Position numbers and translations under genes: made by a program. A stretch of DNA of 64,000 nt from Sulfurospirillum sp. 1612 (GTDB taxonomy: Bacteria; Campylobacterota; Campylobacteria; Campylobacterales; Sulfurospirillaceae), in contig NZ_CP140614.1 of the NCBI RefSeq assembly GCF_036556685.1, forward strand, positions 682,001-746,000, given 5' to 3'. The notes below the pieces were generated by a model. That model had not been told where the DNA came from and did no database searches. It worked only from the letters and a program-made list of their open reading frames with translations. This document shows positions 1-64,000 of this stretch, one piece after another (position 1 is the stretch's first letter; each line of letters opens with the position of its first letter).

Positions 1-111
1 ATATATTACTTCTATCATGATTATGATTTTGCTATATAATAGAAAAAGTATCGAAACGCATAAAACATTAAACCCATAAACATCATAATTTAAGGCTATT
101 AATTGATTAAG

Positions 112-225
112 TGACCTTGCACACTATAACGGCTAAAGCCCATAAAAGCGGCAGGGTCTAAAGTCCCTACAACCCCATAAAGCCGCGATTTGTAGGACTT
201 TTCGAGAAAAAAGTGCGTAAGGTTA
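112..225. repeat. Nested inverted repeats, possible mobile-element end or structured RNA
   Basis: Outer arms are TGACCTTGCACACT (112-125) and AGTGCGTAAGGTTA (212-225), which match at 11 of 14 positions as an inverted repeat. Inside lie GGCTAAAGCC (131-140, a self-complementary hairpin), GCGGC (148-152) facing GCCGC (182-186), and AAAGTCCCTAC (160-170) facing GTAGGACTTT (192-201, one bulged C). The last two pairings cross, so they are either alternatives or a pseudoknot. This is locally more GC-rich than its surroundings. It could be an insertion-sequence terminus, a recombination site or an RNA; no transposase frame is visible. Confidence 0.4.
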
Positions 226-455
226 GTGATTAATTTGCAACACTCTTTTTCTTCCCTTTTGAGAAGATTTGTCGAGTTTAATATTAGAGGTATCCTTATC
301 TTTCAATTATTTGCTCGTAGAGGCAAGAATTAGGAATTTTATTGTAAAAGTAGCCTCTCCCTATTTGTGGACAATTTTATCACATTCACTATAGCCTTAA
401 CAATCCAGTGGGTTTGCTAATTTATTACTAATATCCGGAGGATTTTTAGAAAATG

Positions 456-494
456 TAATTTATTAATAAATTATTTAATATCTCAATATATAAT
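456..494 (+). promoter_or_regulatory. Probable promoter and operator of the mer operon
   Basis: TAATTTATTAATAAATTA (456-473) is a perfect 18-base palindrome. It ends 15 bases before a consensus -10 box TATAAT (489-494), so it covers the -35 region. ArsR-type repressors bind AT-rich inverted repeats over promoters, so autoregulation by the next gene is a natural reading. In such AT-rich DNA a palindrome can also arise by chance. Confidence 0.5.
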
Positions 495-523
495 TACATT
501 AGAACATACTAATATACTAATTA

Positions 524-889
524 ATGGTGAAAGTAATGACAAATACAACACAATGCCTCAGGCAAAATGTAGATATAGAGTTGATAAACAACGCAAAAGA
601 AGCGTTGTGTCATATGGGGGAAAGATTGGAAAAAGATGCAAATACTTTTTCTCTTTTAGGTAGTGCCGTAAGGTTAAAGATATTGTATCTATTTTTGAAG
701 TTTGATAGGATGTGCGTTTGTGATCTAAGTGATGTATTAGAGATGAAACAGTCGCCAATATCTCAGCATCTGCGAAAATTAAAAGATGCGGGATTGTTAG
801 AAAACAGACGAGAGGGATTGACTATATTTTATTCTATTCCATCAGATAAAAAAGAACAATTAAAAGAGATAATTGAGAATAACATATAA
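524..889 (+). CDS. ArsR-family metal-sensing repressor of the mer operon
   Basis: Winged-helix ArsR/SmtB regulator of 121 residues. The motif CVCDL (Cys64, Cys66) at the start of the DNA-binding region matches the alpha-3 thiol site used by ArsR and CadC to sense thiophilic metals; Cys11 and Cys29 are further possible ligands. The recognition helix follows, around SPISQHLRKL. It sits directly before merA on the same strand, so it is most likely the operon's mercury sensor in place of the usual MerR. ATG 524 lacks a clear Shine-Dalgarno; ATG 536 is an alternative that removes four residues. The inducing metal is inferred from context only; arsenite or cadmium sensors look similar. Confidence 0.85.
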   Translation: MVKVMTNTTQCLRQNVDIELINNAKEALCHMGERLEKDANTFSLLGSAVRLKILYLFLKFDRMCVCDLSDVLEMKQSPISQHLRKLKDAGLLENRREGLTIFYSIPSDKKEQLKEIIENNI

Positions 890-977
890 GCCCAGTGTTA
901 CGAATAAGTTTGATAATAAAAACAATAAGCAATTAAGTGATTTTGAAGATGAGCTAAAATTACATGAGGATAATAAA

Positions 978-2594
978 ATGAAAAAATTAAATATAACAGG
1001 TATGACTTGCAAACATTGTGCCATCACTGTTGAAAAGGCATTAAACAAAGTGGATGGCATTCAAAAAGCAACGGTCTCTTTTACAAACAATAGAGCATCT
1101 ATAATTACCAATAAAGATATCGCAGACAAAGATATTTTGGATGCGGTTAAAAAAGTTGGATATGGGGCATCTGTGATAGAAAACCAAGAGAGTGATAAAG
1201 AGGTGCATATTGCCATCATAGGCAGTGGAGCGGCAGCTTTTGCAGCAGCGATTAAAGCCAGCGAAGGTGGAGCAAAGGTAACGATGATAGAGCGTGGAGT
1301 CACCGGTGGCACTTGTGTTAATATCGGCTGTGTTCCTTCAAAAATCATGATTCGCTCAGCCCATATCGCACATTTAAGACGAAACTCTCCTTTTGATGAT
1401 GGCATCTCACCTTGTAATCTTGAGATAGATCGTGAAATGCTTTTGGAGCAACAACAACAAAGAGTCGATGATCTTCGTCATGCCAAATATGAAAATATAC
1501 TTGAAATCAACCCTTCTATAAATCTCGTGCATGGATTTGCAACTTTTAAGGATGCGCATACTCTGCAAGTAAAATTAACTGGCGGTGGAACACAGGAGAT
1601 AACATTTGATAAAGCTTTGATTGCAACAGGTGCTTCGCCTTTTATACCGGATATTGAAGGTTTAGACAAGACGCCTTTTTGGACATCAACGGAAGCTTTA
1701 GTTGCACGAAAGATACCACAAAGACTCGTAGTATATGGAAGCTCTTCCGTGGCGCTCGAGTTGGCTCAAGCCTATCAAAGATTGGGCTCAAGTGTTACTT
1801 TGATTGCAAGAAGCAGACTTCTCTCTCGCGAAGATGATTTGATAGGAGAAGAACTTGAAAAGATTTTAAAAGAAGAAGGGATGCAAATCATAAAAAATGC
1901 AAATTTTCAAAGCGTCTCTTATGAAAATCACCATTTTCATTTCAACATCAATGATAAACAAATTCTAAGTGACGCGCTACTCATAGCAACAGGCAGGAAG
2001 GCTAATACTGCAAAGCTTGGACTTGAAAATATCGGCGTTAAAACAAATACAAATGGCACGATAATCGTCAATGCTCACTTACAAACGAGCGTAGAGCATA
2101 TATATGCAGGAGGAGATTGTACTAGCAACCCGGCTTTTGTATATGTAGCAGCAGCTGCTGGAACCAGGGCTGCTGCAAATATGTTAGGCAAAAATGAAGT
2201 TTTAGATACCTCTATAGTGCCAGCAGTCGTATTTACTGAGCCTCAAGTCGCAACAGTAGGGCTTGATGAAAAACAAGCAAAAGAAAAAGGCTATGAAGTG
2301 GATACGAGAATTTTAGACTTAGAAAATGTGCCAAGAGCCCTTGCCAATTTTGATACAAATGGCTTTATAAAGATGGTAGCGCAAAAAGATACCGGTTTGC
2401 TTTTAGGAGTTCAAGCCTTATGTGACAATGCAAGTGATGTCATACAGAGCGCTGCTTTGGCACTAAGAGCAAAGATGAGTGTACAAGAACTTGCAAGCGA
2501 ACTTTTCCCATATTTGAGCATGGTTGAGGGTTTGAAGCTTTGTGCTCAAACATTTAATAAAGATGTAAAACAACTATCTTGCTGTGCGGGGTAA
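978..2594 (+). CDS. merA: Mercuric reductase with N-terminal HMA domain
   Basis: Flavoprotein reducing Hg(II) to volatile Hg(0) with NADPH in the cytosol; 538 residues. In order: a heavy-metal-associated domain (residues 1-68, GMTCKHC with Cys11 and Cys14), the FAD-binding GSG loop (82-84), the redox disulfide GTCVNIGCVPSK (Cys113, Cys118), the NAD(P)H domain, and the C-terminal vicinal pair SCC (Cys535, Cys536) that accepts mercury from the partner subunit. All catalytic cysteines are present. The frame is open back to 873, but ATG 978 follows a good GAGGAT box and begins the HMA domain, so it is preferred. It lies between the ArsR gene and merT; no organomercurial lyase (merB) is present. 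Confidence 0.95.
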   Translation: MKKLNITGMTCKHCAITVEKALNKVDGIQKATVSFTNNRASIITNKDIADKDILDAVKKVGYGASVIENQESDKEVHIAIIGSGAAAFAAAIKASEGGAKVTMIERGVTGGTCVNIGCVPSKIMIRSAHIAHLRRNSPFDDGISPCNLEIDREMLLEQQQQRVDDLRHAKYENILEINPSINLVHGFATFKDAHTLQVKLTGGGTQEITFDKALIATGASPFIPDIEGLDKTPFWTSTEALVARKIPQRLVVYGSSSVALELAQAYQRLGSSVTLIARSRLLSREDDLIGEELEKILKEEGMQIIKNANFQSVSYENHHFHFNINDKQILSDALLIATGRKANTAKLGLENIGVKTNTNGTIIVNAHLQTSVEHIYAGGDCTSNPAFVYVAAAAGTRAAANMLGKNEVLDTSIVPAVVFTEPQVATVGLDEKQAKEKGYEVDTRILDLENVPRALANFDTNGFIKMVAQKDTGLLLGVQALCDNASDVIQSAALALRAKMSVQELASELFPYLSMVEGLKLCAQTFNKDVKQLSCCAG

Positions 2595-2604
2595 AGGAAA
2601 AAAT

Positions 2605-2991
2605 ATGAAATTAAAAGTTACAGATAATTTAAAATGGCTGACACTGTTGATAACAGGAAGTACTTTATTGTGCTGTGCTTTACCTATACTCTTGGTCTCG
2701 CTAGGATTGGGAGCTACGGTCGCAAGTTTAAATTTTAATGTACCGGGACTCTACTTTTTAGCAGAACATAAAGTGTGGACATTTAGCATATCTGCTGTAC
2801 TGCTGTTATTTTTAGTATTGATTATATGGCGACCAAATCAAAGTTGCCCAAATGATCCTGAGTTGGCAAAGTATTGTGAAACTTCAAAAAAATGGAATAA
2901 AAGAGTTTTCTTTTTGAGTGTCGCGATATGGTTGACTAGCTTTTTCGCTAGTTATTTACTTTTGCCTTTGCGAGAGTTTCTAAATCTATAA
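2605..2991 (+). CDS. merT: MerT-like mercuric ion transport protein
   Basis: Inner-membrane protein of 128 residues with three predicted hydrophobic segments (about 11-43, 58-75, 102-120). The first carries the vicinal pair Cys23-Cys24, the hallmark of MerT, which takes Hg(II) from MerP. Cys81 and Cys91 in the loop after the second helix match MerT's cytoplasmic pair, thought to pass mercury to MerA. ATG 2605 follows AAAGGA and is preferred over the frame's earlier opening at 2584, which overlaps merA. It lies 10 bases after merA and 9 before merP, so it is co-transcribed with both. Confidence 0.9.
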   Translation: MKLKVTDNLKWLTLLITGSTLLCCALPILLVSLGLGATVASLNFNVPGLYFLAEHKVWTFSISAVLLLFLVLIIWRPNQSCPNDPELAKYCETSKKWNKRVFFLSVAIWLTSFFASYLLLPLREFLNL

Positions 2992-3000
2992 GAAATGATT

Positions 3001-3297
3001 ATGAAAAAGTTATTGATAGTTAGTTTGCTATTTGGAGCATTTATGGTGCCCTCAACCTTTGCAAGAACCGTTGAAATTGATGTGTATGGGATGACATGTG
3101 CATTTTGTGCAGATAGTTTGGATAGAAAATTTAAAAATATGGAACATGTATCCAAAGTTACAGTTAGTTTGAAAAACAAAAAAATACGCCTTGAAACCGA
3201 CAGTGCTTTGCCAACGGTTAAAGCGATTAAACAAGCTGTTTTAGACACGGGATTTACCCCTACGAAAGTAACGGTAGTAAATGGGGAGAAGAAATAA
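3001..3297 (+). CDS. merP: MerP periplasmic mercury-binding protein
   Basis: A 98-residue exported HMA protein. A Lys-Lys start and a hydrophobic core (residues 2-19) form a Sec signal peptide, probably cut near Ala21. The mature part is one HMA fold with GMTCAFC (Cys33, Cys36), the two-cysteine Hg(II) site of MerP. It scavenges mercury in the periplasm and passes it to MerT. ATG 3001 starts the signal peptide; an in-frame ATG at 2995 adds two residues. It is the last intact gene of the mer operon. Confidence 0.9.
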   Translation: MKKLLIVSLLFGAFMVPSTFARTVEIDVYGMTCAFCADSLDRKFKNMEHVSKVTVSLKNKKIRLETDSALPTVKAIKQAVLDTGFTPTKVTVVNGEKK

Positions 3298-3581
3298 AGA
3301 TAAAATTTTTGCGAGTGCTGGTGCTCTTTTTATTCTTTTTAGTGCCGCAAATAGTGCTTATGGTTTAAGTTCTAAGTAAACCTTGCTAACGACGCAATTT
3401 GATGCAAATTATATCATCGAAGATAAAAAGATAAAGTATCATCTGAGGGTGTTAGGTTTTCACTACCAAAGACAGGGCTATGCTAATAAAAACCTGCCTT
3501 GCATCTTTGCATCTGACACTTTCTCTTTTTGCTGGAGATTATGTTTGGAGCGTTTGGTCAGTTACTATAAAAGTGATTTAA
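3281..3581 (+). pseudogene. Broken reading frames after merP
   Basis: ATG 3281, overlapping the end of merP, opens a 32-codon frame that reads like a signal peptide (basic start, hydrophobic core, ASA and NSAYG) and stops at 3379. The same frame then stays open from 3380 to 3622 without a good start. In the next frame, ATG 3480-3581 encodes 33 residues with another hydrophobic start and LFAGDYVWSVWS. This stop-plus-frameshift pattern suggests the relic of one exported protein, but no family is recognisable. Alternatively the 32-residue frame is a real small membrane peptide of the mer operon. Confidence 0.35.
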
Positions 3582-4080
3582 TATCTTTTATCAAAGTTGT
3601 CTCAGATTGCCTTCCGAGATAAGTTTTTACAGCATTTCCTTCTTTGTCAAATAAAATAGAGTAAGGAATCTGTCCTCCCCATCCTGTTTTTTGAGTGATG
3701 AAATTTGAAAAACCAAAGACTTTCTTTGAGGTTGGGATCACAATATAGTTGATCTTATGAAGAGTAATAAAGTTGTTAAGTTCACTTTTTGACATTTTTT
3801 GTTGTACATGCATCGAAACGATTTGAAAGTTTTTGCCATACTCTTTTTGAATCTTTACAAATCCTGGTATTTCTGCGATACAAGGTGGACAGTCTTTTCC
3901 AAAAAATGCCAAAAGAACAACCTTACCTTTTAATCCGGGAAAGTACACACCGCCACTCATCGTTTGAAGTTCGACATTTTTTTCATTTGAATCTTTAAAA
4001 TTGTATGTTTTTAAAATATCTCTAGCCTGCAAACTAATACTTAAAAATGTGATTATTATGAGAATTGTTATTTTTTTCAT
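3565..4080 (-). CDS. TlpA/ResA-like exported thioredoxin-fold protein
   Basis: 171 residues with an N-terminal signal or anchor helix (3-17) and a thioredoxin fold of the TlpA/ResA/AhpC-TSA type. The active site is CPPC (Cys64, Cys67), with a cis-proline-like segment (GGQIPYSILF) further on. Such proteins reduce disulfides in the periplasm, often in cytochrome c or copper-centre assembly. It is the last gene of the copper operon, 68 bases after copB, with a strong hairpin between them. A role in keeping copper-ligand cysteines reduced is inference. Confidence 0.85.
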   Translation of the reverse strand: MKKITILIIITFLSISLQARDILKTYNFKDSNEKNVELQTMSGGVYFPGLKGKVVLLAFFGKDCPPCIAEIPGFVKIQKEYGKNFQIVSMHVQQKMSKSELNNFITLHKINYIVIPTSKKVFGFSNFITQKTGWGGQIPYSILFDKEGNAVKTYLGRQSETTLIKDIKSLL

Positions 4081-4112
4081 ATTTTTCCTTTTATTTTAAA
4101 CAAGTCTTGAAT

Positions 4113-4140
4113 TTTATAGAGGTTTTTACACCTCTATAAA
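4113..4140 (-). terminator. Perfect 11-bp hairpin between copB and the thioredoxin gene
   Basis: TTTATAGAGGT (4113-4123), a six-base loop and ACCTCTATAAA (4130-4140) form a perfect stem beginning 8 bases after the copB stop on the minus strand. No strong U-run follows, so it may be a partial terminator or an RNA-stability element that lowers expression of the last gene. Confidence 0.55.
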
Positions 4141-4148
4141 TCATACAT

Positions 4149-4829
4149 TTAGAACCAAAATTTAACACCTGCGACAAAATATGTCTCATCTGTCGGGTTG
4201 AAAATATTTGTATTCCCATAGTTTTTAGTCCATTGAACTCCAATATATGGTGCAAACTCTCTTGTAATCTCATAACTTAATTTTAAACTTGCAGTTATGT
4301 TCGATAAGCCTTTTCCTAGCTCCATACTTGGTATATCTTTTGAATAGAGTGCCGTAGAGATTTTTGGAGTGAGTGAAAGTTTTTGCGTTATCAATGCTTT
4401 ATATTCTGCTTCAAGCCTTAATCCTAATGTGCCACTGCCTGCCAAAATTGTTGCACGCGTTTCGATGAAGTAGGGCAACATGCCTTGAAAACCTACGACT
4501 CCCCATGTTTGGTGCGCTCCCTTGTCTATATCATATTCGACTCCTAGTTGAGCATCCCAATAAGGAGAAATAGCATGGCTAAATACAAGCTGATTTTCGC
4601 TACTACTGGAGCTATGTTTTGGTTTTTCACCCTCACTATATAGATATACTTTATTCAACTCAGTCCCAACCCAAAAATTTCCACTCCAACTGATAGATTT
4701 ATCTTTATTGTTTTGTGTTTCTAGCGAATCTATTGTCAATTTTTCATAGAGTGGGCTTTGCGCGGATGCTGCAAAACTAGATATCGTAATACTTGATAAC
4801 AACAATGTTGCACTTAATATTTTTTTCAT
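4149..4829 (-). CDS. copB: CopB-like outer-membrane copper resistance protein
   Basis: 226 residues: a signal peptide (MKKILSATLL through SFAASA), then alternating aromatic and polar beta-strands ending in a C-terminal Phe (KFWF), typical of a small outer-membrane barrel. It matches the CopB/PcoB family that works with the multicopper oxidase CopA. Unlike many CopB proteins it has no long Met-rich N-terminus. The start at 4829 follows AAGGAAATAAAC and begins the signal peptide; an in-frame ATG at 4844 would overlap the copA stop (TAATG) and add five residues. Confidence 0.85.
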   Translation of the reverse strand: MKKILSATLLLSSITISSFAASAQSPLYEKLTIDSLETQNNKDKSISWSGNFWVGTELNKVYLYSEGEKPKHSSSSSENQLVFSHAISPYWDAQLGVEYDIDKGAHQTWGVVGFQGMLPYFIETRATILAGSGTLGLRLEAEYKALITQKLSLTPKISTALYSKDIPSMELGKGLSNITASLKLSYEITREFAPYIGVQWTKNYGNTNIFNPTDETYFVAGVKFWF

Positions 4830-4843
4830 GTTTATTTCCTTCA

Positions 4844-6694
4844 TTATGCTACCACCACTTTTCTGAACATTCCTGCCATGTGGTACAATAGATGACAATG
4901 ATACGCCCAAGAACCCATAGCATCAACAGTGACTTGTACGCTTATCTTTGAGCCAGGTTGAACGATAACCGTGTGTTTCCTAACAAACTGATTCGCTCCA
5001 CTTTCCACATCTTGCCACATACCGTGCAAGTGCATAGGATGATTCATCATGGTATCGTTGATATATGTGATCCTGAGTCTCTCGCCATAGTGAAATTTCA
5101 ATGGCTTAGCATCTGGATATGCAATGCCGTTTATAGACCACATGTAGCGCTCCATATTACCGGTTAGATGCAATATAATCTCTCGATCGGGCTGTTTATC
5201 ATGCATCGTAGATCTTAGAGATTTGAGATTGGAGTACCTTAAGACCTCTCTTCCATTATTTCTGAGTCCAACACCCGGATCATCAAGTCGATATTGAGGG
5301 TTCGCAGCTTTCATCGTGCTTTGTGGACCATCTGCGTGTTCTAGCGGAGTGATAGGTATTGTTTTATCCATTGAAGAAGACGACATGTTGGTCATAAAAG
5401 ATTTTTTGTTCATATCCATATTCATAGACTTCTTCTTGTTCTCTGTAGGCATATTATCCATTTTCATGTTAGCCATAGGAGTTTTTTTGTTCATATCCAT
5501 AGGCTTTTTGTCATTTTTCACGGCCATATTGTCCATCTTCATGCCACCCATGTTCATCTTGCTCATGTCCATCCCCATATCCGTCATACTGAGTATCGGC
5601 AAAGGATCCATTTTTGGAATAGATGCTGCTATATTCTCATCATAGGTTAAAGAACCAATGGCATAACCTGTTCTATCAAGACTTTGTGCAAAGATAGCGT
5701 ATGCTTTGTTTTCCAAAGGTTCCACTATTACATCGTAAGTTTCAGCTACTCCGATTCTAAACTCTTCTATATCAACAGGGTGTATGTTGTTCCCATCGGC
5801 GGCAACAACTCTCATCTTTAAGCCAGGAATCCTTACATCAAAAAAAGTCATAGCAGAACTGTTGATAAATCGAAGACGGACTTTTTGTCCTCTTTTAAAT
5901 AGAGCTTTCCAATTTGTTGCAGGGTTATCACCGTTCATAAGATAAGTATAAGTATATCCTGTCACATCAGAAAGATCTCTATCTCCCATATCCATCTCAT
6001 TCCACATCTTTCTTTTGTTAAAAGCATTTATGAAACCATCTTTTTTTATTTCATCTATAAAATCTCCAATAGTTCTTTGTTTGATGTTATAATAGTTTCC
6101 TGCGACTTTTAGTTTTCTATAGATGCTTTTAGGGTTTTCATCACTCCAATCAGAAAGTGCCACAACATAATCAACATCATAGTCATATGGATCTTTCACC
6201 TTTGGCTCGATAATGATTGAACCATGAACTCCTGTTTGTTCTTGAAAGCCTGAATGACTGTGATACCAGTAAGTTCCGCTTTGTTTAACCGTGAATTTAT
6301 AAGTAAAAGTTTCTCCTGGCTTGATACCCTCAAAACTTATACCCGGAACTCCATCCATATCGGTAGGGATAATGATTCCATGCCAGTGGATAGAAGAATC
6401 CTCTCTGAGATTATTTGTCACATTAATCGTGATATCATCACCTTCTTTCCATATAAGTGTTGGCGCGTGAAGTTTTCCATTGATTGTTGTAGCAATTGTT
6501 GGTGTTCCTGTGATATCAACAGCACTATATCCGATGCTTAAGTTAAATACTTTGCCAGATAAAATATCTCCTTTTTCAAACTCTTTTTGTACCTCTTTTG
6601 CATTAAGGTTGATACGGGTTGAGGCGAGAACAGAGGCAACAGCTAAACCTTTGACAAAAACTCTCCGTGAGATTTGATTTTTAGTTGTGCTCAT
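4844..6694 (-). CDS. copA: CopA-type multicopper oxidase (periplasmic, Tat-exported)
   Basis: 616 residues. A twin-arginine signal (SRRVFVKG, residues 9-16) exports the folded enzyme. Three cupredoxin domains follow, with the copper ligand motifs HWHG (103-106), WYHSHSGFQ (143-151), HPMHLHGMW (552-560) and AYHCHLLYHMAGMF (597-610), which together give the type 1, 2 and 3 copper sites. Residues about 368-436 are a Met-rich insert (repeats at 5387-5542) that probably binds Cu(I). The enzyme oxidises Cu(I) to less toxic Cu(II). It overlaps the upstream small gene by 14 bases and has a good AAGGAAA box. Confidence 0.95.
   Translation of the reverse strand: MSTTKNQISRRVFVKGLAVASVLASTRINLNAKEVQKEFEKGDILSGKVFNLSIGYSAVDITGTPTIATTINGKLHAPTLIWKEGDDITINVTNNLREDSSIHWHGIIIPTDMDGVPGISFEGIKPGETFTYKFTVKQSGTYWYHSHSGFQEQTGVHGSIIIEPKVKDPYDYDVDYVVALSDWSDENPKSIYRKLKVAGNYYNIKQRTIGDFIDEIKKDGFINAFNKRKMWNEMDMGDRDLSDVTGYTYTYLMNGDNPATNWKALFKRGQKVRLRFINSSAMTFFDVRIPGLKMRVVAADGNNIHPVDIEEFRIGVAETYDVIVEPLENKAYAIFAQSLDRTGYAIGSLTYDENIAASIPKMDPLPILSMTDMGMDMSKMNMGGMKMDNMAVKNDKKPMDMNKKTPMANMKMDNMPTENKKKSMNMDMNKKSFMTNMSSSSMDKTIPITPLEHADGPQSTMKAANPQYRLDDPGVGLRNNGREVLRYSNLKSLRSTMHDKQPDREIILHLTGNMERYMWSINGIAYPDAKPLKFHYGERLRITYINDTMMNHPMHLHGMWQDVESGANQFVRKHTVIVQPGSKISVQVTVDAMGSWAYHCHLLYHMAGMFRKVVVA
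5387..5542 (-). repeat. Two tandem Met-rich repeats inside copA
   Basis: CopA residues 385-409 and 410-436 are a degenerate tandem duplication. Both start MKMDNM and share a Lys-rich middle, MDMNKK and a closing Met-Ala/Thr-Asn. Each unit carries at least six methionines, which suggests Cu(I)-binding repeats that can expand or contract. Confidence 0.75.
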
Positions 6695-6875
6695 GATTTA
6701 TTTCCTTTTCATTGTGACTCATTTTTCTCATTTGCTCATTTGTCATACCATTGGAGTTTGAGTGATTTGTCATCTTTCCCTCATGCATATGATCACCTTG
6801 ATGATCTCCACTAGCATATAAATTGCTCATAATTATAAAACTTAAACCTAAACTTATTGTAAGTATTTTTGTCAT
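6681..6875 (-). CDS. Small exported Met/His-rich protein, first gene of the copper operon
   Basis: 64 residues: a signal peptide (about 1-21, ending NLYASG) and a short mature part dominated by His, Met and acidic residues (GDHQGDHMHEG, then MTNEQMRKMSHNE and a final HEHN). No fold family is recognised; the composition suggests a periplasmic copper-binding peptide or chaperone for the oxidase. ATG 6875 has an AAGGAATAAA leader; the frame's earlier TTG at 6899 is unlikely. It overlaps the copA start by 14 bases, implying translational coupling. Confidence 0.75.
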   Translation of the reverse strand: MTKILTISLGLSFIIMSNLYASGDHQGDHMHEGKMTNHSNSNGMTNEQMRKMSHNEKEINHEHN

Positions 6876-6904
6876 TTTATTCCTTTTTGTAAACTTCAAA
6901 AGTC

Positions 6905-6910
6905 ATTATA
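6905..6910 (-). promoter_or_regulatory. -10 box of the copper operon
   Basis: TATAAT on the minus strand, 30 bases before the small-protein start. It sits in CATTATAATG, which reads the same on both strands. No good -35 is seen; the C-rich run CCACACTACCTCCACA upstream (minus strand) could hold an activator site. Confidence 0.45.
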
Positions 6911-7062
6911 ATGTTTTCATGTGGAGGTAGTGTGGAAAAATTATTGCGTAAGGGAATTAATGAAAAATGTGGATATTCAAATAATCATTTTCTTTTATGG
7001 CTAGCTAGTTATTTATTTTCTATATGAGAATCCTGAGTAAAATGGAAGATCATGTAAGCGTA

Positions 7063-7743
7063 TTATTTATGTTTTTTTGAAGGTTGAGGTTTTTTAATGA
7101 TAGCAAATTTTTGAGGTTGGATAGTTATATCTGTGACTACATAAGGTGCGTGAATGATTTCAACGATTTGAGTCGCTAAGTCATCAGGATCAATCACGGT
7201 CTCTTTTTGTTTCGTGGGCTCAAAGGCTAATGTGTCAAAAAAGGGAGTTTGCGTAAGGTCGGGGTTGATATTGGTGACTCTAACTTTGGCATTTCGCAAC
7301 TCTTCAAACAGACAGAGACTAAAACTTCTCAACCCTGCTTTGGTTGCAGAGTAGAGGGCTGAGAATTTGGAGTGTTTGGTTGCTTCAATAGAGGCGACAT
7401 TGATGATGTGCCCTTGTGTTTTTTTGAGACTTCTAAGGCAAAGATTTGCAAGGAGAATCGGAGCTTTTAAATTGGTGTCAATCAACGTCTCTATTTTTTG
7501 GAGCGAGAGTTCTTCATGCGGTCTAAAAATTCCTAATCCGGCACAATTGACAAGAAGGTGTATCTCATGCGTTTTCAAGATTTTTGTTATATGATGCTCT
7601 AAGGCTTTCGTGTCTGTGATATCGCAAAAAATCTCCGGTCCTCTGCGACTGAGACCCAAAACATCGTAACCTTCATTTTTTAATTGATGGCTTATGGCTT
7701 TGCCGATGCCGCTACTCGCACCCGTCACAATCGCTGTTTTCAT
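7063..7743 (-). CDS. Short-chain dehydrogenase/reductase, substrate unknown
   Basis: 226-residue Rossmann-fold oxidoreductase of the classical SDR family. It shows the dinucleotide motif TGASSGIG (7-14), the NCAG structural motif, and the catalytic serine followed by Tyr and Lys in YSATK. Arg at the end of strand 2 (LSRRG) suggests NADPH preference. Start 7743 is spaced nine bases from GGAG; the earlier ATG at 7749 lies too close. It stands alone, facing the TerB-like gene, with an extended -10 (TGTATAAT) near 7780-7787. The substrate cannot be told from sequence. Confidence 0.85.
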   Translation of the reverse strand: MKTAIVTGASSGIGKAISHQLKNEGYDVLGLSRRGPEIFCDITDTKALEHHITKILKTHEIHLLVNCAGLGIFRPHEELSLQKIETLIDTNLKAPILLANLCLRSLKKTQGHIINVASIEATKHSKFSALYSATKAGLRSFSLCLFEELRNAKVRVTNINPDLTQTPFFDTLAFEPTKQKETVIDPDDLATQIVEIIHAPYVVTDITIQPQKFAIIKKPQPSKKHK

Positions 7744-7858
7744 ATCCATTTTCTCCGATTTAATTCAAATTTATGAATAATTATACAATAATGTTAAACA
7801 AACATTTACTTATTTTGAATATACTTGAAATATAAATTAATTGAACGAGGGTGGTTTA

Positions 7859-8260
7859 ATGTTTTTGATGGAATTAGAATCGATAGAAAAGTTTGCATTT
7901 TTAAAAATCGCAAATTATTTAGCAAAATTAGATGGAATATTTGCAAAAAATGAAAAAGAGATTATCAAAGAGTACTGCTTGGAGATGGGAATCGATAATA
8001 TCGATTTTGATGAGGAGTCCTTTAATCTAGCAGAAACACTAAAAACATTTCGTTCCAAGAAAAGTCAAAAGATTTTGTTACTTGAATTGATGATTTTAGT
8101 GCATGCAGATGATGAGTTTCAGTTTATAGAAAAAGAGTTGATTTCAAAAATCTCAACTTTTTTTGATATGAATGATGACGAAGTCAAACGATCATCGACT
8201 TGGGGCAAATCCATAGCCTCACTGAGACATCAAGCACTCGATTTTATCGCGCGAGCTTAG
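7859..8260 (+). CDS. TerB-like helical protein
   Basis: 133 residues, all-alpha by appearance. Two acidic patches, LAKLDGIFAKNEKE near the start and HADDEFQFIEKE in the middle, resemble the paired Asp/Glu metal sites of TerB-like (tellurite resistance and J-domain-linked) domains. No signal peptide or membrane segment. Start ATG 7859 follows GAGGGTGG; the frame's opening at 7841 is a TTG. It converges on the SPL-like gene with a 17-base overlap. The function is unknown; assignment to the TerB superfamily is by pattern only. Confidence 0.65.
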   Translation: MFLMELESIEKFAFLKIANYLAKLDGIFAKNEKEIIKEYCLEMGIDNIDFDEESFNLAETLKTFRSKKSQKILLLELMILVHADDEFQFIEKELISKISTFFDMNDDEVKRSSTWGKSIASLRHQALDFIARA

Positions 8261-9494
8261 CTACTTTATTATTATAAGAGGTGACCATATCGTGTTCCAT
8301 CTCGTCATTGCTCTCATATTCATAGCCAAAGACCGGCTTCCATAAGCTTTGGTCTTCCATGCACAAATAAAAATAGACTTTTTGGTGCCATGGCGCAAAA
8401 GCTTGATAAGCATTTTGAAACATTTCAAGTTTTGTCTCTAGGGGATAGGAAAATTTTCCGCTGGCATCAACTAGAGGCATCTGTAAAATTTTGCTTTTAA
8501 AATCTCGATTTCTCAGCTTTTTGATAACGGGTTTGATGAAGGTCAAGGTTCCAAAAGAGACCAAAGCGACTTCTTGATGGGAAAATTGTGACGTGATGGT
8601 TTCGATAGTTTCACGATACTCATTGAGGTAATTCTCATAGACGACAATCGGATGAAAATGAAATCCCACCAATACCCCTTTATCTGCAAGCGCACGTGCA
8701 CTTTTGATACGATTTTCCAATGACGCGCTGAGGTGTTCTTCGTTTTTTATAATTGTTGGCGTATTGATAGACCACGTACAGAGGATATTTTTGGGAACAT
8801 CATGATCCAAGAGGTATTTGATATTGTCAGATTTACTCTTGAATTCCAAAATGACATTAGGATTTTCTCTTGCAAAGTCAAACAGCGCGTCCATAATACC
8901 GGCTTTATTTCCCCAAAGCAGTGAATCAGAACTCTGTCCGGTACCAATGTGATAGTTTTTGTTGGGGTCGAGTTTGAGATTTTTCAATTTTTGTGCAAAA
9001 TTTTTGTCAAAACCAATTTTATTTTCATTATAAAAAGATTGAATCGAACAATACGAACAATCAAATCCACAACTCTCCACCGCATCTAAGGTCATGAGAT
9101 TGCAACATCGCGTTTTTGGGGAGGCCACAGGGCATGACCCTAGTCCAAGCTCTTCTTTCTCAAATTCTGCAAAATGGATTTTTCTGGAGAAATTATAAGG
9201 GGCTTCTTTTTCAAAATTTGCATAACTTTTTGGTTTGTTTTTAAGTGCTTCCCAAATCTGTTTGATATGGGCAAAGGCTTGTTTTCGGTTCTCTTTATCG
9301 GCCCAAATTTCATAAACACTCTTTTCATGCCACATTTCAAAATCAATACTCATATCCACCAATTGTTTCAACTCTTGAAAAGAAAACCGATAATGGTAGG
9401 CTTTGTGTCTTAAAAAATCTTGCGTTTTATCATCTAATCTTGTGAAGTGACAACGTTGACTATCTCGTTCAAATTTTTCTTTATAATTTTCCAT
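8244..9494 (-). CDS. Radical-SAM protein of the spore photoproduct lyase-like family
   Basis: 416 residues. The [4Fe-4S]/SAM motif is CGFDCSYC (Cys142, Cys146, Cys149), the CxxxCxxC spacing of radical SAM enzymes, followed by SIQSFY; a CCNL motif lies just before it (Cys130, Cys131). The architecture matches SPL-family proteins found in non-spore-formers. True SPL repairs the thymine dimer of spore DNA; this organism shows no sign of sporulation, so the substrate is unknown (DNA repair is one guess). The start overlaps the upstream nucleosidase gene by 61 bases, which indicates tight co-expression. Confidence 0.85.
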   Translation of the reverse strand: MENYKEKFERDSQRCHFTRLDDKTQDFLRHKAYHYRFSFQELKQLVDMSIDFEMWHEKSVYEIWADKENRKQAFAHIKQIWEALKNKPKSYANFEKEAPYNFSRKIHFAEFEKEELGLGSCPVASPKTRCCNLMTLDAVESCGFDCSYCSIQSFYNENKIGFDKNFAQKLKNLKLDPNKNYHIGTGQSSDSLLWGNKAGIMDALFDFARENPNVILEFKSKSDNIKYLLDHDVPKNILCTWSINTPTIIKNEEHLSASLENRIKSARALADKGVLVGFHFHPIVVYENYLNEYRETIETITSQFSHQEVALVSFGTLTFIKPVIKKLRNRDFKSKILQMPLVDASGKFSYPLETKLEMFQNAYQAFAPWHQKVYFYLCMEDQSLWKPVFGYEYESNDEMEHDMVTSYNNKVAKLAR

Positions 9495-9967
9495 ACAAAC
9501 TCTTTCTTTGGTATTGTGGTGTCTAAATAATCCGATACTACTTTAAGGATATAGATCTGATTGGAATTTAGATATTGTTGTGTGATTTCTAAAAAAGTAT
9601 CTGATTCCATATCGACAAGCATGCTGCGCACTTTAGTGGCGTCATCAATAGCACTCAGATGCGATGATAAAGAGGCTTTTTTGATAAAACCCAAATCATG
9701 ATTACTACAAAAAAGTGATCCAATGGGAACCTTGGTGTCACTACAGCCTGCAATACCTAGATTGATTGCTTTTTGAATTTTATAATGCTGAAATATTTCA
9801 TGCAAATGTTGCGTATTTTTTCTCCCCATCCCCAAGATTGCGATAATAATATCAGAATTGGCATAGATCTTATAAGGTTTTTTTTGGATACAAGGCAACT
9901 TAAAATACTCAATCAGCGCTCTCGCTTCGCACTCAAAGGCACTATGGATTAAAACTTTTTTAGACAT
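9434..9967 (-). CDS. Small nucleoside phosphorylase / MTA-SAH nucleosidase-like protein
   Basis: 177 residues, shorter than the roughly 230 of MtnN (a full-length mtnN also lies at 31063). Catalytic features of the family are kept: an early Glu in SAFECEA (Glu12), NLGIAGC in the purine site, MESD for ribose binding, and VSD carrying the catalytic Asp. It overlaps the SPL-like radical-SAM gene downstream. Because radical SAM enzymes release inhibitory 5'-deoxyadenosine, a partner that cleaves it is plausible, but that is inference. A TATAAT box ends only six bases before the ATG. Confidence 0.75.
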   Translation of the reverse strand: MSKKVLIHSAFECEARALIEYFKLPCIQKKPYKIYANSDIIIAILGMGRKNTQHLHEIFQHYKIQKAINLGIAGCSDTKVPIGSLFCSNHDLGFIKKASLSSHLSAIDDATKVRSMLVDMESDTFLEITQQYLNSNQIYILKVVSDYLDTTIPKKEFVWKIIKKNLNEIVNVVTSQD

Positions 9968-9973
9968 CTTAGA

Positions 9974-9979
9974 ATTATA
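9974..9979 (-). promoter_or_regulatory. -10 box giving a probably leaderless nucleosidase mRNA
   Basis: TATAAT on the minus strand ends six bases before the ATG at 9967. A start point seven or so bases downstream would fall on or next to the start codon, so the mRNA would lack a Shine-Dalgarno. Confidence 0.45.
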
Positions 9980-9988
9980 GCGATAATT

Positions 9989-9997
9989 TGATAAAAT
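9989..9997 (+). promoter_or_regulatory. Extended -10 promoter of the AMMECR1 gene
   Basis: TGATAAAAT, an extended -10 (TG-N-TAAAAT), 23 bases before the preferred start at 10021. Confidence 0.5.
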
Positions 9998-10020
9998 ATT
10001 TTAAAAACGAAAGGATGGCG

Positions 10021-10569
10021 ATGAAAGAGGCCGTGTTACGATTGGCAAGAGCAGCGATTGGCGAATCTTTGGAGGTCCCACAACATGTCAGTTTGGAAAC
10101 TTTGATAGCGGACAATCCCGCGCTCAAAGAAACAGGGGCTACCTTTGTGACGCTCACATATCAGGGTGAATTAAGAGGGTGTATCGGTTCCTTGGTCGCG
10201 TATCGACCCTTGTATGAAGATATTATCTACAATGCAAGAAGTGCCGCATTTAAAGATCCTCGATTTGAGCCATTGTGCCAGGAAGAGTTAGAAGATATTG
10301 TGATTGAAGTCTCCATCTTATCACAACCCCAACATCTTGAGTATCATGATGCAGATGACTTGAAGAAAAAAATCAAAAAAAATCATGATGGCGTAGTACT
10401 ACAATATGGTACGCATCATGCGACATTTCTCCCTCAGGTTTGGGAGCAATTGCCAACATTTGAGCTCTTCTTTTCATATTTATGCCAAAAGGCGGGTTTG
10501 GGGGCGGATTGTTTAGCCTCCCATCCTGAGATATCAGTCTATTCGGTACAAAAATACAAAGAATCATGA
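10021..10569 (+). CDS. AMMECR1-domain protein (AmmeMemoRadiSam protein A type)
   Basis: 182 residues covering one AMMECR1 domain, with the family's signature LRGCIGS (51-57, Cys54). In many bacteria this domain is encoded with a Memo-like protein and a radical SAM enzyme; neither partner is adjacent here, though a different radical-SAM gene lies just across the divergent promoter. The biochemical role is not settled. ATG 10021 is spaced six bases from GAAAGG; an ATG at 10015 directly abuts that box and the frame's opening at 9988 is a TTG. Confidence 0.85.
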   Translation: MKEAVLRLARAAIGESLEVPQHVSLETLIADNPALKETGATFVTLTYQGELRGCIGSLVAYRPLYEDIIYNARSAAFKDPRFEPLCQEELEDIVIEVSILSQPQHLEYHDADDLKKKIKKNHDGVVLQYGTHHATFLPQVWEQLPTFELFFSYLCQKAGLGADCLASHPEISVYSVQKYKES

Positions 10570-10593
10570 TGTTGCATTATATTAACAAATGAG

Positions 10594-10602
10594 TGTTATA
10601 AT
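10594..10602 (+). promoter_or_regulatory. Extended -10 promoter of the EF-hand gene
   Basis: TGTTATAAT (TG-N-TATAAT), 26 bases before the start at 10629. A full AAGGAGG Shine-Dalgarno (10617-10623) follows, the strongest ribosome site in this part of the window. Confidence 0.55.
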
Positions 10603-10628
10603 ATACCCCAATATACAAGGAGGAAATC

Positions 10629-10946
10629 ATGAAAAAAGTTACAATCATGATGCTTTTTTTCAGTGGAGTAGTCTTTGCCGCAATGGGCCCTAATATGCAA
10701 TCATTTAGTGATTTTGATACCAATCATGATGGTAGTATCACGAAAAATGAATTTGAGACGACGCAACAACAGCATATGAAACAAAGAGCCGAAGCGGGAT
10801 ACCCGATGCGTAATGTTGGAAATGCACCAACTTTTAGCGATATGGATCAAAATAAAGATGGTGTCGTAAATCAAGTGGAGTTTAAGAACTTTCAACAAAA
10901 ACGAATGATGAACAGACCCGGTCCGATGCGAGGTAAAGCGCAATAA
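10629..10946 (+). CDS. Exported EF-hand calcium-binding protein
   Basis: 105 residues. A signal peptide (1-18, ending FAA) is followed by two canonical 12-residue EF-hand loops, DTNHDGSITKNE (30-41) and DQNKDGVVNQVE (73-84), each with Asp at positions 1, 3 or 5 and Glu at position 12, so both should bind Ca2+. The tail is basic with Met-rich RMMNRPGPMRG. It is probably a small periplasmic calcium-binding protein; its partner is unknown. It is a single-gene unit with its own promoter, a very strong ribosome site and a hairpin downstream. Confidence 0.8.
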   Translation: MKKVTIMMLFFSGVVFAAMGPNMQSFSDFDTNHDGSITKNEFETTQQQHMKQRAEAGYPMRNVGNAPTFSDMDQNKDGVVNQVEFKNFQQKRMMNRPGPMRGKAQ

Positions 10947-10956
10947 TGCATTCTTT

Positions 10957-10987
10957 GTCTTGGCATATCAATCTGATATGTCAAGAC
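10957..10987. terminator. Shared hairpin terminator between converging genes
   Basis: A 14-bp stem with one G-U type pair, GTCTTGGCATATCA (10957-10970), loop ATC, TGATATGTCAAGAC (10974-10987). It lies between the EF-hand gene (+) and the DUF2062 gene (-), and covers the latter's stop codon. U-runs are poor on both sides, so efficiency is uncertain. Confidence 0.6.
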
Positions 10988-11472
10988 CTCTTGTTGTCAT
11001 TTTGTTTTTTTTCCATCTGAACGGAGCGAATCCAAAGATAATTGATAAAAAAGTAAGTTAAAATTGATAAGACAATAGCATAAAACATTGCTCCCACATA
11101 AAGGGGCACAAAAATCTCTTTTAGATTATCGCTAAACCACTGTATACTTAGCTCTACCGTACCGACTTTTGTCCCCAAGAAAAAACTTCCGGTTAAATAC
11201 TCTATATAGTAGATAAAGGGCATCGTAAAGGGGTTACTAATCCAAACGGTACCGATTGCAATGGGGGCATTAAAGCGAAAAAACGGAACCATCGCGATGA
11301 CCGCTACCATTTGAAATGGCATGGGAATCATACCAAAAAATACTCCAATCAAAAGCGCATTGGCCACATTTCTCCTATTGGTTGAGAGGTGTGCTCTTGG
11401 AATGTTATATTTTTCTATGAGCGCATCAATTTTTGTGTTTGAATTGTTTTTTTTAAAAATCTTTTTTACCAT
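10981..11472 (-). CDS. DUF2062 membrane protein
   Basis: 163 residues with hydrophobic segments at about 37-65, 68-88 and 120-148 and a basic N-terminus. The [13 protein letters not shown] and [12 protein letters not shown] stretches are typical of the DUF2062 family, small inner-membrane proteins of unknown function sometimes fused to glycosyltransferases. It stands alone between the EF-hand gene and the rplU promoter. No function is claimed. Confidence 0.8.
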
Positions 11473-11577
11473 AATTCAGCCTATAATTATAAAATACAAA
11501 GTACAATTATAGCAGGTATAAGTTACTTTTGATAACACTATATGCAAAAAACTTTAATCTTAACTTAATGAAATATT

Positions 11578-11586
11578 TGATAAAAT
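11578..11586 (+). promoter_or_regulatory. Extended -10 promoter of rplU-rpmA
   Basis: TGATAAAAT (TG-N-TAAAAT), 38 bases before the rplU start; no -35 is evident. Confidence 0.55.
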
Positions 11587-11624
11587 CCCACTCTTTAATA
11601 AATCTCTCAATAAAGGACATACTA

Positions 11625-11933
11625 ATGTATGCAGTAATCAAAAATGGAGGGAAGCAATATAAAGTTCAAGAAGGAGATTATATCAATCTCGATAAGCTTG
11701 ACGCTTCGCCAAAAGAGACAATCGAAGTTACCGAAGTTCTTGCAGTCAATGCAGGAGAACTTAAGGTCGGAACACCATTCGTAGATGGTGCTAAAGTAGA
11801 GCTAGAAGTCGTAACAAGCGGCAAAGATAAAAAAGTTATTACTTTCAAAAAAAGAAGAAGAAAAGATTCTAAAGTCAAAAGAGGCTTTAGACGAGAATAT
11901 ACTAAAGTGAAAGTTTTAAGCATCACAGCTTAA
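11625..11933 (+). CDS. rplU: 50S ribosomal protein L21
   Basis: 102-residue L21, starting [14 protein letters not shown] as is usual for the family, with the RNA-binding basic stretch [13 protein letters not shown] near residues 75-87. It binds 23S rRNA in the large subunit. ATG 11625 follows AAAGGA; the frame's upstream opening at 11529 is not coding. It is followed by rpmA, the universal pairing. Confidence 0.97.
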
Positions 11934-12031
11934 TCCGAAAAAACAATACTTCGCAAAGCAACAGCTTTCGAGGGTGAATTTTCAAGTGACAGGTTCCTTG
12001 AAAAGAAGAAAGTCAATAAAAGGAAAAACTA

Positions 12032-12286
12032 ATGGCACATAAGAAAGGTCAGGGAAGTACTCAGAATAATAGAGACTCAGCAGGAAGAAGACTAGGTGTG
12101 AAGAAATTTGGTGGTGAATTTGTTAGAGCTGGAAATATCATCATTCGACAAAGAGGGACAAAAACACATCCTGGTAGTAATGTTGGATTGGGAAATGATC
12201 ACACAATCTTTGCATTGATAGACGGTTATGTAAAATTTGAAAGAAAAGATAAAATCAGAAATAAAGTCTCTGTTCTACCCGCATAA
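12032..12286 (+). CDS. rpmA: 50S ribosomal protein L27
   Basis: 84-residue L27, beginning [10 protein letters not shown], with no cleavable N-terminal extension of the kind seen in Firmicutes. The N-terminal tail reaches the peptidyl-transferase centre. An AAAAGGA box precedes it. It is the second gene of the rplU-rpmA unit, which ends at a clear terminator before obgE. Confidence 0.97.
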
Positions 12287-12291
12287 TTTAT

Positions 12292-12320
12292 AGGTGGACA
12301 TCGTCCACCTCCTCTTTTTT
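12292..12320 (+). terminator. Rho-independent terminator after rpmA
   Basis: A perfect 8-bp stem AGGTGGAC / GTCCACCT with a three-base loop (12292-12310), followed by CCTC and six T's. This is the clearest intrinsic terminator in the window and separates the ribosomal genes from obgE. Confidence 0.9.
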
Positions 12321-12399
12321 GTATATTTAAGATGTTCTTAAGTACTATTTGTCCAAATTTATTCTAAAATACAGTTCGTTATAATTAAAAGGCTTTTAA

Positions 12400-13485
12400 A
12401 TGTTTATAGATAATGTAGAAATTACACTAAGCTCAGGCAATGGTGGTGCAGGAAGTGTCTCTTTTCGAAGAGAAAAGCATGTCATACAAGGCGGCCCTGA
12501 TGGTGGCGATGGTGGCAAAGGTGGTGATGTTTATTTTAAAGTAGATAATAATACACACACGCTGTCGCATTTTAGAAAAAAACAGCATTTAAAGGCGCAA
12601 AACGGTCAACCCGGAATGGGACGAAAAATGTATGGGAAATCGGGTGAATCTTTGGAAGTGATTGTCCCTCCTGGTACACAAATCATCGATCAAGAAAGTG
12701 GTGAGGTGTTGTATGATTTGGTTCATGATGATGAACGTGTTCTCTTCTTAGAAGGGGGCAAAGGAGGATTGGGAAATGTTCACTTCAAAAGTTCAACCAA
12801 TCAAAAACCAAACTATGCCCAACCAGGCATTCCTGGTATCACCAAAGAGGTCAAATTAGAGTTGAAATTGATTGCCGATGTGGGATTGGTTGGTTTTCCT
12901 AATGTCGGAAAATCTACACTGATCTCAACCGTATCAAATGCCAGCCCTGAAGTGGCAAATTATGAATTTACAACGCTAACACCAAAACTTGGTGTCGTCG
13001 ATGTCGGAGATTATCGCTCATTTGTGATGGCTGATATCCCCGGTATCATAGGTGGAGCTAGTGATGGTAAAGGTTTGGGATTGGAATTCCTCAAACATAT
13101 TGAGCGTACAAAATTTTTACTTTTTATGTGTGATGTCTCTAGCTACCGTAGCTTAGAAGAGCAATATCTGACGTTGAAAAAAGAGGTGGAGAATTTTTCT
13201 TCATCACTGATGAAGCGGGAATATGCTATTGCCCTCACACGGTGTGATACGCTTGATGCTTCAAGTGTCAATGAAAAGTTATCTGAAATGATGGAATTAG
13301 TGGGTATTGATAAAAAAATCAACCAAGACGATACGGTATGCCAAAGCTTTGTCCAAGATCTTTATGATCGCGATAGTGCTTTACCTTATTTTATTATCCC
13401 GATATCGTCGGTGGCAAAAATCAATATACAACCTTTGAAATATGCACTAGCAGATATTGTTTATGAGGTCAAAAATGAAGAATAG
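12400..13485 (+). CDS. obgE: Obg family GTPase
   Basis: 361 residues. The glycine-rich Obg fold (1-157, many GG repeats) precedes the G domain, with G1 GFPNVGKST (about 166-174), G2 with the conserved TTLTP, G3 DIPG and G4 TRCD. Obg assists late 50S assembly and the stringent response. The last 11 bases overlap proB. TAAAAT near 12365-12370 is a likely -10 box. Confidence 0.95.
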
Positions 13486-14245
13486 AGTGGTCGTCAAAGT
13501 GGGAACCCATGTTTTAAGCGAGCACAACCGATTGTACAAGCCAAGAATCTTAAATTTGATAGAGTTTATTGTCGATTTGATGAAAGATTATGAAGTGATT
13601 CTTGTCTCATCCGGTGCAGTAGCGGCAGGATACTCCTTTTTGAAGATTGACAAGAGCAATCTCAATAATCGACAAGCCATCGCAGCAATCGGACAACCTC
13701 AGTTGATTGCAACTTACAACAAGCAATTAGAAAAATTTGGCAAAATAGGCGCACAGCTTTTGCTCACTGCGGGTGATTTTGATTCACGAAAAAGATCGTA
13801 TTATGCTAAATGTACCATAGAGACACTGATTAAAAATAATATTCTGCCTATCATCAATGAAAACGATGCTACGGCCACAGAAGAGTTGGTTTTTGGTGAC
13901 AATGACCAACTCTCCGCTAGAGTAGCACACTATTTTGATGCACAGATGCTTATTTTACTCTCAGATATCGATGGCTATTATGATACAGATCCCAATAAAA
14001 ATCCTAATGCCGTGATGAAAAAAGTCGTCCGGGAGATTGAGGAGAGTGAATTGGCTGTCAATACCGCTGCAACCTATCAATTTGCAACAGGAGGTATTGT
14101 CACAAAGCTCAAAGCCGCCGATTATCTTCTGAAACGTCATCGCAAAATGTTCATCGCGAGTGGTTTTGATTTGAGTGATGTTAAGAGCTATATGTTAGAT
14201 CATGTTCATCAAGGCGGTACATTATTTTCAAATGAGGAAGCGTAA
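13475..14245 (+). CDS. proB: Glutamate 5-kinase
   Basis: 256 residues, first enzyme of proline synthesis, forming glutamyl-5-phosphate from glutamate and ATP. It has the amino-acid-kinase fold (VVKVGTHVL near the start, [28 protein letters not shown] and GTGG-like [12 protein letters not shown]) and no C-terminal PUA domain, which is usual for the short form. The start at 13475 lies inside the end of obgE, so it is translationally coupled. fmt follows after one base. Confidence 0.95.
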
Positions 14246-14246
14246 T

Positions 14247-15167
14247 ATGCGTATTATTTTTATGGGGACTCCTGATTATGCAACATGTATCTTATCCAAA
14301 ATACTAACCCTTCCAGATGTGTGTGTCCCTTTGGTGGTCACACAGCAAGATAAACCCGTGGGCCGAAAACAGGTTTTGACTCCTCCCCATATCAAAAAAT
14401 GGTTACTTGAAAAGAACATTGAAACCAAAATCTTGCAACCACACTCTTTGCGAGAAGCTGGAGTTAAAGAGACGCTTGCCTCTGTTCATCCCGATTTGAT
14501 TATCGTGGCCGCGTATGGACAAATACTCCCAAAAGAGATTTTAGACCTTGCTCCTTGTATTAATTTACATGCTTCGATTTTACCCTCATATAGAGGTGCG
14601 AGTCCTATTCAATCTTCTATATTACATCAAGACCAGTGGAGTGGTGTTACTGCGATGTTGATGGAAGAGGGCTTAGATAGCGGTGATATTTTGGCCTTAC
14701 GATATGTCGCATTGGGTGAGAAAAATGTTGGTGAGTTATTTGATGCCTTAGCGACAGCAGCAGCTGATTTAACACTGCGCGTGATTGAAAATTTCCCATC
14801 AATTCAGCCCCTACCTCAAGTGAATGCAGATGCGAGTTATTGTAAAAAAATCAAAAAAAATGATGGCTTGATAGATTTCTTTGATGAGGCCAAAACGATT
14901 TATACAAAATATAAAGCGTTGACTCCATGGCCGGGGATCTTTCTAGAATCTGGACTCAAAATTAAAGCATTGGCCATAGGCGATGATAAACAGATGCATC
15001 ATGATAAAGCCGGGATGATTGAGAGTATCTCTGAGGAAGCGGTGAGCGTTTTGTGTCACAAAGGATCATTAAAAATCAAAAAAGTTCAAGCACCCTCAAA
15101 AAAAGAGATTTTAGCCAGTGAATATATTAGAGGAAAAAGGCAAACAATTGGTGATTTCCTGGTTTAA
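14247..15167 (+). CDS. fmt: Methionyl-tRNA formyltransferase
   Basis: 306 residues. It formylates initiator Met-tRNA using 10-formyl-tetrahydrofolate. Family marks are MGTPDYA at the start, the catalytic Asn/His region NLHASILPSYRGASPI, and the Asp in LDSGDI. A C-terminal OB-like domain follows. ATG 14247 is one base after the proB stop; the frame's opening at 14202 lies inside proB. The 3' end overlaps the birA-like gene. Confidence 0.96.
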   Translation: MRIIFMGTPDYATCILSKILTLPDVCVPLVVTQQDKPVGRKQVLTPPHIKKWLLEKNIETKILQPHSLREAGVKETLASVHPDLIIVAAYGQILPKEILDLAPCINLHASILPSYRGASPIQSSILHQDQWSGVTAMLMEEGLDSGDILALRYVALGEKNVGELFDALATAAADLTLRVIENFPSIQPLPQVNADASYCKKIKKNDGLIDFFDEAKTIYTKYKALTPWPGIFLESGLKIKALAIGDDKQMHHDKAGMIESISEEAVSVLCHKGSLKIKKVQAPSKKEILASEYIRGKRQTIGDFLV

Positions 15168-15783
15168 TACGATTGATTCGACTCATAAATATTTGGTTTC
15201 TGAAATCAAGAATAAAAATATAACAGAGCCGGTTTTGATTGGTGCTGATTTTCAAAGTGATGGCATTGGAAGTAGAGGAAATGCATGGATTGGGAAGTCT
15301 GGAAATATCTTCATCTCATTTTGTGTAAAAGAGAAACAATTACCAAAAGATTTGCCATTAGCCTCAACTTCTATCTATTTTGCTTGGCTTGCTAAAGAGG
15401 TTTTGACCCGCTATGGGTCGAAGGTGTGGATAAAGTGGCCCAATGATATTTATGTGCAGGAGAAAAAAATAGGGGGAGTGCTCACGATGAAAACGGGAGA
15501 CTTTATTATTGGCTCTATGGGGATAAATGTAACCGAAGCACCTCCTGAATTTGGGGTCTTAGATGTGTTAGTGTCACCACGGGAATTTGCTAATGCATTT
15601 CTTGAGTTCCTTGATAAAAAAATAACATGGAAGAAAGTTTTTAGCAAATATAAGATAGAATATGAGAATCATAAAGAATATTTTTTTCATTTGGGTGATG
15701 AAATAAAGTCTTTAAAAGACGCAAAATTGTGCCAAGATGGTTCTATAGAGATAGAAAATAAAAGGGTGTATGGTTTAAGATGA
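15148..15783 (+). CDS. birA: Biotin--protein ligase (short form)
   Basis: About 211 residues. It attaches biotin to the biotin carboxyl carrier protein of acetyl-CoA carboxylase. The biotinoyl-AMP loop reads GIGSRGNAW, followed by KWPNDIY and KIGGVL of the ligase core. There is no N-terminal helix-turn-helix, so it cannot act as a repressor. The start is uncertain: TTG 15148 (seven bases after AAAGG) or GTG 15151 give the expected opening before WFNTIDSTHKYL, while GTG 15118 would add ten residues. It overlaps fmt, and its stop overlaps parA. Confidence 0.9.
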   Translation: MVISWFNTIDSTHKYLVSEIKNKNITEPVLIGADFQSDGIGSRGNAWIGKSGNIFISFCVKEKQLPKDLPLASTSIYFAWLAKEVLTRYGSKVWIKWPNDIYVQEKKIGGVLTMKTGDFIIGSMGINVTEAPPEFGVLDVLVSPREFANAFLEFLDKKITWKKVFSKYKIEYENHKEYFFHLGDEIKSLKDAKLCQDGSIEIENKRVYGLR

Positions 15784-16565
15784 GTGAAATAATAACGATT
15801 GCAAATCAAAAAGGCGGCGTGGGCAAAACGACAACGGCGATCAATCTGGCAGCATCTCTAGCAGTAGCAGAGAAAAAAGTGCTTCTAATAGATATTGATC
15901 CACAATCCAATGCCACAACCGGTTTAGGATTTCACAGAAGTGATTATGAGTACAATATCTATCATGTCTTAATTGATAGAAAAAAACTTTCGGATGTGAT
16001 TTTAAAAACTTCACTCCCAACATTGCATTTAGCACCTTCAAATATCGGTTTGGTTGGTGTGGAAAAAGAGTTTTACGATGCAAAAACAAAGGGTAGAGAG
16101 TTAATCCTTAAAAATAAAATTGCAGAAATCAAAAATGACTATGATTATATCATCATAGATTCACCACCGGCTCTTGGTAGTATTACGATTAATGCACTCA
16201 GTGCTTCAAATTCTGTCATTATCCCAATACAGTGTGAATTTTTTGCACTAGAGGGGTTGGCGCAACTTTTAAATACGGTCAAATTGATAAAAAGAACAAT
16301 CAATCCAAATCTTGAAATCAAAGGCTTTTTGCCAACGATGTACAGCAATCAAAATAACCTCTCCAAGCAGGTATTTGCTGACTTGAAACAACACTTTAAA
16401 AATAAGTTGTTTTTAGACAAAAAATCATCATCATACGTCGTGATTCCACGGAATATTAAGTTGGCTGAATCTCCAAGTTTCGGTAAGCCGATTATTTTGT
16501 ATGATGTGACATCTACCGGTTCGCAGGCGTATCAAAATCTAGCCAATTCTATATTGGCGAGTTGA
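15780..16565 (+). CDS. parA: ParA/Soj chromosome-partitioning ATPase
   Basis: 261 residues. The deviant Walker A motif is KGGVGKTTT (about 11-19), with the Walker B-like IIIDSPPALG and the C-terminal VVIPRNIKLAESPS typical of chromosomal Soj. It moves the ParB-parS complex during segregation. The start overlaps the birA stop (ATGA). parB follows after 34 bases. Confidence 0.95.
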   Translation: MSEIITIANQKGGVGKTTTAINLAASLAVAEKKVLLIDIDPQSNATTGLGFHRSDYEYNIYHVLIDRKKLSDVILKTSLPTLHLAPSNIGLVGVEKEFYDAKTKGRELILKNKIAEIKNDYDYIIIDSPPALGSITINALSASNSVIIPIQCEFFALEGLAQLLNTVKLIKRTINPNLEIKGFLPTMYSNQNNLSKQVFADLKQHFKNKLFLDKKSSSYVVIPRNIKLAESPSFGKPIILYDVTSTGSQAYQNLANSILAS

Positions 16566-16599
16566 TTTTGTTCACAAGAGAAGTGAAGGAAAGAGATAA

Positions 16600-17466
16600 A
16601 TGAATGCAAAAAAGGCATTAGGTCGCGGATTGAGTGCGATTATAGATGATGTAGAAGAGGCATATCGTCAAGACATAGAAGATTCTATAGACGATTCTAA
16701 TGATTTGGTTCGAGAGATACCCGTTGATCTTATCTCTCCCAACCCTTATCAACCAAGAACGTATTTTAATGAAGAAGCACTACAAGAACTTAGTGATTCC
16801 ATCAAACAACACGGCCTTTTACAGCCGATTATCGTTGTCAAGAAAGATGACCGATTTATCCTCTTAGCAGGAGAGCGCAGACTTCGTGCTACCAAACTCG
16901 CAGGCATTGATAGAATCAAAGCCATTATTGCAGATATCAAATCACAACATCTTAGAGAACTTGCCTTAATCGAAAATATTCAAAGAGAAGATTTAAACCC
17001 AATCGAATTGGCGATTTCCTACAAAGAATTAATCGAAGAGTACAATATAACACAAGAAGGTTTAGCCGGAATTATCCACAAAAGCAGAACACAAATTACC
17101 AATACGATTCGATTACTCTCTCTTGCCAAAAAAACACAAGAATTACTCTCAAGTGGCAAATTATCACAAGGACATGCTAAAATCATCGTAGGATTGTCTC
17201 CCGAAGATGAAAAAGATGTCGTCAATACTATTTTAGGTCAAAAACTTAGCGTCAGAGATACAGAACTACTAGTCAAAAAGATTAAAACACAAGAAAAACC
17301 GACAGACAAAAAGAAACGGCCGATTCCAATCGAGCAAGAGAGTTTAAAAAGTCTTAAAGTTAAATTATTTGAATTAGGCTTTAAAAGCAAAATAAGTCAC
17401 AATAGTATCACTATTACGCTTGATGATGAAGAAAAAATAGAGAGTTTTTTCAAAAGATTATCGTAA
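16600..17466 (+). CDS. parB: ParB/Spo0J chromosome-partitioning protein
   Basis: 288 residues. The N-terminal CTP-binding domain has NPYQPRT and the arginine-patch GERRLRA, then a helix-turn-helix around TQEGLAGIIHKSRTQ and a C-terminal dimer domain. ParB loads at parS and spreads as a clamp. No TGTTTCACGTGAAACA-type parS was found in the window, so the target lies elsewhere. It sits just before the ATP synthase operon, as in Campylobacter. Confidence 0.95.
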   Translation: MNAKKALGRGLSAIIDDVEEAYRQDIEDSIDDSNDLVREIPVDLISPNPYQPRTYFNEEALQELSDSIKQHGLLQPIIVVKKDDRFILLAGERRLRATKLAGIDRIKAIIADIKSQHLRELALIENIQREDLNPIELAISYKELIEEYNITQEGLAGIIHKSRTQITNTIRLLSLAKKTQELLSSGKLSQGHAKIIVGLSPEDEKDVVNTILGQKLSVRDTELLVKKIKTQEKPTDKKKRPIPIEQESLKSLKVKLFELGFKSKISHNSITITLDDEEKIESFFKRLS

Positions 17467-17500
17467 AATTTTCTGTTTAATCAAATAATATAAATATTTA

Positions 17501-17509
17501 TGGTAAAAT
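17501..17509 (+). promoter_or_regulatory. Extended -10 promoter before the ATP synthase operon
   Basis: TGGTAAAAT (TG-N-TAAAAT), 56 bases before atpF'. AAGGGAAGGAG supplies a strong ribosome site. Confidence 0.45.
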
Positions 17510-17564
17510 CCGTAAATTTTGAATGTTCTAATCAAATATTATCTCAAAGGGAAGGAGTAAAAAT

Positions 17565-17990
17565 ATGCATTTGGATGTTATACCGCAGCTTTTATTAGTG
17601 ACCGGTGTTATTTTTTTAATTTTATTGGTCGTACTCAATAAGACACTGTATAGACCACTATTGAATTTTATGGAGAATCGGGATAAATCCATAAAAAGAG
17701 ATTTGGAAAACACGGGCAAAAATAGTAGTGATATTTTAGCGTATCAAGAAGAAGCAAATAAAATTATTTTAGATGCTAAGATGGAAGCGAGCAAAATCAA
17801 AGAGGGCGTTATCGGTACAGTAAAAGAAGAGGCTTCAAAGAAAATTGAAGAAAGTAAAGCTTCAATTGAGAAAGAGTATGAAAAGTTTTTGGATGAGTTG
17901 CGTGCCCAAAAAACAGAACTTAAAAGTGCACTGATTGCCAATATGCCTGCGTTTGATGAGGGCATCAAATCAAAATTAAGTCAAATTTAG
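17565..17990 (+). CDS. atpF': F0F1 ATP synthase subunit b'
   Basis: 141 residues. One N-terminal membrane helix (about 7-26) and a long charged coiled coil make the b' half of the peripheral stalk. Campylobacterota, like cyanobacteria, use b and b' as a heterodimer rather than two identical b subunits. It is first gene of the operon atpF'-F-H-A-G-D-C; as usual for this group, the a and c subunits are not here. Confidence 0.92.
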   Translation: MHLDVIPQLLLVTGVIFLILLVVLNKTLYRPLLNFMENRDKSIKRDLENTGKNSSDILAYQEEANKIILDAKMEASKIKEGVIGTVKEEASKKIEESKASIEKEYEKFLDELRAQKTELKSALIANMPAFDEGIKSKLSQI

Positions 17991-18001
17991 GAGATATGCT
18001 A

Positions 18002-18523
18002 ATGAACAAAATACTATACATGATCTTACTAATAGCACCGACTGTTATCTTTGCAGCGACTTCTCACGAGGGTGCTCATGAGTATGATATCATTCCAAGA
18101 GCGATTAACTTTTTCATCTTTGCGGGAATCTTATACTATCTTATTTCAGAACCAATTCGTAGCTTTTTTGTAGGAAGAAAAACCTCAATTGCAGATCGAT
18201 TAAATTCAATTCAAGAAAAGCTTAAAGAAAGTAACAAAGAAAAAGAAGAGGCAAAAGAACTGGTAGCCAAAGCGAAGGTGCAAGCAAAAAATATACTTGA
18301 AACCAATCAAGAAGAGATTGAAATCTTAAAATCAAAAATTTTGGCAGATTTAGATGCTGAGATTGAGATCATTCAAAAAGGATTCGAAGACCAAATGCAA
18401 ATCGAGAAACGGAAGATGACGCGAGAAGTGATTTCTGAAGTCTTAGACGAGATGTTTTCAAAAGATATGGCGTCATTGCAAAAAGATAAGATGCTAGACA
18501 TCGTGATGAAAAAGGTGGCATAG
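18002..18523 (+). CDS. atpF: F0F1 ATP synthase subunit b
   Basis: 173 residues. The N-terminus looks like a signal or membrane helix (3-17, ending IFAATS) and a second hydrophobic segment (about 33-48) leads into a long coiled coil. This double-hydrophobic start is common in Campylobacterota b subunits. ATG 18002 is eight bases from AGGAG; ATG 17996 is too close. It pairs with b' in the stalk. Confidence 0.92.
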   Translation: MNKILYMILLIAPTVIFAATSHEGAHEYDIIPRAINFFIFAGILYYLISEPIRSFFVGRKTSIADRLNSIQEKLKESNKEKEEAKELVAKAKVQAKNILETNQEEIEILKSKILADLDAEIEIIQKGFEDQMQIEKRKMTREVISEVLDEMFSKDMASLQKDKMLDIVMKKVA

Positions 18524-19054
18524 ATGAGTGGAGAAATTGCAAAAAAATATGTCAATGCACTGACTAAAAGCTGTGACTCAAGTGAGTTGGGTTCCATCTC
18601 AAAAGCTTTAGATGCTCTATCATTAGTATATCATGATAAAAAATTTATCAATATTATATACTCACCCGATGTTACCAAAGAGCAAAAAGAAGCGTTCCTT
18701 CTGTCTTTAGCCGATACTGCTGATACAAAATTAATCAACTTTATCAAGCTACTCAACCAAAACGATCGTTTAAGTCTCATTCCAAAAATTAACGACGAAT
18801 TAAAATATCAAATCGCAGTGATGAACAATCGCTTTCATGCGGTTATCTCAAGTGATTTTAATATTCCTGCTGAGAAGATTAAAATGCTTGAAACAAGTTT
18901 TAGCAAAAAATTTGATTCAGATATACAGTTGAGTGTATCCGATGAAGCCTATCCAGGTGTTAAGGTAGAGATCGATGATTTGGGGCTAGAGATTAGTTTT
19001 TCACTAGACCGTTTAAAAGCACAAATGTCAGAGCACATTTTAAAAGCAATATAA
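18524..19054 (+). CDS. atpH: F1 ATP synthase subunit delta
   Basis: 176 residues, all-helical N-terminal domain and a C-terminal segment with SLDRLKAQM. It joins the peripheral stalk to the top of the alpha3beta3 head. It starts on the base after the atpF stop (TAGATG). Confidence 0.93.
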   Translation: MSGEIAKKYVNALTKSCDSSELGSISKALDALSLVYHDKKFINIIYSPDVTKEQKEAFLLSLADTADTKLINFIKLLNQNDRLSLIPKINDELKYQIAVMNNRFHAVISSDFNIPAEKIKMLETSFSKKFDSDIQLSVSDEAYPGVKVEIDDLGLEISFSLDRLKAQMSEHILKAI

Positions 19055-19082
19055 ATAATATAAAGAATTTAAGGAGTACTTT

Positions 19083-20600
19083 GTGGGAGTAAAAATGAAA
19101 GCTGACGAAATCAGTTCAATCATTAAAGAGCGTATCGAGAATTTTGAATTAAATATAGATATTGAAGAGACCGGAAAAGTTATATCCATAGCTGATGGTG
19201 TTGCCAATGTATATGGTTTGAAAAATGTTATGGCCGGTGAAATGGTTGAATTTGAAGACGGTGAAAGAGGAATGGCACTCAACCTTGAAGAATCAAGTGT
19301 TGGTATTGTTATTCTAGGAAGCGGAAATGATGTCAAAGAAGGCTCATCTGTTAAACGATTAGGTAAACTACTCAGAGTCCCAGTCGGCGAAGCTTTGATT
19401 GGTCGTGTGGTAAATCCTTTGGGTGACCCAATAGATGGTAAAGGTCCGATTGAATCAACAGAAACACGATTTGTTGAAGAAAAAGCATTGGGTATCATGG
19501 CAAGAAAATCCGTTCATGAACCACTCCAAACCGGTATTAAAGCGATTGATGCGTTGGTTCCAATCGGTAGAGGTCAAAGAGAGTTGATTATTGGTGATAG
19601 ACAAACTGGTAAAACAACCGTAGCAATCGATACTATCATCAATCAAAAAGGTCAAGATGTTGTCTGTATCTATGTAGCGATTGGTCAAAAACAATCTACT
19701 ATCGCACAAATTGTTAAAAAACTCGAAGAGCATGGCGCCATGGATTATACAATCATCGTGGCAGCGGGAGCATCTGATTCTGCGACACTCCAATATCTAG
19801 CTCCATATGCAGGGGTTACTATGGGTGAATACTTTAGAGACAGTTCACGACACGGTTTAATTGTCTATGATGATTTGAGTAAACATGCGGTAGCTTATCG
19901 TGAAATGTCATTGATTTTGAGACGACCTCCAGGTCGTGAAGCATATCCTGGTGATGTTTTCTATTTGCACTCAAGATTGCTAGAGCGTGCTGCAAAAGTG
20001 AGTGATGCACTGGGTGCGGGTAGTTTGACAGCATTGCCTATTATCGAAACACAAGCGGGTGATGTTTCTGCTTACATTCCAACCAATGTTATTTCTATTA
20101 CTGATGGACAAATCTTTTTGGAATCAGATCTCTTTAACTCAGGAATTCGACCTGCGATTAATGTTGGTCTTTCTGTTTCTCGTGTTGGTGGTGCGGCACA
20201 AATCAAAGCCACAAAACAAGTAGCAGGTACCTTGAGACTTGACTTGGCACAATACCGAGAATTACAAGCATTTGCACAATTTGCAAGTGATTTAGATGAA
20301 TCAAGTCGAAATCAGTTAGAACGTGGACAAAGAATGGTCGAAGTGCTTAAGCAACCTCCATATTCTCCATTACCGGTTGAAAAACAAGTTGCTATCATTT
20401 TTGCTGGTGCCAAAGGCTTTTTGGATGATATCCCAGCTGAAGATGTGACTCGTTTTGAAGCAGAACTTGACTCTTTTGTTGAAGCAAAATATCCTCAAAT
20501 ATTCGAACAAATCAAAAGTAAACAAAAAATTGACGATGAAGTTGAAGGATTATTAAAAACAGCCTTGGATGAGTTTAAAGCAACATTTGTAGCAAAATAA
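19083..20600 (+). CDS. atpA: F1 ATP synthase subunit alpha
   Basis: 505 residues. It has the nucleotide-binding P-loop GDRQTGKTT (about 171-179) and the family signature around [14 protein letters not shown]; the non-catalytic partner of beta. GTG 19083 lies six bases from AAGGAG and is chosen; ATG 19095, preceded by GGGAG, would remove four residues and is a real alternative. Confidence 0.96.
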
Positions 20601-20610
20601 GGATTGGGCT

Positions 20611-21501
20611 ATGGCAAATCTTAAAGAGATAAAAAGAAAAATTAAAAGTGTTGAAAACACCAAAAAAACCACTCGTGCTATGAAATTGGTTTCGACAGCC
20701 AAACTCAGACGTGCTGAGATGGCTGCTAAGAAATCACGAGTTTATGCTGAAAAGATTAATGAAGTCTTATCAGAAATTGCTCATAAAATAAATCAATACA
20801 AAGTAGGCGGAATCGATAGCCGATATTTTGATATTGATAAGACATTCAAGAAAATTGATGTCATTTTTGTCACCGCTGACAAAGGATTGTGTGGTGGATT
20901 TAACATACAAACTATCAAAGAAGTACAGCGTTTGATGAAAGAGTATGGAGATGACAATATTGAAATAAGACTCACTGCTGTGGGTCGAAAAGGTATTGAC
21001 TTTTTCAGATTTCAAGGTATCGCATTACATGAAAGTTATATTGGGGTGAGTTCATCACCGGATTATGAAAAAGCACAAGAGATTATAACCAAAGCGATTA
21101 CCGATTTTGAAAATGGCGTTACAGATAAAGTCATCTTGGTACACAACGGTTATAAAAATATGATTTCTCAAGAATTGAAAGTTGTCGATGTTGTTCCAAT
21201 TGCAGAGCCCGATGGTATCACAAAGGAAGAAGATTCTACCTCTATGTTGGAAATCGAGCCGGAAGAAGATGAGACCATCTTGAATTCATTAATTAAAAAA
21301 TATTTTGAATACAATATGTATTATGCGCTTATTGATTCCTTGGCAGCAGAACATAGCGCCAGGATGCAAGCGATGGACAATGCAACCAACAATGCGGCAG
21401 AGAGAGTTCATAAGTTAACACTAGCTTATAACAAAGCAAGACAAGAGTCAATCACCACTGAGTTAATTGAGATTATCAGCGGTGTTGAGTCTATGAAATA
21501 A
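20611..21501 (+). CDS. atpG: F1 ATP synthase subunit gamma
   Basis: 296 residues. The central rotor shaft, with long N- and C-terminal helices ([19 protein letters not shown] and the end region [13 protein letters not shown]). It lies between alpha and beta as in all F1 operons, ten bases after atpA. Confidence 0.95.
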
Positions 21502-22932
<1,431 letters not shown>

Positions 22933-22952
22933 GCTTTAAATAAGGTAATATT

Positions 22953-23345
22953 ATGGAAACATTAAAATTAGAAATTGTGACTCCCGATGGTCAAATTTTT
23001 GAAGATCTTGTCAAAGGTGTAACGCTTCCAGGTAGCGAAGGTGAGTTTGGAGTACTCCCTCACCACGCTTCTTTGGTCTCTCTCTTACAAGCGGGTATCA
23101 TCGACATTGAACTTCAAGATGGATCGCATGAAATAGTTGCGATAGATTGGGGACATGCCAAGATAGATGAAAGTAAAGTGATGGTACTTGTTGATGGTGC
23201 TGTTGCGATTACAGGAAGTAATGAGGGCGCCATAGCAAAAGCAATAGAAGAGGGCAAAAAGCTAATCAAAGGTATGAGCGACTCTGATGTAGCCATAGCA
23301 GTAGCATTTTCTAAGATAGATAATGTTCTCAAAGATAGACATTAG
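22953..23345 (+). CDS. atpC: F1 ATP synthase subunit epsilon
   Basis: 130 residues. The N-terminal beta-sandwich holds the conserved GEFGVLPHHASL. The C-terminal helical part is short. It couples the rotor to the c-ring and can inhibit ATP hydrolysis. Last ATP synthase gene; the TolQ-like gene starts six bases later, so the envelope genes probably share the transcript. Confidence 0.95.
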   Translation: METLKLEIVTPDGQIFEDLVKGVTLPGSEGEFGVLPHHASLVSLLQAGIIDIELQDGSHEIVAIDWGHAKIDESKVMVLVDGAVAITGSNEGAIAKAIEEGKKLIKGMSDSDVAIAVAFSKIDNVLKDRH

Positions 23346-23351
23346 TATTAT

Positions 23352-23957
23352 ATGTTAGCGATTGATCTTCTCATTAATTATTTCTCCAGAAGTAGCTATG
23401 TGACACTCTTTGTGATTTTTTGGTTATCTTTATACTTTATTATCACATTTGGTATTTTACTTAGCAGATACTTTTTTCTTAACGCGTGGCTTAGAGTGGA
23501 AAAAAACTCACTTGAGTCGATGTTGATGGGTGCCAAGAATGTTCGCGATGATTCGATCTTGCGCAAATGTTCCAGAAGTGCTAGCACCCAACAAAAAAAT
23601 CTTTTAAATGTATGTAAAAGTGTGGCTGAAAAAAGTGCGACCAATGGATTGTGGATGTTATCGATTATTGCATCCACATCTCCTTTTATCGGACTCTTTG
23701 GTACGGTTGTTTCGATTCTTGATACCTTTAGTGGGTTGGGACAAAGTGGTAGTGCCTCTTTAGGTGTGATTGCACCGGCCATTAGTGAAGCCTTAATCGC
23801 CACTGCTGCGGGTATTTTTGTCGCAATTCCTGCTTATAGTATTCATCTTTTTTTGAAACGAAAAGCCTATGAAGTGCTTGTATATGTGGATAGAGAGATG
23901 GAATTGTTGCTCTCTGGTAGCAACAATATAGACAAGGTTCCTCATAACGATGTTTGA
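23352..23957 (+). CDS. tolQ: ExbB/TolQ/MotA-family proton channel protein
   Basis: 201 residues with three membrane helices (about 15-38, 100-125, 140-165). The family region ISEALIATAAGIFVAIPAY is clear. With the next gene it forms the proton-driven motor that energises a TonB/TolA-like protein. Because tolB and pal follow, a Tol role is likelier than a siderophore TonB role, but sequence alone does not separate TolQ from ExbB. Confidence 0.88.
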   Translation: MLAIDLLINYFSRSSYVTLFVIFWLSLYFIITFGILLSRYFFLNAWLRVEKNSLESMLMGAKNVRDDSILRKCSRSASTQQKNLLNVCKSVAEKSATNGLWMLSIIASTSPFIGLFGTVVSILDTFSGLGQSGSASLGVIAPAISEALIATAAGIFVAIPAYSIHLFLKRKAYEVLVYVDREMELLLSGSNNIDKVPHNDV

Positions 23958-24339
23958 TTGGGATGATGCTCCCGAGTTAAATATCACCCCTTTGGTTGAT
24001 ATTATGCTGGTGCTATTGGCTATTTTGATGGTCACGACACCGGCAATGGTTTATCAAGAAAAGATTACTTTGCCAGACGGTTCTAAATCCTCTGTTGTCA
24101 AAAAACTTCCAGAATTAGAAATCAGAATCAGTAGCGACAAAAAAGTTCATATTAAAAAAGATTCTTTTTTACTAAAAGAGTTTGCAGACAATTTCATCAT
24201 GATAAAAAATAAATATCCTGCTAATACCACGGTATATATCAAAGCGGATGAATCTTTGAAATATCGGGATGTTATGTATGTGTTAAAAAGTGTGAAAGAA
24301 GCCGGCTTTACAAAAGTATCACTTGAAACAAACGGGTGA
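23950..24339 (+). CDS. tolR: ExbD/TolR-family protein
   Basis: 129 residues. One membrane helix (about 15-33) holds the essential aspartate in LVDIMLVLLAILMV, followed by a periplasmic domain with YIKADESLKY. It overlaps the TolQ-like gene by eight bases, and its stop overlaps the possible GTG start of the next gene. Confidence 0.9.
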   Translation: MFDWDDAPELNITPLVDIMLVLLAILMVTTPAMVYQEKITLPDGSKSSVVKKLPELEIRISSDKKVHIKKDSFLLKEFADNFIMIKNKYPANTTVYIKADESLKYRDVMYVLKSVKEAGFTKVSLETNG

Positions 24340-24341
24340 GT

Positions 24342-25094
24342 ATGTTGCCAAAGTCGCGTTATAATGTAGTAGGCTTTTCATTATCGATTCTACTCTATAT
24401 TTGTATTGTTGTCTCTTTGGGATTCTATCTACAAAGTCGTATTAAAAACAATATTAATTATGTTGTTTCTAATAAAAATGTACTGGATATTACCTTGGTA
24501 CAAAATAAAACAAAAAAGAGGCAAACTCCACCCAAAAAAGTACCCAAAAAGACAAAAGTAAAGCCGAAATCTGCTCCAAAACCTAGCCCTAAAAATGTCA
24601 CAGCAAAGCATGAAAAAAAAGTAGCATTGAGAGGACTTTTTGATAAAATTGATGTCAAAAAAATAGAAAAACCTCATAAGAAAAAAGCTGTGGCTACCAG
24701 AAAAATGCCGACCAATAAAAAGAGTGCCAATACGGCTGTAAAAAAGAATGATGCGAAAAAACTCGTGGATGCTTTGACATTTGAAAAACAGTCAAATATC
24801 AAATCTGTCAAAAATGGTGTTGTGGATAAATTCCGTGGTACGGTGACACAAATACTAGATACAAATTGGCAAAACACAATCGATACGGTTTCAGGAAACA
24901 AAGCGACCGTGATGATTTCTATTGATAATTTAGGAAATTTTAGTTATAAAATAGAAAAACTTTCCTATAATGATGAATTCAATGCCAAATTATTGGATTT
25001 TTTAGAAGAGATGAAAGACAAAGAGTTTCCACCCTATACAGAAGGTGGGATTTTTAAACTACCCGTAATATTTAAGGACATAAGAAATGAGTAA
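24342..25094 (+). CDS. tolA: TonB/TolA-like energy-transducing protein
   Basis: About 250 residues. An N-terminal anchor helix (about 10-30) leads into a Lys/Pro-rich extended region (about 50-115, many PKK, KPK and PKPSPK runs) and a C-terminal TonB/TolA-fold domain ending PPYTEGGIFKLPVIF. It links the motor to outer-membrane partners; position before tolB and pal favours TolA. The start is ATG 24342 or GTG 24336, the latter overlapping the tolR stop as GTGA. Confidence 0.85.
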   Translation: MLPKSRYNVVGFSLSILLYICIVVSLGFYLQSRIKNNINYVVSNKNVLDITLVQNKTKKRQTPPKKVPKKTKVKPKSAPKPSPKNVTAKHEKKVALRGLFDKIDVKKIEKPHKKKAVATRKMPTNKKSANTAVKKNDAKKLVDALTFEKQSNIKSVKNGVVDKFRGTVTQILDTNWQNTIDTVSGNKATVMISIDNLGNFSYKIEKLSYNDEFNAKLLDFLEEMKDKEFPPYTEGGIFKLPVIFKDIRNE

Positions 25095-26358
25095 AAAAAT
25101 TATATTGATGTTGATGCTTTCTCTATCATTATTTGCATATGATGCCACTGTGGAGATTGTTAAAAAGATAGATTCATTACCGAAAATTGCAGTGCAAGAT
25201 GCGAGCAATTCGGATGTAAGTATGACATTGAGAAAGAAGTTTGACAAGATTCTAATCGGAGATTTGAGAGTAAGTGCCAATTTTAATCCGCTCAATGAAT
25301 ACCTACAAAGTAGTTATGATGGTGATGTCAAAGAAAATTTTTTAACTCAAAAAAACGTAGATTTAATTTTAAGATATAAATTAGAACTTGACGGAAAAGC
25401 CCTGCTTGCTCATGTCAAATTGATTAATGCCAGCAATGGAGAAATCAAAAATGAGACAAATTATAAGATTCAAAATACCAATAGATATCCCTTTATTGCT
25501 CATCGAATTATCGTAGATACGAATGATTTCATAGGGGCTCCTTCAATAAAATGGATGGAACAATTTGTGATTTTTGCAAAATTGACAGGGAAAAAAGAGT
25601 CAGAAATTGTCGTCTCTGATTATACTTTGAGCTTCCAGAAAGTCGTCGTAAAAGGTGGCTTAAATCTCTTCCCACAATGGGCAAATGCGAGACAAGACCA
25701 ATTTTATTATTCGTCTTACAATGGCGTCAAACCAACCTTATATCGTGTTGATTTAAGTAATGGTGAACGACAGAAAATCATCACAAGTAACGGGATGTTA
25801 GTGTGTTCTGATGTGTCTCGTGATGGTCGAAAATTATTATTGACGATGGCTCCTAATGATCAGGCAGATATTTATGAGTATGATGTTCTCAATAAAGATT
25901 TACGACGCGTGACTAAATACTCAGGGATTGATGTTAGCGGTAAATTTATAGATGATGATACCAAGATGGTATTTATCTCCGATCGCTTAGGCTACCCGAA
26001 CGTTTTTTCAAAAAAATTGAATTTAAATGCGAGTGTTGAGCAGATGGTCTATCATGGCAAAAATAATAGTTCTGTCTCCGCTAATGATAACTATATTGTC
26101 TACTCAAGTCGGGAAAATTCTAGCGAATTTGGACGCAATGTTTTTAATCTTTATTTGATTTCAACCAAGACAGATTTTATCCGTCAGCTGACTGCTAATG
26201 GAAAGAATCTCTATCCTCGGTTTTCTGATGATGTAGATACGATTATGTTTATCAAAGAATACAAAAATCAAAGTTCTCTTGGAATCATCAGGCTGAGTGC
26301 TAATAAAAGTTTCTTATTTCCCCTTAAAGCGGGAAAAATTCAGTCAATTGATTGGTAA
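25087..26358 (+). CDS. tolB: Tol-Pal system protein TolB
   Basis: 423 residues: a signal peptide (1-17, ending LSLFA), an N-terminal alpha/beta domain, and a C-terminal beta-propeller with repeated D-G-R/K strands (SRDGRKLLLTM, NDNYIVYSSR, DVDTIMFIKE). TolB binds Pal and TolA in the periplasm during outer-membrane constriction. It overlaps the previous gene by eight bases. Confidence 0.94.
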   Translation: MSKKIILMLMLSLSLFAYDATVEIVKKIDSLPKIAVQDASNSDVSMTLRKKFDKILIGDLRVSANFNPLNEYLQSSYDGDVKENFLTQKNVDLILRYKLELDGKALLAHVKLINASNGEIKNETNYKIQNTNRYPFIAHRIIVDTNDFIGAPSIKWMEQFVIFAKLTGKKESEIVVSDYTLSFQKVVVKGGLNLFPQWANARQDQFYYSSYNGVKPTLYRVDLSNGERQKIITSNGMLVCSDVSRDGRKLLLTMAPNDQADIYEYDVLNKDLRRVTKYSGIDVSGKFIDDDTKMVFISDRLGYPNVFSKKLNLNASVEQMVYHGKNNSSVSANDNYIVYSSRENSSEFGRNVFNLYLISTKTDFIRQLTANGKNLYPRFSDDVDTIMFIKEYKNQSSLGIIRLSANKSFLFPLKAGKIQSIDW

Positions 26359-26371
26359 TTTAAATAAAATA

Positions 26372-26380
26372 TGATAAAAT
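26372..26380 (+). promoter_or_regulatory. Extended -10 promoter before pal
   Basis: TGATAAAAT (TG-N-TAAAAT) starts 14 bases after the tolB stop and 34 before pal. It would give pal expression independent of the upstream operon. Confidence 0.45.
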
Positions 26381-26413
26381 AACATGAAACTTAATTTTTA
26401 GAAGGTGGTAATT

Positions 26414-26977
26414 ATGAAAAAAATGGTACTAGCAAGTATAGGCGTAGCTGTTCTCCTATTTACGGGTTGTAGTCAAAAAAATCCAGATGTGGATATGACG
26501 ACTAAAAATCAAAAAATGGAACAAACAAGCAATATGAATCAAAATACATCAGGCACCATGGATGCTAACAATATGGATGCCAATACTATGGCACAACAAA
26601 AAGCAGATGCCATGAAAATGTTGATTTCTAATTTAGAAAAAAACCTTAAATCTGTATATTTTGATTTTGATAAATATAATATAAAAACAACAATGCAACC
26701 AGTCGTACAAGATGATGCAGGGTTGCTAAATAGTGATAAAGCACAAAATCTATCTATCAAAATAGAAGGTAATTGTGATGAATGGGGTACGGATGAGTAC
26801 AACTATGCATTGGGACTCAAAAGAGCACGAACTGTGAAAAACGAACTCAGTGCACAAGGCGTGAATGCCAGCCGTATGATGATTATAAGCTATGGTAAAA
26901 GCAATCCAGTTTGTAATGAACATACAAAAGCATGTTGGTCTAAAAACAGAAGAGCCGATCTTAAGCTACTACCATAA
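26414..26977 (+). CDS. pal: Peptidoglycan-associated lipoprotein Pal
   Basis: 187 residues. A lipoprotein signal ends LLFTGC (Cys19). A low-complexity Met/Asn/Gln linker (about 25-60) precedes an OmpA-type peptidoglycan-binding domain with VYFDFDKYNI and GNCDEWGTDEYNYALG. It ties the outer membrane to the wall; C. jejuni Omp18 is the counterpart. ATG 26414 is eight bases from GAAGG; GTG 26405 is not needed. Confidence 0.94.
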   Translation: MKKMVLASIGVAVLLFTGCSQKNPDVDMTTKNQKMEQTSNMNQNTSGTMDANNMDANTMAQQKADAMKMLISNLEKNLKSVYFDFDKYNIKTTMQPVVQDDAGLLNSDKAQNLSIKIEGNCDEWGTDEYNYALGLKRARTVKNELSAQGVNASRMMIISYGKSNPVCNEHTKACWSKNRRADLKLLP

Positions 26978-26990
26978 ATAATGTAAACTA

Positions 26991-27021
26991 ATAATCCAGG
27001 CATATCTTTTGCTTGGATTAT
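26991..27021 (+). terminator. 12-bp hairpin between pal and cpoB
   Basis: ATAATCCAGGCA (26991-27002) pairs with TGCTTGGATTAT (27010-27021), with one G-U pair and a seven-base loop. Few U's follow, so it is either a weak terminator or an element stabilising pal mRNA. Confidence 0.45.
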
Positions 27022-27079
27022 CTACTTTGACTCAAATCATTTAACAAACAAACACATAATGAGTAAGGAAGATAGATAG

Positions 27080-27976
27080 ATGACGAAAAGAGTACTATTT
27101 CTTATATTGTTACCATGGCTTGCCTTTGCAAATGAGCCTTCTGTATATGGTGCCGGAAATCTTGACAGCCCGAACCCTTATGGATTGAGTCAAAGTGAAA
27201 AAAAGATTTTTTCAAACATGCAAAATATCAAACGTTTGGAAAAAGCGATTAAAATATTACAGATTAACTCAAATGATCAAAAAGAGAGATTTGAAGGCAT
27301 TCGTTCGGTTACTGAATCTATTAGCAATAAAATAGGTCAGTTGGACAAACGACTGTTTACGCTCGAATCACAAGATGAAAACCGAACAGATTCCTTGCGT
27401 CATCTAAAAGATGAGATTGCCACGCTGCAATCAGATCTCAATGCCAGCGTTCAAGCACAGATTGCCAATCAGGACAAAGTCAAAAATGTCTTGTCGGAAT
27501 TGAGCAGTTTAATTGATTCCATTAACTCAACGTATATCTCTAAAGATGAGTTTCAAAAATTTAAAGATAGTGTCAATCAAAAGCTATCGACTTTCAAAAA
27601 AAGCACGACACGCCAATCATTTTCTGGAAAGAATAAGGCATCACTAGAGAAAAAAGCCGCGCAACTTGTCAGAAAAAAATCTTATGCTGAAGCCAAAGAT
27701 ATTTATACATTTTTGGTGAAACAACGCTACCATCCAGCTGGTAACAGTTTTCGATTAGGAGAGATTGCCTATGCCCAAAAATCCTACGCTGATGCTATTT
27801 TGCATTACAAAAAAAGTATCTCTTTATATGACAAAGCATCTTATGTCCCGGTCTTACTCTATCATACCGGAATCTCGTTGAGCAAACTCAAACGACATAA
27901 AGAAGCATCGAAATTTTTCAATGCACTGCAAAGCAATTATCCTAATTCAAAAGAGGCAAAAAGCCTTAAAAAATAA
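27080..27976 (+). CDS. cpoB: CpoB/YbgF-like Tol-associated TPR protein
   Basis: 298 residues: a signal peptide (1-17, ending LAFA), a coiled-coil region (about 35-165, heptad-rich with KRLEKAIKILQ), then tetratricopeptide repeats (about 185-298). This order is that of CpoB, the coordinator of peptidoglycan synthesis and outer-membrane constriction. Position directly after pal supports this; it is counterpart to Cj0114. Confidence 0.9.
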   Translation: MTKRVLFLILLPWLAFANEPSVYGAGNLDSPNPYGLSQSEKKIFSNMQNIKRLEKAIKILQINSNDQKERFEGIRSVTESISNKIGQLDKRLFTLESQDENRTDSLRHLKDEIATLQSDLNASVQAQIANQDKVKNVLSELSSLIDSINSTYISKDEFQKFKDSVNQKLSTFKKSTTRQSFSGKNKASLEKKAAQLVRKKSYAEAKDIYTFLVKQRYHPAGNSFRLGEIAYAQKSYADAILHYKKSISLYDKASYVPVLLYHTGISLSKLKRHKEASKFFNALQSNYPNSKEAKSLKK

Positions 27977-28014
27977 TAATTTTATCTTGTATAAGGGCAA
28001 GTAAAAATAAATTA

Positions 28015-28023
28015 TGCTAAAAT
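28015..28023 (+). promoter_or_regulatory. Extended -10 promoter of slyD
   Basis: TGCTAAAAT (TG-N-TAAAAT), 28 bases before the slyD start, followed by an AAGGAG ribosome site. Confidence 0.5.
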
Positions 28024-28051
28024 CACTCGTTTTTATTAGCAAGGAGAATTT

Positions 28052-28624
28052 ATGGCTATAAACGAAAATCAAGTTGTTTCTATCCAATATGAACTAAAAG
28101 ATGTAGACAACGGTGATATTCTAGATTCAAATCTTGAAGGTGCACCGCTATCTTTTATTGTTGGAAAAGGACAAATCATCCCTGGATTAGAAAGTGAAAT
28201 AAGAAAACTTTCTCAGGATGATACATCAGATATTAGAGTTTCTGCGGCGGATGCATATGGTGAATATGACGAAAAAGCAGTACAATCTTTGCCAAAAGAG
28301 CAATTTGCCGGATTAGAATTAAAAGAAGGTATGACACTTTATGGTCAAGGAGAAGATGGCGGCACGGTTCAAGTGACTGTCAAAAGTTTTGACGATGATA
28401 GCGTCGTTGTTGATTTTAATCATCCTCTAGCAGGAAAAGATTTACTCTTTTCTCTTAGCGTTCTAGAAGTGAGAGAAGCTACATCTGATGAGTTGCTAAA
28501 CGGATATGTTGGCGCTCCTGCAGGTGGCGGTTGTGGATGTGGAGCAGGTGACAGTTGTCACGACGAAAAAGATACCCAAGATTCTTGTTGCTCAACAGGT
28601 GGCAACGGTGGGTGTTGTGGTTGA
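28052..28624 (+). CDS. slyD: SlyD-like FKBP peptidyl-prolyl isomerase with metal-binding tail
   Basis: 190 residues. An FKBP domain (GKGQIIPGLE, then FNHPLAGKDLLF) with the inserted-flap chaperone domain typical of SlyD. The last 35 residues are rich in Cys and Gly (GGGCGCGAG, SCHDE, CCSTGG, GGCCG), with eight cysteines and one histidine; such tails bind Ni2+ and feed hydrogenase or urease maturation. The end of the gene overlaps the next start by eight bases. Confidence 0.93.
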   Translation: MAINENQVVSIQYELKDVDNGDILDSNLEGAPLSFIVGKGQIIPGLESEIRKLSQDDTSDIRVSAADAYGEYDEKAVQSLPKEQFAGLELKEGMTLYGQGEDGGTVQVTVKSFDDDSVVVDFNHPLAGKDLLFSLSVLEVREATSDELLNGYVGAPAGGGCGCGAGDSCHDEKDTQDSCCSTGGNGGCCG

Positions 28625-29378
28625 TAAAAGCTACATTGCAAAATCGAGAGCTTCTGTGGAAGCTCTCAAATCTGCGAATCTACTCAAGAGTTTAAATTTA
28701 AATGCGCTCATTCACGGCGAGCGAGGTGTCGGAAAATATAAATTAGCAAACTATGTGATGGATGCCCCTACGATAGATGGATCTAAATTACAAGAATTGT
28801 TGAGTGCCATTGAGATTCATGATAAGTTAATTGTCAAAAATTTTGATAAAATATCAAACTATACTAAAGTAAAAAATTCTTTAAATAAACATAAAAATAG
28901 GATGATTGCAACCAGCACATCAAGTCTCAATAATAAAATTGAAGATGAATTTTTTAGTCTTAAGATCTATATTCCCCCATTGTCTCAAAGGCCTGAGGAT
29001 GTGGAGGGTTTATGTGAACTCTTTTATGATGAGGCCAGTGAAATATTTGGTAAGCAAGCCAATCGTATTGATTGTAAAAATACGGCAGTGGATATCAGTG
29101 AAAATTGTTATTCTCTGAGAAGATCAATATACTCAGCTTATTTGAAAAACTCTTTTGATGAGACGGATATTATGAATATCATGGAAAATTTTCTACTCGA
29201 CAAACTTGAGGAAGAGAGCGATTATAGAAATCTTTTGTATCTGTTTGACGTCCCTTTGATCAAAAGTGGATTTGCCAAATTTGGCTCACAACTCTCTATG
29301 AGTAAAGCTTTTGGCTTAAATCGAAACACATTGAGAAAAAAAATCAACGAATATCGACTAGATGAGGAAAAGAAATGA
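28617..29378 (+). CDS. Stripped-down NtrC-like (AAA+ remnant plus Fis-type HTH) protein
   Basis: About 253 residues. Residues 33-42 (HGERGVGKYK) resemble the Walker A of sigma54 activators and the stretch with RMIATSTSSLNNK and PPLSQRPEDVEGL matches the sensor I and linker of that AAA+ domain. The GAFTGA loop needed to touch sigma54 is absent and Walker B is degenerate (LIVKNFDKIS lacks the DE pair). The C-terminal 30 residues form a Fis-type helix-turn-helix (FGLNRNTLRKKI). There is no receiver domain. GTG 28617 overlaps the slyD stop; no ATG is available. It may be a DNA-binding regulator that no longer drives sigma54. Confidence 0.75.
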   Translation: MVDKSYIAKSRASVEALKSANLLKSLNLNALIHGERGVGKYKLANYVMDAPTIDGSKLQELLSAIEIHDKLIVKNFDKISNYTKVKNSLNKHKNRMIATSTSSLNNKIEDEFFSLKIYIPPLSQRPEDVEGLCELFYDEASEIFGKQANRIDCKNTAVDISENCYSLRRSIYSAYLKNSFDETDIMNIMENFLLDKLEEESDYRNLLYLFDVPLIKSGFAKFGSQLSMSKAFGLNRNTLRKKINEYRLDEEKK

Positions 29379-30301
29379 TAAATTTTGCAGGTATATTCCC
29401 CGGACAAGGAAGCCAAAAAGTTGGCATGGGAAAAGACTTTTTTGAGCACTCTAAAATAGCAAGAGAGATGATTGAACGTGCGAGCAATCGATTGGATATA
29501 GATTTTGAAAATTTATTGTTTCAAGAGAATGAAAATCTTGAAAAGACACAATTTTCTCAAGCATCTATTTTACTCGTGAGTATGATTGCCTACACGTTAT
29601 TTAGTGAGCAAGTGCGTACGGCACCGCAATATTTTCTAGGACACTCTTTGGGTGAATTTTCAGCACTCAGTGCCACAGGGTCACTTGATTATCTTGATGC
29701 TGTTGAGCTTGTATATCATCGTGGATTATTCATGACAGAAGCTTGTGAGGGACAAAATGCAGGTATGATGGCGCTACTTGGTTTGAGTGATGCGATTTGT
29801 GAACGTGTTGTATCAGCAGCCCAAGAATCTGGTAAAAAAATCTGGATTGCCAATTATAATAACGATGGTCAAATTGTTATCGCGGGAAACAAATCAGATC
29901 TTGAAGAGATGGAATCTACCTTCAAAGAAGAAGGTGCAAAACGTGCTATTTTGTTGAAAATGTCTGTGGCAAGTCATTGTCCTATTTTGATGACCGCACA
30001 ACCAAAGCTTAAAGCTTCTCTTGAGAGATGGGTGGGTGAGACGTTTACGACTCCTATTATCTCCAATGTGACGGCGCAAGCGTATCAAAATAAAGCCGAT
30101 GCTGTGGCGCTACTTGAAAAACAATTGATTATGCCAGTACGCTATAAACAATCAATTAAAAGTATTGAAGATGATGTCGATCTTTATGTTGAATTTGGTG
30201 GCAATGTTTTGAAGGGAATTAACAAGAAAATTACCTCAAAAAATACAATATCAATCACAGATATGGCCACGCTAGAGAAGGCAGTCTTGGAATTTGCATG
30301 A
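29375..30301 (+). CDS. fabD: Malonyl-CoA:ACP transacylase
   Basis: 308 residues. It loads malonate onto acyl carrier protein for fatty-acid synthesis. The family's FPGQGSQ start, nucleophile motif GHSLGE (Ser of GHSLG) and catalytic His in ASHCP are all present. The start overlaps the previous stop (ATGA). Confidence 0.96.
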   Translation: MINFAGIFPGQGSQKVGMGKDFFEHSKIAREMIERASNRLDIDFENLLFQENENLEKTQFSQASILLVSMIAYTLFSEQVRTAPQYFLGHSLGEFSALSATGSLDYLDAVELVYHRGLFMTEACEGQNAGMMALLGLSDAICERVVSAAQESGKKIWIANYNNDGQIVIAGNKSDLEEMESTFKEEGAKRAILLKMSVASHCPILMTAQPKLKASLERWVGETFTTPIISNVTAQAYQNKADAVALLEKQLIMPVRYKQSIKSIEDDVDLYVEFGGNVLKGINKKITSKNTISITDMATLEKAVLEFA

Positions 30302-31062
30302 AAGTCACCATTGCCCAAATTTCACCTAAATTAAAAAAGATTACCCCATTAGAATTTGTCAATCATCTCTCAAAGGTCGATCCTAATACACAATTGGTCA
30401 TTTTCCCTGAACTGGCACTCAATGGTTACTTACTGAAAGATGCGGTCTTTGAGGATGCTTATACTTTAGAAGAGATTGAGCAATTTGCCGCACTCGCGAC
30501 GCCTTATGATTTGGTATTTGGAGCCATCATAAAAGAGAACCATAAATTTTACAATAGCTCAATTTATTGTGAATCGGGTAAAATCAAACACATTCATCAT
30601 AAAAGTGCCTTGCCAAATTATGGTTTGTTTCAAGAAGCAAGATTTTTTTTCAAAGGGACACCTGTTGATGCTTTTGAAACAAGATTTGGTAAAACTTTTG
30701 TTGCGATTTGTGAAGAGTTGTATGATGCAAAAACCATTGCAGAGATTACGGAGCATAAGCCCGATTTGGTGATAGTCATATCGAATTCTCCAGCTCGTGG
30801 GTTTAGTGATGAGGGATTGTTGATACAAAAACAGTGGGATGCGCTGCTAGGTACGACTGCTTTGTTGAGTGGTGCTAATGTGATATTTGCCAATCGTGTT
30901 GGTTTTGAAGATGGTCTTGGCTTTTGGGGAGGGTCTTGTTTTATCTCACCAAAAGGTACCGTTGAATGCCGTGCACCACTCTTTGAAGAAGCATTTCTGA
31001 TGATGCAAATCAACACAAAATTATCACAAACACAAAAATATTTATTAAGAGGATACGAATAA
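30298..31062 (+). CDS. Carbon-nitrogen hydrolase (nitrilase superfamily)
   Basis: 254 residues with the full catalytic triad: Glu38 in FPELALNGY, Lys102 in HHKSALPNYG, and Cys138 in AICEELYD. These enzymes hydrolyse amides or nitriles; the order NYGLFQEARFF after the Lys resembles the glutaminase domain of NAD+ synthetases and aliphatic amidases. The substrate is unknown. ATGA overlap with fabD; the next gene starts on the following base. Confidence 0.88.
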   Translation: MKVTIAQISPKLKKITPLEFVNHLSKVDPNTQLVIFPELALNGYLLKDAVFEDAYTLEEIEQFAALATPYDLVFGAIIKENHKFYNSSIYCESGKIKHIHHKSALPNYGLFQEARFFFKGTPVDAFETRFGKTFVAICEELYDAKTIAEITEHKPDLVIVISNSPARGFSDEGLLIQKQWDALLGTTALLSGANVIFANRVGFEDGLGFWGGSCFISPKGTVECRAPLFEEAFLMMQINTKLSQTQKYLLRGYE

Positions 31063-31788
31063 ATGAAAATCGCAATCATGGGTGCAATGATTGAAGAAAT
31101 TGACCCCTTTTTAGTTACTGATGGCGATGAGCCTCTGTTGCAATTTTTTAAAAAACACAATGAATGCCAATATGGTGGAAATCTGTATCATGAAGCGACT
31201 TTTAAAGGTCATGATATTATTTTAGCATACAGCAAGATTGGAAAAGTTAATGCCGCACTCAGTGCTTCTACTTTAATTGAAAAGTTTGGGGCAGAAATGG
31301 TTTTATTTAGCGGTGTTGCAGGAGCGGTGAATTCGGAGTTGAAAATCGGAGACTTGGTTGCAGCGACACAATTATGCCAACATGATTTGGATATCACTGC
31401 TTTTGGTCATCCTTATGGATATGTTCCTGAGGGGGCTGTCTATGTCGATGCTTCTGCAAAATTGCTTGCTATTGCGACTGAAGTGGCTGAGGAAAAAAAT
31501 ATCAATCTCAAACACGGTATTATAGCCACAGGAGACCAATTTATCGCAGATCATGAGAAAAAAGATTGGATCAAAAGTACCTTTAAGGCAGATGCTCTTG
31601 AGATGGAAGGTGCCGCAGTGGCAGTAGTGTGTGATGCCTGTAATGTACCATTTTTTATCATGAGATCGATTAGTGATGCCGCAGATTCTGATGCTGCCTT
31701 TGATTTTGATGAATTTTTAAAACACTCAGCACAAAGAAGTAGCCGTTTTATTATCTCAATGTTGGATAAAATTCTTGTCAAAGCTTAG
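31063..31788 (+). CDS. mtnN: MTA/SAH (and aminofutalosine) nucleosidase
   Basis: 241 residues. It cleaves adenine from 5'-methylthioadenosine and S-adenosylhomocysteine. Catalytic residues are in MIEEIDP (Glu near position 8), EMEGAAVA, and SDAAD (Asp). In Campylobacterota the same enzyme also cleaves 6-amino-6-deoxyfutalosine in the menaquinone pathway (MqnB role), as known for C. jejuni and H. pylori. It overlaps the TtcA-like gene by 14 bases. Confidence 0.94.
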   Translation: MKIAIMGAMIEEIDPFLVTDGDEPLLQFFKKHNECQYGGNLYHEATFKGHDIILAYSKIGKVNAALSASTLIEKFGAEMVLFSGVAGAVNSELKIGDLVAATQLCQHDLDITAFGHPYGYVPEGAVYVDASAKLLAIATEVAEEKNINLKHGIIATGDQFIADHEKKDWIKSTFKADALEMEGAAVAVVCDACNVPFFIMRSISDAADSDAAFDFDEFLKHSAQRSSRFIISMLDKILVKA

Positions 31789-32530
31789 TAAAAAACTCCT
31801 AAGAATCACAGGCAAAACCAATGGTCGATATGAGTTAATCAAAGAAAATGACACCATACTACTAGGACTCAGCGGTGGGAAAGATTCTCTTTGTTTGGCT
31901 CATGTTCTGCGTCATATGCAGCGTGTTGCCCCTTTTAAATTTAAATTTTTAGCCGTCACTATTAGCTATGGAATGGGAGAAGACCTCGAAAAATTGCATG
32001 CGCATTGTGTTGAATATGATATTCCTCATGAAATCGTTGATACTAAGATTTATGATTTAGCCAAAGAGAAAATTCGAGAGAATTCCTCTTTTTGTAGCTT
32101 CTTTTCCAGAATGCGACGGGGTGCTTTGTATACGTATGCCCTTGAGCATGGATTTAAAAAAGTGGCATTGGCGCACCATTTAGATGATGCGGTTGAGAGT
32201 TTCTTTATGAATTTCTCCTACAATGGTGCTTTGCGTTCGATGCCCCCGATTTATCAAGCAAAAAATGGGTTATGGGTCATTCGACCATTTATACATGTCA
32301 GAGAGCGTCAATTAGTTGAGCAAGCGCGGGAGTTTCCTATTGATCCTATTTCAGATGAAGCCTGTCCCGCGATGCGATTTGATGTCAAAATGCCGATAGC
32401 AAGAGCAAAAACTAAAGAGATGCTGGCAAAGATGGAAGAGGAAAATCATGATCTCTTCACTTCGTTGCGAAAATCTTTTGAAAATATCAACACCTCTAGT
32501 TTTTGCGAGGAAGAATACCTAGACCGGTAG
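31775..32530 (+). CDS. ttcA: TtcA-family PP-loop tRNA thiolation protein
   Basis: 251 residues. The PP-loop is SGGKDS (33-38), which adenylates the tRNA base; the SRMRRGALY region is typical of TtcA, which makes 2-thiocytidine at tRNA position 32. E. coli TtcA holds its [4Fe-4S] cluster with the CxxC of CSLC plus one C-terminal Cys. Here the first is Cys107 but the fourth residue is Phe110, and only one C-terminal Cys remains (Cys197). TTG 31775 inside mtnN is the likely start because it supplies the expected opening before LSKKLLR. Confidence 0.87.
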   Translation: MSKLSKKLLRITGKTNGRYELIKENDTILLGLSGGKDSLCLAHVLRHMQRVAPFKFKFLAVTISYGMGEDLEKLHAHCVEYDIPHEIVDTKIYDLAKEKIRENSSFCSFFSRMRRGALYTYALEHGFKKVALAHHLDDAVESFFMNFSYNGALRSMPPIYQAKNGLWVIRPFIHVRERQLVEQAREFPIDPISDEACPAMRFDVKMPIARAKTKEMLAKMEEENHDLFTSLRKSFENINTSSFCEEEYLDR

Positions 32531-34951
32531 TGGTGGTTTCTTCGTCTGTTGCAATGTATTTAAAGTCTGTATGACATTTAAAACGCTATCGGGATTTAAA
32601 CTTATAGATTCTATTCCGATATCGAGTAGATATTTGGCAATCTCTGGATAGTCAGAGGGCGCTTGTCCACAAATACCACTATAGCGATGGTTACGTTTTG
32701 CTCCTAATACTGCCATTTTAATCATCTCTAAAACGCCAGGGTCTCTCTCATCGTAATCAAAGGCGACGATTTCACTCTCTCGGTCTACGCCTAGGGTTAG
32801 CTGTGTTAAATCGTTGCTTCCGATACTAAAACCATCAAAAATTTTGCTAAATTCATCGATTGAGATGACATTATTGGGGATTTCACACATCACATAAATT
32901 AAAAGATTGTTCTCTCCTCTTTTTAGCCCATATTGTGCCATTGTATCAAGGACTTGTTTCCCCTCAGCAACGCGTCTGCAAAAAGGAATCATCAAGATAA
33001 CATTGGTAAAACCCATCTCATCTCGTACTCTTTTCATCGCGCGACACTCAAGTTCAAATCCCTCTTTATAGGATGGGTGTGAATACCTTGCGGCTCCTCT
33101 AAATCCAATCATCGGATTCTCTTCTGCCACTTCAAAAACACGACCCCCTATCAAATTGGCATATTCGTTAGATTTAAAATCACTCATTCTGACAATGCAA
33201 GGATTTGGATACACAGATGCTGCTATGGTTGCAATTCCCTCCGATAATGTTGTGACAAAAAATTCCTCTTTGGTTTGATATGCGGTGCTTAATTGATCCA
33301 GTGCTGCTTTCTCTTTCTTGTTCAGCTTCTCTGGATGTCTGATAGCCATGGGATGCGCTTTGATATAGGTACTGATAATAAACTCCATCCTAGCAAGTCC
33401 TACACCATCGACAGGAAGAGAGGTGAGTGAAAATGCCAAATCTGGATTTGCTAGATTCATCATGATTTTTATGGGTTGTTTTTGTACCTCTTTGAGATTG
33501 GTACGTGTCACTTCAAAATCAAGAGTACCATCATAAATATTGCCGATTTCTCCCTCTGCACAGCTGACGGTGATCTTTTGTGCATTGTTGAGTACTTCTG
33601 TGGCATTTTTCGTTCCCACGATGGCAGGGACGCCAAGTTCACGGCTTATAATGGCCGCATGACACGTGCGTCCACCATGATTTGTGATGATGGCAGCAGC
33701 TCTTTTCATCACCGGTTCCCAATCTGGAGTGGTAGTATTAGCAACGAGAATTTCTCCACTTTTGAATTTCTTCAAATCTTGGGTATTTTGGATAAGACGA
33801 ACACTTCCTGTGCCTATCTTGGTCCCAATCGCATTGCCCGTTGTCACTATCGTACCGGTTTGTTTTAATTTATACGTTTCTAGAATCAGTTTATCTTTGT
33901 TAGAGTGAACCGTCTCAGGTCGTGCTTGAACGATATAAATGATACCATCAAGCCCATCTTTTGCCCATTCGATATCCATAGGGGTATTGACTCCTAAAAG
34001 GTTTGAATAATGATGTTCTATCTTCATAGTGTAATCTGCGAGCAAGAGAACCTCGTCATCGCTAAGACAAAAGCGATTTTGTTCTTTTTGTGTGACATCT
34101 ATATTTTTTGTATATTTAGAAGAGGAAAATTTATTATTATTTTTTGCAGCAAAAATCATTTTTTTCTCTTTTTTACCCCGTCTTCTTTTGAGAACACATC
34201 GATGACCGGCCTCTAATGTCGGTTTATGTACATAGAAGGTGTCGGGTTCTATCACCCCTTGAACAATATTTTCTCCCAAACCGTATGCTGCGCTGATAAA
34301 GACAACATCCTCAAAACCCGTTTCTGTATCAATACTAAAAATCACGCCACTGGTTGCCTTGTCACTTCTGACCATTTTCATGACGACTACGGAAACAAAG
34401 ACTTTTAGATAATCAAAATGATTGGCATGCTTGTAGTGAATACTTCTGGCTTCAAAATTTGATGCGATACACTGTTTGTATGCCATGAGCAATGCTTTTT
34501 TACTGCTGATATTCAGATAGGTTTCATTTTGTCCTGCAAAAGAAGCTTCTTTAGAATCTTCAGCGGTTGCAGATGAGCGGACAGCAAGCCGCAACTTCTC
34601 TCCATATTGGGTTTTAAGTTTGGCATAATTATCTAGAATTTCATCAGCTAAATCTGGTGGAATCGTCGCTGCATTAACAAGTTTTTTACATTTTTTACTA
34701 ATCTTTTGCAGACTGTTAATGTCATCAACAACCAAATCATGATGCAGCAGTTTTTCTAGAGGTTTCCAAAGATTATTGAAGTCAAAAATGTATTGGTATG
34801 CTTCAGAAGTAATAGCAAAACCGTTGGGGACATTGACGCCTATTGGTTTTAAATGTTGGTACATCTCGCCAAGATTTGCATTTTTCCCACCTACTTCGGG
34901 GATATCTTTGAGACTGATATCCTCAAACCATTTTATATATCGCTTTTCCAT
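32519..34951 (-). CDS. ppsA: Phosphoenolpyruvate synthase
   Basis: 810 residues. It makes phosphoenolpyruvate from pyruvate and ATP, giving AMP and phosphate; the gluconeogenic entry for an autotroph or organic-acid user. N-terminal ATP-grasp domain (GGKNANLGEM, AVRSSATAEDS), swivelling domain with catalytic His in GGRTCHAAIISRELG, C-terminal TIM barrel with GSNDLTQLTLG and CGQAPSD. The 3' end converges on the TtcA-like gene by 12 bases. Confidence 0.96.
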   Translation of the reverse strand: MEKRYIKWFEDISLKDIPEVGGKNANLGEMYQHLKPIGVNVPNGFAITSEAYQYIFDFNNLWKPLEKLLHHDLVVDDINSLQKISKKCKKLVNAATIPPDLADEILDNYAKLKTQYGEKLRLAVRSSATAEDSKEASFAGQNETYLNISSKKALLMAYKQCIASNFEARSIHYKHANHFDYLKVFVSVVVMKMVRSDKATSGVIFSIDTETGFEDVVFISAAYGLGENIVQGVIEPDTFYVHKPTLEAGHRCVLKRRRGKKEKKMIFAAKNNNKFSSSKYTKNIDVTQKEQNRFCLSDDEVLLLADYTMKIEHHYSNLLGVNTPMDIEWAKDGLDGIIYIVQARPETVHSNKDKLILETYKLKQTGTIVTTGNAIGTKIGTGSVRLIQNTQDLKKFKSGEILVANTTTPDWEPVMKRAAAIITNHGGRTCHAAIISRELGVPAIVGTKNATEVLNNAQKITVSCAEGEIGNIYDGTLDFEVTRTNLKEVQKQPIKIMMNLANPDLAFSLTSLPVDGVGLARMEFIISTYIKAHPMAIRHPEKLNKKEKAALDQLSTAYQTKEEFFVTTLSEGIATIAASVYPNPCIVRMSDFKSNEYANLIGGRVFEVAEENPMIGFRGAARYSHPSYKEGFELECRAMKRVRDEMGFTNVILMIPFCRRVAEGKQVLDTMAQYGLKRGENNLLIYVMCEIPNNVISIDEFSKIFDGFSIGSNDLTQLTLGVDRESEIVAFDYDERDPGVLEMIKMAVLGAKRNHRYSGICGQAPSDYPEIAKYLLDIGIESISLNPDSVLNVIQTLNTLQQTKKPPLPV

Positions 34952-35023
34952 TTTTTCTCCTTTGTAAGGCTGTTATGTTGCAACCAAAGGGTTAGATATA
35001 TAGGGAGACCAAATAATAATTAT

Positions 35024-35032
35024 ATTATAGCA
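35024..35032 (-). promoter_or_regulatory. Extended -10 promoter of ppsA
   Basis: TGCTATAAT on the minus strand (TG-N-TATAAT), 73 bases before the ppsA start. The leader shows no clear riboswitch. Confidence 0.55.
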
Positions 35033-35122
35033 CTTATTTTACTAGAATGTTCACTCGTAAATAAAAAATACATCTTTCTGTTTTGCAAAGAATCAAAACG
35101 AGACTACTAAAATAAGTCGAAG

Positions 35123-35740
35123 CTAAAATCCTTCACAAAGAATTTGCCATAGATTGTCGATTTCATTATCATCTAAAAATAGGGTGCTTTTGTTTTCAAA
35201 TAACTCTACAATCGATGCTATTGGGTAACCTGTCTTGTAAACACATCCCGGATGTGCGGGTAAAAATGCGCGTAAGAATGCGACGTGATCTTGAATCACA
35301 CGTTCACATTGGAAACAAATAAGATCATGATGCAATCTTCCCTCAAACTCTAATAATGAAATATACGCTTCAACCGCAACCCGTTTGGGATTTTGTTGAT
35401 GCCAAATCTCATGAGATTTTTCAAGCATATTAAAATAAAAGGGATCAATCTCATCAATATCTTTGAGATGGGCATAAAAGAGACGAATGTATTGTTGCCA
35501 CAAAAACATATGCTCTCTTTGAATATTCCATTTTGAAGCCAAATGGAGGATATTTCTCAACTTTGGTATGGTGGATTTACTGGAGTGCTCCAATTCAAAA
35601 TCTATCTTATACCCCAGGTTGATGGTGGAGTGGCGTGCTCCATAAAACCGATACGTTGTATATTTGTGTTCGGGTGATAATATGGTGATGATGAGATCCT
35701 CATCACGGGCTTTATTGATGTTGATAATGTAACCTTGCAT
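35123..35740 (-). CDS. recO: DNA repair protein RecO
   Basis: 205 residues, shorter than E. coli RecO (about 240) but the usual length in Campylobacterota. N-terminal OB-fold segment (YIININ, YRFYGARHS) and a helical C-terminus containing one CxxC (FQCERV has Cys-Glu-Arg after FxC). RecO helps load RecA in gap repair. It has a TATAAT box only six bases before its ATG. Confidence 0.85.
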   Translation of the reverse strand: MQGYIININKARDEDLIITILSPEHKYTTYRFYGARHSTINLGYKIDFELEHSSKSTIPKLRNILHLASKWNIQREHMFLWQQYIRLFYAHLKDIDEIDPFYFNMLEKSHEIWHQQNPKRVAVEAYISLLEFEGRLHHDLICFQCERVIQDHVAFLRAFLPAHPGCVYKTGYPIASIVELFENKSTLFLDDNEIDNLWQILCEGF

Positions 35741-35746
35741 CCTGCT

Positions 35747-35755
35747 ATTATAGCA
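35747..35755 (-). promoter_or_regulatory. Extended -10 promoter giving a probably leaderless recO mRNA
   Basis: TGCTATAAT on the minus strand, ending six bases before the recO ATG at 35740, so transcription should begin on or beside the start codon. Confidence 0.5.
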
Positions 35756-35893
35756 TCATTTAAATTTATTTTAGTTTAAGTAACTATTTGATAAGTGGGG
35801 AGTTTAAATGGCCTATTTTACTGTATTTATGGTTTATTAAGTAATTATTAGGTATATTCACCCTCTTAAATATAAATTAAAAAAGGTTGCTAA

Positions 35894-38800
35894 ATGGATC
35901 TTATAACAGGGTTTAAAGATAACTGCGGTTTTGGACTTCTTGCAAATATTAATAATATTCCTACATATCAGAATACAAAAGATGCCATTCTTGCTTTAGA
36001 GCGGATGATGCATCGGGGCGCGATTGCGGCGGATGGAAAGAGTGGTGATGGTAGTGGATTATTGTTCTCTTTGCCGACAGAATTTATGAAAAAAGAAGCA
36101 AGAAAATTAAATGTAGATTTACCAAAACAGTTTGCTGTTGCGATGGTTTTTATGAAAGATGAGAAGGAAAAAGAGATTTTTACGGAAATCTGTGAAAAAA
36201 ATGACTTAAAAGTGATTTTGTTCAGAGATGTGCCTATTGACACAAAAGCACTAGGAGAACAAGCCTTAGCCCTTTTGCCTAACATTGTACAAATTTTTGT
36301 AACCCCATCATCCTTGATAGCAACCAAACGATTTGAAGCCCTTTTATACCTTAGCAGAAAAGAGATTGAAAAAGCACTGGCGACACATGAAGATTTTTAT
36401 ATTGCATCATTTTCCAGCAAAGTGATTTCTTATAAAGGCCTCGTGATGCCTGTTTATATCAAAGCCTTTTTCTTGGATCTCAATGATGAAAGTTTTAAAA
36501 CAAAATTTGCACTCTTTCATCAAAGATTTTCTACCAATACCTTGCCACAGTGGAAATTAGCACAACCTTTTAGGATGATTGCCCATAATGGTGAAATCAA
36601 CTCAATTTCCGCAAATCGTTTCAATATCAAAGCACGAACCCGCTCATTAAAAAGTGAAGTCTTCTCAGATGAAGAGTTGCAGAAATTATTTCCAATTACC
36701 AGAGATGATGTGAGTGACAGCGCGAGTTTGGATCATATGTTCGAATTTATGATTGCCAATGGTTATGACTTTTTCAAAACCATTCGATCGCTCATCCCAA
36801 TGCCTTGGCAAAATGCACCGCATATCGATAGTGAATTACGCTCTTTTTATGAGTACTCTAGTATCCACTTTGATCCATGGGATGGTCCAGCAGCAGTCTC
36901 TTTTACAGATGGTAGATATATCGCGTGTGTGTTGGATAGAAATGGCTTGCGTCCTGCGAAATACATCATCACTAAAGATGAACGTATCTTGATCTCAAGT
37001 GAGTATGGTGTCCTTGATATTGATGATAATGACATCCTAGAACAAGGCCGTTTACAAAGTGGTCAAATCATTGGAATCGATTTAAAATACAACAAGATAC
37101 TAAAAAATGATGATATTGATGATTATATTAAACGCTCCAAACCTTATGGTACTTGGCTTAACGAAAATCTAACCTATTTACAAGAGTATGTTGAGATGCC
37201 TTTTGAGCATATTAGTGATTATGAAATCGAAGATTTAGAATTAAAACAACGTTTTTTTAACATCACACAAGAATTCAAAAATATGGTCATTAGCCCAATG
37301 ATGCAAGATGGCAAAGAGGGTGTTGGCTCTATGGGTGATGATACGCCAATCGCTGCATTTAGCAAAAAACAAAGAAATTTTACGGACTATTTTAAACAAA
37401 AATTTGCACAAGTGACCAACCCTCCGATAGATCCAATTAGAGAAAAAATCGTCATGAGTTTAAATACGGGATTTGGTGAACTGAGCAATATCTTAGATGA
37501 ATTACCAAAGAATTCACTGCGCATCAAAACCATTTCTCCTATTTTGATGCAAGAGAAAATTGAAGTCTTAAAGTCCTTTGGCGATATCAACAAGCCAAGA
37601 TTCAAAGAGAGCTATAAAGGTAAAACATTTTCGACACTTTTTGAAGATAACCTCAAAGGTAGTTTGGAAGATTTGGCATATGATGTGGTAGAAGCCGTGG
37701 TCAAAGAAAAAGTACGATTGATTTATCTTGATGACCGCTACGTCACCGATACAAAAAAACCCATTCCGATGACTATGTGTGTGGGTAAAATCAATGAAGT
37801 CCTCTTAGAACATGGGGTGAGAGATTTGGTGAGTGTTGTCGCGATAACCGGAGAGGCATTGGATTCTCATTCGTGTGCTTGTATGATTGGATTTGGTGCG
37901 AGTGCTATTTATCCTTATATGTTATATGCAACAGTACTTGCCGCATCTAAAGAGAAAGATTTAAGTATATATGAGACCAAAACAAATCTCAAAAATGTCA
38001 ATATTGCACTGAATCAAGGCTTATTGAAAATCATGTCAAAAATGGGAATTTCTACTATATCTTCGTATCGAAATTCAGCACTTTTTGATACGATTGGACT
38101 CTCTGAAGAGATCACTGAAAACTGTTTTAATGGAGTGCATGCCCTCTTGCCAGGACTTGGTTTTGATGACATCGAAGCACGATTGAACACCATTCATAAA
38201 GAGGCATATAGTGTGAATCTCAACAAGCGATTATTTCCGCTAGAATTGGGAGGCTTTTATAAATATTTGGATAAAAGTGAATATCATGATTACAGTCCTA
38301 ATGTGGTGCATGCTATTCATAAAATGGCAGAGAGCGGTACTCGAGAAGATTATGATGCTTTTGCCAGCATGATTAATCATCGTGAAAAGAAGATGATTCG
38401 AGACTTTTTGAGATTCAAATCTGATCGTGAGCCTATCGATATCGAAAAAGTAGAACCGATAGAAGAGATTTTCAAACGATTTAATTCCGCTGCTATGAGT
38501 TTGGGTTCTATTTCTCCTGAAGCACATGAAGCCTTGGCTGAAGCGATGAACCGCATTGGTGCGATGTCAAACTGTGGTGAAGGTGGTGAAGATTCACAGC
38601 GTCTAAAATCAAATAAAAATTCAAAAATCAAACAAATTGCATCGGGTCGTTTTGGTGTCACACCAGAATACCTAAGAAGTGCGAGTGAGATACAAATTAA
38701 AGTAGCACAAGGAGCAAAACCAGGAGAAGGAGGACAGCTTCCCGGTCACAAAGTTTCTCCTTTGATTGCCAAATTAAGATATACGATTCCGGGTGTGACA

Positions 38801-40318
38801 TTGATCTCGCCACCGCCTCATCATGATATCTATTCTATTGAAGATTTAGCACAGCTGATTTTTGATCTCAAGCAAGTAAATCCAGATGCCACTATCACCG
38901 TAAAATTGGTTTCCACAGCGGGTGTGGGTACGATTGCCGCGGGTGTTGCAAAAGCATATGCGGATAAGATTATTATCTCAGGGGGTGATGGCGGAACGGG
39001 AGCGGCACCGTTGGGCTCTATCAAATTTGCAGGAAATCCTTGGGAGATTGGACTGAGTGAAGCACACAATGCCCTCAAAGCCAATCATCTAAGAAGCAAA
39101 GTACATTTGCAAACCGATGGTGGCTTGAAAACAGGTGTTGATATTGTCAAAGCAGCACTTTTAGGAGCGGAGAGTTATGCTTTTGGTACGGTAGCTCTCA
39201 CCCTTCTTGGTTGTAAAATCCTGCGTATTTGTCATCTCAATCGATGTTCTGTTGGTGTGGCGACACAAAATGAAAAGCTACGAGAATTTTTTATAGGCAA
39301 TGCTGATAAATTGGTCAATTTCTTTACTTATATTGCCCAAGATGTTAGAGAGATACTCGCAAAACTCGGGTACGAAAAGCTTGATGATATTATTGGTCGT
39401 AGCGATTTGTTAGATGTGATTGATGATGAATTTGCGAAGAAATTCGATTTTTCATCTATTTTGATGCGTGTTGAGGGAGATAATATTTATGAGGGACTTC
39501 CCAATGATCCCTTTGATAAAAATGAATTTGAAAAAGAGATTTTGCGAGAGATTTACAAAGTCATCGAAAATCCAGAGCAACTCATCGTTGTCAATCGAAC
39601 GATTAAAAATACAAATCGGAGTTTTGGAGCACTCATCAGTGGTGAGATTGCAAAATATTATGGCAATACGGGATTAAAAGATAACAGTATTATTTTGAAA
39701 TTAAACGGTACAGCAGGTCAATCTCTCGGTGCTTTCTTGACCAATGGTGTCTCGATTAATCTGGTTGGTTCTGCCAATGATTATGTCGGTAAAGGGATGA
39801 ATGGGGGTAAGATTGTCATTACTCCAGCGGTACAAAAAGAAGATTATGCCTGTGCGGGTAATACCTGTTTGTATGGAGCAACGGGTGGTAAATTGTTTGT
39901 AGCCGGTGTTGTAGGAGAGCGATTTTGTGTCAGAAATTCTGGTGCCAAAGCTGTCGTCGAAGGTACCGGAGATCATGCGTGTGAATATATGACCGGTGGT
40001 GTGGTTGTGATACTAGGAAATACGGGTGTAAACTTTGGCGCAGGGATGACTGGAGGAATCGCTTTTGTTTATGATAAGAGTCGTGATTTTATCGACAAAC
40101 TGAATCAAGAGTTAGTCGTAGCGGTTCGTGTTGATATCGACGAAATGGATGAAGCCAAACACTTTTTGAAAAAATTGATTCGAACACATATTGATGAAAC
40201 TGACAGTATGAAAGCCAAACACATTATTGAAGATTTTAGACACAATGTGCGAGATTTTTGGATGGTAATGCCAAAAGATATGACGAAGATTCCATTGAAT
40301 CCACAAGAAGGAGATTGA
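35894..40318 (+). CDS. gltB: Glutamate synthase, large subunit
   Basis: 1474 residues. It forms two glutamates from glutamine and 2-oxoglutarate. N-terminal class II amidotransferase domain with nucleophile Cys11 (NCGFGLLA) exposed by removal of a ten-residue propeptide; central and FMN-binding domains (ISGGDGGTGAAPLGS); the [3Fe-4S] site in CKILRICHLNRCS; and a C-terminal beta-helix (GATGGKLFVAG). Full length for the family. Forms an operon with gltD. A TATATT box near 35853 is a possible -10. Confidence 0.96.
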   Translation: MDLITGFKDNCGFGLLANINNIPTYQNTKDAILALERMMHRGAIAADGKSGDGSGLLFSLPTEFMKKEARKLNVDLPKQFAVAMVFMKDEKEKEIFTEICEKNDLKVILFRDVPIDTKALGEQALALLPNIVQIFVTPSSLIATKRFEALLYLSRKEIEKALATHEDFYIASFSSKVISYKGLVMPVYIKAFFLDLNDESFKTKFALFHQRFSTNTLPQWKLAQPFRMIAHNGEINSISANRFNIKARTRSLKSEVFSDEELQKLFPITRDDVSDSASLDHMFEFMIANGYDFFKTIRSLIPMPWQNAPHIDSELRSFYEYSSIHFDPWDGPAAVSFTDGRYIACVLDRNGLRPAKYIITKDERILISSEYGVLDIDDNDILEQGRLQSGQIIGIDLKYNKILKNDDIDDYIKRSKPYGTWLNENLTYLQEYVEMPFEHISDYEIEDLELKQRFFNITQEFKNMVISPMMQDGKEGVGSMGDDTPIAAFSKKQRNFTDYFKQKFAQVTNPPIDPIREKIVMSLNTGFGELSNILDELPKNSLRIKTISPILMQEKIEVLKSFGDINKPRFKESYKGKTFSTLFEDNLKGSLEDLAYDVVEAVVKEKVRLIYLDDRYVTDTKKPIPMTMCVGKINEVLLEHGVRDLVSVVAITGEALDSHSCACMIGFGASAIYPYMLYATVLAASKEKDLSIYETKTNLKNVNIALNQGLLKIMSKMGISTISSYRNSALFDTIGLSEEITENCFNGVHALLPGLGFDDIEARLNTIHKEAYSVNLNKRLFPLELGGFYKYLDKSEYHDYSPNVVHAIHKMAESGTREDYDAFASMINHREKKMIRDFLRFKSDREPIDIEKVEPIEEIFKRFNSAAMSLGSISPEAHEALAEAMNRIGAMSNCGEGGEDSQRLKSNKNSKIKQIASGRFGVTPEYLRSASEIQIKVAQGAKPGEGGQLPGHKVSPLIAKLRYTIPGVTLISPPPHHDIYSIEDLAQLIFDLKQVNPDATITVKLVSTAGVGTIAAGVAKAYADKIIISGGDGGTGAAPLGSIKFAGNPWEIGLSEAHNALKANHLRSKVHLQTDGGLKTGVDIVKAALLGAESYAFGTVALTLLGCKILRICHLNRCSVGVATQNEKLREFFIGNADKLVNFFTYIAQDVREILAKLGYEKLDDIIGRSDLLDVIDDEFAKKFDFSSILMRVEGDNIYEGLPNDPFDKNEFEKEILREIYKVIENPEQLIVVNRTIKNTNRSFGALISGEIAKYYGNTGLKDNSIILKLNGTAGQSLGAFLTNGVSINLVGSANDYVGKGMNGGKIVITPAVQKEDYACAGNTCLYGATGGKLFVAGVVGERFCVRNSGAKAVVEGTGDHACEYMTGGVVVILGNTGVNFGAGMTGGIAFVYDKSRDFIDKLNQELVVAVRVDIDEMDEAKHFLKKLIRTHIDETDSMKAKHIIEDFRHNVRDFWMVMPKDMTKIPLNPQEGD

Positions 40319-40324
40319 TATATT

Positions 40325-41707
40325 ATGCAAGATTTTATAAACGTAGAGCGAATATCAGCAAGGAAAAGAGACAGTAGTGATAGAATTGGAGATTTCCATG
40401 AAATCTATGAAATCTTTAATAAAGAAGATGCGGCGATTCAAGCCAATAGATGTATCCAATGTGGAGATCCTTATTGCCATAATAAATGTCCATTGCATAA
40501 CTATATCCCTTATTGGTTAAAATCGACCAGTGAAATGGATTTGAAGTTATCCTTTAAACTCTCCAATGAATCCAATCCCTTCCCTGAAATCACAGGAAGA
40601 ATCTGTCCTCATGATAGACTTTGTGAGGGAGATTGTACGCTCAATGACGGGCATGGTGCGATTACGATTGGTAATATCGAAACATTTATCTCTGAAGAGG
40701 GATTTAAAAAGGGAATGAAACCAGAATTTCCTGGAATTACGACTGATAAAAAAGTAGCCATTGTAGGCTCAGGACCTGCGGGTATTGCCGCAGCTACTTA
40801 TTTATTGAGAAGTGGAATAGCTGTAGATATGTATGAAAAAGATGCACGAGCAGGCGGACTTTTGACCTATGGCATTCCTAGTTTCAAGCTGGATAAAGAG
40901 ATTGTAGCCCGACGTATCAAATGGCTGGTAGATGCAGGGATGAATCTACATCTTAATACTAATGTGGGAGTGGATTTGAGCTTTGATGAGCTGGCGAGTA
41001 CTCATGATAGTATCTTTATGGCAACAGGAGCACAAAATTCTAATAAAGCCAAAATCACTAACGAAAATGCCGAGGGTGTTTTCATGGCCCTTGATTATTT
41101 GAGAAATTCACAGCACCTGCTTTTTAACGAAAAAAGTGATGAAAAATATCATGTCAAAGGCAAAAAAGTCATCGTCATCGGAGGGGGTGATACCGCGATG
41201 GACTGTGTCAGAACAGCGATTCGTCAAAATGCCAAAGAAGTGACGTGTATTTATAGAAGAGATAAATACAATATGCCAGGGAGCAAAAAAGAGTTTAAAA
41301 ATGCCAGAGAAGAGGGCGTACGATTTATCTATAATGCCAGTCCGAAGGAAATCGTGGTCAATAGTGAGAATCAAGCCATCGGTATGGTTTTACAACGCAC
41401 GGTGTTAGGAGAAAAAGATAGCAGTGGTCGGGCGAGAGTAGAGATTGTCAAAGGCAATGAATTCAAAGAAGATGCGACGGTGATTATATTTGCCTTAGGG
41501 TTTTCTGCTACGAATACAGATTTCTTCTCATCCAATGGAATTGAGACGAATAAATATGGCAATATTTTAGTAGCACCCAATCATCAAACCAGTAAAATCG
41601 GCGTCTATGCAGGGGGCGATTGTAAACGGGGTAGCCATTTGGTAGTCACTGCAGCCAAAGATGGCAAAGAAGCAGCAGCACAAATTATCAAAGATTTGCT
41701 CAATTAG
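40325..41707 (+). CDS. gltD: Glutamate synthase, small subunit
   Basis: 460 residues. It takes electrons from NAD(P)H and passes them to GltB. N-terminal iron-sulfur region with CIQCGDPYCHNKC and CPHDRLCEGDC, the FAD motif GSGPAGIAAA, and the NAD(P)H motif GGGDTAMDC. It starts six bases after gltB; the next gene starts one base after its stop. Confidence 0.95.
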   Translation: MQDFINVERISARKRDSSDRIGDFHEIYEIFNKEDAAIQANRCIQCGDPYCHNKCPLHNYIPYWLKSTSEMDLKLSFKLSNESNPFPEITGRICPHDRLCEGDCTLNDGHGAITIGNIETFISEEGFKKGMKPEFPGITTDKKVAIVGSGPAGIAAATYLLRSGIAVDMYEKDARAGGLLTYGIPSFKLDKEIVARRIKWLVDAGMNLHLNTNVGVDLSFDELASTHDSIFMATGAQNSNKAKITNENAEGVFMALDYLRNSQHLLFNEKSDEKYHVKGKKVIVIGGGDTAMDCVRTAIRQNAKEVTCIYRRDKYNMPGSKKEFKNAREEGVRFIYNASPKEIVVNSENQAIGMVLQRTVLGEKDSSGRARVEIVKGNEFKEDATVIIFALGFSATNTDFFSSNGIETNKYGNILVAPNHQTSKIGVYAGGDCKRGSHLVVTAAKDGKEAAAQIIKDLLN

Positions 41708-41708
41708 A

Positions 41709-42434
41709 ATGCAAGATTTTTTAAACGCAGCGATTTCGGCAAATCAAGAGATTGCTGCGCACATTAGCGCCATGAATTTTGAGGAGCTGTGTCAAACGAC
41801 AAGTTTGGGCTATGGTGGAGACATGAGCCGTCAGATTGATATTATGGCTGAGAATATTTTCATCAAGAAACTCTCTTCATTTGGTAATATCTATTCTGAA
41901 GAGTGTGGTTTTTTGGATAATAATAGTGCGTATGATATCTTTATCGACCCGATTGATGGAAGCAATAATTTTGTCTCAAATTTCCCCTATTATGGTACTT
42001 CTGTAGCGTTGAAATACCAATCAAAGCATCTGGCGGCCGTTATTGTTAATCTCGCCAATGGCGATCTTTTTATCAAAGACCAAAAGCGATTTCAAAAAGC
42101 CAACCTTCACAATCTAGTCTTTCATGATATCCAGTGCAACCTGCATGCCACCATGGGTATTTTTGAAAAATCTTACAGTCTAAAAACACTCTATCAAACA
42201 TTAGAAAAAAATCATATCAAATACCGATCTCCCGGAGCCATTGCCCTCTCTTTAGCCTATGCCCATCAAGTAAATTTTGTACTCTTTGGCGGCGTAGCAC
42301 GCCCTTATGATATTGAAGCTGGTATGTATATGTGTAACGATCTGTACATGATAAAACAAGATGCGCTCTTATTTATAAGTAAAGATAAGGAAACTTTTGA
42401 TAGAATGAGCGGATTATTTAAAGAAGGCAGTTAA
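41709..42434 (+). CDS. Inositol-monophosphatase-family phosphatase
   Basis: 241 residues. The metal and phosphate site is EECGF followed by DPIDGSNNF, and a second acidic site lies near PYDIEAGMY (Asp-Ile-Glu-Ala, where SuhB-type enzymes have WDxAAG). Members hydrolyse inositol phosphate, histidinol phosphate or 3'-phosphoadenosine phosphate; which one is not clear. ATG 41709 is preferred to the frame's opening inside gltD. Confidence 0.83.
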   Translation: MQDFLNAAISANQEIAAHISAMNFEELCQTTSLGYGGDMSRQIDIMAENIFIKKLSSFGNIYSEECGFLDNNSAYDIFIDPIDGSNNFVSNFPYYGTSVALKYQSKHLAAVIVNLANGDLFIKDQKRFQKANLHNLVFHDIQCNLHATMGIFEKSYSLKTLYQTLEKNHIKYRSPGAIALSLAYAHQVNFVLFGGVARPYDIEAGMYMCNDLYMIKQDALLFISKDKETFDRMSGLFKEGS

Positions 42435-42438
42435 TAGT

Positions 42439-43356
42439 ATGAAATTTAGTGAGATTTTTGGTAATTTTCGCAAGACACAACCTTCTCGGGACGAAGCACC
42501 ACAGCATTGGGTTAAATGTAAGCAGTGCCAGTCTTTGATGTATTATAAAGAAGTAGAAAATCAATTAAGCGTATGCCCAAAATGTGGTTTTCACTTTAGA
42601 ATTGGTATATCAAAACGAATTGAGCAAATTGCAGATGCTGATACATTTGTTGAGCTAGATTCTAATATTGCACCGGTTGATCCTTTGAAATTTGTGGATA
42701 AAAAATCCTACAAAAAACGGATACAAGAGGCTCAAGCCAAGACAAATAGAACTTCTTCATTGGTATCTGGCGTTTGTGAGATTCATGGAGTCGCGGTACA
42801 ACTTGTGGTCTTTGATTTTAGTTTTATGGGTGGAAGCTTAGGTTCGGTAGAGGGTGAAAAAATTGTACGAGCTACAAAGCGTGCTATCAAAAATAAACAA
42901 GGTTTGGTCATTGTCAGTGCGAGTGGTGGTGCGAGGATGCAGGAGAGTACTTTTTCATTACTCCAAATGTCTAAAACATCAGCTGCCATTAAAGAGCTGG
43001 CCAATCACAAATTGCCGTATATCTCAATTCTGACTGATCCGACGATGGGTGGGGTAAGTGCCTCTTTTGCGTGGTTGGGTGATATTATCATCGCAGAACC
43101 CGGAGCATTGGTAGGATTTGCAGGTCAGCGTGTTATCAAACAAACCATTGGAGCAGAGTTGCCTGAAGGGTTCCAAAGATCAGAATTTTTACTAGAACAT
43201 GGCTTGATTGATATGATTGTAAAAAGAAGTGAACTGAAAAAAACAATTTCAGATCTTTTAGTTTTCCTTCAAAGCGATAAAAAAGATTTTGAGTTAAAAT
43301 TAAAGGGTCCGGTTGATGAAAATCAACGTTTACACGATAGAAAAGACGAAGAGTAA
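42439..43356 (+). CDS. accD: Acetyl-CoA carboxylase carboxyltransferase subunit beta
   Basis: 305 residues. It transfers the carboxyl group from biotin to acetyl-CoA. An N-terminal zinc ribbon (CKQCQSLMYY and CPKCGFHF) precedes the crotonase-like core with SASGGARMQE and DPTMGGVSASFA. The biotin ligase for the same complex is at 15148. Its 3' end overlaps rlmH by 41 bases. Confidence 0.95.
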   Translation: MKFSEIFGNFRKTQPSRDEAPQHWVKCKQCQSLMYYKEVENQLSVCPKCGFHFRIGISKRIEQIADADTFVELDSNIAPVDPLKFVDKKSYKKRIQEAQAKTNRTSSLVSGVCEIHGVAVQLVVFDFSFMGGSLGSVEGEKIVRATKRAIKNKQGLVIVSASGGARMQESTFSLLQMSKTSAAIKELANHKLPYISILTDPTMGGVSASFAWLGDIIIAEPGALVGFAGQRVIKQTIGAELPEGFQRSEFLLEHGLIDMIVKRSELKKTISDLLVFLQSDKKDFELKLKGPVDENQRLHDRKDEE

Positions 43357-43771
43357 ATCGGTAGAACATCTGATTGATGAATATCAAAAGATGATTAAAA
43401 AGCATGCGCAAGTTGCCGATACTACTTTATTTAATAAAGAGATTGCGCTATCTCAAACTCGAGGAGAAAAGGAGTCAAGAAAAGCCTATACGAAAGTGTA
43501 TGAGCCCTATTTGAAAGGTTATAATGTCGCATTGGATGTTCGTGGAAAAGAGATGGACAGTTTTGAATTTAGTGCTCTGTTTGAGGGCCATTCAAATATT
43601 AATTTTTTCATTGGGGGAGCGTATGGTTTGGAGCAAGATTTTTTGGATAAAACTCAAAAAGTCATCAGCTTAAGTAAGCTGACATATGCCCATAAGATAG
43701 CGAAGGTAGTATTATTTGAGCAGATTTATAGAGGACTTTGCATCAAAGCAAATCATCCCTATCATAAATAA
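43316..43771 (+). CDS. rlmH: 23S rRNA pseudouridine-1915 N3-methyltransferase
   Basis: 151-residue SPOUT-fold methyltransferase. The SAM-binding trefoil knot is in FFIGGAYGL and LSKLTYAHKIAKVVLFEQIYR. It methylates pseudouridine 1915 in helix 69. ATG 43316 follows AAAGGG inside accD; the frame also opens at TTG 43313. Confidence 0.93.
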   Translation: MKINVYTIEKTKSKSVEHLIDEYQKMIKKHAQVADTTLFNKEIALSQTRGEKESRKAYTKVYEPYLKGYNVALDVRGKEMDSFEFSALFEGHSNINFFIGGAYGLEQDFLDKTQKVISLSKLTYAHKIAKVVLFEQIYRGLCIKANHPYHK

Positions 43772-43800
43772 CTTGTATAATATTATTTACGGAGTATTAA

Positions 43801-44160
43801 ATGCGAAAAAATGAAGTTAAATTTTTTGAAGATATTTTAAACGAAAGAAAAAAACAGATACTTAAAAATATCGATGAATCCATAAGAGGTATTACCTCAT
43901 TGAAGCAAGATGATGTAGGCGATGAAGCAGATCATGCTTCTGTTAGTACCGATCGCTTGATTGAAGAGGCAATTAACCAGCAGTTGACAAAAGAGTTACA
44001 TGAGATAGATTACTCTTTGGGCAAAATCAAAGGTGGGACGTATGGTATTTGTGAAATGTGTGAGGAAGATATCAGTTTTCAAAGACTGAAAGTAAAACCT
44101 CAAGCAAAATATTGTATCACATGTCGTGAAATTATGGAAAAATCAGCAAATAAGAATTAA
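43801..44160 (+). CDS. dksA: DksA/TraR-family transcription factor
   Basis: 119 residues. N-terminal coiled coil, the acidic tip motif DEADHA (equivalent to the DxxDxA of DksA), and a four-cysteine zinc finger CEMC...CITC. It binds the RNA polymerase secondary channel with ppGpp to reset rRNA and stress promoters. Length and motifs match Campylobacter DksA. Confidence 0.9.
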   Translation: MRKNEVKFFEDILNERKKQILKNIDESIRGITSLKQDDVGDEADHASVSTDRLIEEAINQQLTKELHEIDYSLGKIKGGTYGICEMCEEDISFQRLKVKPQAKYCITCREIMEKSANKN

Positions 44161-44171
44161 GGTAGGAATCA

Positions 44172-45185
44172 ATGGGAATCAAGCGTTATGTGTTGTTATC
44201 GATTATATATTTATTGGCCGTAGGACTTTATGTTTATAGTTTTAATGGAAGTAATTATGCTCTAAACATTTATACATTTTCTTTAAATTTACCGATAGCA
44301 GTATGGATTGTGATACCCGCAATTTTCTTATTTTTAGCTTCGATTGCACATTTGACCTATTATAATATCAAAGACTTTTTTTACAAAAGAGCTATCAAAA
44401 AAGACTTTGACACATTTATAAACGTATCAAAAGGATCTATTCTTGGAGAAAAAAGTAATCTAAAATTTAAAACAGATTTTTTTAAAATTCCGGGTTTTGT
44501 GCTTTCTACCTTGAACTATGCAAAAAAATGTGACGTTGAAACACTGGAAAATGAAGAGTTAAAAGAGTATTACTATCTTGTTGATAAAATTCGTGCAGGA
44601 GAGATTCAAGATCTGAAAAAATACAAAATTTCAGAGACCAATGAACTCTTTATTGCCAATGAGAAAAACAAATTAAAAGAAGATCCAAAATATGCGATGA
44701 CCATACTCAAAAAATGCGATAGTTTGGATGATGAGTTATGCAAAAGCGCTTATTATGAAGTACTAAAAATCGCTTCATTTGCTGAAATCAAAAAATATCC
44801 TTTTGCTATTGATAAAGATATTTTTAGAAAGATGATGGAGCGTTATTTAGATCCTGAAGATGATTTTGAAATTGATATTGATTCCATTAAGCAGATGTTA
44901 GAGCAATTTAATGCAACCAGTGAAGATTATCTTGAACTGGCTGAAGAGATTCGTATCAAACTCTCACCTGATGAGTTGATTGACCTATTTGGTAAATTGT
45001 ACAATGAAAAAGGACAAATTGCGGCCAATGCTTATCTCTTTACTTTATATGAACTCCAAATGATTGATAAGGTACGTGAAATTCTTGAAGATTCTGAAGA
45101 AGAAGATTTCTTGAAATTTAAAACCCTTCTTTTCTTACGAGATCATGGAAGAAATATCAATACCATAAAATTTTTAAAGGTTTGA
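44172..45185 (+). CDS. Membrane-anchored helical protein of unknown function
   Basis: 337 residues. Two membrane helices at the N-terminus (about 6-24 and 42-66) and a long soluble, acidic, helical C-terminal part (about 75-337) that may be TPR-like. It lies between dksA and dus on one transcript. I do not recognise a named family. The stop overlaps the leader of dus. Confidence 0.7.
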   Translation: MGIKRYVLLSIIYLLAVGLYVYSFNGSNYALNIYTFSLNLPIAVWIVIPAIFLFLASIAHLTYYNIKDFFYKRAIKKDFDTFINVSKGSILGEKSNLKFKTDFFKIPGFVLSTLNYAKKCDVETLENEELKEYYYLVDKIRAGEIQDLKKYKISETNELFIANEKNKLKEDPKYAMTILKKCDSLDDELCKSAYYEVLKIASFAEIKKYPFAIDKDIFRKMMERYLDPEDDFEIDIDSIKQMLEQFNATSEDYLELAEEIRIKLSPDELIDLFGKLYNEKGQIAANAYLFTLYELQMIDKVREILEDSEEEDFLKFKTLLFLRDHGRNINTIKFLKV

Positions 45186-45188
45186 TTC

Positions 45189-46121
45189 ATTAAAAAGATA
45201 GATTTCAGTCAAGGCATCACCGCCTTGGCTCCACTCGCAGGATACACCGATCTTCCCTTTCGTTCGTTGGTGAAAAAATTCGATGCAGATTTGACATTTT
45301 CTGAGATGATTAGTGCCAATGCCCTCGTTCATAATTCAAAAAAAACCTTTGAAATGCTCAGAAAATCACCACTTGAGACACCTTATATCGTGCAAATTGC
45401 AGGTTCAGATTTGGAGGTCATCAAAAAAGCAGTGGAGATTTTAAACACCATCGATGGAATTGATGGCATTGATCTCAATTGTGGTTGCCCTGTCCCCAAA
45501 GTCGTCTCACAATGTGCAGGCTCCTCACTGCTGCAAGATTTACCACTATTGCAAAGTGTGTTGGAAACGATTAAAAAACATTCAAACAAAGAATATTTAA
45601 GTGCAAAAGTTCGTTTGGGATTTAATGAAAAGATTCCAGAAGACATTGCACGAGCTTGTGAGCGTGCAGGGGTAGATTTTATGAGCATACACGGGAGAAC
45701 AAGAGCAGGGAAATATAAGGCCGAAGTGGATTATGATGCGATCCGAAGAGCTAAAGCTGCGGTCTCGATTCCGGTGATTGCCAATGGAGATATCACCAGT
45801 CTCCAAAAGGCCAATGAGGTCAAAAAAATAACCGGTTGCAAATCTATCATGATAGGCCGAGGGGCGGTGGGTAATCCTTGGATATTTTATCAACTCAAAA
45901 ATAATCTTGAATTTGTCAATAAAGATAAAATCAAAGAGATTGTCTTGGAACATTATGACAATATGATAGATTTTTATGGGCACAAAGGGGTGAGTATCTT
46001 CCGAAAACATTTGCATACGTATTCCAAAGGCTTTCCTGCCGCATCAGCTTTTAGAGACACTATCAATAGAATTGAAGAGATCGATGCGATGCGACATCAT
46101 ATCGATAGCTTTTTCTCCTAG
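45189..46121 (+). CDS. dus: tRNA-dihydrouridine synthase, with a probable AUU start
   Basis: 310 residues if it begins at ATT 45189. FMN enzyme reducing uridine in tRNA. It has APLAGYTDLPFRS, the catalytic-Cys region NCGCPVPKV and the FMN-binding MIGRGAVGNPW. The first normal start codon, TTG 45225, would cut away the first beta-strand (IDFSQGITAL) that leads into the FMN loop, and upstream the frame is open only to 45186. AAAGG (45176-45180) is eight bases from ATT 45189. Either the start is a rare AUU or TTG 45225 is used. Confidence 0.9.
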   Translation: MKKIDFSQGITALAPLAGYTDLPFRSLVKKFDADLTFSEMISANALVHNSKKTFEMLRKSPLETPYIVQIAGSDLEVIKKAVEILNTIDGIDGIDLNCGCPVPKVVSQCAGSSLLQDLPLLQSVLETIKKHSNKEYLSAKVRLGFNEKIPEDIARACERAGVDFMSIHGRTRAGKYKAEVDYDAIRRAKAAVSIPVIANGDITSLQKANEVKKITGCKSIMIGRGAVGNPWIFYQLKNNLEFVNKDKIKEIVLEHYDNMIDFYGHKGVSIFRKHLHTYSKGFPAASAFRDTINRIEEIDAMRHHIDSFFS

Positions 46122-46200
46122 ATTAACAGACTACAATACTCAATAAATAGGAAATATCACATCTTTATGCTATTTTTTTGTGCATATTGTTTAATTTAAG

Positions 46201-46230
46201 TTGTCATTGTTATGTTAAAATAATAACATA
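46201..46230 (+). promoter_or_regulatory. Promoter of aor with an overlapping palindromic operator
   Basis: TTGTCA (46201-46206), 17 bases, TAACAT (46224-46229) form a sigma70-like promoter. TATGTTA (46211-46217), six bases, TAACATA (46224-46230) form a perfect 7-6-7 inverted repeat covering the spacer and -10. This placement suggests a repressor site; the half-sites resemble those of Rex or Crp/Fnr-type regulators. Confidence 0.55.
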
Positions 46231-46245
46231 TATAAGGAACTCATT

Positions 46246-48120
46246 ATGAAAACAAATCAAAAAACTCTTTTTGTTGATGCTAGAACATCATTTTATCGTA
46301 TTAATCGTTATGAAGTGGGAGAATTTTTTGGCCCGGTAGATTTAGGACTTCATCTCTCAGGCAAATATAATAGTTTAAATATTGGAACAGGACTACTGGC
46401 AGGTTCTATTTTCCCTGGATCAAATCGTTTGATTTTTACAGGTTTTTCCAATGCCTGGGGTGGTTTTTATATTTCATCGATGGGAGGAGCGAGTTTGGTC
46501 TTTGATAATCTCGGCATCAATATGCTCTCTATTGTCGGCAAAGCACCAACCCCTTCAGTTATGTATCTAAACCGAAATGAAGGCGGAGAGATTCAAGTAG
46601 AGATTGAGCCTGTGGATGTAGATACCGTCTGGTATGAAGGACGGGGTGGATTCTACTCGATGATGGATTATACGATGGAGCGTTTTGGAGATCGATACAG
46701 TAATGACCCTAGAATTTTAGCAACCGGACCGTCTGCAAGATCGACAGATATCGGAGCGGTGGGATCGGTGCCTGTAAAACACAAAAAATTGACCTATGTC
46801 GATACCTGGGCAGGGCGTGGTGGTTTTGGAAGCAAGATGTTTCAAGAGCACGGGATTGCTGCTATCATTTACGGAGGAACGTTTGTCGATGATGATTTCC
46901 GTGACCGTAAAGTCGCCGATCAGTGGTTTATTGATAAATACAAAATGAAACTGATGGCCAAAGATATAGAATCTACGAGTAAGTACCGTTTTAATGCAGA
47001 ATTAGGAACGGGGGGAACTTTTGGGTCAAACTATCATGGATTGGCTGGAAAGCTCTTTTCTTTTAATTATAAGAGTATTTATATGAGTGAAGAAGAGCGT
47101 TTAGAAATCCATGAAAAATTTATCATGAACCACTATCTCAAACAGTTTAATGATGAAACCGTGGCAACAAAAAGCGAACAAAATTGTGGTGAACCGTGTG
47201 CTGCGGTTTGCAAGAAAATGAATGGCACCTTTAAAAAAGATTATGAACCTTATCAAACGATGGGACCGTTATCGGGTATCTTTGATCAAAGAGCTGCGGA
47301 GCGCTTGAATCATCATGCGGATATGTATGGTTTTGATGCCATCTCGATTGGAGGTACCATTGCGTGGCTTATGGAGTGTTTGTCAGAAAAACTTTTGACG
47401 CCAGAAGAGTTGGGTATCAAAGGGATACCGGAATTTGATCCGAAAAATTTTGATGTTGTCAAATCTTCACTGCACAATGCAGAGATTGGGGTGCAATTGC
47501 TGGATTCAATTATAGAAAAACGGGGTATTTTGGATTTGAGCGAGGGGACGCGAAAATTTGCCCAAGATATCTCACGAGCCAAAAATAAAAACCTGATTGA
47601 CTCCTTTGTTTATACCGCGTATGCAAGAAAAGGCTGGATGGTCCCTAACCAATACTGGACACCCGGAGCGCTTTCTCCTATGGCGATTATGGGCAAATAC
47701 TATATGTATTATGGCTATGATTTTATGCCTCCAAGAGAACTAGGACGCAAGGGGGCAGAGCGACTCAGAGGCGAGCTTATCTTGGATAATATGGGAATGT
47801 GTCGTTTCCATCGAGGCTGGGCTGAGGAGATGATTCCTGAGATTATGGAATCTTTATATGGCATGAAAGAGGAATACCTCAAAGCCATGCATACGACAGC
47901 CAGTCGCATTAATGGTAGAAATTCATCGGTATTTTGGGAATCAGAACGTAATATTGATTATGTTTATACTTTTCTCAAGCGCAAACATGAAATTGAAAAA
48001 AACGACGATCCTGAATTGATGAAATGGTTGGAACTTTTTGATAAAGACAAACGAGAAGCGGGTATGAAGTTTTGGTATGAAATGCACCAAGGGATACAAG
48101 AATCACTATTAGAGTTTTAA
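46246..48120 (+). CDS. aor: Aldehyde:ferredoxin oxidoreductase (tungsten/molybdenum-bis-pterin)
   Basis: 624 residues. It oxidises aldehydes to acids, or reduces acids, with ferredoxin. Bis-pterin-binding N-terminal domain (TGLLAGSIFPGSNRLIFTG and RGGFGS), then the [4Fe-4S] ligands CGEPCAAVC (Cys314, Cys318, Cys322) and Cys519 in NMGMCRFH. Length is normal. It stands alone, with no ferredoxin, aldehyde-forming enzyme or cofactor gene beside it, and has its own promoter and terminator. Whether W or Mo is used is unknown. Confidence 0.9.
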   Translation: MKTNQKTLFVDARTSFYRINRYEVGEFFGPVDLGLHLSGKYNSLNIGTGLLAGSIFPGSNRLIFTGFSNAWGGFYISSMGGASLVFDNLGINMLSIVGKAPTPSVMYLNRNEGGEIQVEIEPVDVDTVWYEGRGGFYSMMDYTMERFGDRYSNDPRILATGPSARSTDIGAVGSVPVKHKKLTYVDTWAGRGGFGSKMFQEHGIAAIIYGGTFVDDDFRDRKVADQWFIDKYKMKLMAKDIESTSKYRFNAELGTGGTFGSNYHGLAGKLFSFNYKSIYMSEEERLEIHEKFIMNHYLKQFNDETVATKSEQNCGEPCAAVCKKMNGTFKKDYEPYQTMGPLSGIFDQRAAERLNHHADMYGFDAISIGGTIAWLMECLSEKLLTPEELGIKGIPEFDPKNFDVVKSSLHNAEIGVQLLDSIIEKRGILDLSEGTRKFAQDISRAKNKNLIDSFVYTAYARKGWMVPNQYWTPGALSPMAIMGKYYMYYGYDFMPPRELGRKGAERLRGELILDNMGMCRFHRGWAEEMIPEIMESLYGMKEEYLKAMHTTASRINGRNSSVFWESERNIDYVYTFLKRKHEIEKNDDPELMKWLELFDKDKREAGMKFWYEMHQGIQESLLEF

Positions 48121-48124
48121 AAAT

Positions 48125-48166
48125 CTTAGGGCGACGTCAAAGAGGTTATCGTGACGTCACCCTAAG
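48125..48166. terminator. Bidirectional hairpin terminator between aor and the copper ATPase
   Basis: A 15-base arm (48125-48139, CTTAGGGCGACGTCA) pairs with 48152-48166 (TGACGTCACCCTAAG), with one mismatch and a 12-base loop. It lies between converging genes. The minus strand continues into ATTTTTAAAA, so it works best for the copper operon. Confidence 0.75.
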
Positions 48167-48169
48167 AAA

Positions 48170-50347
48170 TTAAATCTTCTGCATTTTGAGTCTCAGTGAA
48201 TTTAGCACCACCGTAACAGAGCTAAAGCTCATGGCGATACCTGCATACATAGGGGTCAACATGATGCCCATCACAGGATAAAAGATTCCCGCAGCAAGAG
48301 GAATACCAATAGCATTGTAGATAAAAGCCCAAAAGAGATTTTGTTTAATAGTCCGCATTGCTTTTTCGGATAAATTGATACTTTTGAGTACAGAGTGTAT
48401 ATTGTTGTTGATGAGAATAATATCGCCGGCATCTTTGGTAATATCCGAACCTGAATTGAGGGTGATTCCGATATCAGCTTGTTTGATGGAGGGTGCATCA
48501 TTGATACCATCTCCGATAAACATCACTTTTGTGTTATGGTGCTGTAATTTTTTGATAACCTCAAATTTTTCATCGGGCAGGACCTGTGCATAAAAAGATT
48601 CGATTTTCAAATCATCGGCAATCTTTTGTGCTGTGATTTGATTGTCCCCGCTCAAGAGTACAGGGGTAATCCCTTTGGCTTTGAGCTCAGATATCAATTC
48701 ATGAGCACCGACGCGTAAACGATCTTCTAGAGAGATAACCCCCACACAAGTATCTTCAACACTCACCAATACCGCACCATTTCCTTCTGTTAGAGCTTTT
48801 GTAAAGGCTGCTTGATACTCTGGCGCAATGGTGACTTTCGATTCTTGCAAGAATGCCATGCTCCCAATTCTCACGTTTTTATTTTGATAAATAGCACTGA
48901 TACCATAACCTGCTATGATGTTGACATCTGTGACCTTTAGCGTGGTTTTGGCATTATGTTTCTTGGCATAAGTGACAATAGCTTTGGAGATGGGATGTTC
49001 ACTATGCGTCTCAATTGAGGCGACAATATCAAGATAACCGCTTTCTATCATGATATCTTTGATAGATATTTCCCCTTTTGTGAGGGTGCCGGTCTTATCA
49101 AAAACAGCATATTTTATCTCTTTGATAATTTCTAAGATTTCAGGATTTTTGATTAAGATGCCCTCTTTAGCACCTTTTCCCACCGCACTGACGATGGCGA
49201 TTGGTGTGGCGAGACCGAGTGCACAAGGACAAGAGATAATCAATACGGTGATAGAGGTGAGGATTGCATGCAGTGAATCACCAGCGATAAAATACCAGAT
49301 GAAAAAGGTCATGATAGAAATTCCCACAACAGTAGGTACAAAAATACTCGCAATCGTATCGGCCAATCTTGCAATGGGGAGCTTTTTGCTTCCCGCACTA
49401 CTAAGGAGTGCGATGATATTAGAAATCCTATTCTCATTGGCCCTCTTGGTGACTTTTATCTTTAATACCCCTTGGGTATTAATCGTACCGGCTACGACGT
49501 CATCGCCTATTGTTTTAAAAACAGGCAAGGATTCACCCGTAATCATAGAGGTATCAATATCAGCGGTTCCCTCTATGATAATACCATCGGCTGATATCTC
49601 TTCTCCTTGTTTGACTAAGACGAGATCATCCACTTTCAGTTCTTCTGCTTGAATATGAGAAATCTCTCCATTTTCTTCGATTTTATTGGCCTCTTTGGGT
49701 GCCAAATTCATCAATTTCTTCAGATAATCCGTCGCTTTTGCGCGTGATCGCTCCTCTAAAAGTCGCCCTAATAAAATAAAGGTGATGATGACACTCGCCC
49801 CATCAAAATAGACAAATCGCAAATGTTGCGGGAAGAAGTGAGGAAATAAAACAACAGCAGCAGAATAAAAATAAGCCGCACTCGTGCCCAGTGCTACGAG
49901 GACATTCATATCGCTATTTTTATTGCTGAGTGCCTTATAAGAGAGGATATAAAATCGAGCACCAGGATAAAATTGTACTATAGTACCGATGGCAAACATC
50001 AGATACAAATTGATCTCTTTGAGGGGGAAGAGGGCAAAATAAAACATCAAAAGTGTCAAAATAGCCGCAATGATAAACGAACGCTTTAGTTGATTGTAAG
50101 CTAAGCGTTTGGCTTTTTCTAGTGCTTTGAGATCTTCTTCGACTCCATAACCTAGTTTTCTGATTTTCTGTATGATGGTATTCTTGTCTAGTTTTTCCGA
50201 ATTGATGGTAAATTCACCTCGGTTTTCGGTGAAACTCACTTTTGATGCTTCCAGTCCATCGAGTCTGTTGACAACACGCTCGATGCCATTGGAGCAATTG
50301 ACGCACGTCATTCCTGAAATATTAAGTTCTATTTTTTCTTTTGACAT
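48170..50347 (-). CDS. copA: Cu+-exporting P1B-type ATPase
   Basis: 725 residues. One N-terminal HMA domain (GMTCVNC, Cys15, Cys18), the TGES actuator motif (270-273), the transmembrane CPC metal site (373-375), and the phosphorylation site DKTGTLT (417-423). YN in transmembrane helix 7 and MSFSS in helix 8 are the marks of P1B-1, copper-specific pumps. It is last gene of the operon copZ-like, arsR, copA; it overlaps the regulator gene by 19 bases. It shares only a name with the periplasmic multicopper oxidase at 4844. Confidence 0.95.
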   Translation of the reverse strand: MSKEKIELNISGMTCVNCSNGIERVVNRLDGLEASKVSFTENRGEFTINSEKLDKNTIIQKIRKLGYGVEEDLKALEKAKRLAYNQLKRSFIIAAILTLLMFYFALFPLKEINLYLMFAIGTIVQFYPGARFYILSYKALSNKNSDMNVLVALGTSAAYFYSAAVVLFPHFFPQHLRFVYFDGASVIITFILLGRLLEERSRAKATDYLKKLMNLAPKEANKIEENGEISHIQAEELKVDDLVLVKQGEEISADGIIIEGTADIDTSMITGESLPVFKTIGDDVVAGTINTQGVLKIKVTKRANENRISNIIALLSSAGSKKLPIARLADTIASIFVPTVVGISIMTFFIWYFIAGDSLHAILTSITVLIISCPCALGLATPIAIVSAVGKGAKEGILIKNPEILEIIKEIKYAVFDKTGTLTKGEISIKDIMIESGYLDIVASIETHSEHPISKAIVTYAKKHNAKTTLKVTDVNIIAGYGISAIYQNKNVRIGSMAFLQESKVTIAPEYQAAFTKALTEGNGAVLVSVEDTCVGVISLEDRLRVGAHELISELKAKGITPVLLSGDNQITAQKIADDLKIESFYAQVLPDEKFEVIKKLQHHNTKVMFIGDGINDAPSIKQADIGITLNSGSDITKDAGDIILINNNIHSVLKSINLSEKAMRTIKQNLFWAFIYNAIGIPLAAGIFYPVMGIMLTPMYAGIAMSFSSVTVVLNSLRLKMQKI

Positions 50348-50697
50348 TTTACATGTTCCAATGCAGTATTTAATAAGGCTTTGATCGCGTCATTTTTGAT
50401 TCTATAAAATGACATCTTTTTATCTTTTTGATAGGTGACAATATCATATTTTCTCAAGATTCTCAGTTGATGGGATACATGAGATTGGGGAATCTCTAAA
50501 AGATTGACCAATTCTCCGACACAAATTTCGTATTTTAAAAGAGCAAACAAAATCTTCACACGCATGGGATCATTGAGTGCCTTAAAGATATGTGTCATAT
50601 TTTTGAGCTCCTCATCATCGGGGAGAATCTTTTTGATATCGGGTATATGGCTGACGCCCTCGCAACAAGAACGAATCAGCCCATGGGTCTCTTTCAT
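50329..50697 (-). CDS. ArsR-family repressor of the copper efflux operon
   Basis: 122-residue winged-helix regulator. Cys11-Cys12 near the N-terminus and Cys59 in EICVGEL recall CadC, which senses Cd/Pb/Zn with N-terminal and alpha-helix cysteines; Cys118 is near the C-terminus. Helix-turn-helix around IPQSHVSHQLRIL. It lies between the CopZ-like gene (two bases away) and a copper ATPase, so it likely answers to Cu(I), unusual for ArsR proteins. The true inducer is not fixed by sequence. Confidence 0.85.
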   Translation of the reverse strand: MKETHGLIRSCCEGVSHIPDIKKILPDDEELKNMTHIFKALNDPMRVKILFALLKYEICVGELVNLLEIPQSHVSHQLRILRKYDIVTYQKDKKMSFYRIKNDAIKALLNTALEHVKCQKKK

Positions 50698-50699
50698 GA

Positions 50700-50906
50700 T
50701 TATTCTTCTATAACATCAAAGCCTATTTCAGCCATCTCTTGTTTAAATTGTTTTTCTTGATTCTCATCTGTAATGTCTAGAGTGACTTCTTTGGGTGAGG
50801 CCTCGAGGTTGACTTCTATGGGACCAAAATCATCTTCAAGAGAGCCTTTGATCATGTTGGCACAGTTTTGACAATTGATTTTGTCTGATTTAAACGTTTT
50901 TTTCAT
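50700..50906 (-). CDS. copZ: CopZ-like HMA copper chaperone
   Basis: 68-residue single HMA domain with the metal site NCQNC (Cys12, Cys15). The acidic surface fits a chaperone handing Cu(I) to the ATPase of the same operon. It lacks a signal peptide and is cytoplasmic. AAGGAAAAAG precedes ATG 50906. Confidence 0.85.
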   Translation of the reverse strand: MKKTFKSDKINCQNCANMIKGSLEDDFGPIEVNLEASPKEVTLDITDENQEKQFKQEMAEIGFDVIEE

Positions 50907-50917
50907 TCTTTTTCCTT

Positions 50918-50953
50918 ATATGATAAATTTAACATATGATGATAATATCATAT
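50918..50953 (-). promoter_or_regulatory. Operator with three ATATGAT half-sites and -10 of the copZ operon
   Basis: ATATGAT occurs at 50918-50924 and 50934-50940, and inverted as ATCATAT at 50947-50953; the last two form a 7-6-7 palindrome like those bound by ArsR/SmtB proteins. On the minus strand TATCAT (50925-50920) is a plausible -10, placing the palindrome over the -35. Confidence 0.6.
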
Positions 50954-50973
50954 AAGAAATAATGTGTCAAGTT

Positions 50974-51327
50974 TTAGTCATCATAGAGTTGTTTTTTATG
51001 TTTTTCTTTTTTGTAGGAAGTGCTGTTTTTTTGCTTGCGCGTTTGATTGACCTCTTTTAAGAGCAAGATACGCTTCTCTTCGGTTGTCATTTTTTCGTTT
51101 TCTAAGATTCTAATCGTAAAGTCTGTAAATGATTTGAGTGTATTGAGATAAGTAGAATCGAGGTGTAAATCATCAAGTTTTTGAATTTGTTGGTAGATTT
51201 TGGTGATTTTCTTCTCAAAAAGCAGGTAATTAAAGTCTTCCAATTTGAGTATGGTTTCACAACTTTTGACAAATTTTTCTAGGAGTCTCATATATTTGAC
51301 TCGCAATGCTTTTTCGTTAAATTTCAT
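50974..51327 (-). CDS. Small helical protein of unknown function in the fliN operon
   Basis: 117 residues, charged and helical throughout with a Lys-rich tail (KQKNSTSYKKEKHKKQ). No membrane segment or known domain. Its start overlaps the stop of the FliO-like gene by one base, so it is the third gene of the fliN transcript. A link to flagella is suggested only by position. Confidence 0.65.
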   Translation of the reverse strand: MKFNEKALRVKYMRLLEKFVKSCETILKLEDFNYLLFEKKITKIYQQIQKLDDLHLDSTYLNTLKSFTDFTIRILENEKMTTEEKRILLLKEVNQTRKQKNSTSYKKEKHKKQLYDD

Positions 51328-52211
51328 TAATCTGGTACGTTCATATCGCTAGAGGCTTTATCTTTGTAACTTTCTAATTTATGTTCTTGCAATTTAAGAT
51401 AGTCGTCTAATTTTTTTCTATTATCTTCAAAGGCTTGTTCAAAATCAGAGGTATTCTCAAAATCTTGACTGCCAAAAGTATCCACGACGACATTTGAGTT
51501 TCCGCTCATGACGAGATATCGTTTGTTTTGATATTCAAAAACCAAAAGAGAATTTTTAGGATCGATAGGCTTTTTATGCAAAATTTTGATATCAATGGAT
51601 TCTGGAGAGATGGATTTAAAAAGCCAAGATTTTTTTTGTAGGGTGATTGGATTTTTGGCGACGCGTTTTTTGACCCACATCATGACCAATAACAAAACAA
51701 ACAAAAAGGCGACCACAGTGATGTACCTGGCATCAATGAGACTGCTGTCTTGAAAGGGTTTGATATTTTGTAGTGTGTCATCTGCCTTGGGTGTTGCCGC
51801 TTGTACGGTTGTAATGGGTGCGGTTGTGATGGGTGCGGTGTCGGTGATGGGAGTTGCAAGACGTGTTCTAATGCGCAGACCAAAACCATCGGTCGTTTTA
51901 GAGGCACTGACGAGGATCTCTTTTTGGTTGTGTAGTGTGATGAGCAGATTGCCATTATTTGGGCGGATTGAGAGCTCCTGGACGATTTTTGAGTTAATAT
52001 TTTTTTCAACCGTTTTGTCAAAATTCAAATGCGCAAGTTTTAAAGTGGTCGCATGGGCATTTTTATCTTGAAATATCGTACCCGTATATGGGGAATCAAA
52101 GGAGAGCATAATATCGACACGGTCTTCTCTATCATAGATATTATGGGTCAAGAGATTGGTCGCATAGGAGAGGCTAACAAAGACAAATAATAAGAGTAAT
52201 TTTTTCATCAT
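51327..52211 (-). CDS. FliO-like flagellar export apparatus protein
   Basis: 294 residues: a signal peptide (1-17), an exported beta-rich domain (about 20-125), a low-complexity Thr/Pro/Ile linker with two PITTAPITT-type repeats (about 124-140), a membrane helix (about 163-183), then a cytoplasmic FliO-type domain (KKPIDPKNSLLVFEYQNKR, about 213-232). It directly follows fliN, where C. jejuni has the membrane protein Cj0352. FliO supports assembly of the FliP ring. The extra exported domain is larger than in enteric FliO. Confidence 0.65.
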   Translation of the reverse strand: MMKKLLLLFVFVSLSYATNLLTHNIYDREDRVDIMLSFDSPYTGTIFQDKNAHATTLKLAHLNFDKTVEKNINSKIVQELSIRPNNGNLLITLHNQKEILVSASKTTDGFGLRIRTRLATPITDTAPITTAPITTVQAATPKADDTLQNIKPFQDSSLIDARYITVVAFLFVLLLVMMWVKKRVAKNPITLQKKSWLFKSISPESIDIKILHKKPIDPKNSLLVFEYQNKRYLVMSGNSNVVVDTFGSQDFENTSDFEQAFEDNRKKLDDYLKLQEHKLESYKDKASSDMNVPD

Positions 52212-52555
52212 GATTCTTTTTTGAAATATTGTATGACACTTTTTGAATCTAAAATTTCATTGATTCTGATAGCAAGGTTTTTTTCATAAACCATCACTTC
52301 ACCTTTGCCAAAAATCTTTTTATTGATAAAAAGTTCAACACTTTCTCCTGCGGGTTTTTTTAAATCGATTACAAATCCTTTTTCGAGTTTTAAAATTTCT
52401 TCAAGAGTTAAGTAAATCGTACCCAAATCAGCTATAAATTCGACATTAATATCCAGTAAGTTTTCATATCCGGAAAGTAGTTTTTTTTCTAGGTATTCTT
52501 TATCTTCTTGATTCACTGATAGTCCCTTTTGCCGATTAATCTTATTGTCATTCAA
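52208..52555 (-). CDS. fliN: Flagellar motor switch protein FliN
   Basis: 115 residues with a C-terminal SpoA/FliN domain (about 35-105: INVEFIADLGTIYLTLEEIL, GEVMVYEKNLAIRI). FliN builds the C-ring that sets rotation sense and export docking. It overlaps the FliO-like gene by four bases (ATGA). No other flagellar genes are in the window, so these genes are scattered, as is normal in Campylobacterota. Confidence 0.9.
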   Translation of the reverse strand: MNDNKINRQKGLSVNQEDKEYLEKKLLSGYENLLDINVEFIADLGTIYLTLEEILKLEKGFVIDLKKPAGESVELFINKKIFGKGEVMVYEKNLAIRINEILDSKSVIQYFKKES

Positions 52556-52726
52556 CCCCTATGGTGCTTTTGGAGGCATCAATAACAAATAAAAAAGATG
52601 ACACATCACTCTGTGAGAGCGTGTCACTGCTGAATTATAAATACTATTGTATTATAGTTTAAATTTTTTAAATTGTTTATTAAGAGCCAATAAAGTAAAA
52701 TACGATTTTAATAGAAAGCAGGTAAC

Positions 52727-53464
52727 ATGTTTATAATTTTAGGGATTTTAGGAATCGTTGTCGGTTTTGCATCAGGCTTTTTTGGAATTGGAGGCGGTAC
52801 GGTTTTAGTGCCGATTTTGCTCTATTCTGGATTCAGTGTCAAGTCAGCAATCGGTATCTCCATCATGCAGATGGTCTTTAGCTCGATATTTGGGTCATTT
52901 GTTAATTACAAAAACAAGATGCTTCGTCTTCAAAATGGCCTTGTATTGGGAGTAGGCGGATTTATTGGTGCGCAATTTAGCGGCTATATCGTCTCATTGG
53001 TTCCTTCGTGGGCTTTACTCTCATTTTTTGCGGTGGCTTTGGTTGTAGCAATCTATAAGTTTTTCAAAACACCAACAGAGGCCCTCGGCGTTCCAAATGA
53101 ATCCAAAATATTGTTGTTCGTGATAGGATTTTTTGTCGGTATGGCCGCCATTAGCATCGGGATTGGTGGGGCTTTATTCTTGACACCGATTATGGTTGGT
53201 TTTTTACATTTTGATATTAAAAAAGCCATTTCGACCTCTTTGCTTTTTGTTGTTTTTTCTTCCGTATCGGGATTGATAAGTTTTTCTATGCATGGATTGA
53301 TTGACCATAAGGCAGGTATTATATTGGGGTTAGGCTCTCTACTTGGTGTCTATTTTGGGGCCAAACAATCACACATTATTCGTCGTGACCTCCAAAAAAG
53401 ACTCTTGCTGATCCTTTATGTCGTCTTGCTCATTTTAACAGTGAATAAACTAATAGGTTTTTAA
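52727..53464 (+). CDS. TSUP-family permease (TauE/SafE type)
   Basis: 245 residues, about eight membrane helices in two repeats, each with a glycine motif: GFFGIGGGTVLVP (about 19-31) and SIGIGGALFLTP (about 144-155). TSUP proteins carry sulfite, sulfoacetate or other organosulfur anions; the substrate is unknown. Its stop overlaps uvrA by one base. Confidence 0.88.
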   Translation: MFIILGILGIVVGFASGFFGIGGGTVLVPILLYSGFSVKSAIGISIMQMVFSSIFGSFVNYKNKMLRLQNGLVLGVGGFIGAQFSGYIVSLVPSWALLSFFAVALVVAIYKFFKTPTEALGVPNESKILLFVIGFFVGMAAISIGIGGALFLTPIMVGFLHFDIKKAISTSLLFVVFSSVSGLISFSMHGLIDHKAGIILGLGSLLGVYFGAKQSHIIRRDLQKRLLLILYVVLLILTVNKLIGF

Positions 53465-56271
53465 TGATAAAAATATACGGTGCCAAAGAGCACAATCTAA
53501 AAAATATCAATTTAGAAATACCCAAAAATAAACTGGTCGTCATGACCGGACTCAGTGGTAGTGGAAAAAGTACGTTGGCGTTTGATACGCTTTATGCAGA
53601 AGGACAACGACGCTATATTGAGTCGCTCTCTTCATATGCCCGACAATTTTTAGATCGTGTGGGCAAACCTGATATCGATAAAATCGAAGGGTTAACTCCC
53701 GCGATTGCCATCGATCAAAAGACAACCAGTAAAAATCCAAGATCAACAGTCGGGACGATTACTGAGATTTATGATTATTTGCGACTTTTGTATGCCAGAG
53801 TGGGGACACAGTATTGTCATAAATGTGGCAAACCCATATCGCAGATGAGTGGGGCGGATATTATCGAGCAAATCCTCAAATTACCAGAAGATTCCAAGCT
53901 TATCATGATGGCTCCTTTGGTCAATGAAAAAAAAGGTTCTTTTGCAGATTTGATAGAATCCCTGCGTCTGAAAGGGTATGTCAGAGCGATGGTCGATGGC
54001 GTGATGATTCGTCTGGATGAAGATTTTGATTTAAGTAAAACTAAAAAGCACAGTATTAAAGTGGTCATTGACCGTGTGGTTGTGCGAGAAGATAACAGAC
54101 AGAGAATCGCCAGTGATGTTGAAAAAGCACTCAAAGAGAGTTATGGTGAATTGGAAGTTGAAGTGCTGAATTATGAAGCCGTTGGGCTAGATTCCTCCTC
54201 AGTGCATTATAGTGTGCATCGTGCATGTTTTGATTGTAAGATTAGCTTCGATGTGCTTGAGCCGTTGTCTTTTTCTTTTAACTCTCCCAAAGGCGCTTGT
54301 CCGGTTTGTGATGGATTGGGCATTCGTTATACGCTTGATTTAAGCAAGATTATTGATGAAGAGTTGAGTATTGATGAGGGTGCTATCAAGATATTTTATG
54401 GCTTTAACAAAGGGTATTATGCCAAATATCTCAAAGCGTTTTGTGAGGCCAGCAAGATAGATACGAGTGTCCCTTACAATACGTTACCGATGCACCAACA
54501 AAAAGCAATCTTACACGGAGGTGTGGATGAGGCTGTTTTCTTGTGGAAACGTCACAAAATCAAAAAAAGTTTTGATGGTATTATCAAGATTGCGTATAAC
54601 ATGCTCAAAGATGAGAAAGATGTCGCAGAATATATGAGTGAGAAAGTCTGTGATAATTGCTCAGGACACCGCCTAAGACCCGAACATTTGGCCGTAAAAG
54701 TCGGAGGCGAGACAATCGGTACGCTTTTAGACCTACCCATTGACAAATCTTTGCAATTTTTCAATAATGAGAAGAATTTTGAGTATCTAACAGAATCCCA
54801 ACTCATGATTGCCGCACCAATTCTCAAAGAGGTACGCGAACGATTGTACTTTTTATATAATGTAGGATTGGGCTACATCTCTTTGGGGCGTGATGCTAGA
54901 AGTATCAGTGGGGGCGAAGCCCAACGTATTCGTATCGCTTCACAAATAGGAAGTGGGTTGACTGGCGTGATGTATGTTTTGGATGAACCTAGTATCGGAT
55001 TACATGAGCGTGATACATTGAAACTCATCAGCACATTAAGAGATTTACAAAGTAAAGGCAACAGTGTCATTGTCGTAGAACATGATAAAAAGACCATCGA
55101 AGCAGCGGATTACATCGTCGACATTGGTCCTGGTGCTGGAAAATACGGTGGAGAGATTATCTTCAAAGGTACGTATGACGAATTGAAGAAAAGTGACACC
55201 TTAACCGCACAGTATTTAAGTGGAAGAAAAAAAATCGAATACAAAAAAAAGGCATTGAGTGATCAATGGATTGAACTCAAGCATGTCAATGTGAATAATA
55301 TAAAAAACTTAGATGTGAAAATTCCTCTAGGCAATCTTGTCAGTATTACCGGTGTGAGTGGCAGTGGTAAGAGTTCTTTGATTTTGCAAACGCTACTACC
55401 TGTGGCCAAAGAGCTTTTAAATCATGCTAAAAAAGTCAAAAAAATCTCAGGTGTAGAGTGTTTGGGATTGGAACAACTTGATAAAGTAATCTATCTAGAC
55501 CAAAGCCCAATCGGTAGGACTCCAAGAAGCAATCCTGCTACTTATACAGGAGTGATGGATGAGATTCGTACTCTGTTTTCCAAAACAAAAGAAGCACAAC
55601 TCCGTGGCTATAAAATCGGCCGTTTCTCTTTCAATGTCAAAGGTGGTAGATGTGAAAAATGCCAAGGAGAGGGAGAGATTAAAATCGAGATGCACTTTTT
55701 GCCAGATATTTCTGTTAAATGTGATGGATGTGATGGGAAACGCTACAATGCTCAAACTTTAGAGATTTTGTATAAAGGCAAATCGATCGCCGATGTCTTA
55801 GAAATGAGCGTGGAAGAGGCATTTGACTTTTTTAAAGCAATCCCTAAAATCAAGCAAATTCTTAGCACACTGATAGATGTAGGCTTGGGCTATATTACCT
55901 TAGGCCAAAATGCTATCACACTCAGTGGTGGTGAAGCACAAAGGATAAAACTTTCAAAAGAATTGAGTAAAAGAGATACAGGAAATACCCTTTATATTTT
56001 AGATGAACCTACCACGGGCTTGCATTTTGCCGATGTGGATCGCCTGACGAAAGTCTTGCACCATCTCAGAGATTTAGGCAACAGTGTTTTGGTAATTGAG
56101 CATAATATGGATATAATAAAAAATAGTGATTATGTGATTGATATGGGTCCAGAGGGTGGCAATTATGGCGGGAAAATTATCGCTGTGGGCACACCAATGG
56201 AACTGGCCACAAATTATAAAAAAACAAAAAGTTTTACGGGTAAATTTTTAGCACAAGAATTTGATGTTTGA
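53464..56271 (+). CDS. uvrA: Excinuclease ABC subunit A
   Basis: 935 residues. The damage-recognition ATPase of nucleotide excision repair. Two ABC cassettes with Walker A GLSGSGKST (about 30-38) and GVSGSGKSS (about 631-639), ABC signatures SGGEAQR twice, and zinc fingers with CHKCGK, CPVCDG, and the paired CEKCQG and CDGCDG sites. Confidence 0.97.
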   Translation: MIKIYGAKEHNLKNINLEIPKNKLVVMTGLSGSGKSTLAFDTLYAEGQRRYIESLSSYARQFLDRVGKPDIDKIEGLTPAIAIDQKTTSKNPRSTVGTITEIYDYLRLLYARVGTQYCHKCGKPISQMSGADIIEQILKLPEDSKLIMMAPLVNEKKGSFADLIESLRLKGYVRAMVDGVMIRLDEDFDLSKTKKHSIKVVIDRVVVREDNRQRIASDVEKALKESYGELEVEVLNYEAVGLDSSSVHYSVHRACFDCKISFDVLEPLSFSFNSPKGACPVCDGLGIRYTLDLSKIIDEELSIDEGAIKIFYGFNKGYYAKYLKAFCEASKIDTSVPYNTLPMHQQKAILHGGVDEAVFLWKRHKIKKSFDGIIKIAYNMLKDEKDVAEYMSEKVCDNCSGHRLRPEHLAVKVGGETIGTLLDLPIDKSLQFFNNEKNFEYLTESQLMIAAPILKEVRERLYFLYNVGLGYISLGRDARSISGGEAQRIRIASQIGSGLTGVMYVLDEPSIGLHERDTLKLISTLRDLQSKGNSVIVVEHDKKTIEAADYIVDIGPGAGKYGGEIIFKGTYDELKKSDTLTAQYLSGRKKIEYKKKALSDQWIELKHVNVNNIKNLDVKIPLGNLVSITGVSGSGKSSLILQTLLPVAKELLNHAKKVKKISGVECLGLEQLDKVIYLDQSPIGRTPRSNPATYTGVMDEIRTLFSKTKEAQLRGYKIGRFSFNVKGGRCEKCQGEGEIKIEMHFLPDISVKCDGCDGKRYNAQTLEILYKGKSIADVLEMSVEEAFDFFKAIPKIKQILSTLIDVGLGYITLGQNAITLSGGEAQRIKLSKELSKRDTGNTLYILDEPTTGLHFADVDRLTKVLHHLRDLGNSVLVIEHNMDIIKNSDYVIDMGPEGGNYGGKIIAVGTPMELATNYKKTKSFTGKFLAQEFDV

Positions 56272-56292
56272 GATGTATGTTAAGGAGAAAAA

Positions 56293-57093
56293 ATGTTAAA
56301 TGACATTGTAGATAGAATACGCGCATTACCGCCGTTGCCTCGAAGTTTTCAAAAAATCAATGCGATTTGTGATAATCCAGACAGTAGTATCAATGAATTG
56401 GCAAAGGTTATCGAAACCGACCCGATGTTGGTGGCCAATCTACTCAAGATTGCAAACTCTCCTCTTTACAATTTTCGTCGTGAGATTAAAAGTGTCTTGC
56501 AGGCCATATCTCTTTTTGGTATGTCTTCCACACGTTCACTGGTGACGAGTATTTCAGTCAAGAAACTCTTAGGCGTGGATATGGAGCCTTATGGTGTCAC
56601 ACCTGAAGAGTTTGTGGCTATTTCAACCATACAAAGTGCATTGGTCAATAAATGGTACAGTCACATTAACCCAGCCGGTGTGGATGATCTCTTCTTGGCG
56701 GCGTTGCTTCAAGACACGGGCAAAATCATGATTGCTGATGAGGTGGTTAGAAATGATGAGGTGTATCAGTTTAAATCAGAGATTGAGATGAGTCATGATA
56801 TCGCAAGCGTGGAGAAAATGTACGTGGGTGTTACGAGTGCCGAAGTCACAGCAGAGATTTTCAATCATTGGGGATTTAGCGATAAAATGGTCAAAATGAT
56901 TCAATTTTCTGATCATTATGAGGAGGCAGAAGATTTGCAAGAATATGCAAAAATTCTGAAAATACTCAAAACAGCCGTACCAATCAATAGCCCTTTATCA
57001 GAAAATAGTATTAACCGTGCCGTAAAAATATTAGAAAAAGAGACGATGTCCGTAGAACTTTTCTTAGATGCCGTGAAAGAGATAAAAAATTGA
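56293..57093 (+). CDS. HDOD-domain signalling protein
   Basis: 266 residues: an HDOD domain (about 1-200), starting with LPPLPRSFQKI and holding KLANSP-like NLLKIANSPLY and LLQDTGKIM. HDOD domains are relatives of HD phosphohydrolases that usually lack hydrolase activity and act in stress or c-di-GMP-linked signalling. It lies between uvrA and polA, overlapping polA by four bases, so it is co-expressed with DNA repair. Its partner is unknown. Confidence 0.85.
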   Translation: MLNDIVDRIRALPPLPRSFQKINAICDNPDSSINELAKVIETDPMLVANLLKIANSPLYNFRREIKSVLQAISLFGMSSTRSLVTSISVKKLLGVDMEPYGVTPEEFVAISTIQSALVNKWYSHINPAGVDDLFLAALLQDTGKIMIADEVVRNDEVYQFKSEIEMSHDIASVEKMYVGVTSAEVTAEIFNHWGFSDKMVKMIQFSDHYEEAEDLQEYAKILKILKTAVPINSPLSENSINRAVKILEKETMSVELFLDAVKEIKN

Positions 57094-59741
57094 AAACATT
57101 AACCGTCATAGATACATTTGGTTTCTTCTTTAGAAACTATTATGCACTTCCAAATTTGCACAATAAAGAGGGATTTCCGACAGGACTTTTAACCGGTTTT
57201 GCGAATTTTATTTATACGATAAAAAGTGAACTAGAGAGTGATTATATTCTCTTTGCTCTTGATGCTAAAGGAAAAAATTTTAGACATGATATTGACCCCA
57301 ATTACAAAGCCAACCGACCTGAGGCACCTGAGGATCTCAAAAAGCAGTTGCCTGTGGCCATTCATTGGATTGAAAAGATGGGGTTTAAATGTTATAGTGA
57401 GGAAGGCTATGAGGCTGATGATGTCATCGCATCAGCTGTAAAATTTGCCAAGCAAAATGATATACGAGTGCGAATTGTCACTCATGATAAAGATTTGTAT
57501 CAGTTGATTGATGATGATCAAATCACGGTGTATGACCCCACGAAGAAGATTGATATCAATGAAGAAAAATGTTTTGAAAAATTTGGTGTTTATCCAAAAA
57601 GGATTCAAGATTATCTAGCGTTAGTGGGCGATGTTGCCGATAATATACCCGGGGTCAAAGGAATCGGACCAAAGGGTGCTAAAAAGCTCTTTGATCAATT
57701 TGCCACACTGGAAGAGATTTATGAAAATATAGACAAAGTCGCCAATCCGAGATCTCAAAAACTTTTGCTAGAAGGCAAAGAAAATGCGTTTATGAGTAGA
57801 AAGTTGGCAGCCCTTCATCCCCATCTTGATGTCTCAGATCGGTTTGAAACATTTTATTTTCCAGAAGAACAACCTTTGCTCGGAATTGTGGATGAATTAA
57901 AACGCTACGATTTACGCCAGATGCTATCGCGATTAAAGATGCCACAAGAGCCTAAAAAAGAGACGGAGAAGATTCATTTTGAGGCTATATTGCTCGATAC
58001 CAAAGAGAAGCTTTTCTCTGTCATCGATGCGATAGAGTCCCATGCCATCGTAGCGTTTGATACTGAAACCAATTCTCTAGATGCACAACATGCTCACATT
58101 GTAGGATTTTCCTTTTGTGTGCAAGAAGATAAGGCCTATTACGTCCCGATACATCACAACTATTTAGGTGTAGGCGCACAAGTGGCGATGGAGGATGCAA
58201 AAGAGGCAATCAAAAGACTCTTTAGCCACAAAATTGTAGGGCAAAATTTGAAATATGACTTAGCAATCATCGAGAATAATTTTGATTTTGAGGCCTTACC
58301 TATTCATGCGGATACCATGATTATGGCGTGGCTTTTAAATCCTGAAAAAAATGTCGGCTTGGACACGTTGTCTAAGAGATTTTTCGATCATGATATGGTG
58401 AAATTCAAAGACACCGTCAAAAAAGGTGAGACCTTTGCATCGGTTGATATTGAATCGGCTCTTTTGTATGCCAGTGAAGATGCTTGGATGACATTGAAAG
58501 TTTATAATAAGATTCAAGACCTCTTAGAGCCTGAATTGCTCGATTTAGCCAAAGAGTTAGAATTTCCTTTTATCCAAACACTTCTCAAAATGGAGCGCGA
58601 AGGTATTGGTATTGATGTGCGATATTTCAAGGCGCTTTTGGATAACGCACAAATTACAATAGAAACATTAAGACAAAATATTTATCATGATAGTGGTTGT
58701 GAGTTCAATGTCAATTCTGTGCAACAATTGGGCAAGGTATTGTTTGAAGACCTTGGCTTGAGTAGTGGAAAAAAAACAAAAACAGGCTATAGCACGGATG
58801 AAAAAGTGCTCAGTGGTTTGATTGATGCGCATCCAATTATCGCTAAAATCTTAGAATATCGAGAGATTCATAAATTAAAATCAACCTATATTGAACCGTT
58901 GTATAAATTGGGCTTAAAAGAGGAAAATGCCAGGATTCACACCTCGTTTTTACAAACAGGAACGGCCACGGGACGCTTGAGTTCTAAAAATCCGAATTTA
59001 CAAAATATTCCTGTCAAAACCGAACTTGGAAGAGGGGTGCGGCGTGGTTTTGTCTCCAAAAAGGGTTTTAGCTTGATTGGGATTGATTATTCTCAAATTG
59101 AGCTGCGACTGTTGGCGCACTTCAGTGAAGACCCCGCTTTGGTGCATGCTTTTGCCCAAGACAAAGATATTCATTATGAAACAGCGGTGAAAATTTTTGG
59201 TGTGGCTGATGCTAAAGAAAAACGTGGTATTGCCAAGAGTATCAACTTTGGACTTTTATATGGCATGGGGGCTAGAAAATTATCACAAACGATTCATGTC
59301 TCTCAAGCGGATGCAAAACGTTACATTGAAAATTATTTTGCATCTTTTCCTACGGTGAAACAATTTTTGCATCATGTAGCCGAAGAAGCAAAAGAGCGAG
59401 GTTATGCCCAAACCCTACTAAAAAGGCGCCGTTACTTTGATTTTGAAAATGCCAATGCCATGTTGCATGCCACGTATTTAAGAGAGGCGGTTAATACAGT
59501 TTTTCAAGGAAGTGCGGCTGATCTCATCAAGATGGCGATGAATCGCATTGCCGATGTGCTACAAGATGATAATTCAAAATTGTTGCTTCAAATACATGAT
59601 GAATTAATCTTTGAAGTCAGAGATGAAGATGTGCCAGAATTTTCAAAAAAAGCACAAGAGATTATGGAGCATATTTATAAACTCAAAGTGCCGCTAAAAG
59701 TCTCAGTGAAAATAGGAAAAAATTGGGGAGAATTAAAGTGA
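57090..59741 (+). CDS. polA: DNA polymerase I
   Basis: 883 residues. 5' nuclease domain (1-270: DTFGFFFRNYYAL, HDKDLYQLI), 3'-5' exonuclease domain with intact DTET (about 324-327), and polymerase domain with motif A DYSQIELR, motif B KSINFGLLYG and motif C IHDELIFE. The start is TTG 57090, overlapping the HDOD stop; ribosome site GAAAGAGA is weak. Proofreading residues are retained, unlike Taq-type enzymes. Confidence 0.95.
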   Translation: MKTLTVIDTFGFFFRNYYALPNLHNKEGFPTGLLTGFANFIYTIKSELESDYILFALDAKGKNFRHDIDPNYKANRPEAPEDLKKQLPVAIHWIEKMGFKCYSEEGYEADDVIASAVKFAKQNDIRVRIVTHDKDLYQLIDDDQITVYDPTKKIDINEEKCFEKFGVYPKRIQDYLALVGDVADNIPGVKGIGPKGAKKLFDQFATLEEIYENIDKVANPRSQKLLLEGKENAFMSRKLAALHPHLDVSDRFETFYFPEEQPLLGIVDELKRYDLRQMLSRLKMPQEPKKETEKIHFEAILLDTKEKLFSVIDAIESHAIVAFDTETNSLDAQHAHIVGFSFCVQEDKAYYVPIHHNYLGVGAQVAMEDAKEAIKRLFSHKIVGQNLKYDLAIIENNFDFEALPIHADTMIMAWLLNPEKNVGLDTLSKRFFDHDMVKFKDTVKKGETFASVDIESALLYASEDAWMTLKVYNKIQDLLEPELLDLAKELEFPFIQTLLKMEREGIGIDVRYFKALLDNAQITIETLRQNIYHDSGCEFNVNSVQQLGKVLFEDLGLSSGKKTKTGYSTDEKVLSGLIDAHPIIAKILEYREIHKLKSTYIEPLYKLGLKEENARIHTSFLQTGTATGRLSSKNPNLQNIPVKTELGRGVRRGFVSKKGFSLIGIDYSQIELRLLAHFSEDPALVHAFAQDKDIHYETAVKIFGVADAKEKRGIAKSINFGLLYGMGARKLSQTIHVSQADAKRYIENYFASFPTVKQFLHHVAEEAKERGYAQTLLKRRRYFDFENANAMLHATYLREAVNTVFQGSAADLIKMAMNRIADVLQDDNSKLLLQIHDELIFEVRDEDVPEFSKKAQEIMEHIYKLKVPLKVSVKIGKNWGELK

Positions 59742-60236
59742 TGAGAGTTGATCCATCACATATTGCTGGAGGTCATTTTTCTTGACCTCTTTTTTCATCG
59801 CTTCATTGAAGATTTTTTCGACTTCTTTATTATATTTTTCATAAGCAAAATAGGGAAAATGTATCGTCCATGCTTCTTTGATACGCTCTTGTGTCATCTT
59901 GTCTCGGATACACGAATAAAAATATTGATATCCGATAAAAATGGTAGACGTGACGATAGCCGTCCCTAATATTGAAATATGAAAATCGATGCGTTCCACA
60001 AAGGTGTGCAAGAGTAACAATGCGGGTATCAACAACATCAAACAAAAGGATGTGTATAAAATATAGGTATGCTTGATGATAAGACGAAAGCCCAAGATTG
60101 CAGGGTCAACGTGCATTCCTTCATTGTATTGTGCATTAGCGAGTAATAAGTCTTTGAGCCGAACAGGTCGGTTTGATGTTTTAAAAAGGTAGTTTAAAAT
60201 TTTATCTTTGTATTTTGTTTTTTCTATAAATTTCAT
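59733..60236 (-). CDS. Two-helix membrane protein of unknown function
   Basis: 167 residues with two membrane helices (about 56-76 and 87-108) and a charged C-terminal helical part (about 115-165). No recognised family. It converges on polA with a nine-base overlap. It is a single gene. Confidence 0.6.
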   Translation of the reverse strand: MKFIEKTKYKDKILNYLFKTSNRPVRLKDLLLANAQYNEGMHVDPAILGFRLIIKHTYILYTSFCLMLLIPALLLLHTFVERIDFHISILGTAIVTSTIFIGYQYFYSCIRDKMTQERIKEAWTIHFPYFAYEKYNKEVEKIFNEAMKKEVKKNDLQQYVMDQLSSL

Positions 60237-60329
60237 AATGACATCATAGCATAAATTTTTTAATCTTGAGACTTATTTTTGCTATTTTTAGGCCAAGTGA
60301 CTCAAAAATTTTATGAAACAAGCCCTTTG

Positions 60330-60352
60330 AAGACCGCGATAGTTGCGGCCTT
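60330..60352 (-). terminator. Hairpin after the DsbC/G-like gene
   Basis: Eight-bp stem AAGGCCGC / GCGGTCTT (minus strand, one G-U pair) with a seven-base loop. Few U's follow. Confidence 0.35.
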
Positions 60353-60359
60353 GAATATT

Positions 60360-61085
60360 TTACTTGAGAGGTTTTTTTGTCAGAAGACTTACCCAACTGA
60401 TGGCAGTACCATCTTGCGTATATACAGAAGGAGTTCCCTTGACTCCAATCGTCTCTGCAATTTTTTTATAGCGATTCAAAAGGGTTGAAAACTGTTTCAG
60501 CTCAGCTTGTGAGTAGGTCATCGTTTTATAAGCCGTATTACCTAAGGCAATAGAGGCAATGGCTTTGGCTCTTTCTTCACTTGTTTTTTTGCTTAATATA
60601 TAATGGGACATCGCGATGGCATGTTTGTGAAAGGGGAGTGGATACAAAAACACATGCAAGGTGGCATCTTTTTTGAGATTGATTAAGTTCTTCTCAAAAG
60701 TTTGGCAAAACGGACATTCGGGGTCTGTAAATACATAATAATTTTTTGCGCCATTTCCATAAGTATAAGCAGCCTCTTTGGCATATGGTTTCATATCAAC
60801 GGGAAATGAAATACGCTGACCGCTATCATTCATAAAGCCTGCACCAATGACGACGACTTTCATATCTTTGGAGACAAAAAGTGTTGCTTGTGGCATTTTG
60901 GGATGGGTGGCCTTGATGGCATAGGTATCACCAATCGCCTTGATATCTAAGATTTTAAAACCGGCTTTTTTGATAAAGGTAAGATTTTTGATCTCATTTT
61001 GTATTTTCATCGGTAACGTACTACTTGCAAATAACGAACACGTTATCAGCGCACTCGCAACGATACCCAAAATATTTTTTTTCAT
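60360..61085 (-). CDS. DsbC/DsbG-like periplasmic disulfide isomerase
   Basis: 241 residues. A signal peptide (1-21), a DsbC-type N-terminal dimer domain (about 22-100) and a thioredoxin domain with CPFC (Cys124, Cys127) after FTDPE; the cis-proline is in VKGTPSVY. It would isomerise or reduce disulfides in the periplasm. The family's usual partner DsbD is not adjacent. Start 61085 follows AGGAG. Its promoter carries a 16-bp palindrome. Confidence 0.88.
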   Translation of the reverse strand: MKKNILGIVASALITCSLFASSTLPMKIQNEIKNLTFIKKAGFKILDIKAIGDTYAIKATHPKMPQATLFVSKDMKVVVIGAGFMNDSGQRISFPVDMKPYAKEAAYTYGNGAKNYYVFTDPECPFCQTFEKNLINLKKDATLHVFLYPLPFHKHAIAMSHYILSKKTSEERAKAIASIALGNTAYKTMTYSQAELKQFSTLLNRYKKIAETIGVKGTPSVYTQDGTAISWVSLLTKKPLK

Positions 61086-61111
61086 TGATGCTCCTATTGA
61101 GGTTAAATTGT

Positions 61112-61157
61112 TAGTATCATGATACTAGATTATAACAATATACTATAAGAGGTTAAA
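61112..61157 (-). promoter_or_regulatory. Promoter and perfect palindromic operator of the DsbC/G-like gene
   Basis: On the minus strand TTTAAC (61157-61152), 17 bases, TATAAT (61134-61129) form a good promoter. TAGTATCATGATACTA (61112-61127), a perfect 16-bp palindrome, follows at once and covers the expected start point, a classic repressor position. Confidence 0.6.
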
Positions 61158-61192
61158 CAACAAGCAAACCAAACAGTACCGAGCATGGCATC

Positions 61193-62896
61193 TTAGCTTA
61201 AATATTTTTTCTTGGATTCTTTGATTTTTGAGATTTCTACCATAATAAAGCCATCGACGCAATTTGAAAAATTTGGATCGATATTAAAATCATGAAAACA
61301 GACACCGCCATCTTCACATAATTCACTGTATTGTTTATATAAAACCGGAATCGCAATATTCATATTTCTGAGTGTTTGGCGTAAAATTTTCAAATCTTCT
61401 TGATAATTGTTTTTTGTGAAAATATCAATGAGTTCTTTATTTTCTATTGTGGGTTTGTAAGGGTTTGTCGGGGTAACAAAATGCGAATGGGTTCCAAAAT
61501 AGTGGCGATAAAAAGAGATAATTAACTCTTTGGCAACCAAAGGAAGTGAGGCGCTTAAACTCACCGGCCCATACATATATTTTATTTGGGGATTGTTTTT
61601 GAGATACGCACCAATACCATACCAGAGATAATCGAGGGCACGGCTTCCCCAATATTTTGGTTGCACAAAACTTCTTCCCAACTCTATGGCATCTTTGAGA
61701 TAGGGCAAAAAAGAGTCGTTGAAATTAAAAAGCGTGTGCGTATAAAATCCTTCAACACCATATTGCTCCAAGATTTCAGCCCCAATGGCGATGCGATACG
61801 CACCGATAATCTCCAAAGCCTCCTCATCCCAGAGTATGATGTGTTTGTAGTGGGTATCATAGATGTCAACATCACGTTTTTTGTTTACGCCTTCATTGAC
61901 TTTTCTAAAACTGATTTCTCTCAGCCGTCCAATCTCTTTGATGATGGCAGAATCGGCTCGATAATCATACAGATAAATCATCTTTCCATCGGCTGTTTGT
62001 CCTAATATATGGGCCTCTTTTAATTCATGTTTTAAATCTTCTTTTCGCTCACCATGGGCGATGGCATTGTGAGTCTGAAAGAGGAGTCGTTTCTCTTTTT
62101 TGAGTCCATAGAGATGTTTTTTGTATAAATTTGGAAGATAACGCTCTGCCATACCCATAGGAATGATATGTTCGTGAGGAATTATTTTCCCAATTTTTAT
62201 ATTGATATTTTTATGATGTTGTTTAAACATCTCATCAGAGAGTAACAGTGTGGAAAAAGTTTTGTTGAGCAAGGAGAGCGTATAAAAGGTTTTGGAATTT
62301 TTAGCATCAATCAAAATAGGCACGATGGGACTGTTCGTTCTGCTTGCAAATTTCAAAAATCCCTTTTGCCATTTGCCATCTCGTATCCCATAAGGTGAGA
62401 TACGACTGACTTCTCCTGCTGGAAATATGATGATAGCCTCTTCATGATGTAAGGCTTCGTAGATTTTTTTTACTATGGCTTTGGGTTGTTTTCTTTTGAA
62501 ATTGTCGATTTTTATAAAAACGGAGTCTAGGGAATCTACGCCTGCTAAAAAGTCATTGGCGATAATTTTGACGTCTTTTCGAATTTTTCCAAGCAATTTC
62601 AATAAGCACAGGGCATCTAATCCTCCTAGGGGATGATTGGCAATAATGACAACACGACCAACAGAGGGAATATTTTCCAAATCATTGTGCGCATATGAAA
62701 AATCAAATTTGAAGTATTCTAACACCGCTTCTACAAATTCAAACCCTTTTAAATGTTTGTAATCATTGAGAAAATCATTGATTTTATCTTCATGTACAAT
62801 TTTTTGTGCGATTTTAATGAGAGGTTTTTTGATAATGGAAGGTCGTGTCTCTAATTTTGGAAATTTTTTCATAATCTCGTGTGCTACATCTATCAT
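61193..62896 (-). CDS. Bifunctional acyltransferase, OlsF-like (PlsC-type plus GNAT-type)
   Basis: 567 residues. N-terminal PlsC-like acyltransferase with NHPLGGLD (87-94, the HxxxxD catalytic pair) and FPAGEVSR (157-164); C-terminal GNAT-like domain (about 290-540) of the OlsB/hemolysin type, with LGRSFVQPKYWGSRALDYLW. This order is that of OlsF, which makes ornithine lipid by two acyl transfers. No phospholipid-free growth can be claimed. It is a single gene, divergent from ppk2. Confidence 0.8.
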   Translation of the reverse strand: MIDVAHEIMKKFPKLETRPSIIKKPLIKIAQKIVHEDKINDFLNDYKHLKGFEFVEAVLEYFKFDFSYAHNDLENIPSVGRVVIIANHPLGGLDALCLLKLLGKIRKDVKIIANDFLAGVDSLDSVFIKIDNFKRKQPKAIVKKIYEALHHEEAIIIFPAGEVSRISPYGIRDGKWQKGFLKFASRTNSPIVPILIDAKNSKTFYTLSLLNKTFSTLLLSDEMFKQHHKNINIKIGKIIPHEHIIPMGMAERYLPNLYKKHLYGLKKEKRLLFQTHNAIAHGERKEDLKHELKEAHILGQTADGKMIYLYDYRADSAIIKEIGRLREISFRKVNEGVNKKRDVDIYDTHYKHIILWDEEALEIIGAYRIAIGAEILEQYGVEGFYTHTLFNFNDSFLPYLKDAIELGRSFVQPKYWGSRALDYLWYGIGAYLKNNPQIKYMYGPVSLSASLPLVAKELIISFYRHYFGTHSHFVTPTNPYKPTIENKELIDIFTKNNYQEDLKILRQTLRNMNIAIPVLYKQYSELCEDGGVCFHDFNIDPNFSNCVDGFIMVEISKIKESKKKYLS

Positions 62897-62907
62897 CAGA
62901 ACTCCTC

Positions 62908-62935
62908 TTGTGAATCATTTTTTATATGATATAAT
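62908..62935 (+). promoter_or_regulatory. Promoter of ppk2
   Basis: TTGTGA (62908-62913), 16 bases, then TATAAT (62930-62935) with the extended TG at 62927-62928. This is the window's most complete sigma70-type promoter. Confidence 0.6.
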
Positions 62936-62979
62936 AAATCCATAACAAGATGATTACAACTTTAATATGAGGAAATACC

Positions 62980-63792
62980 ATGGCAAAAAATAATGAAAAA
63001 GTTCAAATTTGGGTCAAAAAAGAGACACTTGAGTATGAACAAGAGTTGAAAAAATTACAGGTAGAATTACTGAAATTTCAAAATCATGTTAAAGATGCAG
63101 GATTGCGATATTTGATGTTATTTGAGGGACGAGATGCCGCAGGGAAGGGGGGAACCATCAAGCGAATCACAGAACATCTCAATCCACGAGGCGCACGTGT
63201 TGTGGCACTTGCGAAGCCCGATGATAGGGAAAAATCTCAATGGTATTTTGAACGCTATGTCAAACACTTGCCCAGTGCCGGTGAGATTGTATTGTTTGAT
63301 CGGAGTTGGTATAACCGTGCGATGGTTGAGCCGGTGATGGGGTTCTGCACCGAGCGAGAACATCATAAATTTTTGAAAGATGCTCCTTTGTTTGAGCGTA
63401 TGATTTTAGAAGAGGGATTGAAAATTTTCAAATTTTATTTTTCTGTTTCAAAGAAAGAGCAAGCCGCGCGGTTTAAAGAAAGAGAAACCGACCCACTAAA
63501 GCAGTATAAACTCTCTCATGTGGATAAAGAGTCACAAAGATTATGGGATGAATATACCTTGGCAAAATTCATGATGTTAAGTGCTACGCATACGAATATC
63601 GCACCGTGGACGGTTGTGAAAAGCGACAACAAGAAAAAAGCGAGAATTAACACCATCAAACACATATTAAATTTTGTAGATTATCCTAATAAGATCGATG
63701 CCAAAGAGATTGAGGTCGATAAGGATATTATCGTGTATGGAAGAGATGAAACCATTCGTATGGAAAATAATCTTACGTTTTCAAAGAAATAG
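62980..63792 (+). CDS. ppk2: Polyphosphate kinase 2 (PPK2, class I type)
   Basis: 270 residues, one PPK2 domain. Walker A GRDAAGKGGT (50-59), lid and Walker B VLFDRSWYNRA (104-114). It transfers phosphate between polyphosphate and nucleotides (usually GDP or ADP). It overlaps the next, converging gene by 20 bases. Confidence 0.92.
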   Translation: MAKNNEKVQIWVKKETLEYEQELKKLQVELLKFQNHVKDAGLRYLMLFEGRDAAGKGGTIKRITEHLNPRGARVVALAKPDDREKSQWYFERYVKHLPSAGEIVLFDRSWYNRAMVEPVMGFCTEREHHKFLKDAPLFERMILEEGLKIFKFYFSVSKKEQAARFKERETDPLKQYKLSHVDKESQRLWDEYTLAKFMMLSATHTNIAPWTVVKSDNKKKARINTIKHILNFVDYPNKIDAKEIEVDKDIIVYGRDETIRMENNLTFSKK

Positions 63793-64000
63793 CGGGAAAA
63801 TAGTGTCGGATTTGTTGTATTTGTTGCTTATAATCTGGCATAAAATGTGCCACCGTGTGCCAAAATGATTGTTGATGATGTTTGTGAGAGATGTGTGCTA
63901 ATTCATGGATAATGACGTATTCGATACATCTTATTGGGAGCTGACAGAGGCTTGAATTAAAGCTAATATCATTGCGACTACTACAGCTTCCCCAGCGCCT
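63773..64000 (-). CDS. YgjP-like (DUF45) metallopeptidase-fold protein, 5' part outside the window
   Basis: The last 75 codons of a gene that begins beyond 64000. The readable part shows RRWGSCSSRNDISFN and the zinc motif HELAH with a third ligand region (HHQQSFWHTV), which is the YgjP/SprT-like DUF45 family; relatives are thought to be UTP pyrophosphatases or proteases. The stop at 63773 lies inside the ppk2 end. Incomplete only because the window stops. Confidence 0.85.
   Translation of the reverse strand, partial: RRWGSCSSRNDISFNSSLCQLPIRCIEYVIIHELAHISHKHHQQSFWHTVAHFMPDYKQQIQQIRHYFPAISLKT

Follow-up and report, generated by a model that had tools for sequence, protein, structure and literature searches.

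A small nucleosidase of the MTAN fold, a radical SAM enzyme resembling spore photoproduct lyase (SPL) and a short-chain dehydrogenase/reductase (SDR) constitute a three-gene unit in Sulfurospirillum sp. 1612 and in many other Campylobacterota. The unit was observed directly in its existence, co-inheritance, gene order, gene overlap and fusion, in the conservation of its residues and in the absence of the H-donor Cys of SPL. Its members travel together, the key Cys is absent, and the nucleosidase and the SPL-like enzyme are fused in Fusobacterium, so the trio is probably a metabolic pathway that has not been described before, and not a system for DNA repair. As a tentative proposal, the three enzymes may serve one dedicated pathway consisting of formation of a radical SAM adenosyl product, removal of adenine and reduction of a carbonyl.

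The Gene Unit in the Window

The window, that is, the whole stretch of 64,000 nucleotides analysed, carries the features given in Table 1. The original prediction described a 177-residue nucleosidase gene overlapping an SPL-like gene by 61 bases, and both open reading frames (ORFs) were found on the minus strand where it had placed them. The SDR gene, which that prediction did not include, is also part of the unit and lies on the same strand, 494 bp downstream of the SPL-like gene. A second, full-length mtnN had been noted near position 31063; an MTAN match does start at 31066 and scores 289 bits with NF004079 (cut-off 169).

Table 1. Positions of the unit and of its functional motifs in the window
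Feature	Position	Strand	Basis
Small MTAN-fold nucleosidase, 177 aa	9434..9967	-	ORF; PF01048; AlphaFold model; homologues in 103/397 genomes
SPL-like radical SAM enzyme, type I, 416 aa	8244..9494	-	ORF; PF20903; model; type I in 79/397 genomes
Dedicated SDR, 228 aa, third unit member	7063..7749	-	PF00106; SDR clade
61-bp overlap between the end of the nucleosidase gene and the start of the SPL-like gene	9434..9494	-	ORF positions
CxxxCxxC [4Fe-4S] motif of SPL-like protein (C142, C146, C149)	9048..9071	-	Position computed from ORF
Q187 of SPL-like protein, where SPL has its H-donor Cys	8934..8936	-	Alignment to Geobacillus SPL and SplB
D119-M120-E121, ribose-binding motif of nucleosidase	9605..9613	-	D in 68/68; M and E in 62/68
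S145-D146, general-acid motif of nucleosidase	9530..9535	-	68/68 sequences

Distribution and Gene Order

Among 397 genomes of the phylum, SPL-like genes are present in 95 (79 of type I and 16 of type II, never both types in one genome), the small nucleosidase in 103 and both in 93; ten of the 103 nucleosidase genomes are without an SPL-like gene. The dedicated SDR clade is found in 78 of the 397 genomes at 205 bits or more, and an SDR of this single clade accompanies 74 of the 93 genomes with both genes, the other 19 having none at the threshold used. Counted by genus, 32 of 68 have both genes, one has SPL only, five have the nucleosidase only and 30 have neither, and the corresponding numbers for 60 relatives are 35 with both, one with the nucleosidase only and 24 with neither. 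One genus (g1, n = 10) has both in eight genomes and neither in two, and another (g3, n = 17) both in five and neither in 12. The pairing exceeds chance, as it recurs throughout the phylum; the Fisher p for the co-occurrence is uncorrected for phylogeny. Occurrence beyond a few close strains had been set beforehand as a test, and the pair is present not only in these 32 genera but also in Fusobacterium and in a faecal record.

These counts use a nucleosidase threshold of E 3e-13 or better, under which 103 of the 141 genomes found at 1e-6 are retained. In most of the 38 that drop out, the match covers an N-terminal stretch of a frame of about 227-247 aa, which is a full-length MTAN; G246, whose partial match lies 712 bp from its SPL gene, is lost as well. 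Before the type II profile was applied, 88 SPL genomes were counted, 86 of them with the nucleosidase, and the profile added seven SPL genomes in the group f16.

An adjacent short nucleosidase had been expected beside the SPL-like genes of Campylobacterota, and it lies upstream on the same strand in all 40 linked pairs. The two genes overlap in 31 of the 40, with the identical 61-bp overlap in seven, although the ORF caller chooses the first possible start codon and short overlaps may be overstated. Three gene orders occur: nucleosidase-SPL-SDR, nucleosidase-SDR-SPL, and nucleosidase-SDR with the SPL-like gene elsewhere. The hosts include an Alviniconcha symbiont (L141), and some of them are deep-sea organisms; the hosts of these SPL-like genes are not known to sporulate.

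Outside the phylum, Fusobacterium vincentii encodes the nucleosidase and the SPL-like domain in a single 623-aa protein followed by the SDR, and the faecal record has nucleosidase, SPL and SDR in this order with overlapping genes. Viral spread was considered and rejected: neither the type I nor the type II profile found a relative when run against viral_contigs, and only two of 50,697 'phages' records contain homologues (MT835770.1 and MT835514.1), of which MT835770.1 also encodes a MatE transporter and a PF21688 protein and is probably bacterial in origin, not viral. Anti-phage defence was likewise rejected, as neither the three proteins of the window nor the fused Fusobacterium protein gave a PADLOC match.

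In eight of 12 loci of the Sulfurimonas type, genes for a GH3-amidase, an SSF symporter and AnmK follow downstream of the nucleosidase. These neighbours are confined to such loci among the groups compared and are thus taken as local, so that a role in peptidoglycan recycling was discarded. In Arcobacter-type loci, trmD-rplS are found upstream and are also taken as local.

The Small Nucleosidase

In Pfam, the small nucleosidase scores 22.8 bits with PF01048, just below the cut-off of 25.1, and has besides this one weak FTH match. Its AlphaFold model (pLDDT 95.5) has the MTAN fold; the closest solved structure is Chlamydia CT263 (Z 21.1, 168 residues aligned, 21% identity), MTANs have Z of about 18.5-20, and 1nc1, an MTAN with methylthiotubercidin, is among the structural neighbours. 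E14, which corresponds by order to MTAN Glu12, D119-M120-E121-S-D and V-S145-D146 are present, and the MTAN-fold protein with catalytic Glu, MESD and VSD read from the DNA letters is thus borne out by residues and by model. Among 68 nucleosidase sequences, the catalytic Glu is kept in 67, Met-Glu in 62, and Ser-Asp and the Asp of DME in all 68. Equivalence to MTAN residues was assigned by order, a weak HMM alignment and fold, and since hhalign with the MTAN of the same genome aligned only residues 16-89, the MTAN numbering of the C-terminal motif leans on these. In the MTAN mechanism, an acid Asp and a ribose Glu suit a purine ribonucleoside; retention of the former, and of the latter in most sequences, therefore fits such a substrate, e.g., a SAM-derived adenosyl group.

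The protein reaches none of the equivalogs of characterized relatives, that is, MtnN (NF004079, 14.1 bits vs cut-off 169), MqnB (TIGR03664, 24.4 vs 124.7) and HpnG (TIGR03468, 19 vs 187.1). It had been predicted not to be the housekeeping MTAN, and a full-length MTAN is indeed separately present in 58 of 60 relatives. Its dedication to the SPL-like enzyme, also predicted, agrees with its presence in 93 of 95 SPL genomes, with the Fusobacterium fusion and with the decay of MTAN catalytic residues in six of the seven Arcobacteraceae-type copies read from SPL-less genomes, the seventh being intact.

The SPL-Like Radical SAM Enzyme

With 50.4 bits, the 416-aa protein exceeds the PF20903 (SPL) cut-off of 27, but it scores only 62 bits with the SPL equivalog TIGR04070 (cut-off 400). 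The three Cys of CxxxCxxC are present in 93 of 93 SPL-like sequences. The nearest solved fold to its model (pLDDT 85.8) is SPL 4fhf (Z 22.1 over 257 residues), and the MqnE structure is only distant, with Z 13.0, equal to that of lipoyl synthase. The protein thus shares with SplB the superfamily, CxxxCxxC, the Tyr in CxYC and the closest solved fold; however, the window-type enzymes differ from SplB in lacking the H-donor Cys, in falling below the equivalog cut-off, in their clade and in their nucleosidase and SDR partners. In the SPL tree they form a clade apart from SplB, a placement based on few references with long branches and flagged by a tree warning. The splB gene of B. velezensis has splA upstream and a chemotaxis protein gene downstream, with no nucleosidase or SDR directly beside it.

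The H-donor Cys of SPL (C141 in B. subtilis, C140 in Geobacillus) aligns with Q187 of the window protein. In the alignment, all 11 type I sequences have Gln at this site and all 14 sequences of type II and its allies have Tyr; the references have Cys (SplB, Granulicella and Nostoc) or Glu (a Deinococcus 'SPL family' protein). Of the relay Tyr pair (Y97/Y99), the first member is retained in both sets (Y148 in type I). The second is Ser in type I, and among the 14 type II and allied sequences it is Tyr (12/14) or Phe (2/14). Judged by residues, the enzymes are not SP lyases, because the H-donor Cys is replaced by Gln or Tyr. The earlier assignment to the SPL family stands on PF20903 and CxxxCxxC, whereas SPL in the sense of a repair lyase is not supported. 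Each repair event comes with one 5'-dA in the C141A and Y99F mutants of B. subtilis SPL, and C141A is inactivating in vivo (PMC3742179). The type II enzyme, with Tyr at the Cys site and both relay Tyr mostly kept, may regenerate SAM.

The Short-Chain Dehydrogenase/Reductase

The SDR matches PF00106 (adh_short) with 129.8 bits (cut-off 26.6), and G10, G14, I15 and G16 (GxxxGIG), N93, S120, Y133 and K137 are invariant in 17 of 17 sequences; with this match, GxxxGIG and N-S-Y-K all present, it is by its sequence a classical SDR. Arg after β-2 gives SDRs a preference for NADPH, and Arg35, found there in 15 of the 17, suggests this cofactor.

Proposed Pathway and Alternative Explanations

In the tentative pathway, the SPL-like enzyme would cleave SAM once per turnover, and its product would keep the 5'-deoxyadenosyl group on a small-molecule acceptor. 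The nucleosidase, with an MTAN active site and a shortened middle region, would hydrolyse the N-glycosidic bond to give adenine, and the SDR, probably NADPH-dependent, would reduce the carbonyl, i.e., the C1 aldehyde of the opened sugar. The presumed substrate and step order follow the logic of HpnH/HpnG and MqnE/MqnB.

HpnH, the adenosylhopane synthase, and HpnG, a putative phosphorylase that removes adenine, are likewise a radical SAM enzyme and a PNP-superfamily enzyme, often with hpnA, and HpnA has an SDR-type fold; the window enzyme, however, belongs to another radical SAM subfamily by its Pfam and NCBIfam matches. According to PMC12583986, 6 of 48 hpnH genomes have no hpnA ('sugar epimerase'), and which enzyme converts ribosylhopane to bacteriohopanetetrol is not settled. 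A hopanoid side-chain role was rejected on the squalene-hopene cyclase family PF13243, which has no match in the genome of origin (completeness 100; control positive in 2/14). MqnE carries out radical SAM adenosyl transfer, after which depurination of the MTAN type follows. MqnE and the aminodeoxyfutalosine nucleosidase MTAN belong to one pathway (PMC13280913). Among the annotated neighbour clusters of the unit, there are no Mqn genes, and no set of biosynthesis genes is prominent in the neighbour counts of their annotated part, which counts against the pathway. Against adenosyl transfer, SPL is known for H-atom abstraction and not for adenosyl addition, and the MqnE structure is a distant neighbour only; the genomes having the pair without the SDR, the ten nucleosidase genomes without SPL, with one intact copy among the seven read there, and the possible SAM regeneration by type II also count against the pathway.

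An unlikely explanation, though one with several facts in its favor, is that the SPL-like enzyme frees inhibitory 5'-deoxyadenosine (5'-dAdo) at each turnover and the nucleosidase removes it, the SDR acting on another product or on 5-deoxyribose. Type I lacks the Cys and the second Tyr as do, singly, the mutants with one 5'-dA per repair, radical SAM enzymes are inhibited by 5'-dAdo (PMC8102628), and fusion and overlap suit local removal. However, nearly all relatives already have a full-length MTAN, the SDR is left unexplained and the possible Tyr relay is kept in type II. In addition, other radical SAM enzymes presumably do without a dedicated nucleosidase. MTANs themselves cleave 5'-dAdo. 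Dedicated by-product removal was the original prediction; its dedication and the type I residues hold, but with the SDR as third enzyme a pathway is indicated, and 5'-dAdo clean-up on its own has ceased to be the simplest explanation.

Nucleoside salvage or breakdown is rather improbable. Here the nucleosidase would begin by cleaving a modified nucleoside, and the base set free would pass to the radical enzyme and the SDR, in the manner of QueK/QueL with queuosine in Clostridioides difficile. That system also combines a nucleosidase with a radical SAM lyase, and the nucleosidase is the upstream gene in every linked pair here. QueK, however, is of IPR023186, presumably the IunH family, unlike the window nucleosidase with its PF01048 and weak FTH matches, and an N7-acid Asp is useless on a 7-deazapurine. 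The available text of the reports on QueK, an IPR023186 nucleosidase, and QueL in queuosine salvage (PMC11130926, PMC11570991) mentions no SDR with them. Queuosine salvage itself was rejected on the distribution of QueC (E < 1e-50), which is independent of the pair: 55 of 60 relatives have it, so most do not need salvage, and of the five without it two (G016 and G036) carry the pair.

Repair of UV or other DNA dimers, to which the SPL name, PF20903 and the closest solved fold point and as which a Nautilia SPL-like gene was read in 2009 (PMC2628731), is very improbable and was rejected on the missing H-donor Cys, whose loss kills SPL function in vivo, although the Deinococcus protein among the three 'SPL family' references is without it too; the low TIGR04070 score, the absence of such partners beside splB, the lack of an evident place for a ribonucleosidase and an SDR in direct reversal and the improbability of UV for deep-sea hosts such as the Alviniconcha symbiont add to this.

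Significance

An SPL-like gene of this type in Nautilia has been taken for a DNA-repair adaptation to hydrothermal vents (PMC2628731). By the present evidence, such genes form the core of a small, sharply defined three-enzyme unit with a record of fusion and co-loss, so the substrate can be sought directly. It is conceivable, if somewhat doubtful, that the unit joins MqnE and HpnH as a third case in which a nucleosidase depurinates the product of radical adenosyl transfer, here on an SPL fold whose H-donor Cys has been replaced and with an SDR as the last enzyme, reducing the freed ribosyl aldehyde. Such a pathway would occur in at least one faecal bacterium as well as in Campylobacterota and Fusobacteriota, hidden under the name 'spore photoproduct lyase'. 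If clean-up is true, a radical SAM enzyme would have a 5'-dAdo nucleosidase of its own, in one case even fused to it; if adenosyl transfer is true, the unit would provide a new class of SAM-derived product and show the SPL fold carrying out new chemistry.

Genes of the Unit in the Window

The original prediction described a small MTA/SAH nucleosidase (MTAN)-fold gene and a spore photoproduct lyase (SPL)-like radical SAM gene with 61 bases in common, and reading of the ORFs bears this out and places both on the minus strand; the full-length MTAN that it reported is also present in the same genome, matched from window position 31066. The SPL-like protein scores 50.4 bits with PF20903 (cut-off 27) and 62 bits with the SPL equivalog TIGR04070, far below its cut-off of 400, and the nucleosidase scores 22.8 bits with PF01048, under the cut-off of 25.1.

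Genes of the unit and neighbouring genes in the window
Feature	Position	Strand	Basis or remark
Nucleosidase ORF, 177 aa	9434-9967	-	ORF reading
SPL-like radical SAM ORF, 416 aa	8244-9494	-	ORF reading, PF20903
Short-chain dehydrogenase/reductase (SDR) gene	7063-7749	-	Third member of the unit
TerB-like gene	7841-8260	+	PF05099, 28.2 bits; between SPL-like gene and SDR
AmmeMemoRadiSam protein A	9988-10569	+	TIGR04335, 200.5 bits
Multicopper-oxidase-like protein, long Met-rich insert	4844-6694	-	Translation reading only

In relatives of genus g1 (L066, L068) the SDR and SPL-like genes share 4 bp; in the window the TerB-like gene intervenes. The AmmeMemoRadiSam protein A gene diverges from the nucleosidase gene, the starts being 20 bp apart; the AmmeMemoRadiSam system is known to include a radical SAM enzyme of its own. 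The multicopper-oxidase-like protein is perhaps involved in copper handling.

Co-Occurrence and Gene Order

The nucleosidase/SPL-like pair is real and widespread. Of 60 relatives, 36 carry the nucleosidase and 35 the SPL-like protein (five of the latter only as distant matches, E 1e-12 to 1e-18): 35 have both, G040 has the nucleosidase only and 24 have neither. Both genes are found in 8/10 genomes of genus g1 (neither in 2/10) and in 5/17 of genus g3 (neither in 12/17). In a wider sample of 397 genomes drawn from the phylum (nucleosidase threshold, E 3e-13 or better), the nucleosidase is found in 103 and the SPL-like protein as two subtypes, type I, that of the window, in 79 and type II in 16, never together in one genome; both genes are present in 93, including all 16 type II genomes. 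The SPL-like gene occurs without the nucleosidase in G246, where a partial nucleosidase match adjoins it, and in G384, and the nucleosidase without the SPL-like gene in 10 genomes. Nine of the 10 belong to family f9, identified as the Arcobacter group from synteny with named loci. At the genus level (n = 68), 32 have both, one the SPL-like gene only, five the nucleosidase only and 30 neither. Fisher values are 3e-76 (genomes) and 5e-13 (genera), both ignoring phylogeny.

Both genes lie in 40 of the 120 loci sampled for gene order (L063-L182), and in every case (40/40) the nucleosidase precedes the SPL-like gene on a shared strand. The two overlap in 31 of the 40; with the first possible start codon taken, the overlap ranges from 4 to 71 bp and measures 61 bp in seven loci. 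The nucleosidase is absent from the stretch examined at the 51 Sulfurimonas-type loci; despite this, genomes of f17 g21 have both genes. In addition, at 8/12 of the Sulfurimonas-type loci L163-L174, genes for a GH3-amidase, an SSF symporter and AnmK are found downstream of the unlinked nucleosidase. In two genomes (G021:C175:4840-5448 and G023:C74:10967-11566) the small nucleosidase has a further MTAN-like paralogue, matched at E 1e-30 to 1e-31, as its divergent neighbour.

The Small Nucleosidase

The AlphaFold model (pLDDT 95.5) has the MTAN fold, its best structural match being Chlamydia CT263 (4qar; Z 21.1, rmsd 2.4, 168 aligned, 21% identity), with MTANs next at Z about 18.5-20. The Foldseek alignments with MTANs span about 230 columns against 177 residues in the model, so some 50 MTAN residues are without counterpart. 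All 68 homologues compared have D119, K142, S145 and D146; E14 is kept in 67 and M120-E121 in 62, the six exceptions being SPL-less Arcobacter-type copies (L143, L144, L145, L147, L148 and L149) in which DKQA replaces DMEA and the glycine loop is changed, and a seventh SPL-less copy, L146, has an intact active site. Since six of seven such copies are altered, the active site mostly decays upon SPL loss. The six remain open frames despite the loss of Met-Glu and the glycine loop, and a new role of these six is possible.

In the MTAN mechanism, N7 is protonated by Asp while Glu contacts the hydroxyls of the ribose. A purine ribonucleoside is therefore the expected substrate, and a SAM-derived adenosyl group fits this. 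Another short PNP_UDP_1 gene (L002, G000:C1:56120-56584, 186 aa) has Asn at the position of the MTAN acid Asp and is flanked by RlmN-like and HisF-like ORFs, named from translations; short frames like it are present in many relatives.

The SPL-Like Enzyme

The closest fold to the SPL-like model is SPL (4fhf; Z 22.1, 257 aligned, 18% identity), followed by MqnE (Z 13.0), level with lipoyl synthase, and the Fe-S motif loop of the model is of low confidence (pLDDT under 50 at 143-148). The catalytic Cys of Geobacillus SPL aligns with Q187 of the window protein. In a tree whose references are SplB of B. velezensis and the "SPL family" proteins of Granulicella, Nostoc and Deinococcus, and in which the Sulfurimonas type has a single row, nucleosidase-linked proteins form a separate group (100/99; midpoint root, long branches). 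At the Cys site they have Gln (type I, 11/11) or Tyr (type II, Fusobacterium and faecal sequences, 14/14). SplB, Granulicella and Nostoc have Cys; the Deinococcus reference has Glu, so Cys loss is not unique to the nucleosidase-linked group. Identity as SP lyase was rejected on sequence, as the catalytic Cys is absent.

The C141A mutant of B. subtilis SPL has no activity in vivo, and both it and the Y99F mutant spend one SAM on each turnover, the amount of 5'-dA equalling that of product (PMC3742179). Lacking both the Cys and the Tyr of the Y99 site, the type I enzyme should consume SAM stoichiometrically. This is weaker for type II and its allies, since they have Tyr at the Cys site and mostly keep Tyr at the Y99 site (Tyr in 12/14, Phe in 2/14).

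The SDR as Third Member

Neighbour counts revealed the SDR beside the pair. In a 38-row tree, 33 SDRs are separated from five others (100/100), and 20 of these have an SPL-like or nucleosidase gene no more than 150 bp away; the orders found are nucleosidase-SPL-SDR, nucleosidase-SDR-SPL and nucleosidase-SDR with SPL elsewhere. At 205 bits or more (next match, 137 bits), the SDR profile matches 78 of the 397 genomes, and 74 have all three genes. No SDR reaches this threshold in 19 genomes with SPL and nucleosidase (10 of f19, five of f16, three of f11 g64, and G062), and G040 and G205 have the SDR without SPL, which counts against the SDR as a fixed partner. N93, S120, Y133 and K137 are invariant in 17/17 and Arg35 is present in 15/17, which by the residue rules for SDRs suggests NADPH as the cofactor.

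Homologues outside Campylobacterota

A tblastn search of 72,556 plasmid records matched one, Fusobacterium vincentii NZ_CP084075.1, in which a 623-aa ORF joins a nucleosidase domain (residues 1-167, 120 bits) to an SPL-like domain (273-616, 274 bits), with an SDR (256 bits) next. MT835770.1 (human faecal, labelled Bacteriophage sp.) has the nucleosidase, SPL-like and SDR genes in that order, each overlapping the next. MT835514.1 (faecal) has the SDR, a 160-aa ORF and the SPL-like gene, and a nucleosidase was not recognised in it; the 160-aa ORF (L186:13847-14329), at the expected place of the nucleosidase, matches neither Pfam nor the profiles and may encode a truncated descendant of the nucleosidase. 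A PF21688 FAD-dependent protein near the trio in both Fusobacterium (L183:10605-12188) and the faecal record MT835770.1 (L185:36-1232) is a possible fourth partner outside Campylobacterota. The Fusobacterium record NZ_CP084075.1 is classed as a plasmid although 2.1 Mb long, and the two "Bacteriophage sp." faecal records carry these metabolic genes; all three are probably misfiled.

Possible Pathways

The favoured reading, a tentative one, is a pathway in which the SPL-like enzyme would transfer the adenosyl group of SAM to a substrate, the nucleosidase would depurinate the adenosyl product and the SDR, with NADPH fitting, would perform a reduction. To our knowledge, radical SAM enzymes reported with their own PNP-type partner are those whose product retains the adenosyl group, and that group ends on the product in MqnE chemistry; because of this association, and because an SDR would fit an HpnH-like step, adenosyl transfer is preferred to clean-up of 5'-deoxyadenosine by the nucleosidase, which the original prediction had offered beside cleavage of a damaged nucleoside. 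Such clean-up would suit a type I enzyme consuming SAM stoichiometrically, but it is somewhat less likely, since full-length MTAN (E below 1e-49), a general nucleosidase accepting 5'-deoxyadenosine, is already at hand in 58 of the 60 relatives. Nucleoside salvage by the small nucleosidase is less likely still, because the conserved Asp/Glu pattern disfavours queuosine (7-deaza); QueK/QueL are reportedly the subject of Yuan et al. 2019. DNA repair by the SPL-like protein is highly improbable, with the catalytic Cys replaced by Gln or Tyr and nucleosidase residues that disfavour DNA deoxynucleosides.

A description of the trio was not found among the matches listed from titles and abstracts of open-licence literature. 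A paper on Nautilia profundicola (PMC2628731) notes that a gene related to spl has a short chain dehydrogenase nearby and reads the spl-related gene as vent DNA repair; the nucleosidase that it mentions is pfs. The radical SAM enzyme HpnH has a PNP-type partner, HpnG, and the adenosyl group ends on the product (PMC12583986); MqnE with MTAN or MqnB shows the same pairing (PMC13280913). Ribosylhopane is what remains after the HpnH route, and no enzyme is established for turning it into bacteriohopanetetrol (PMC12583986); in the adenosyl transfer pathway favoured here an NADPH-dependent SDR would fit such a step.
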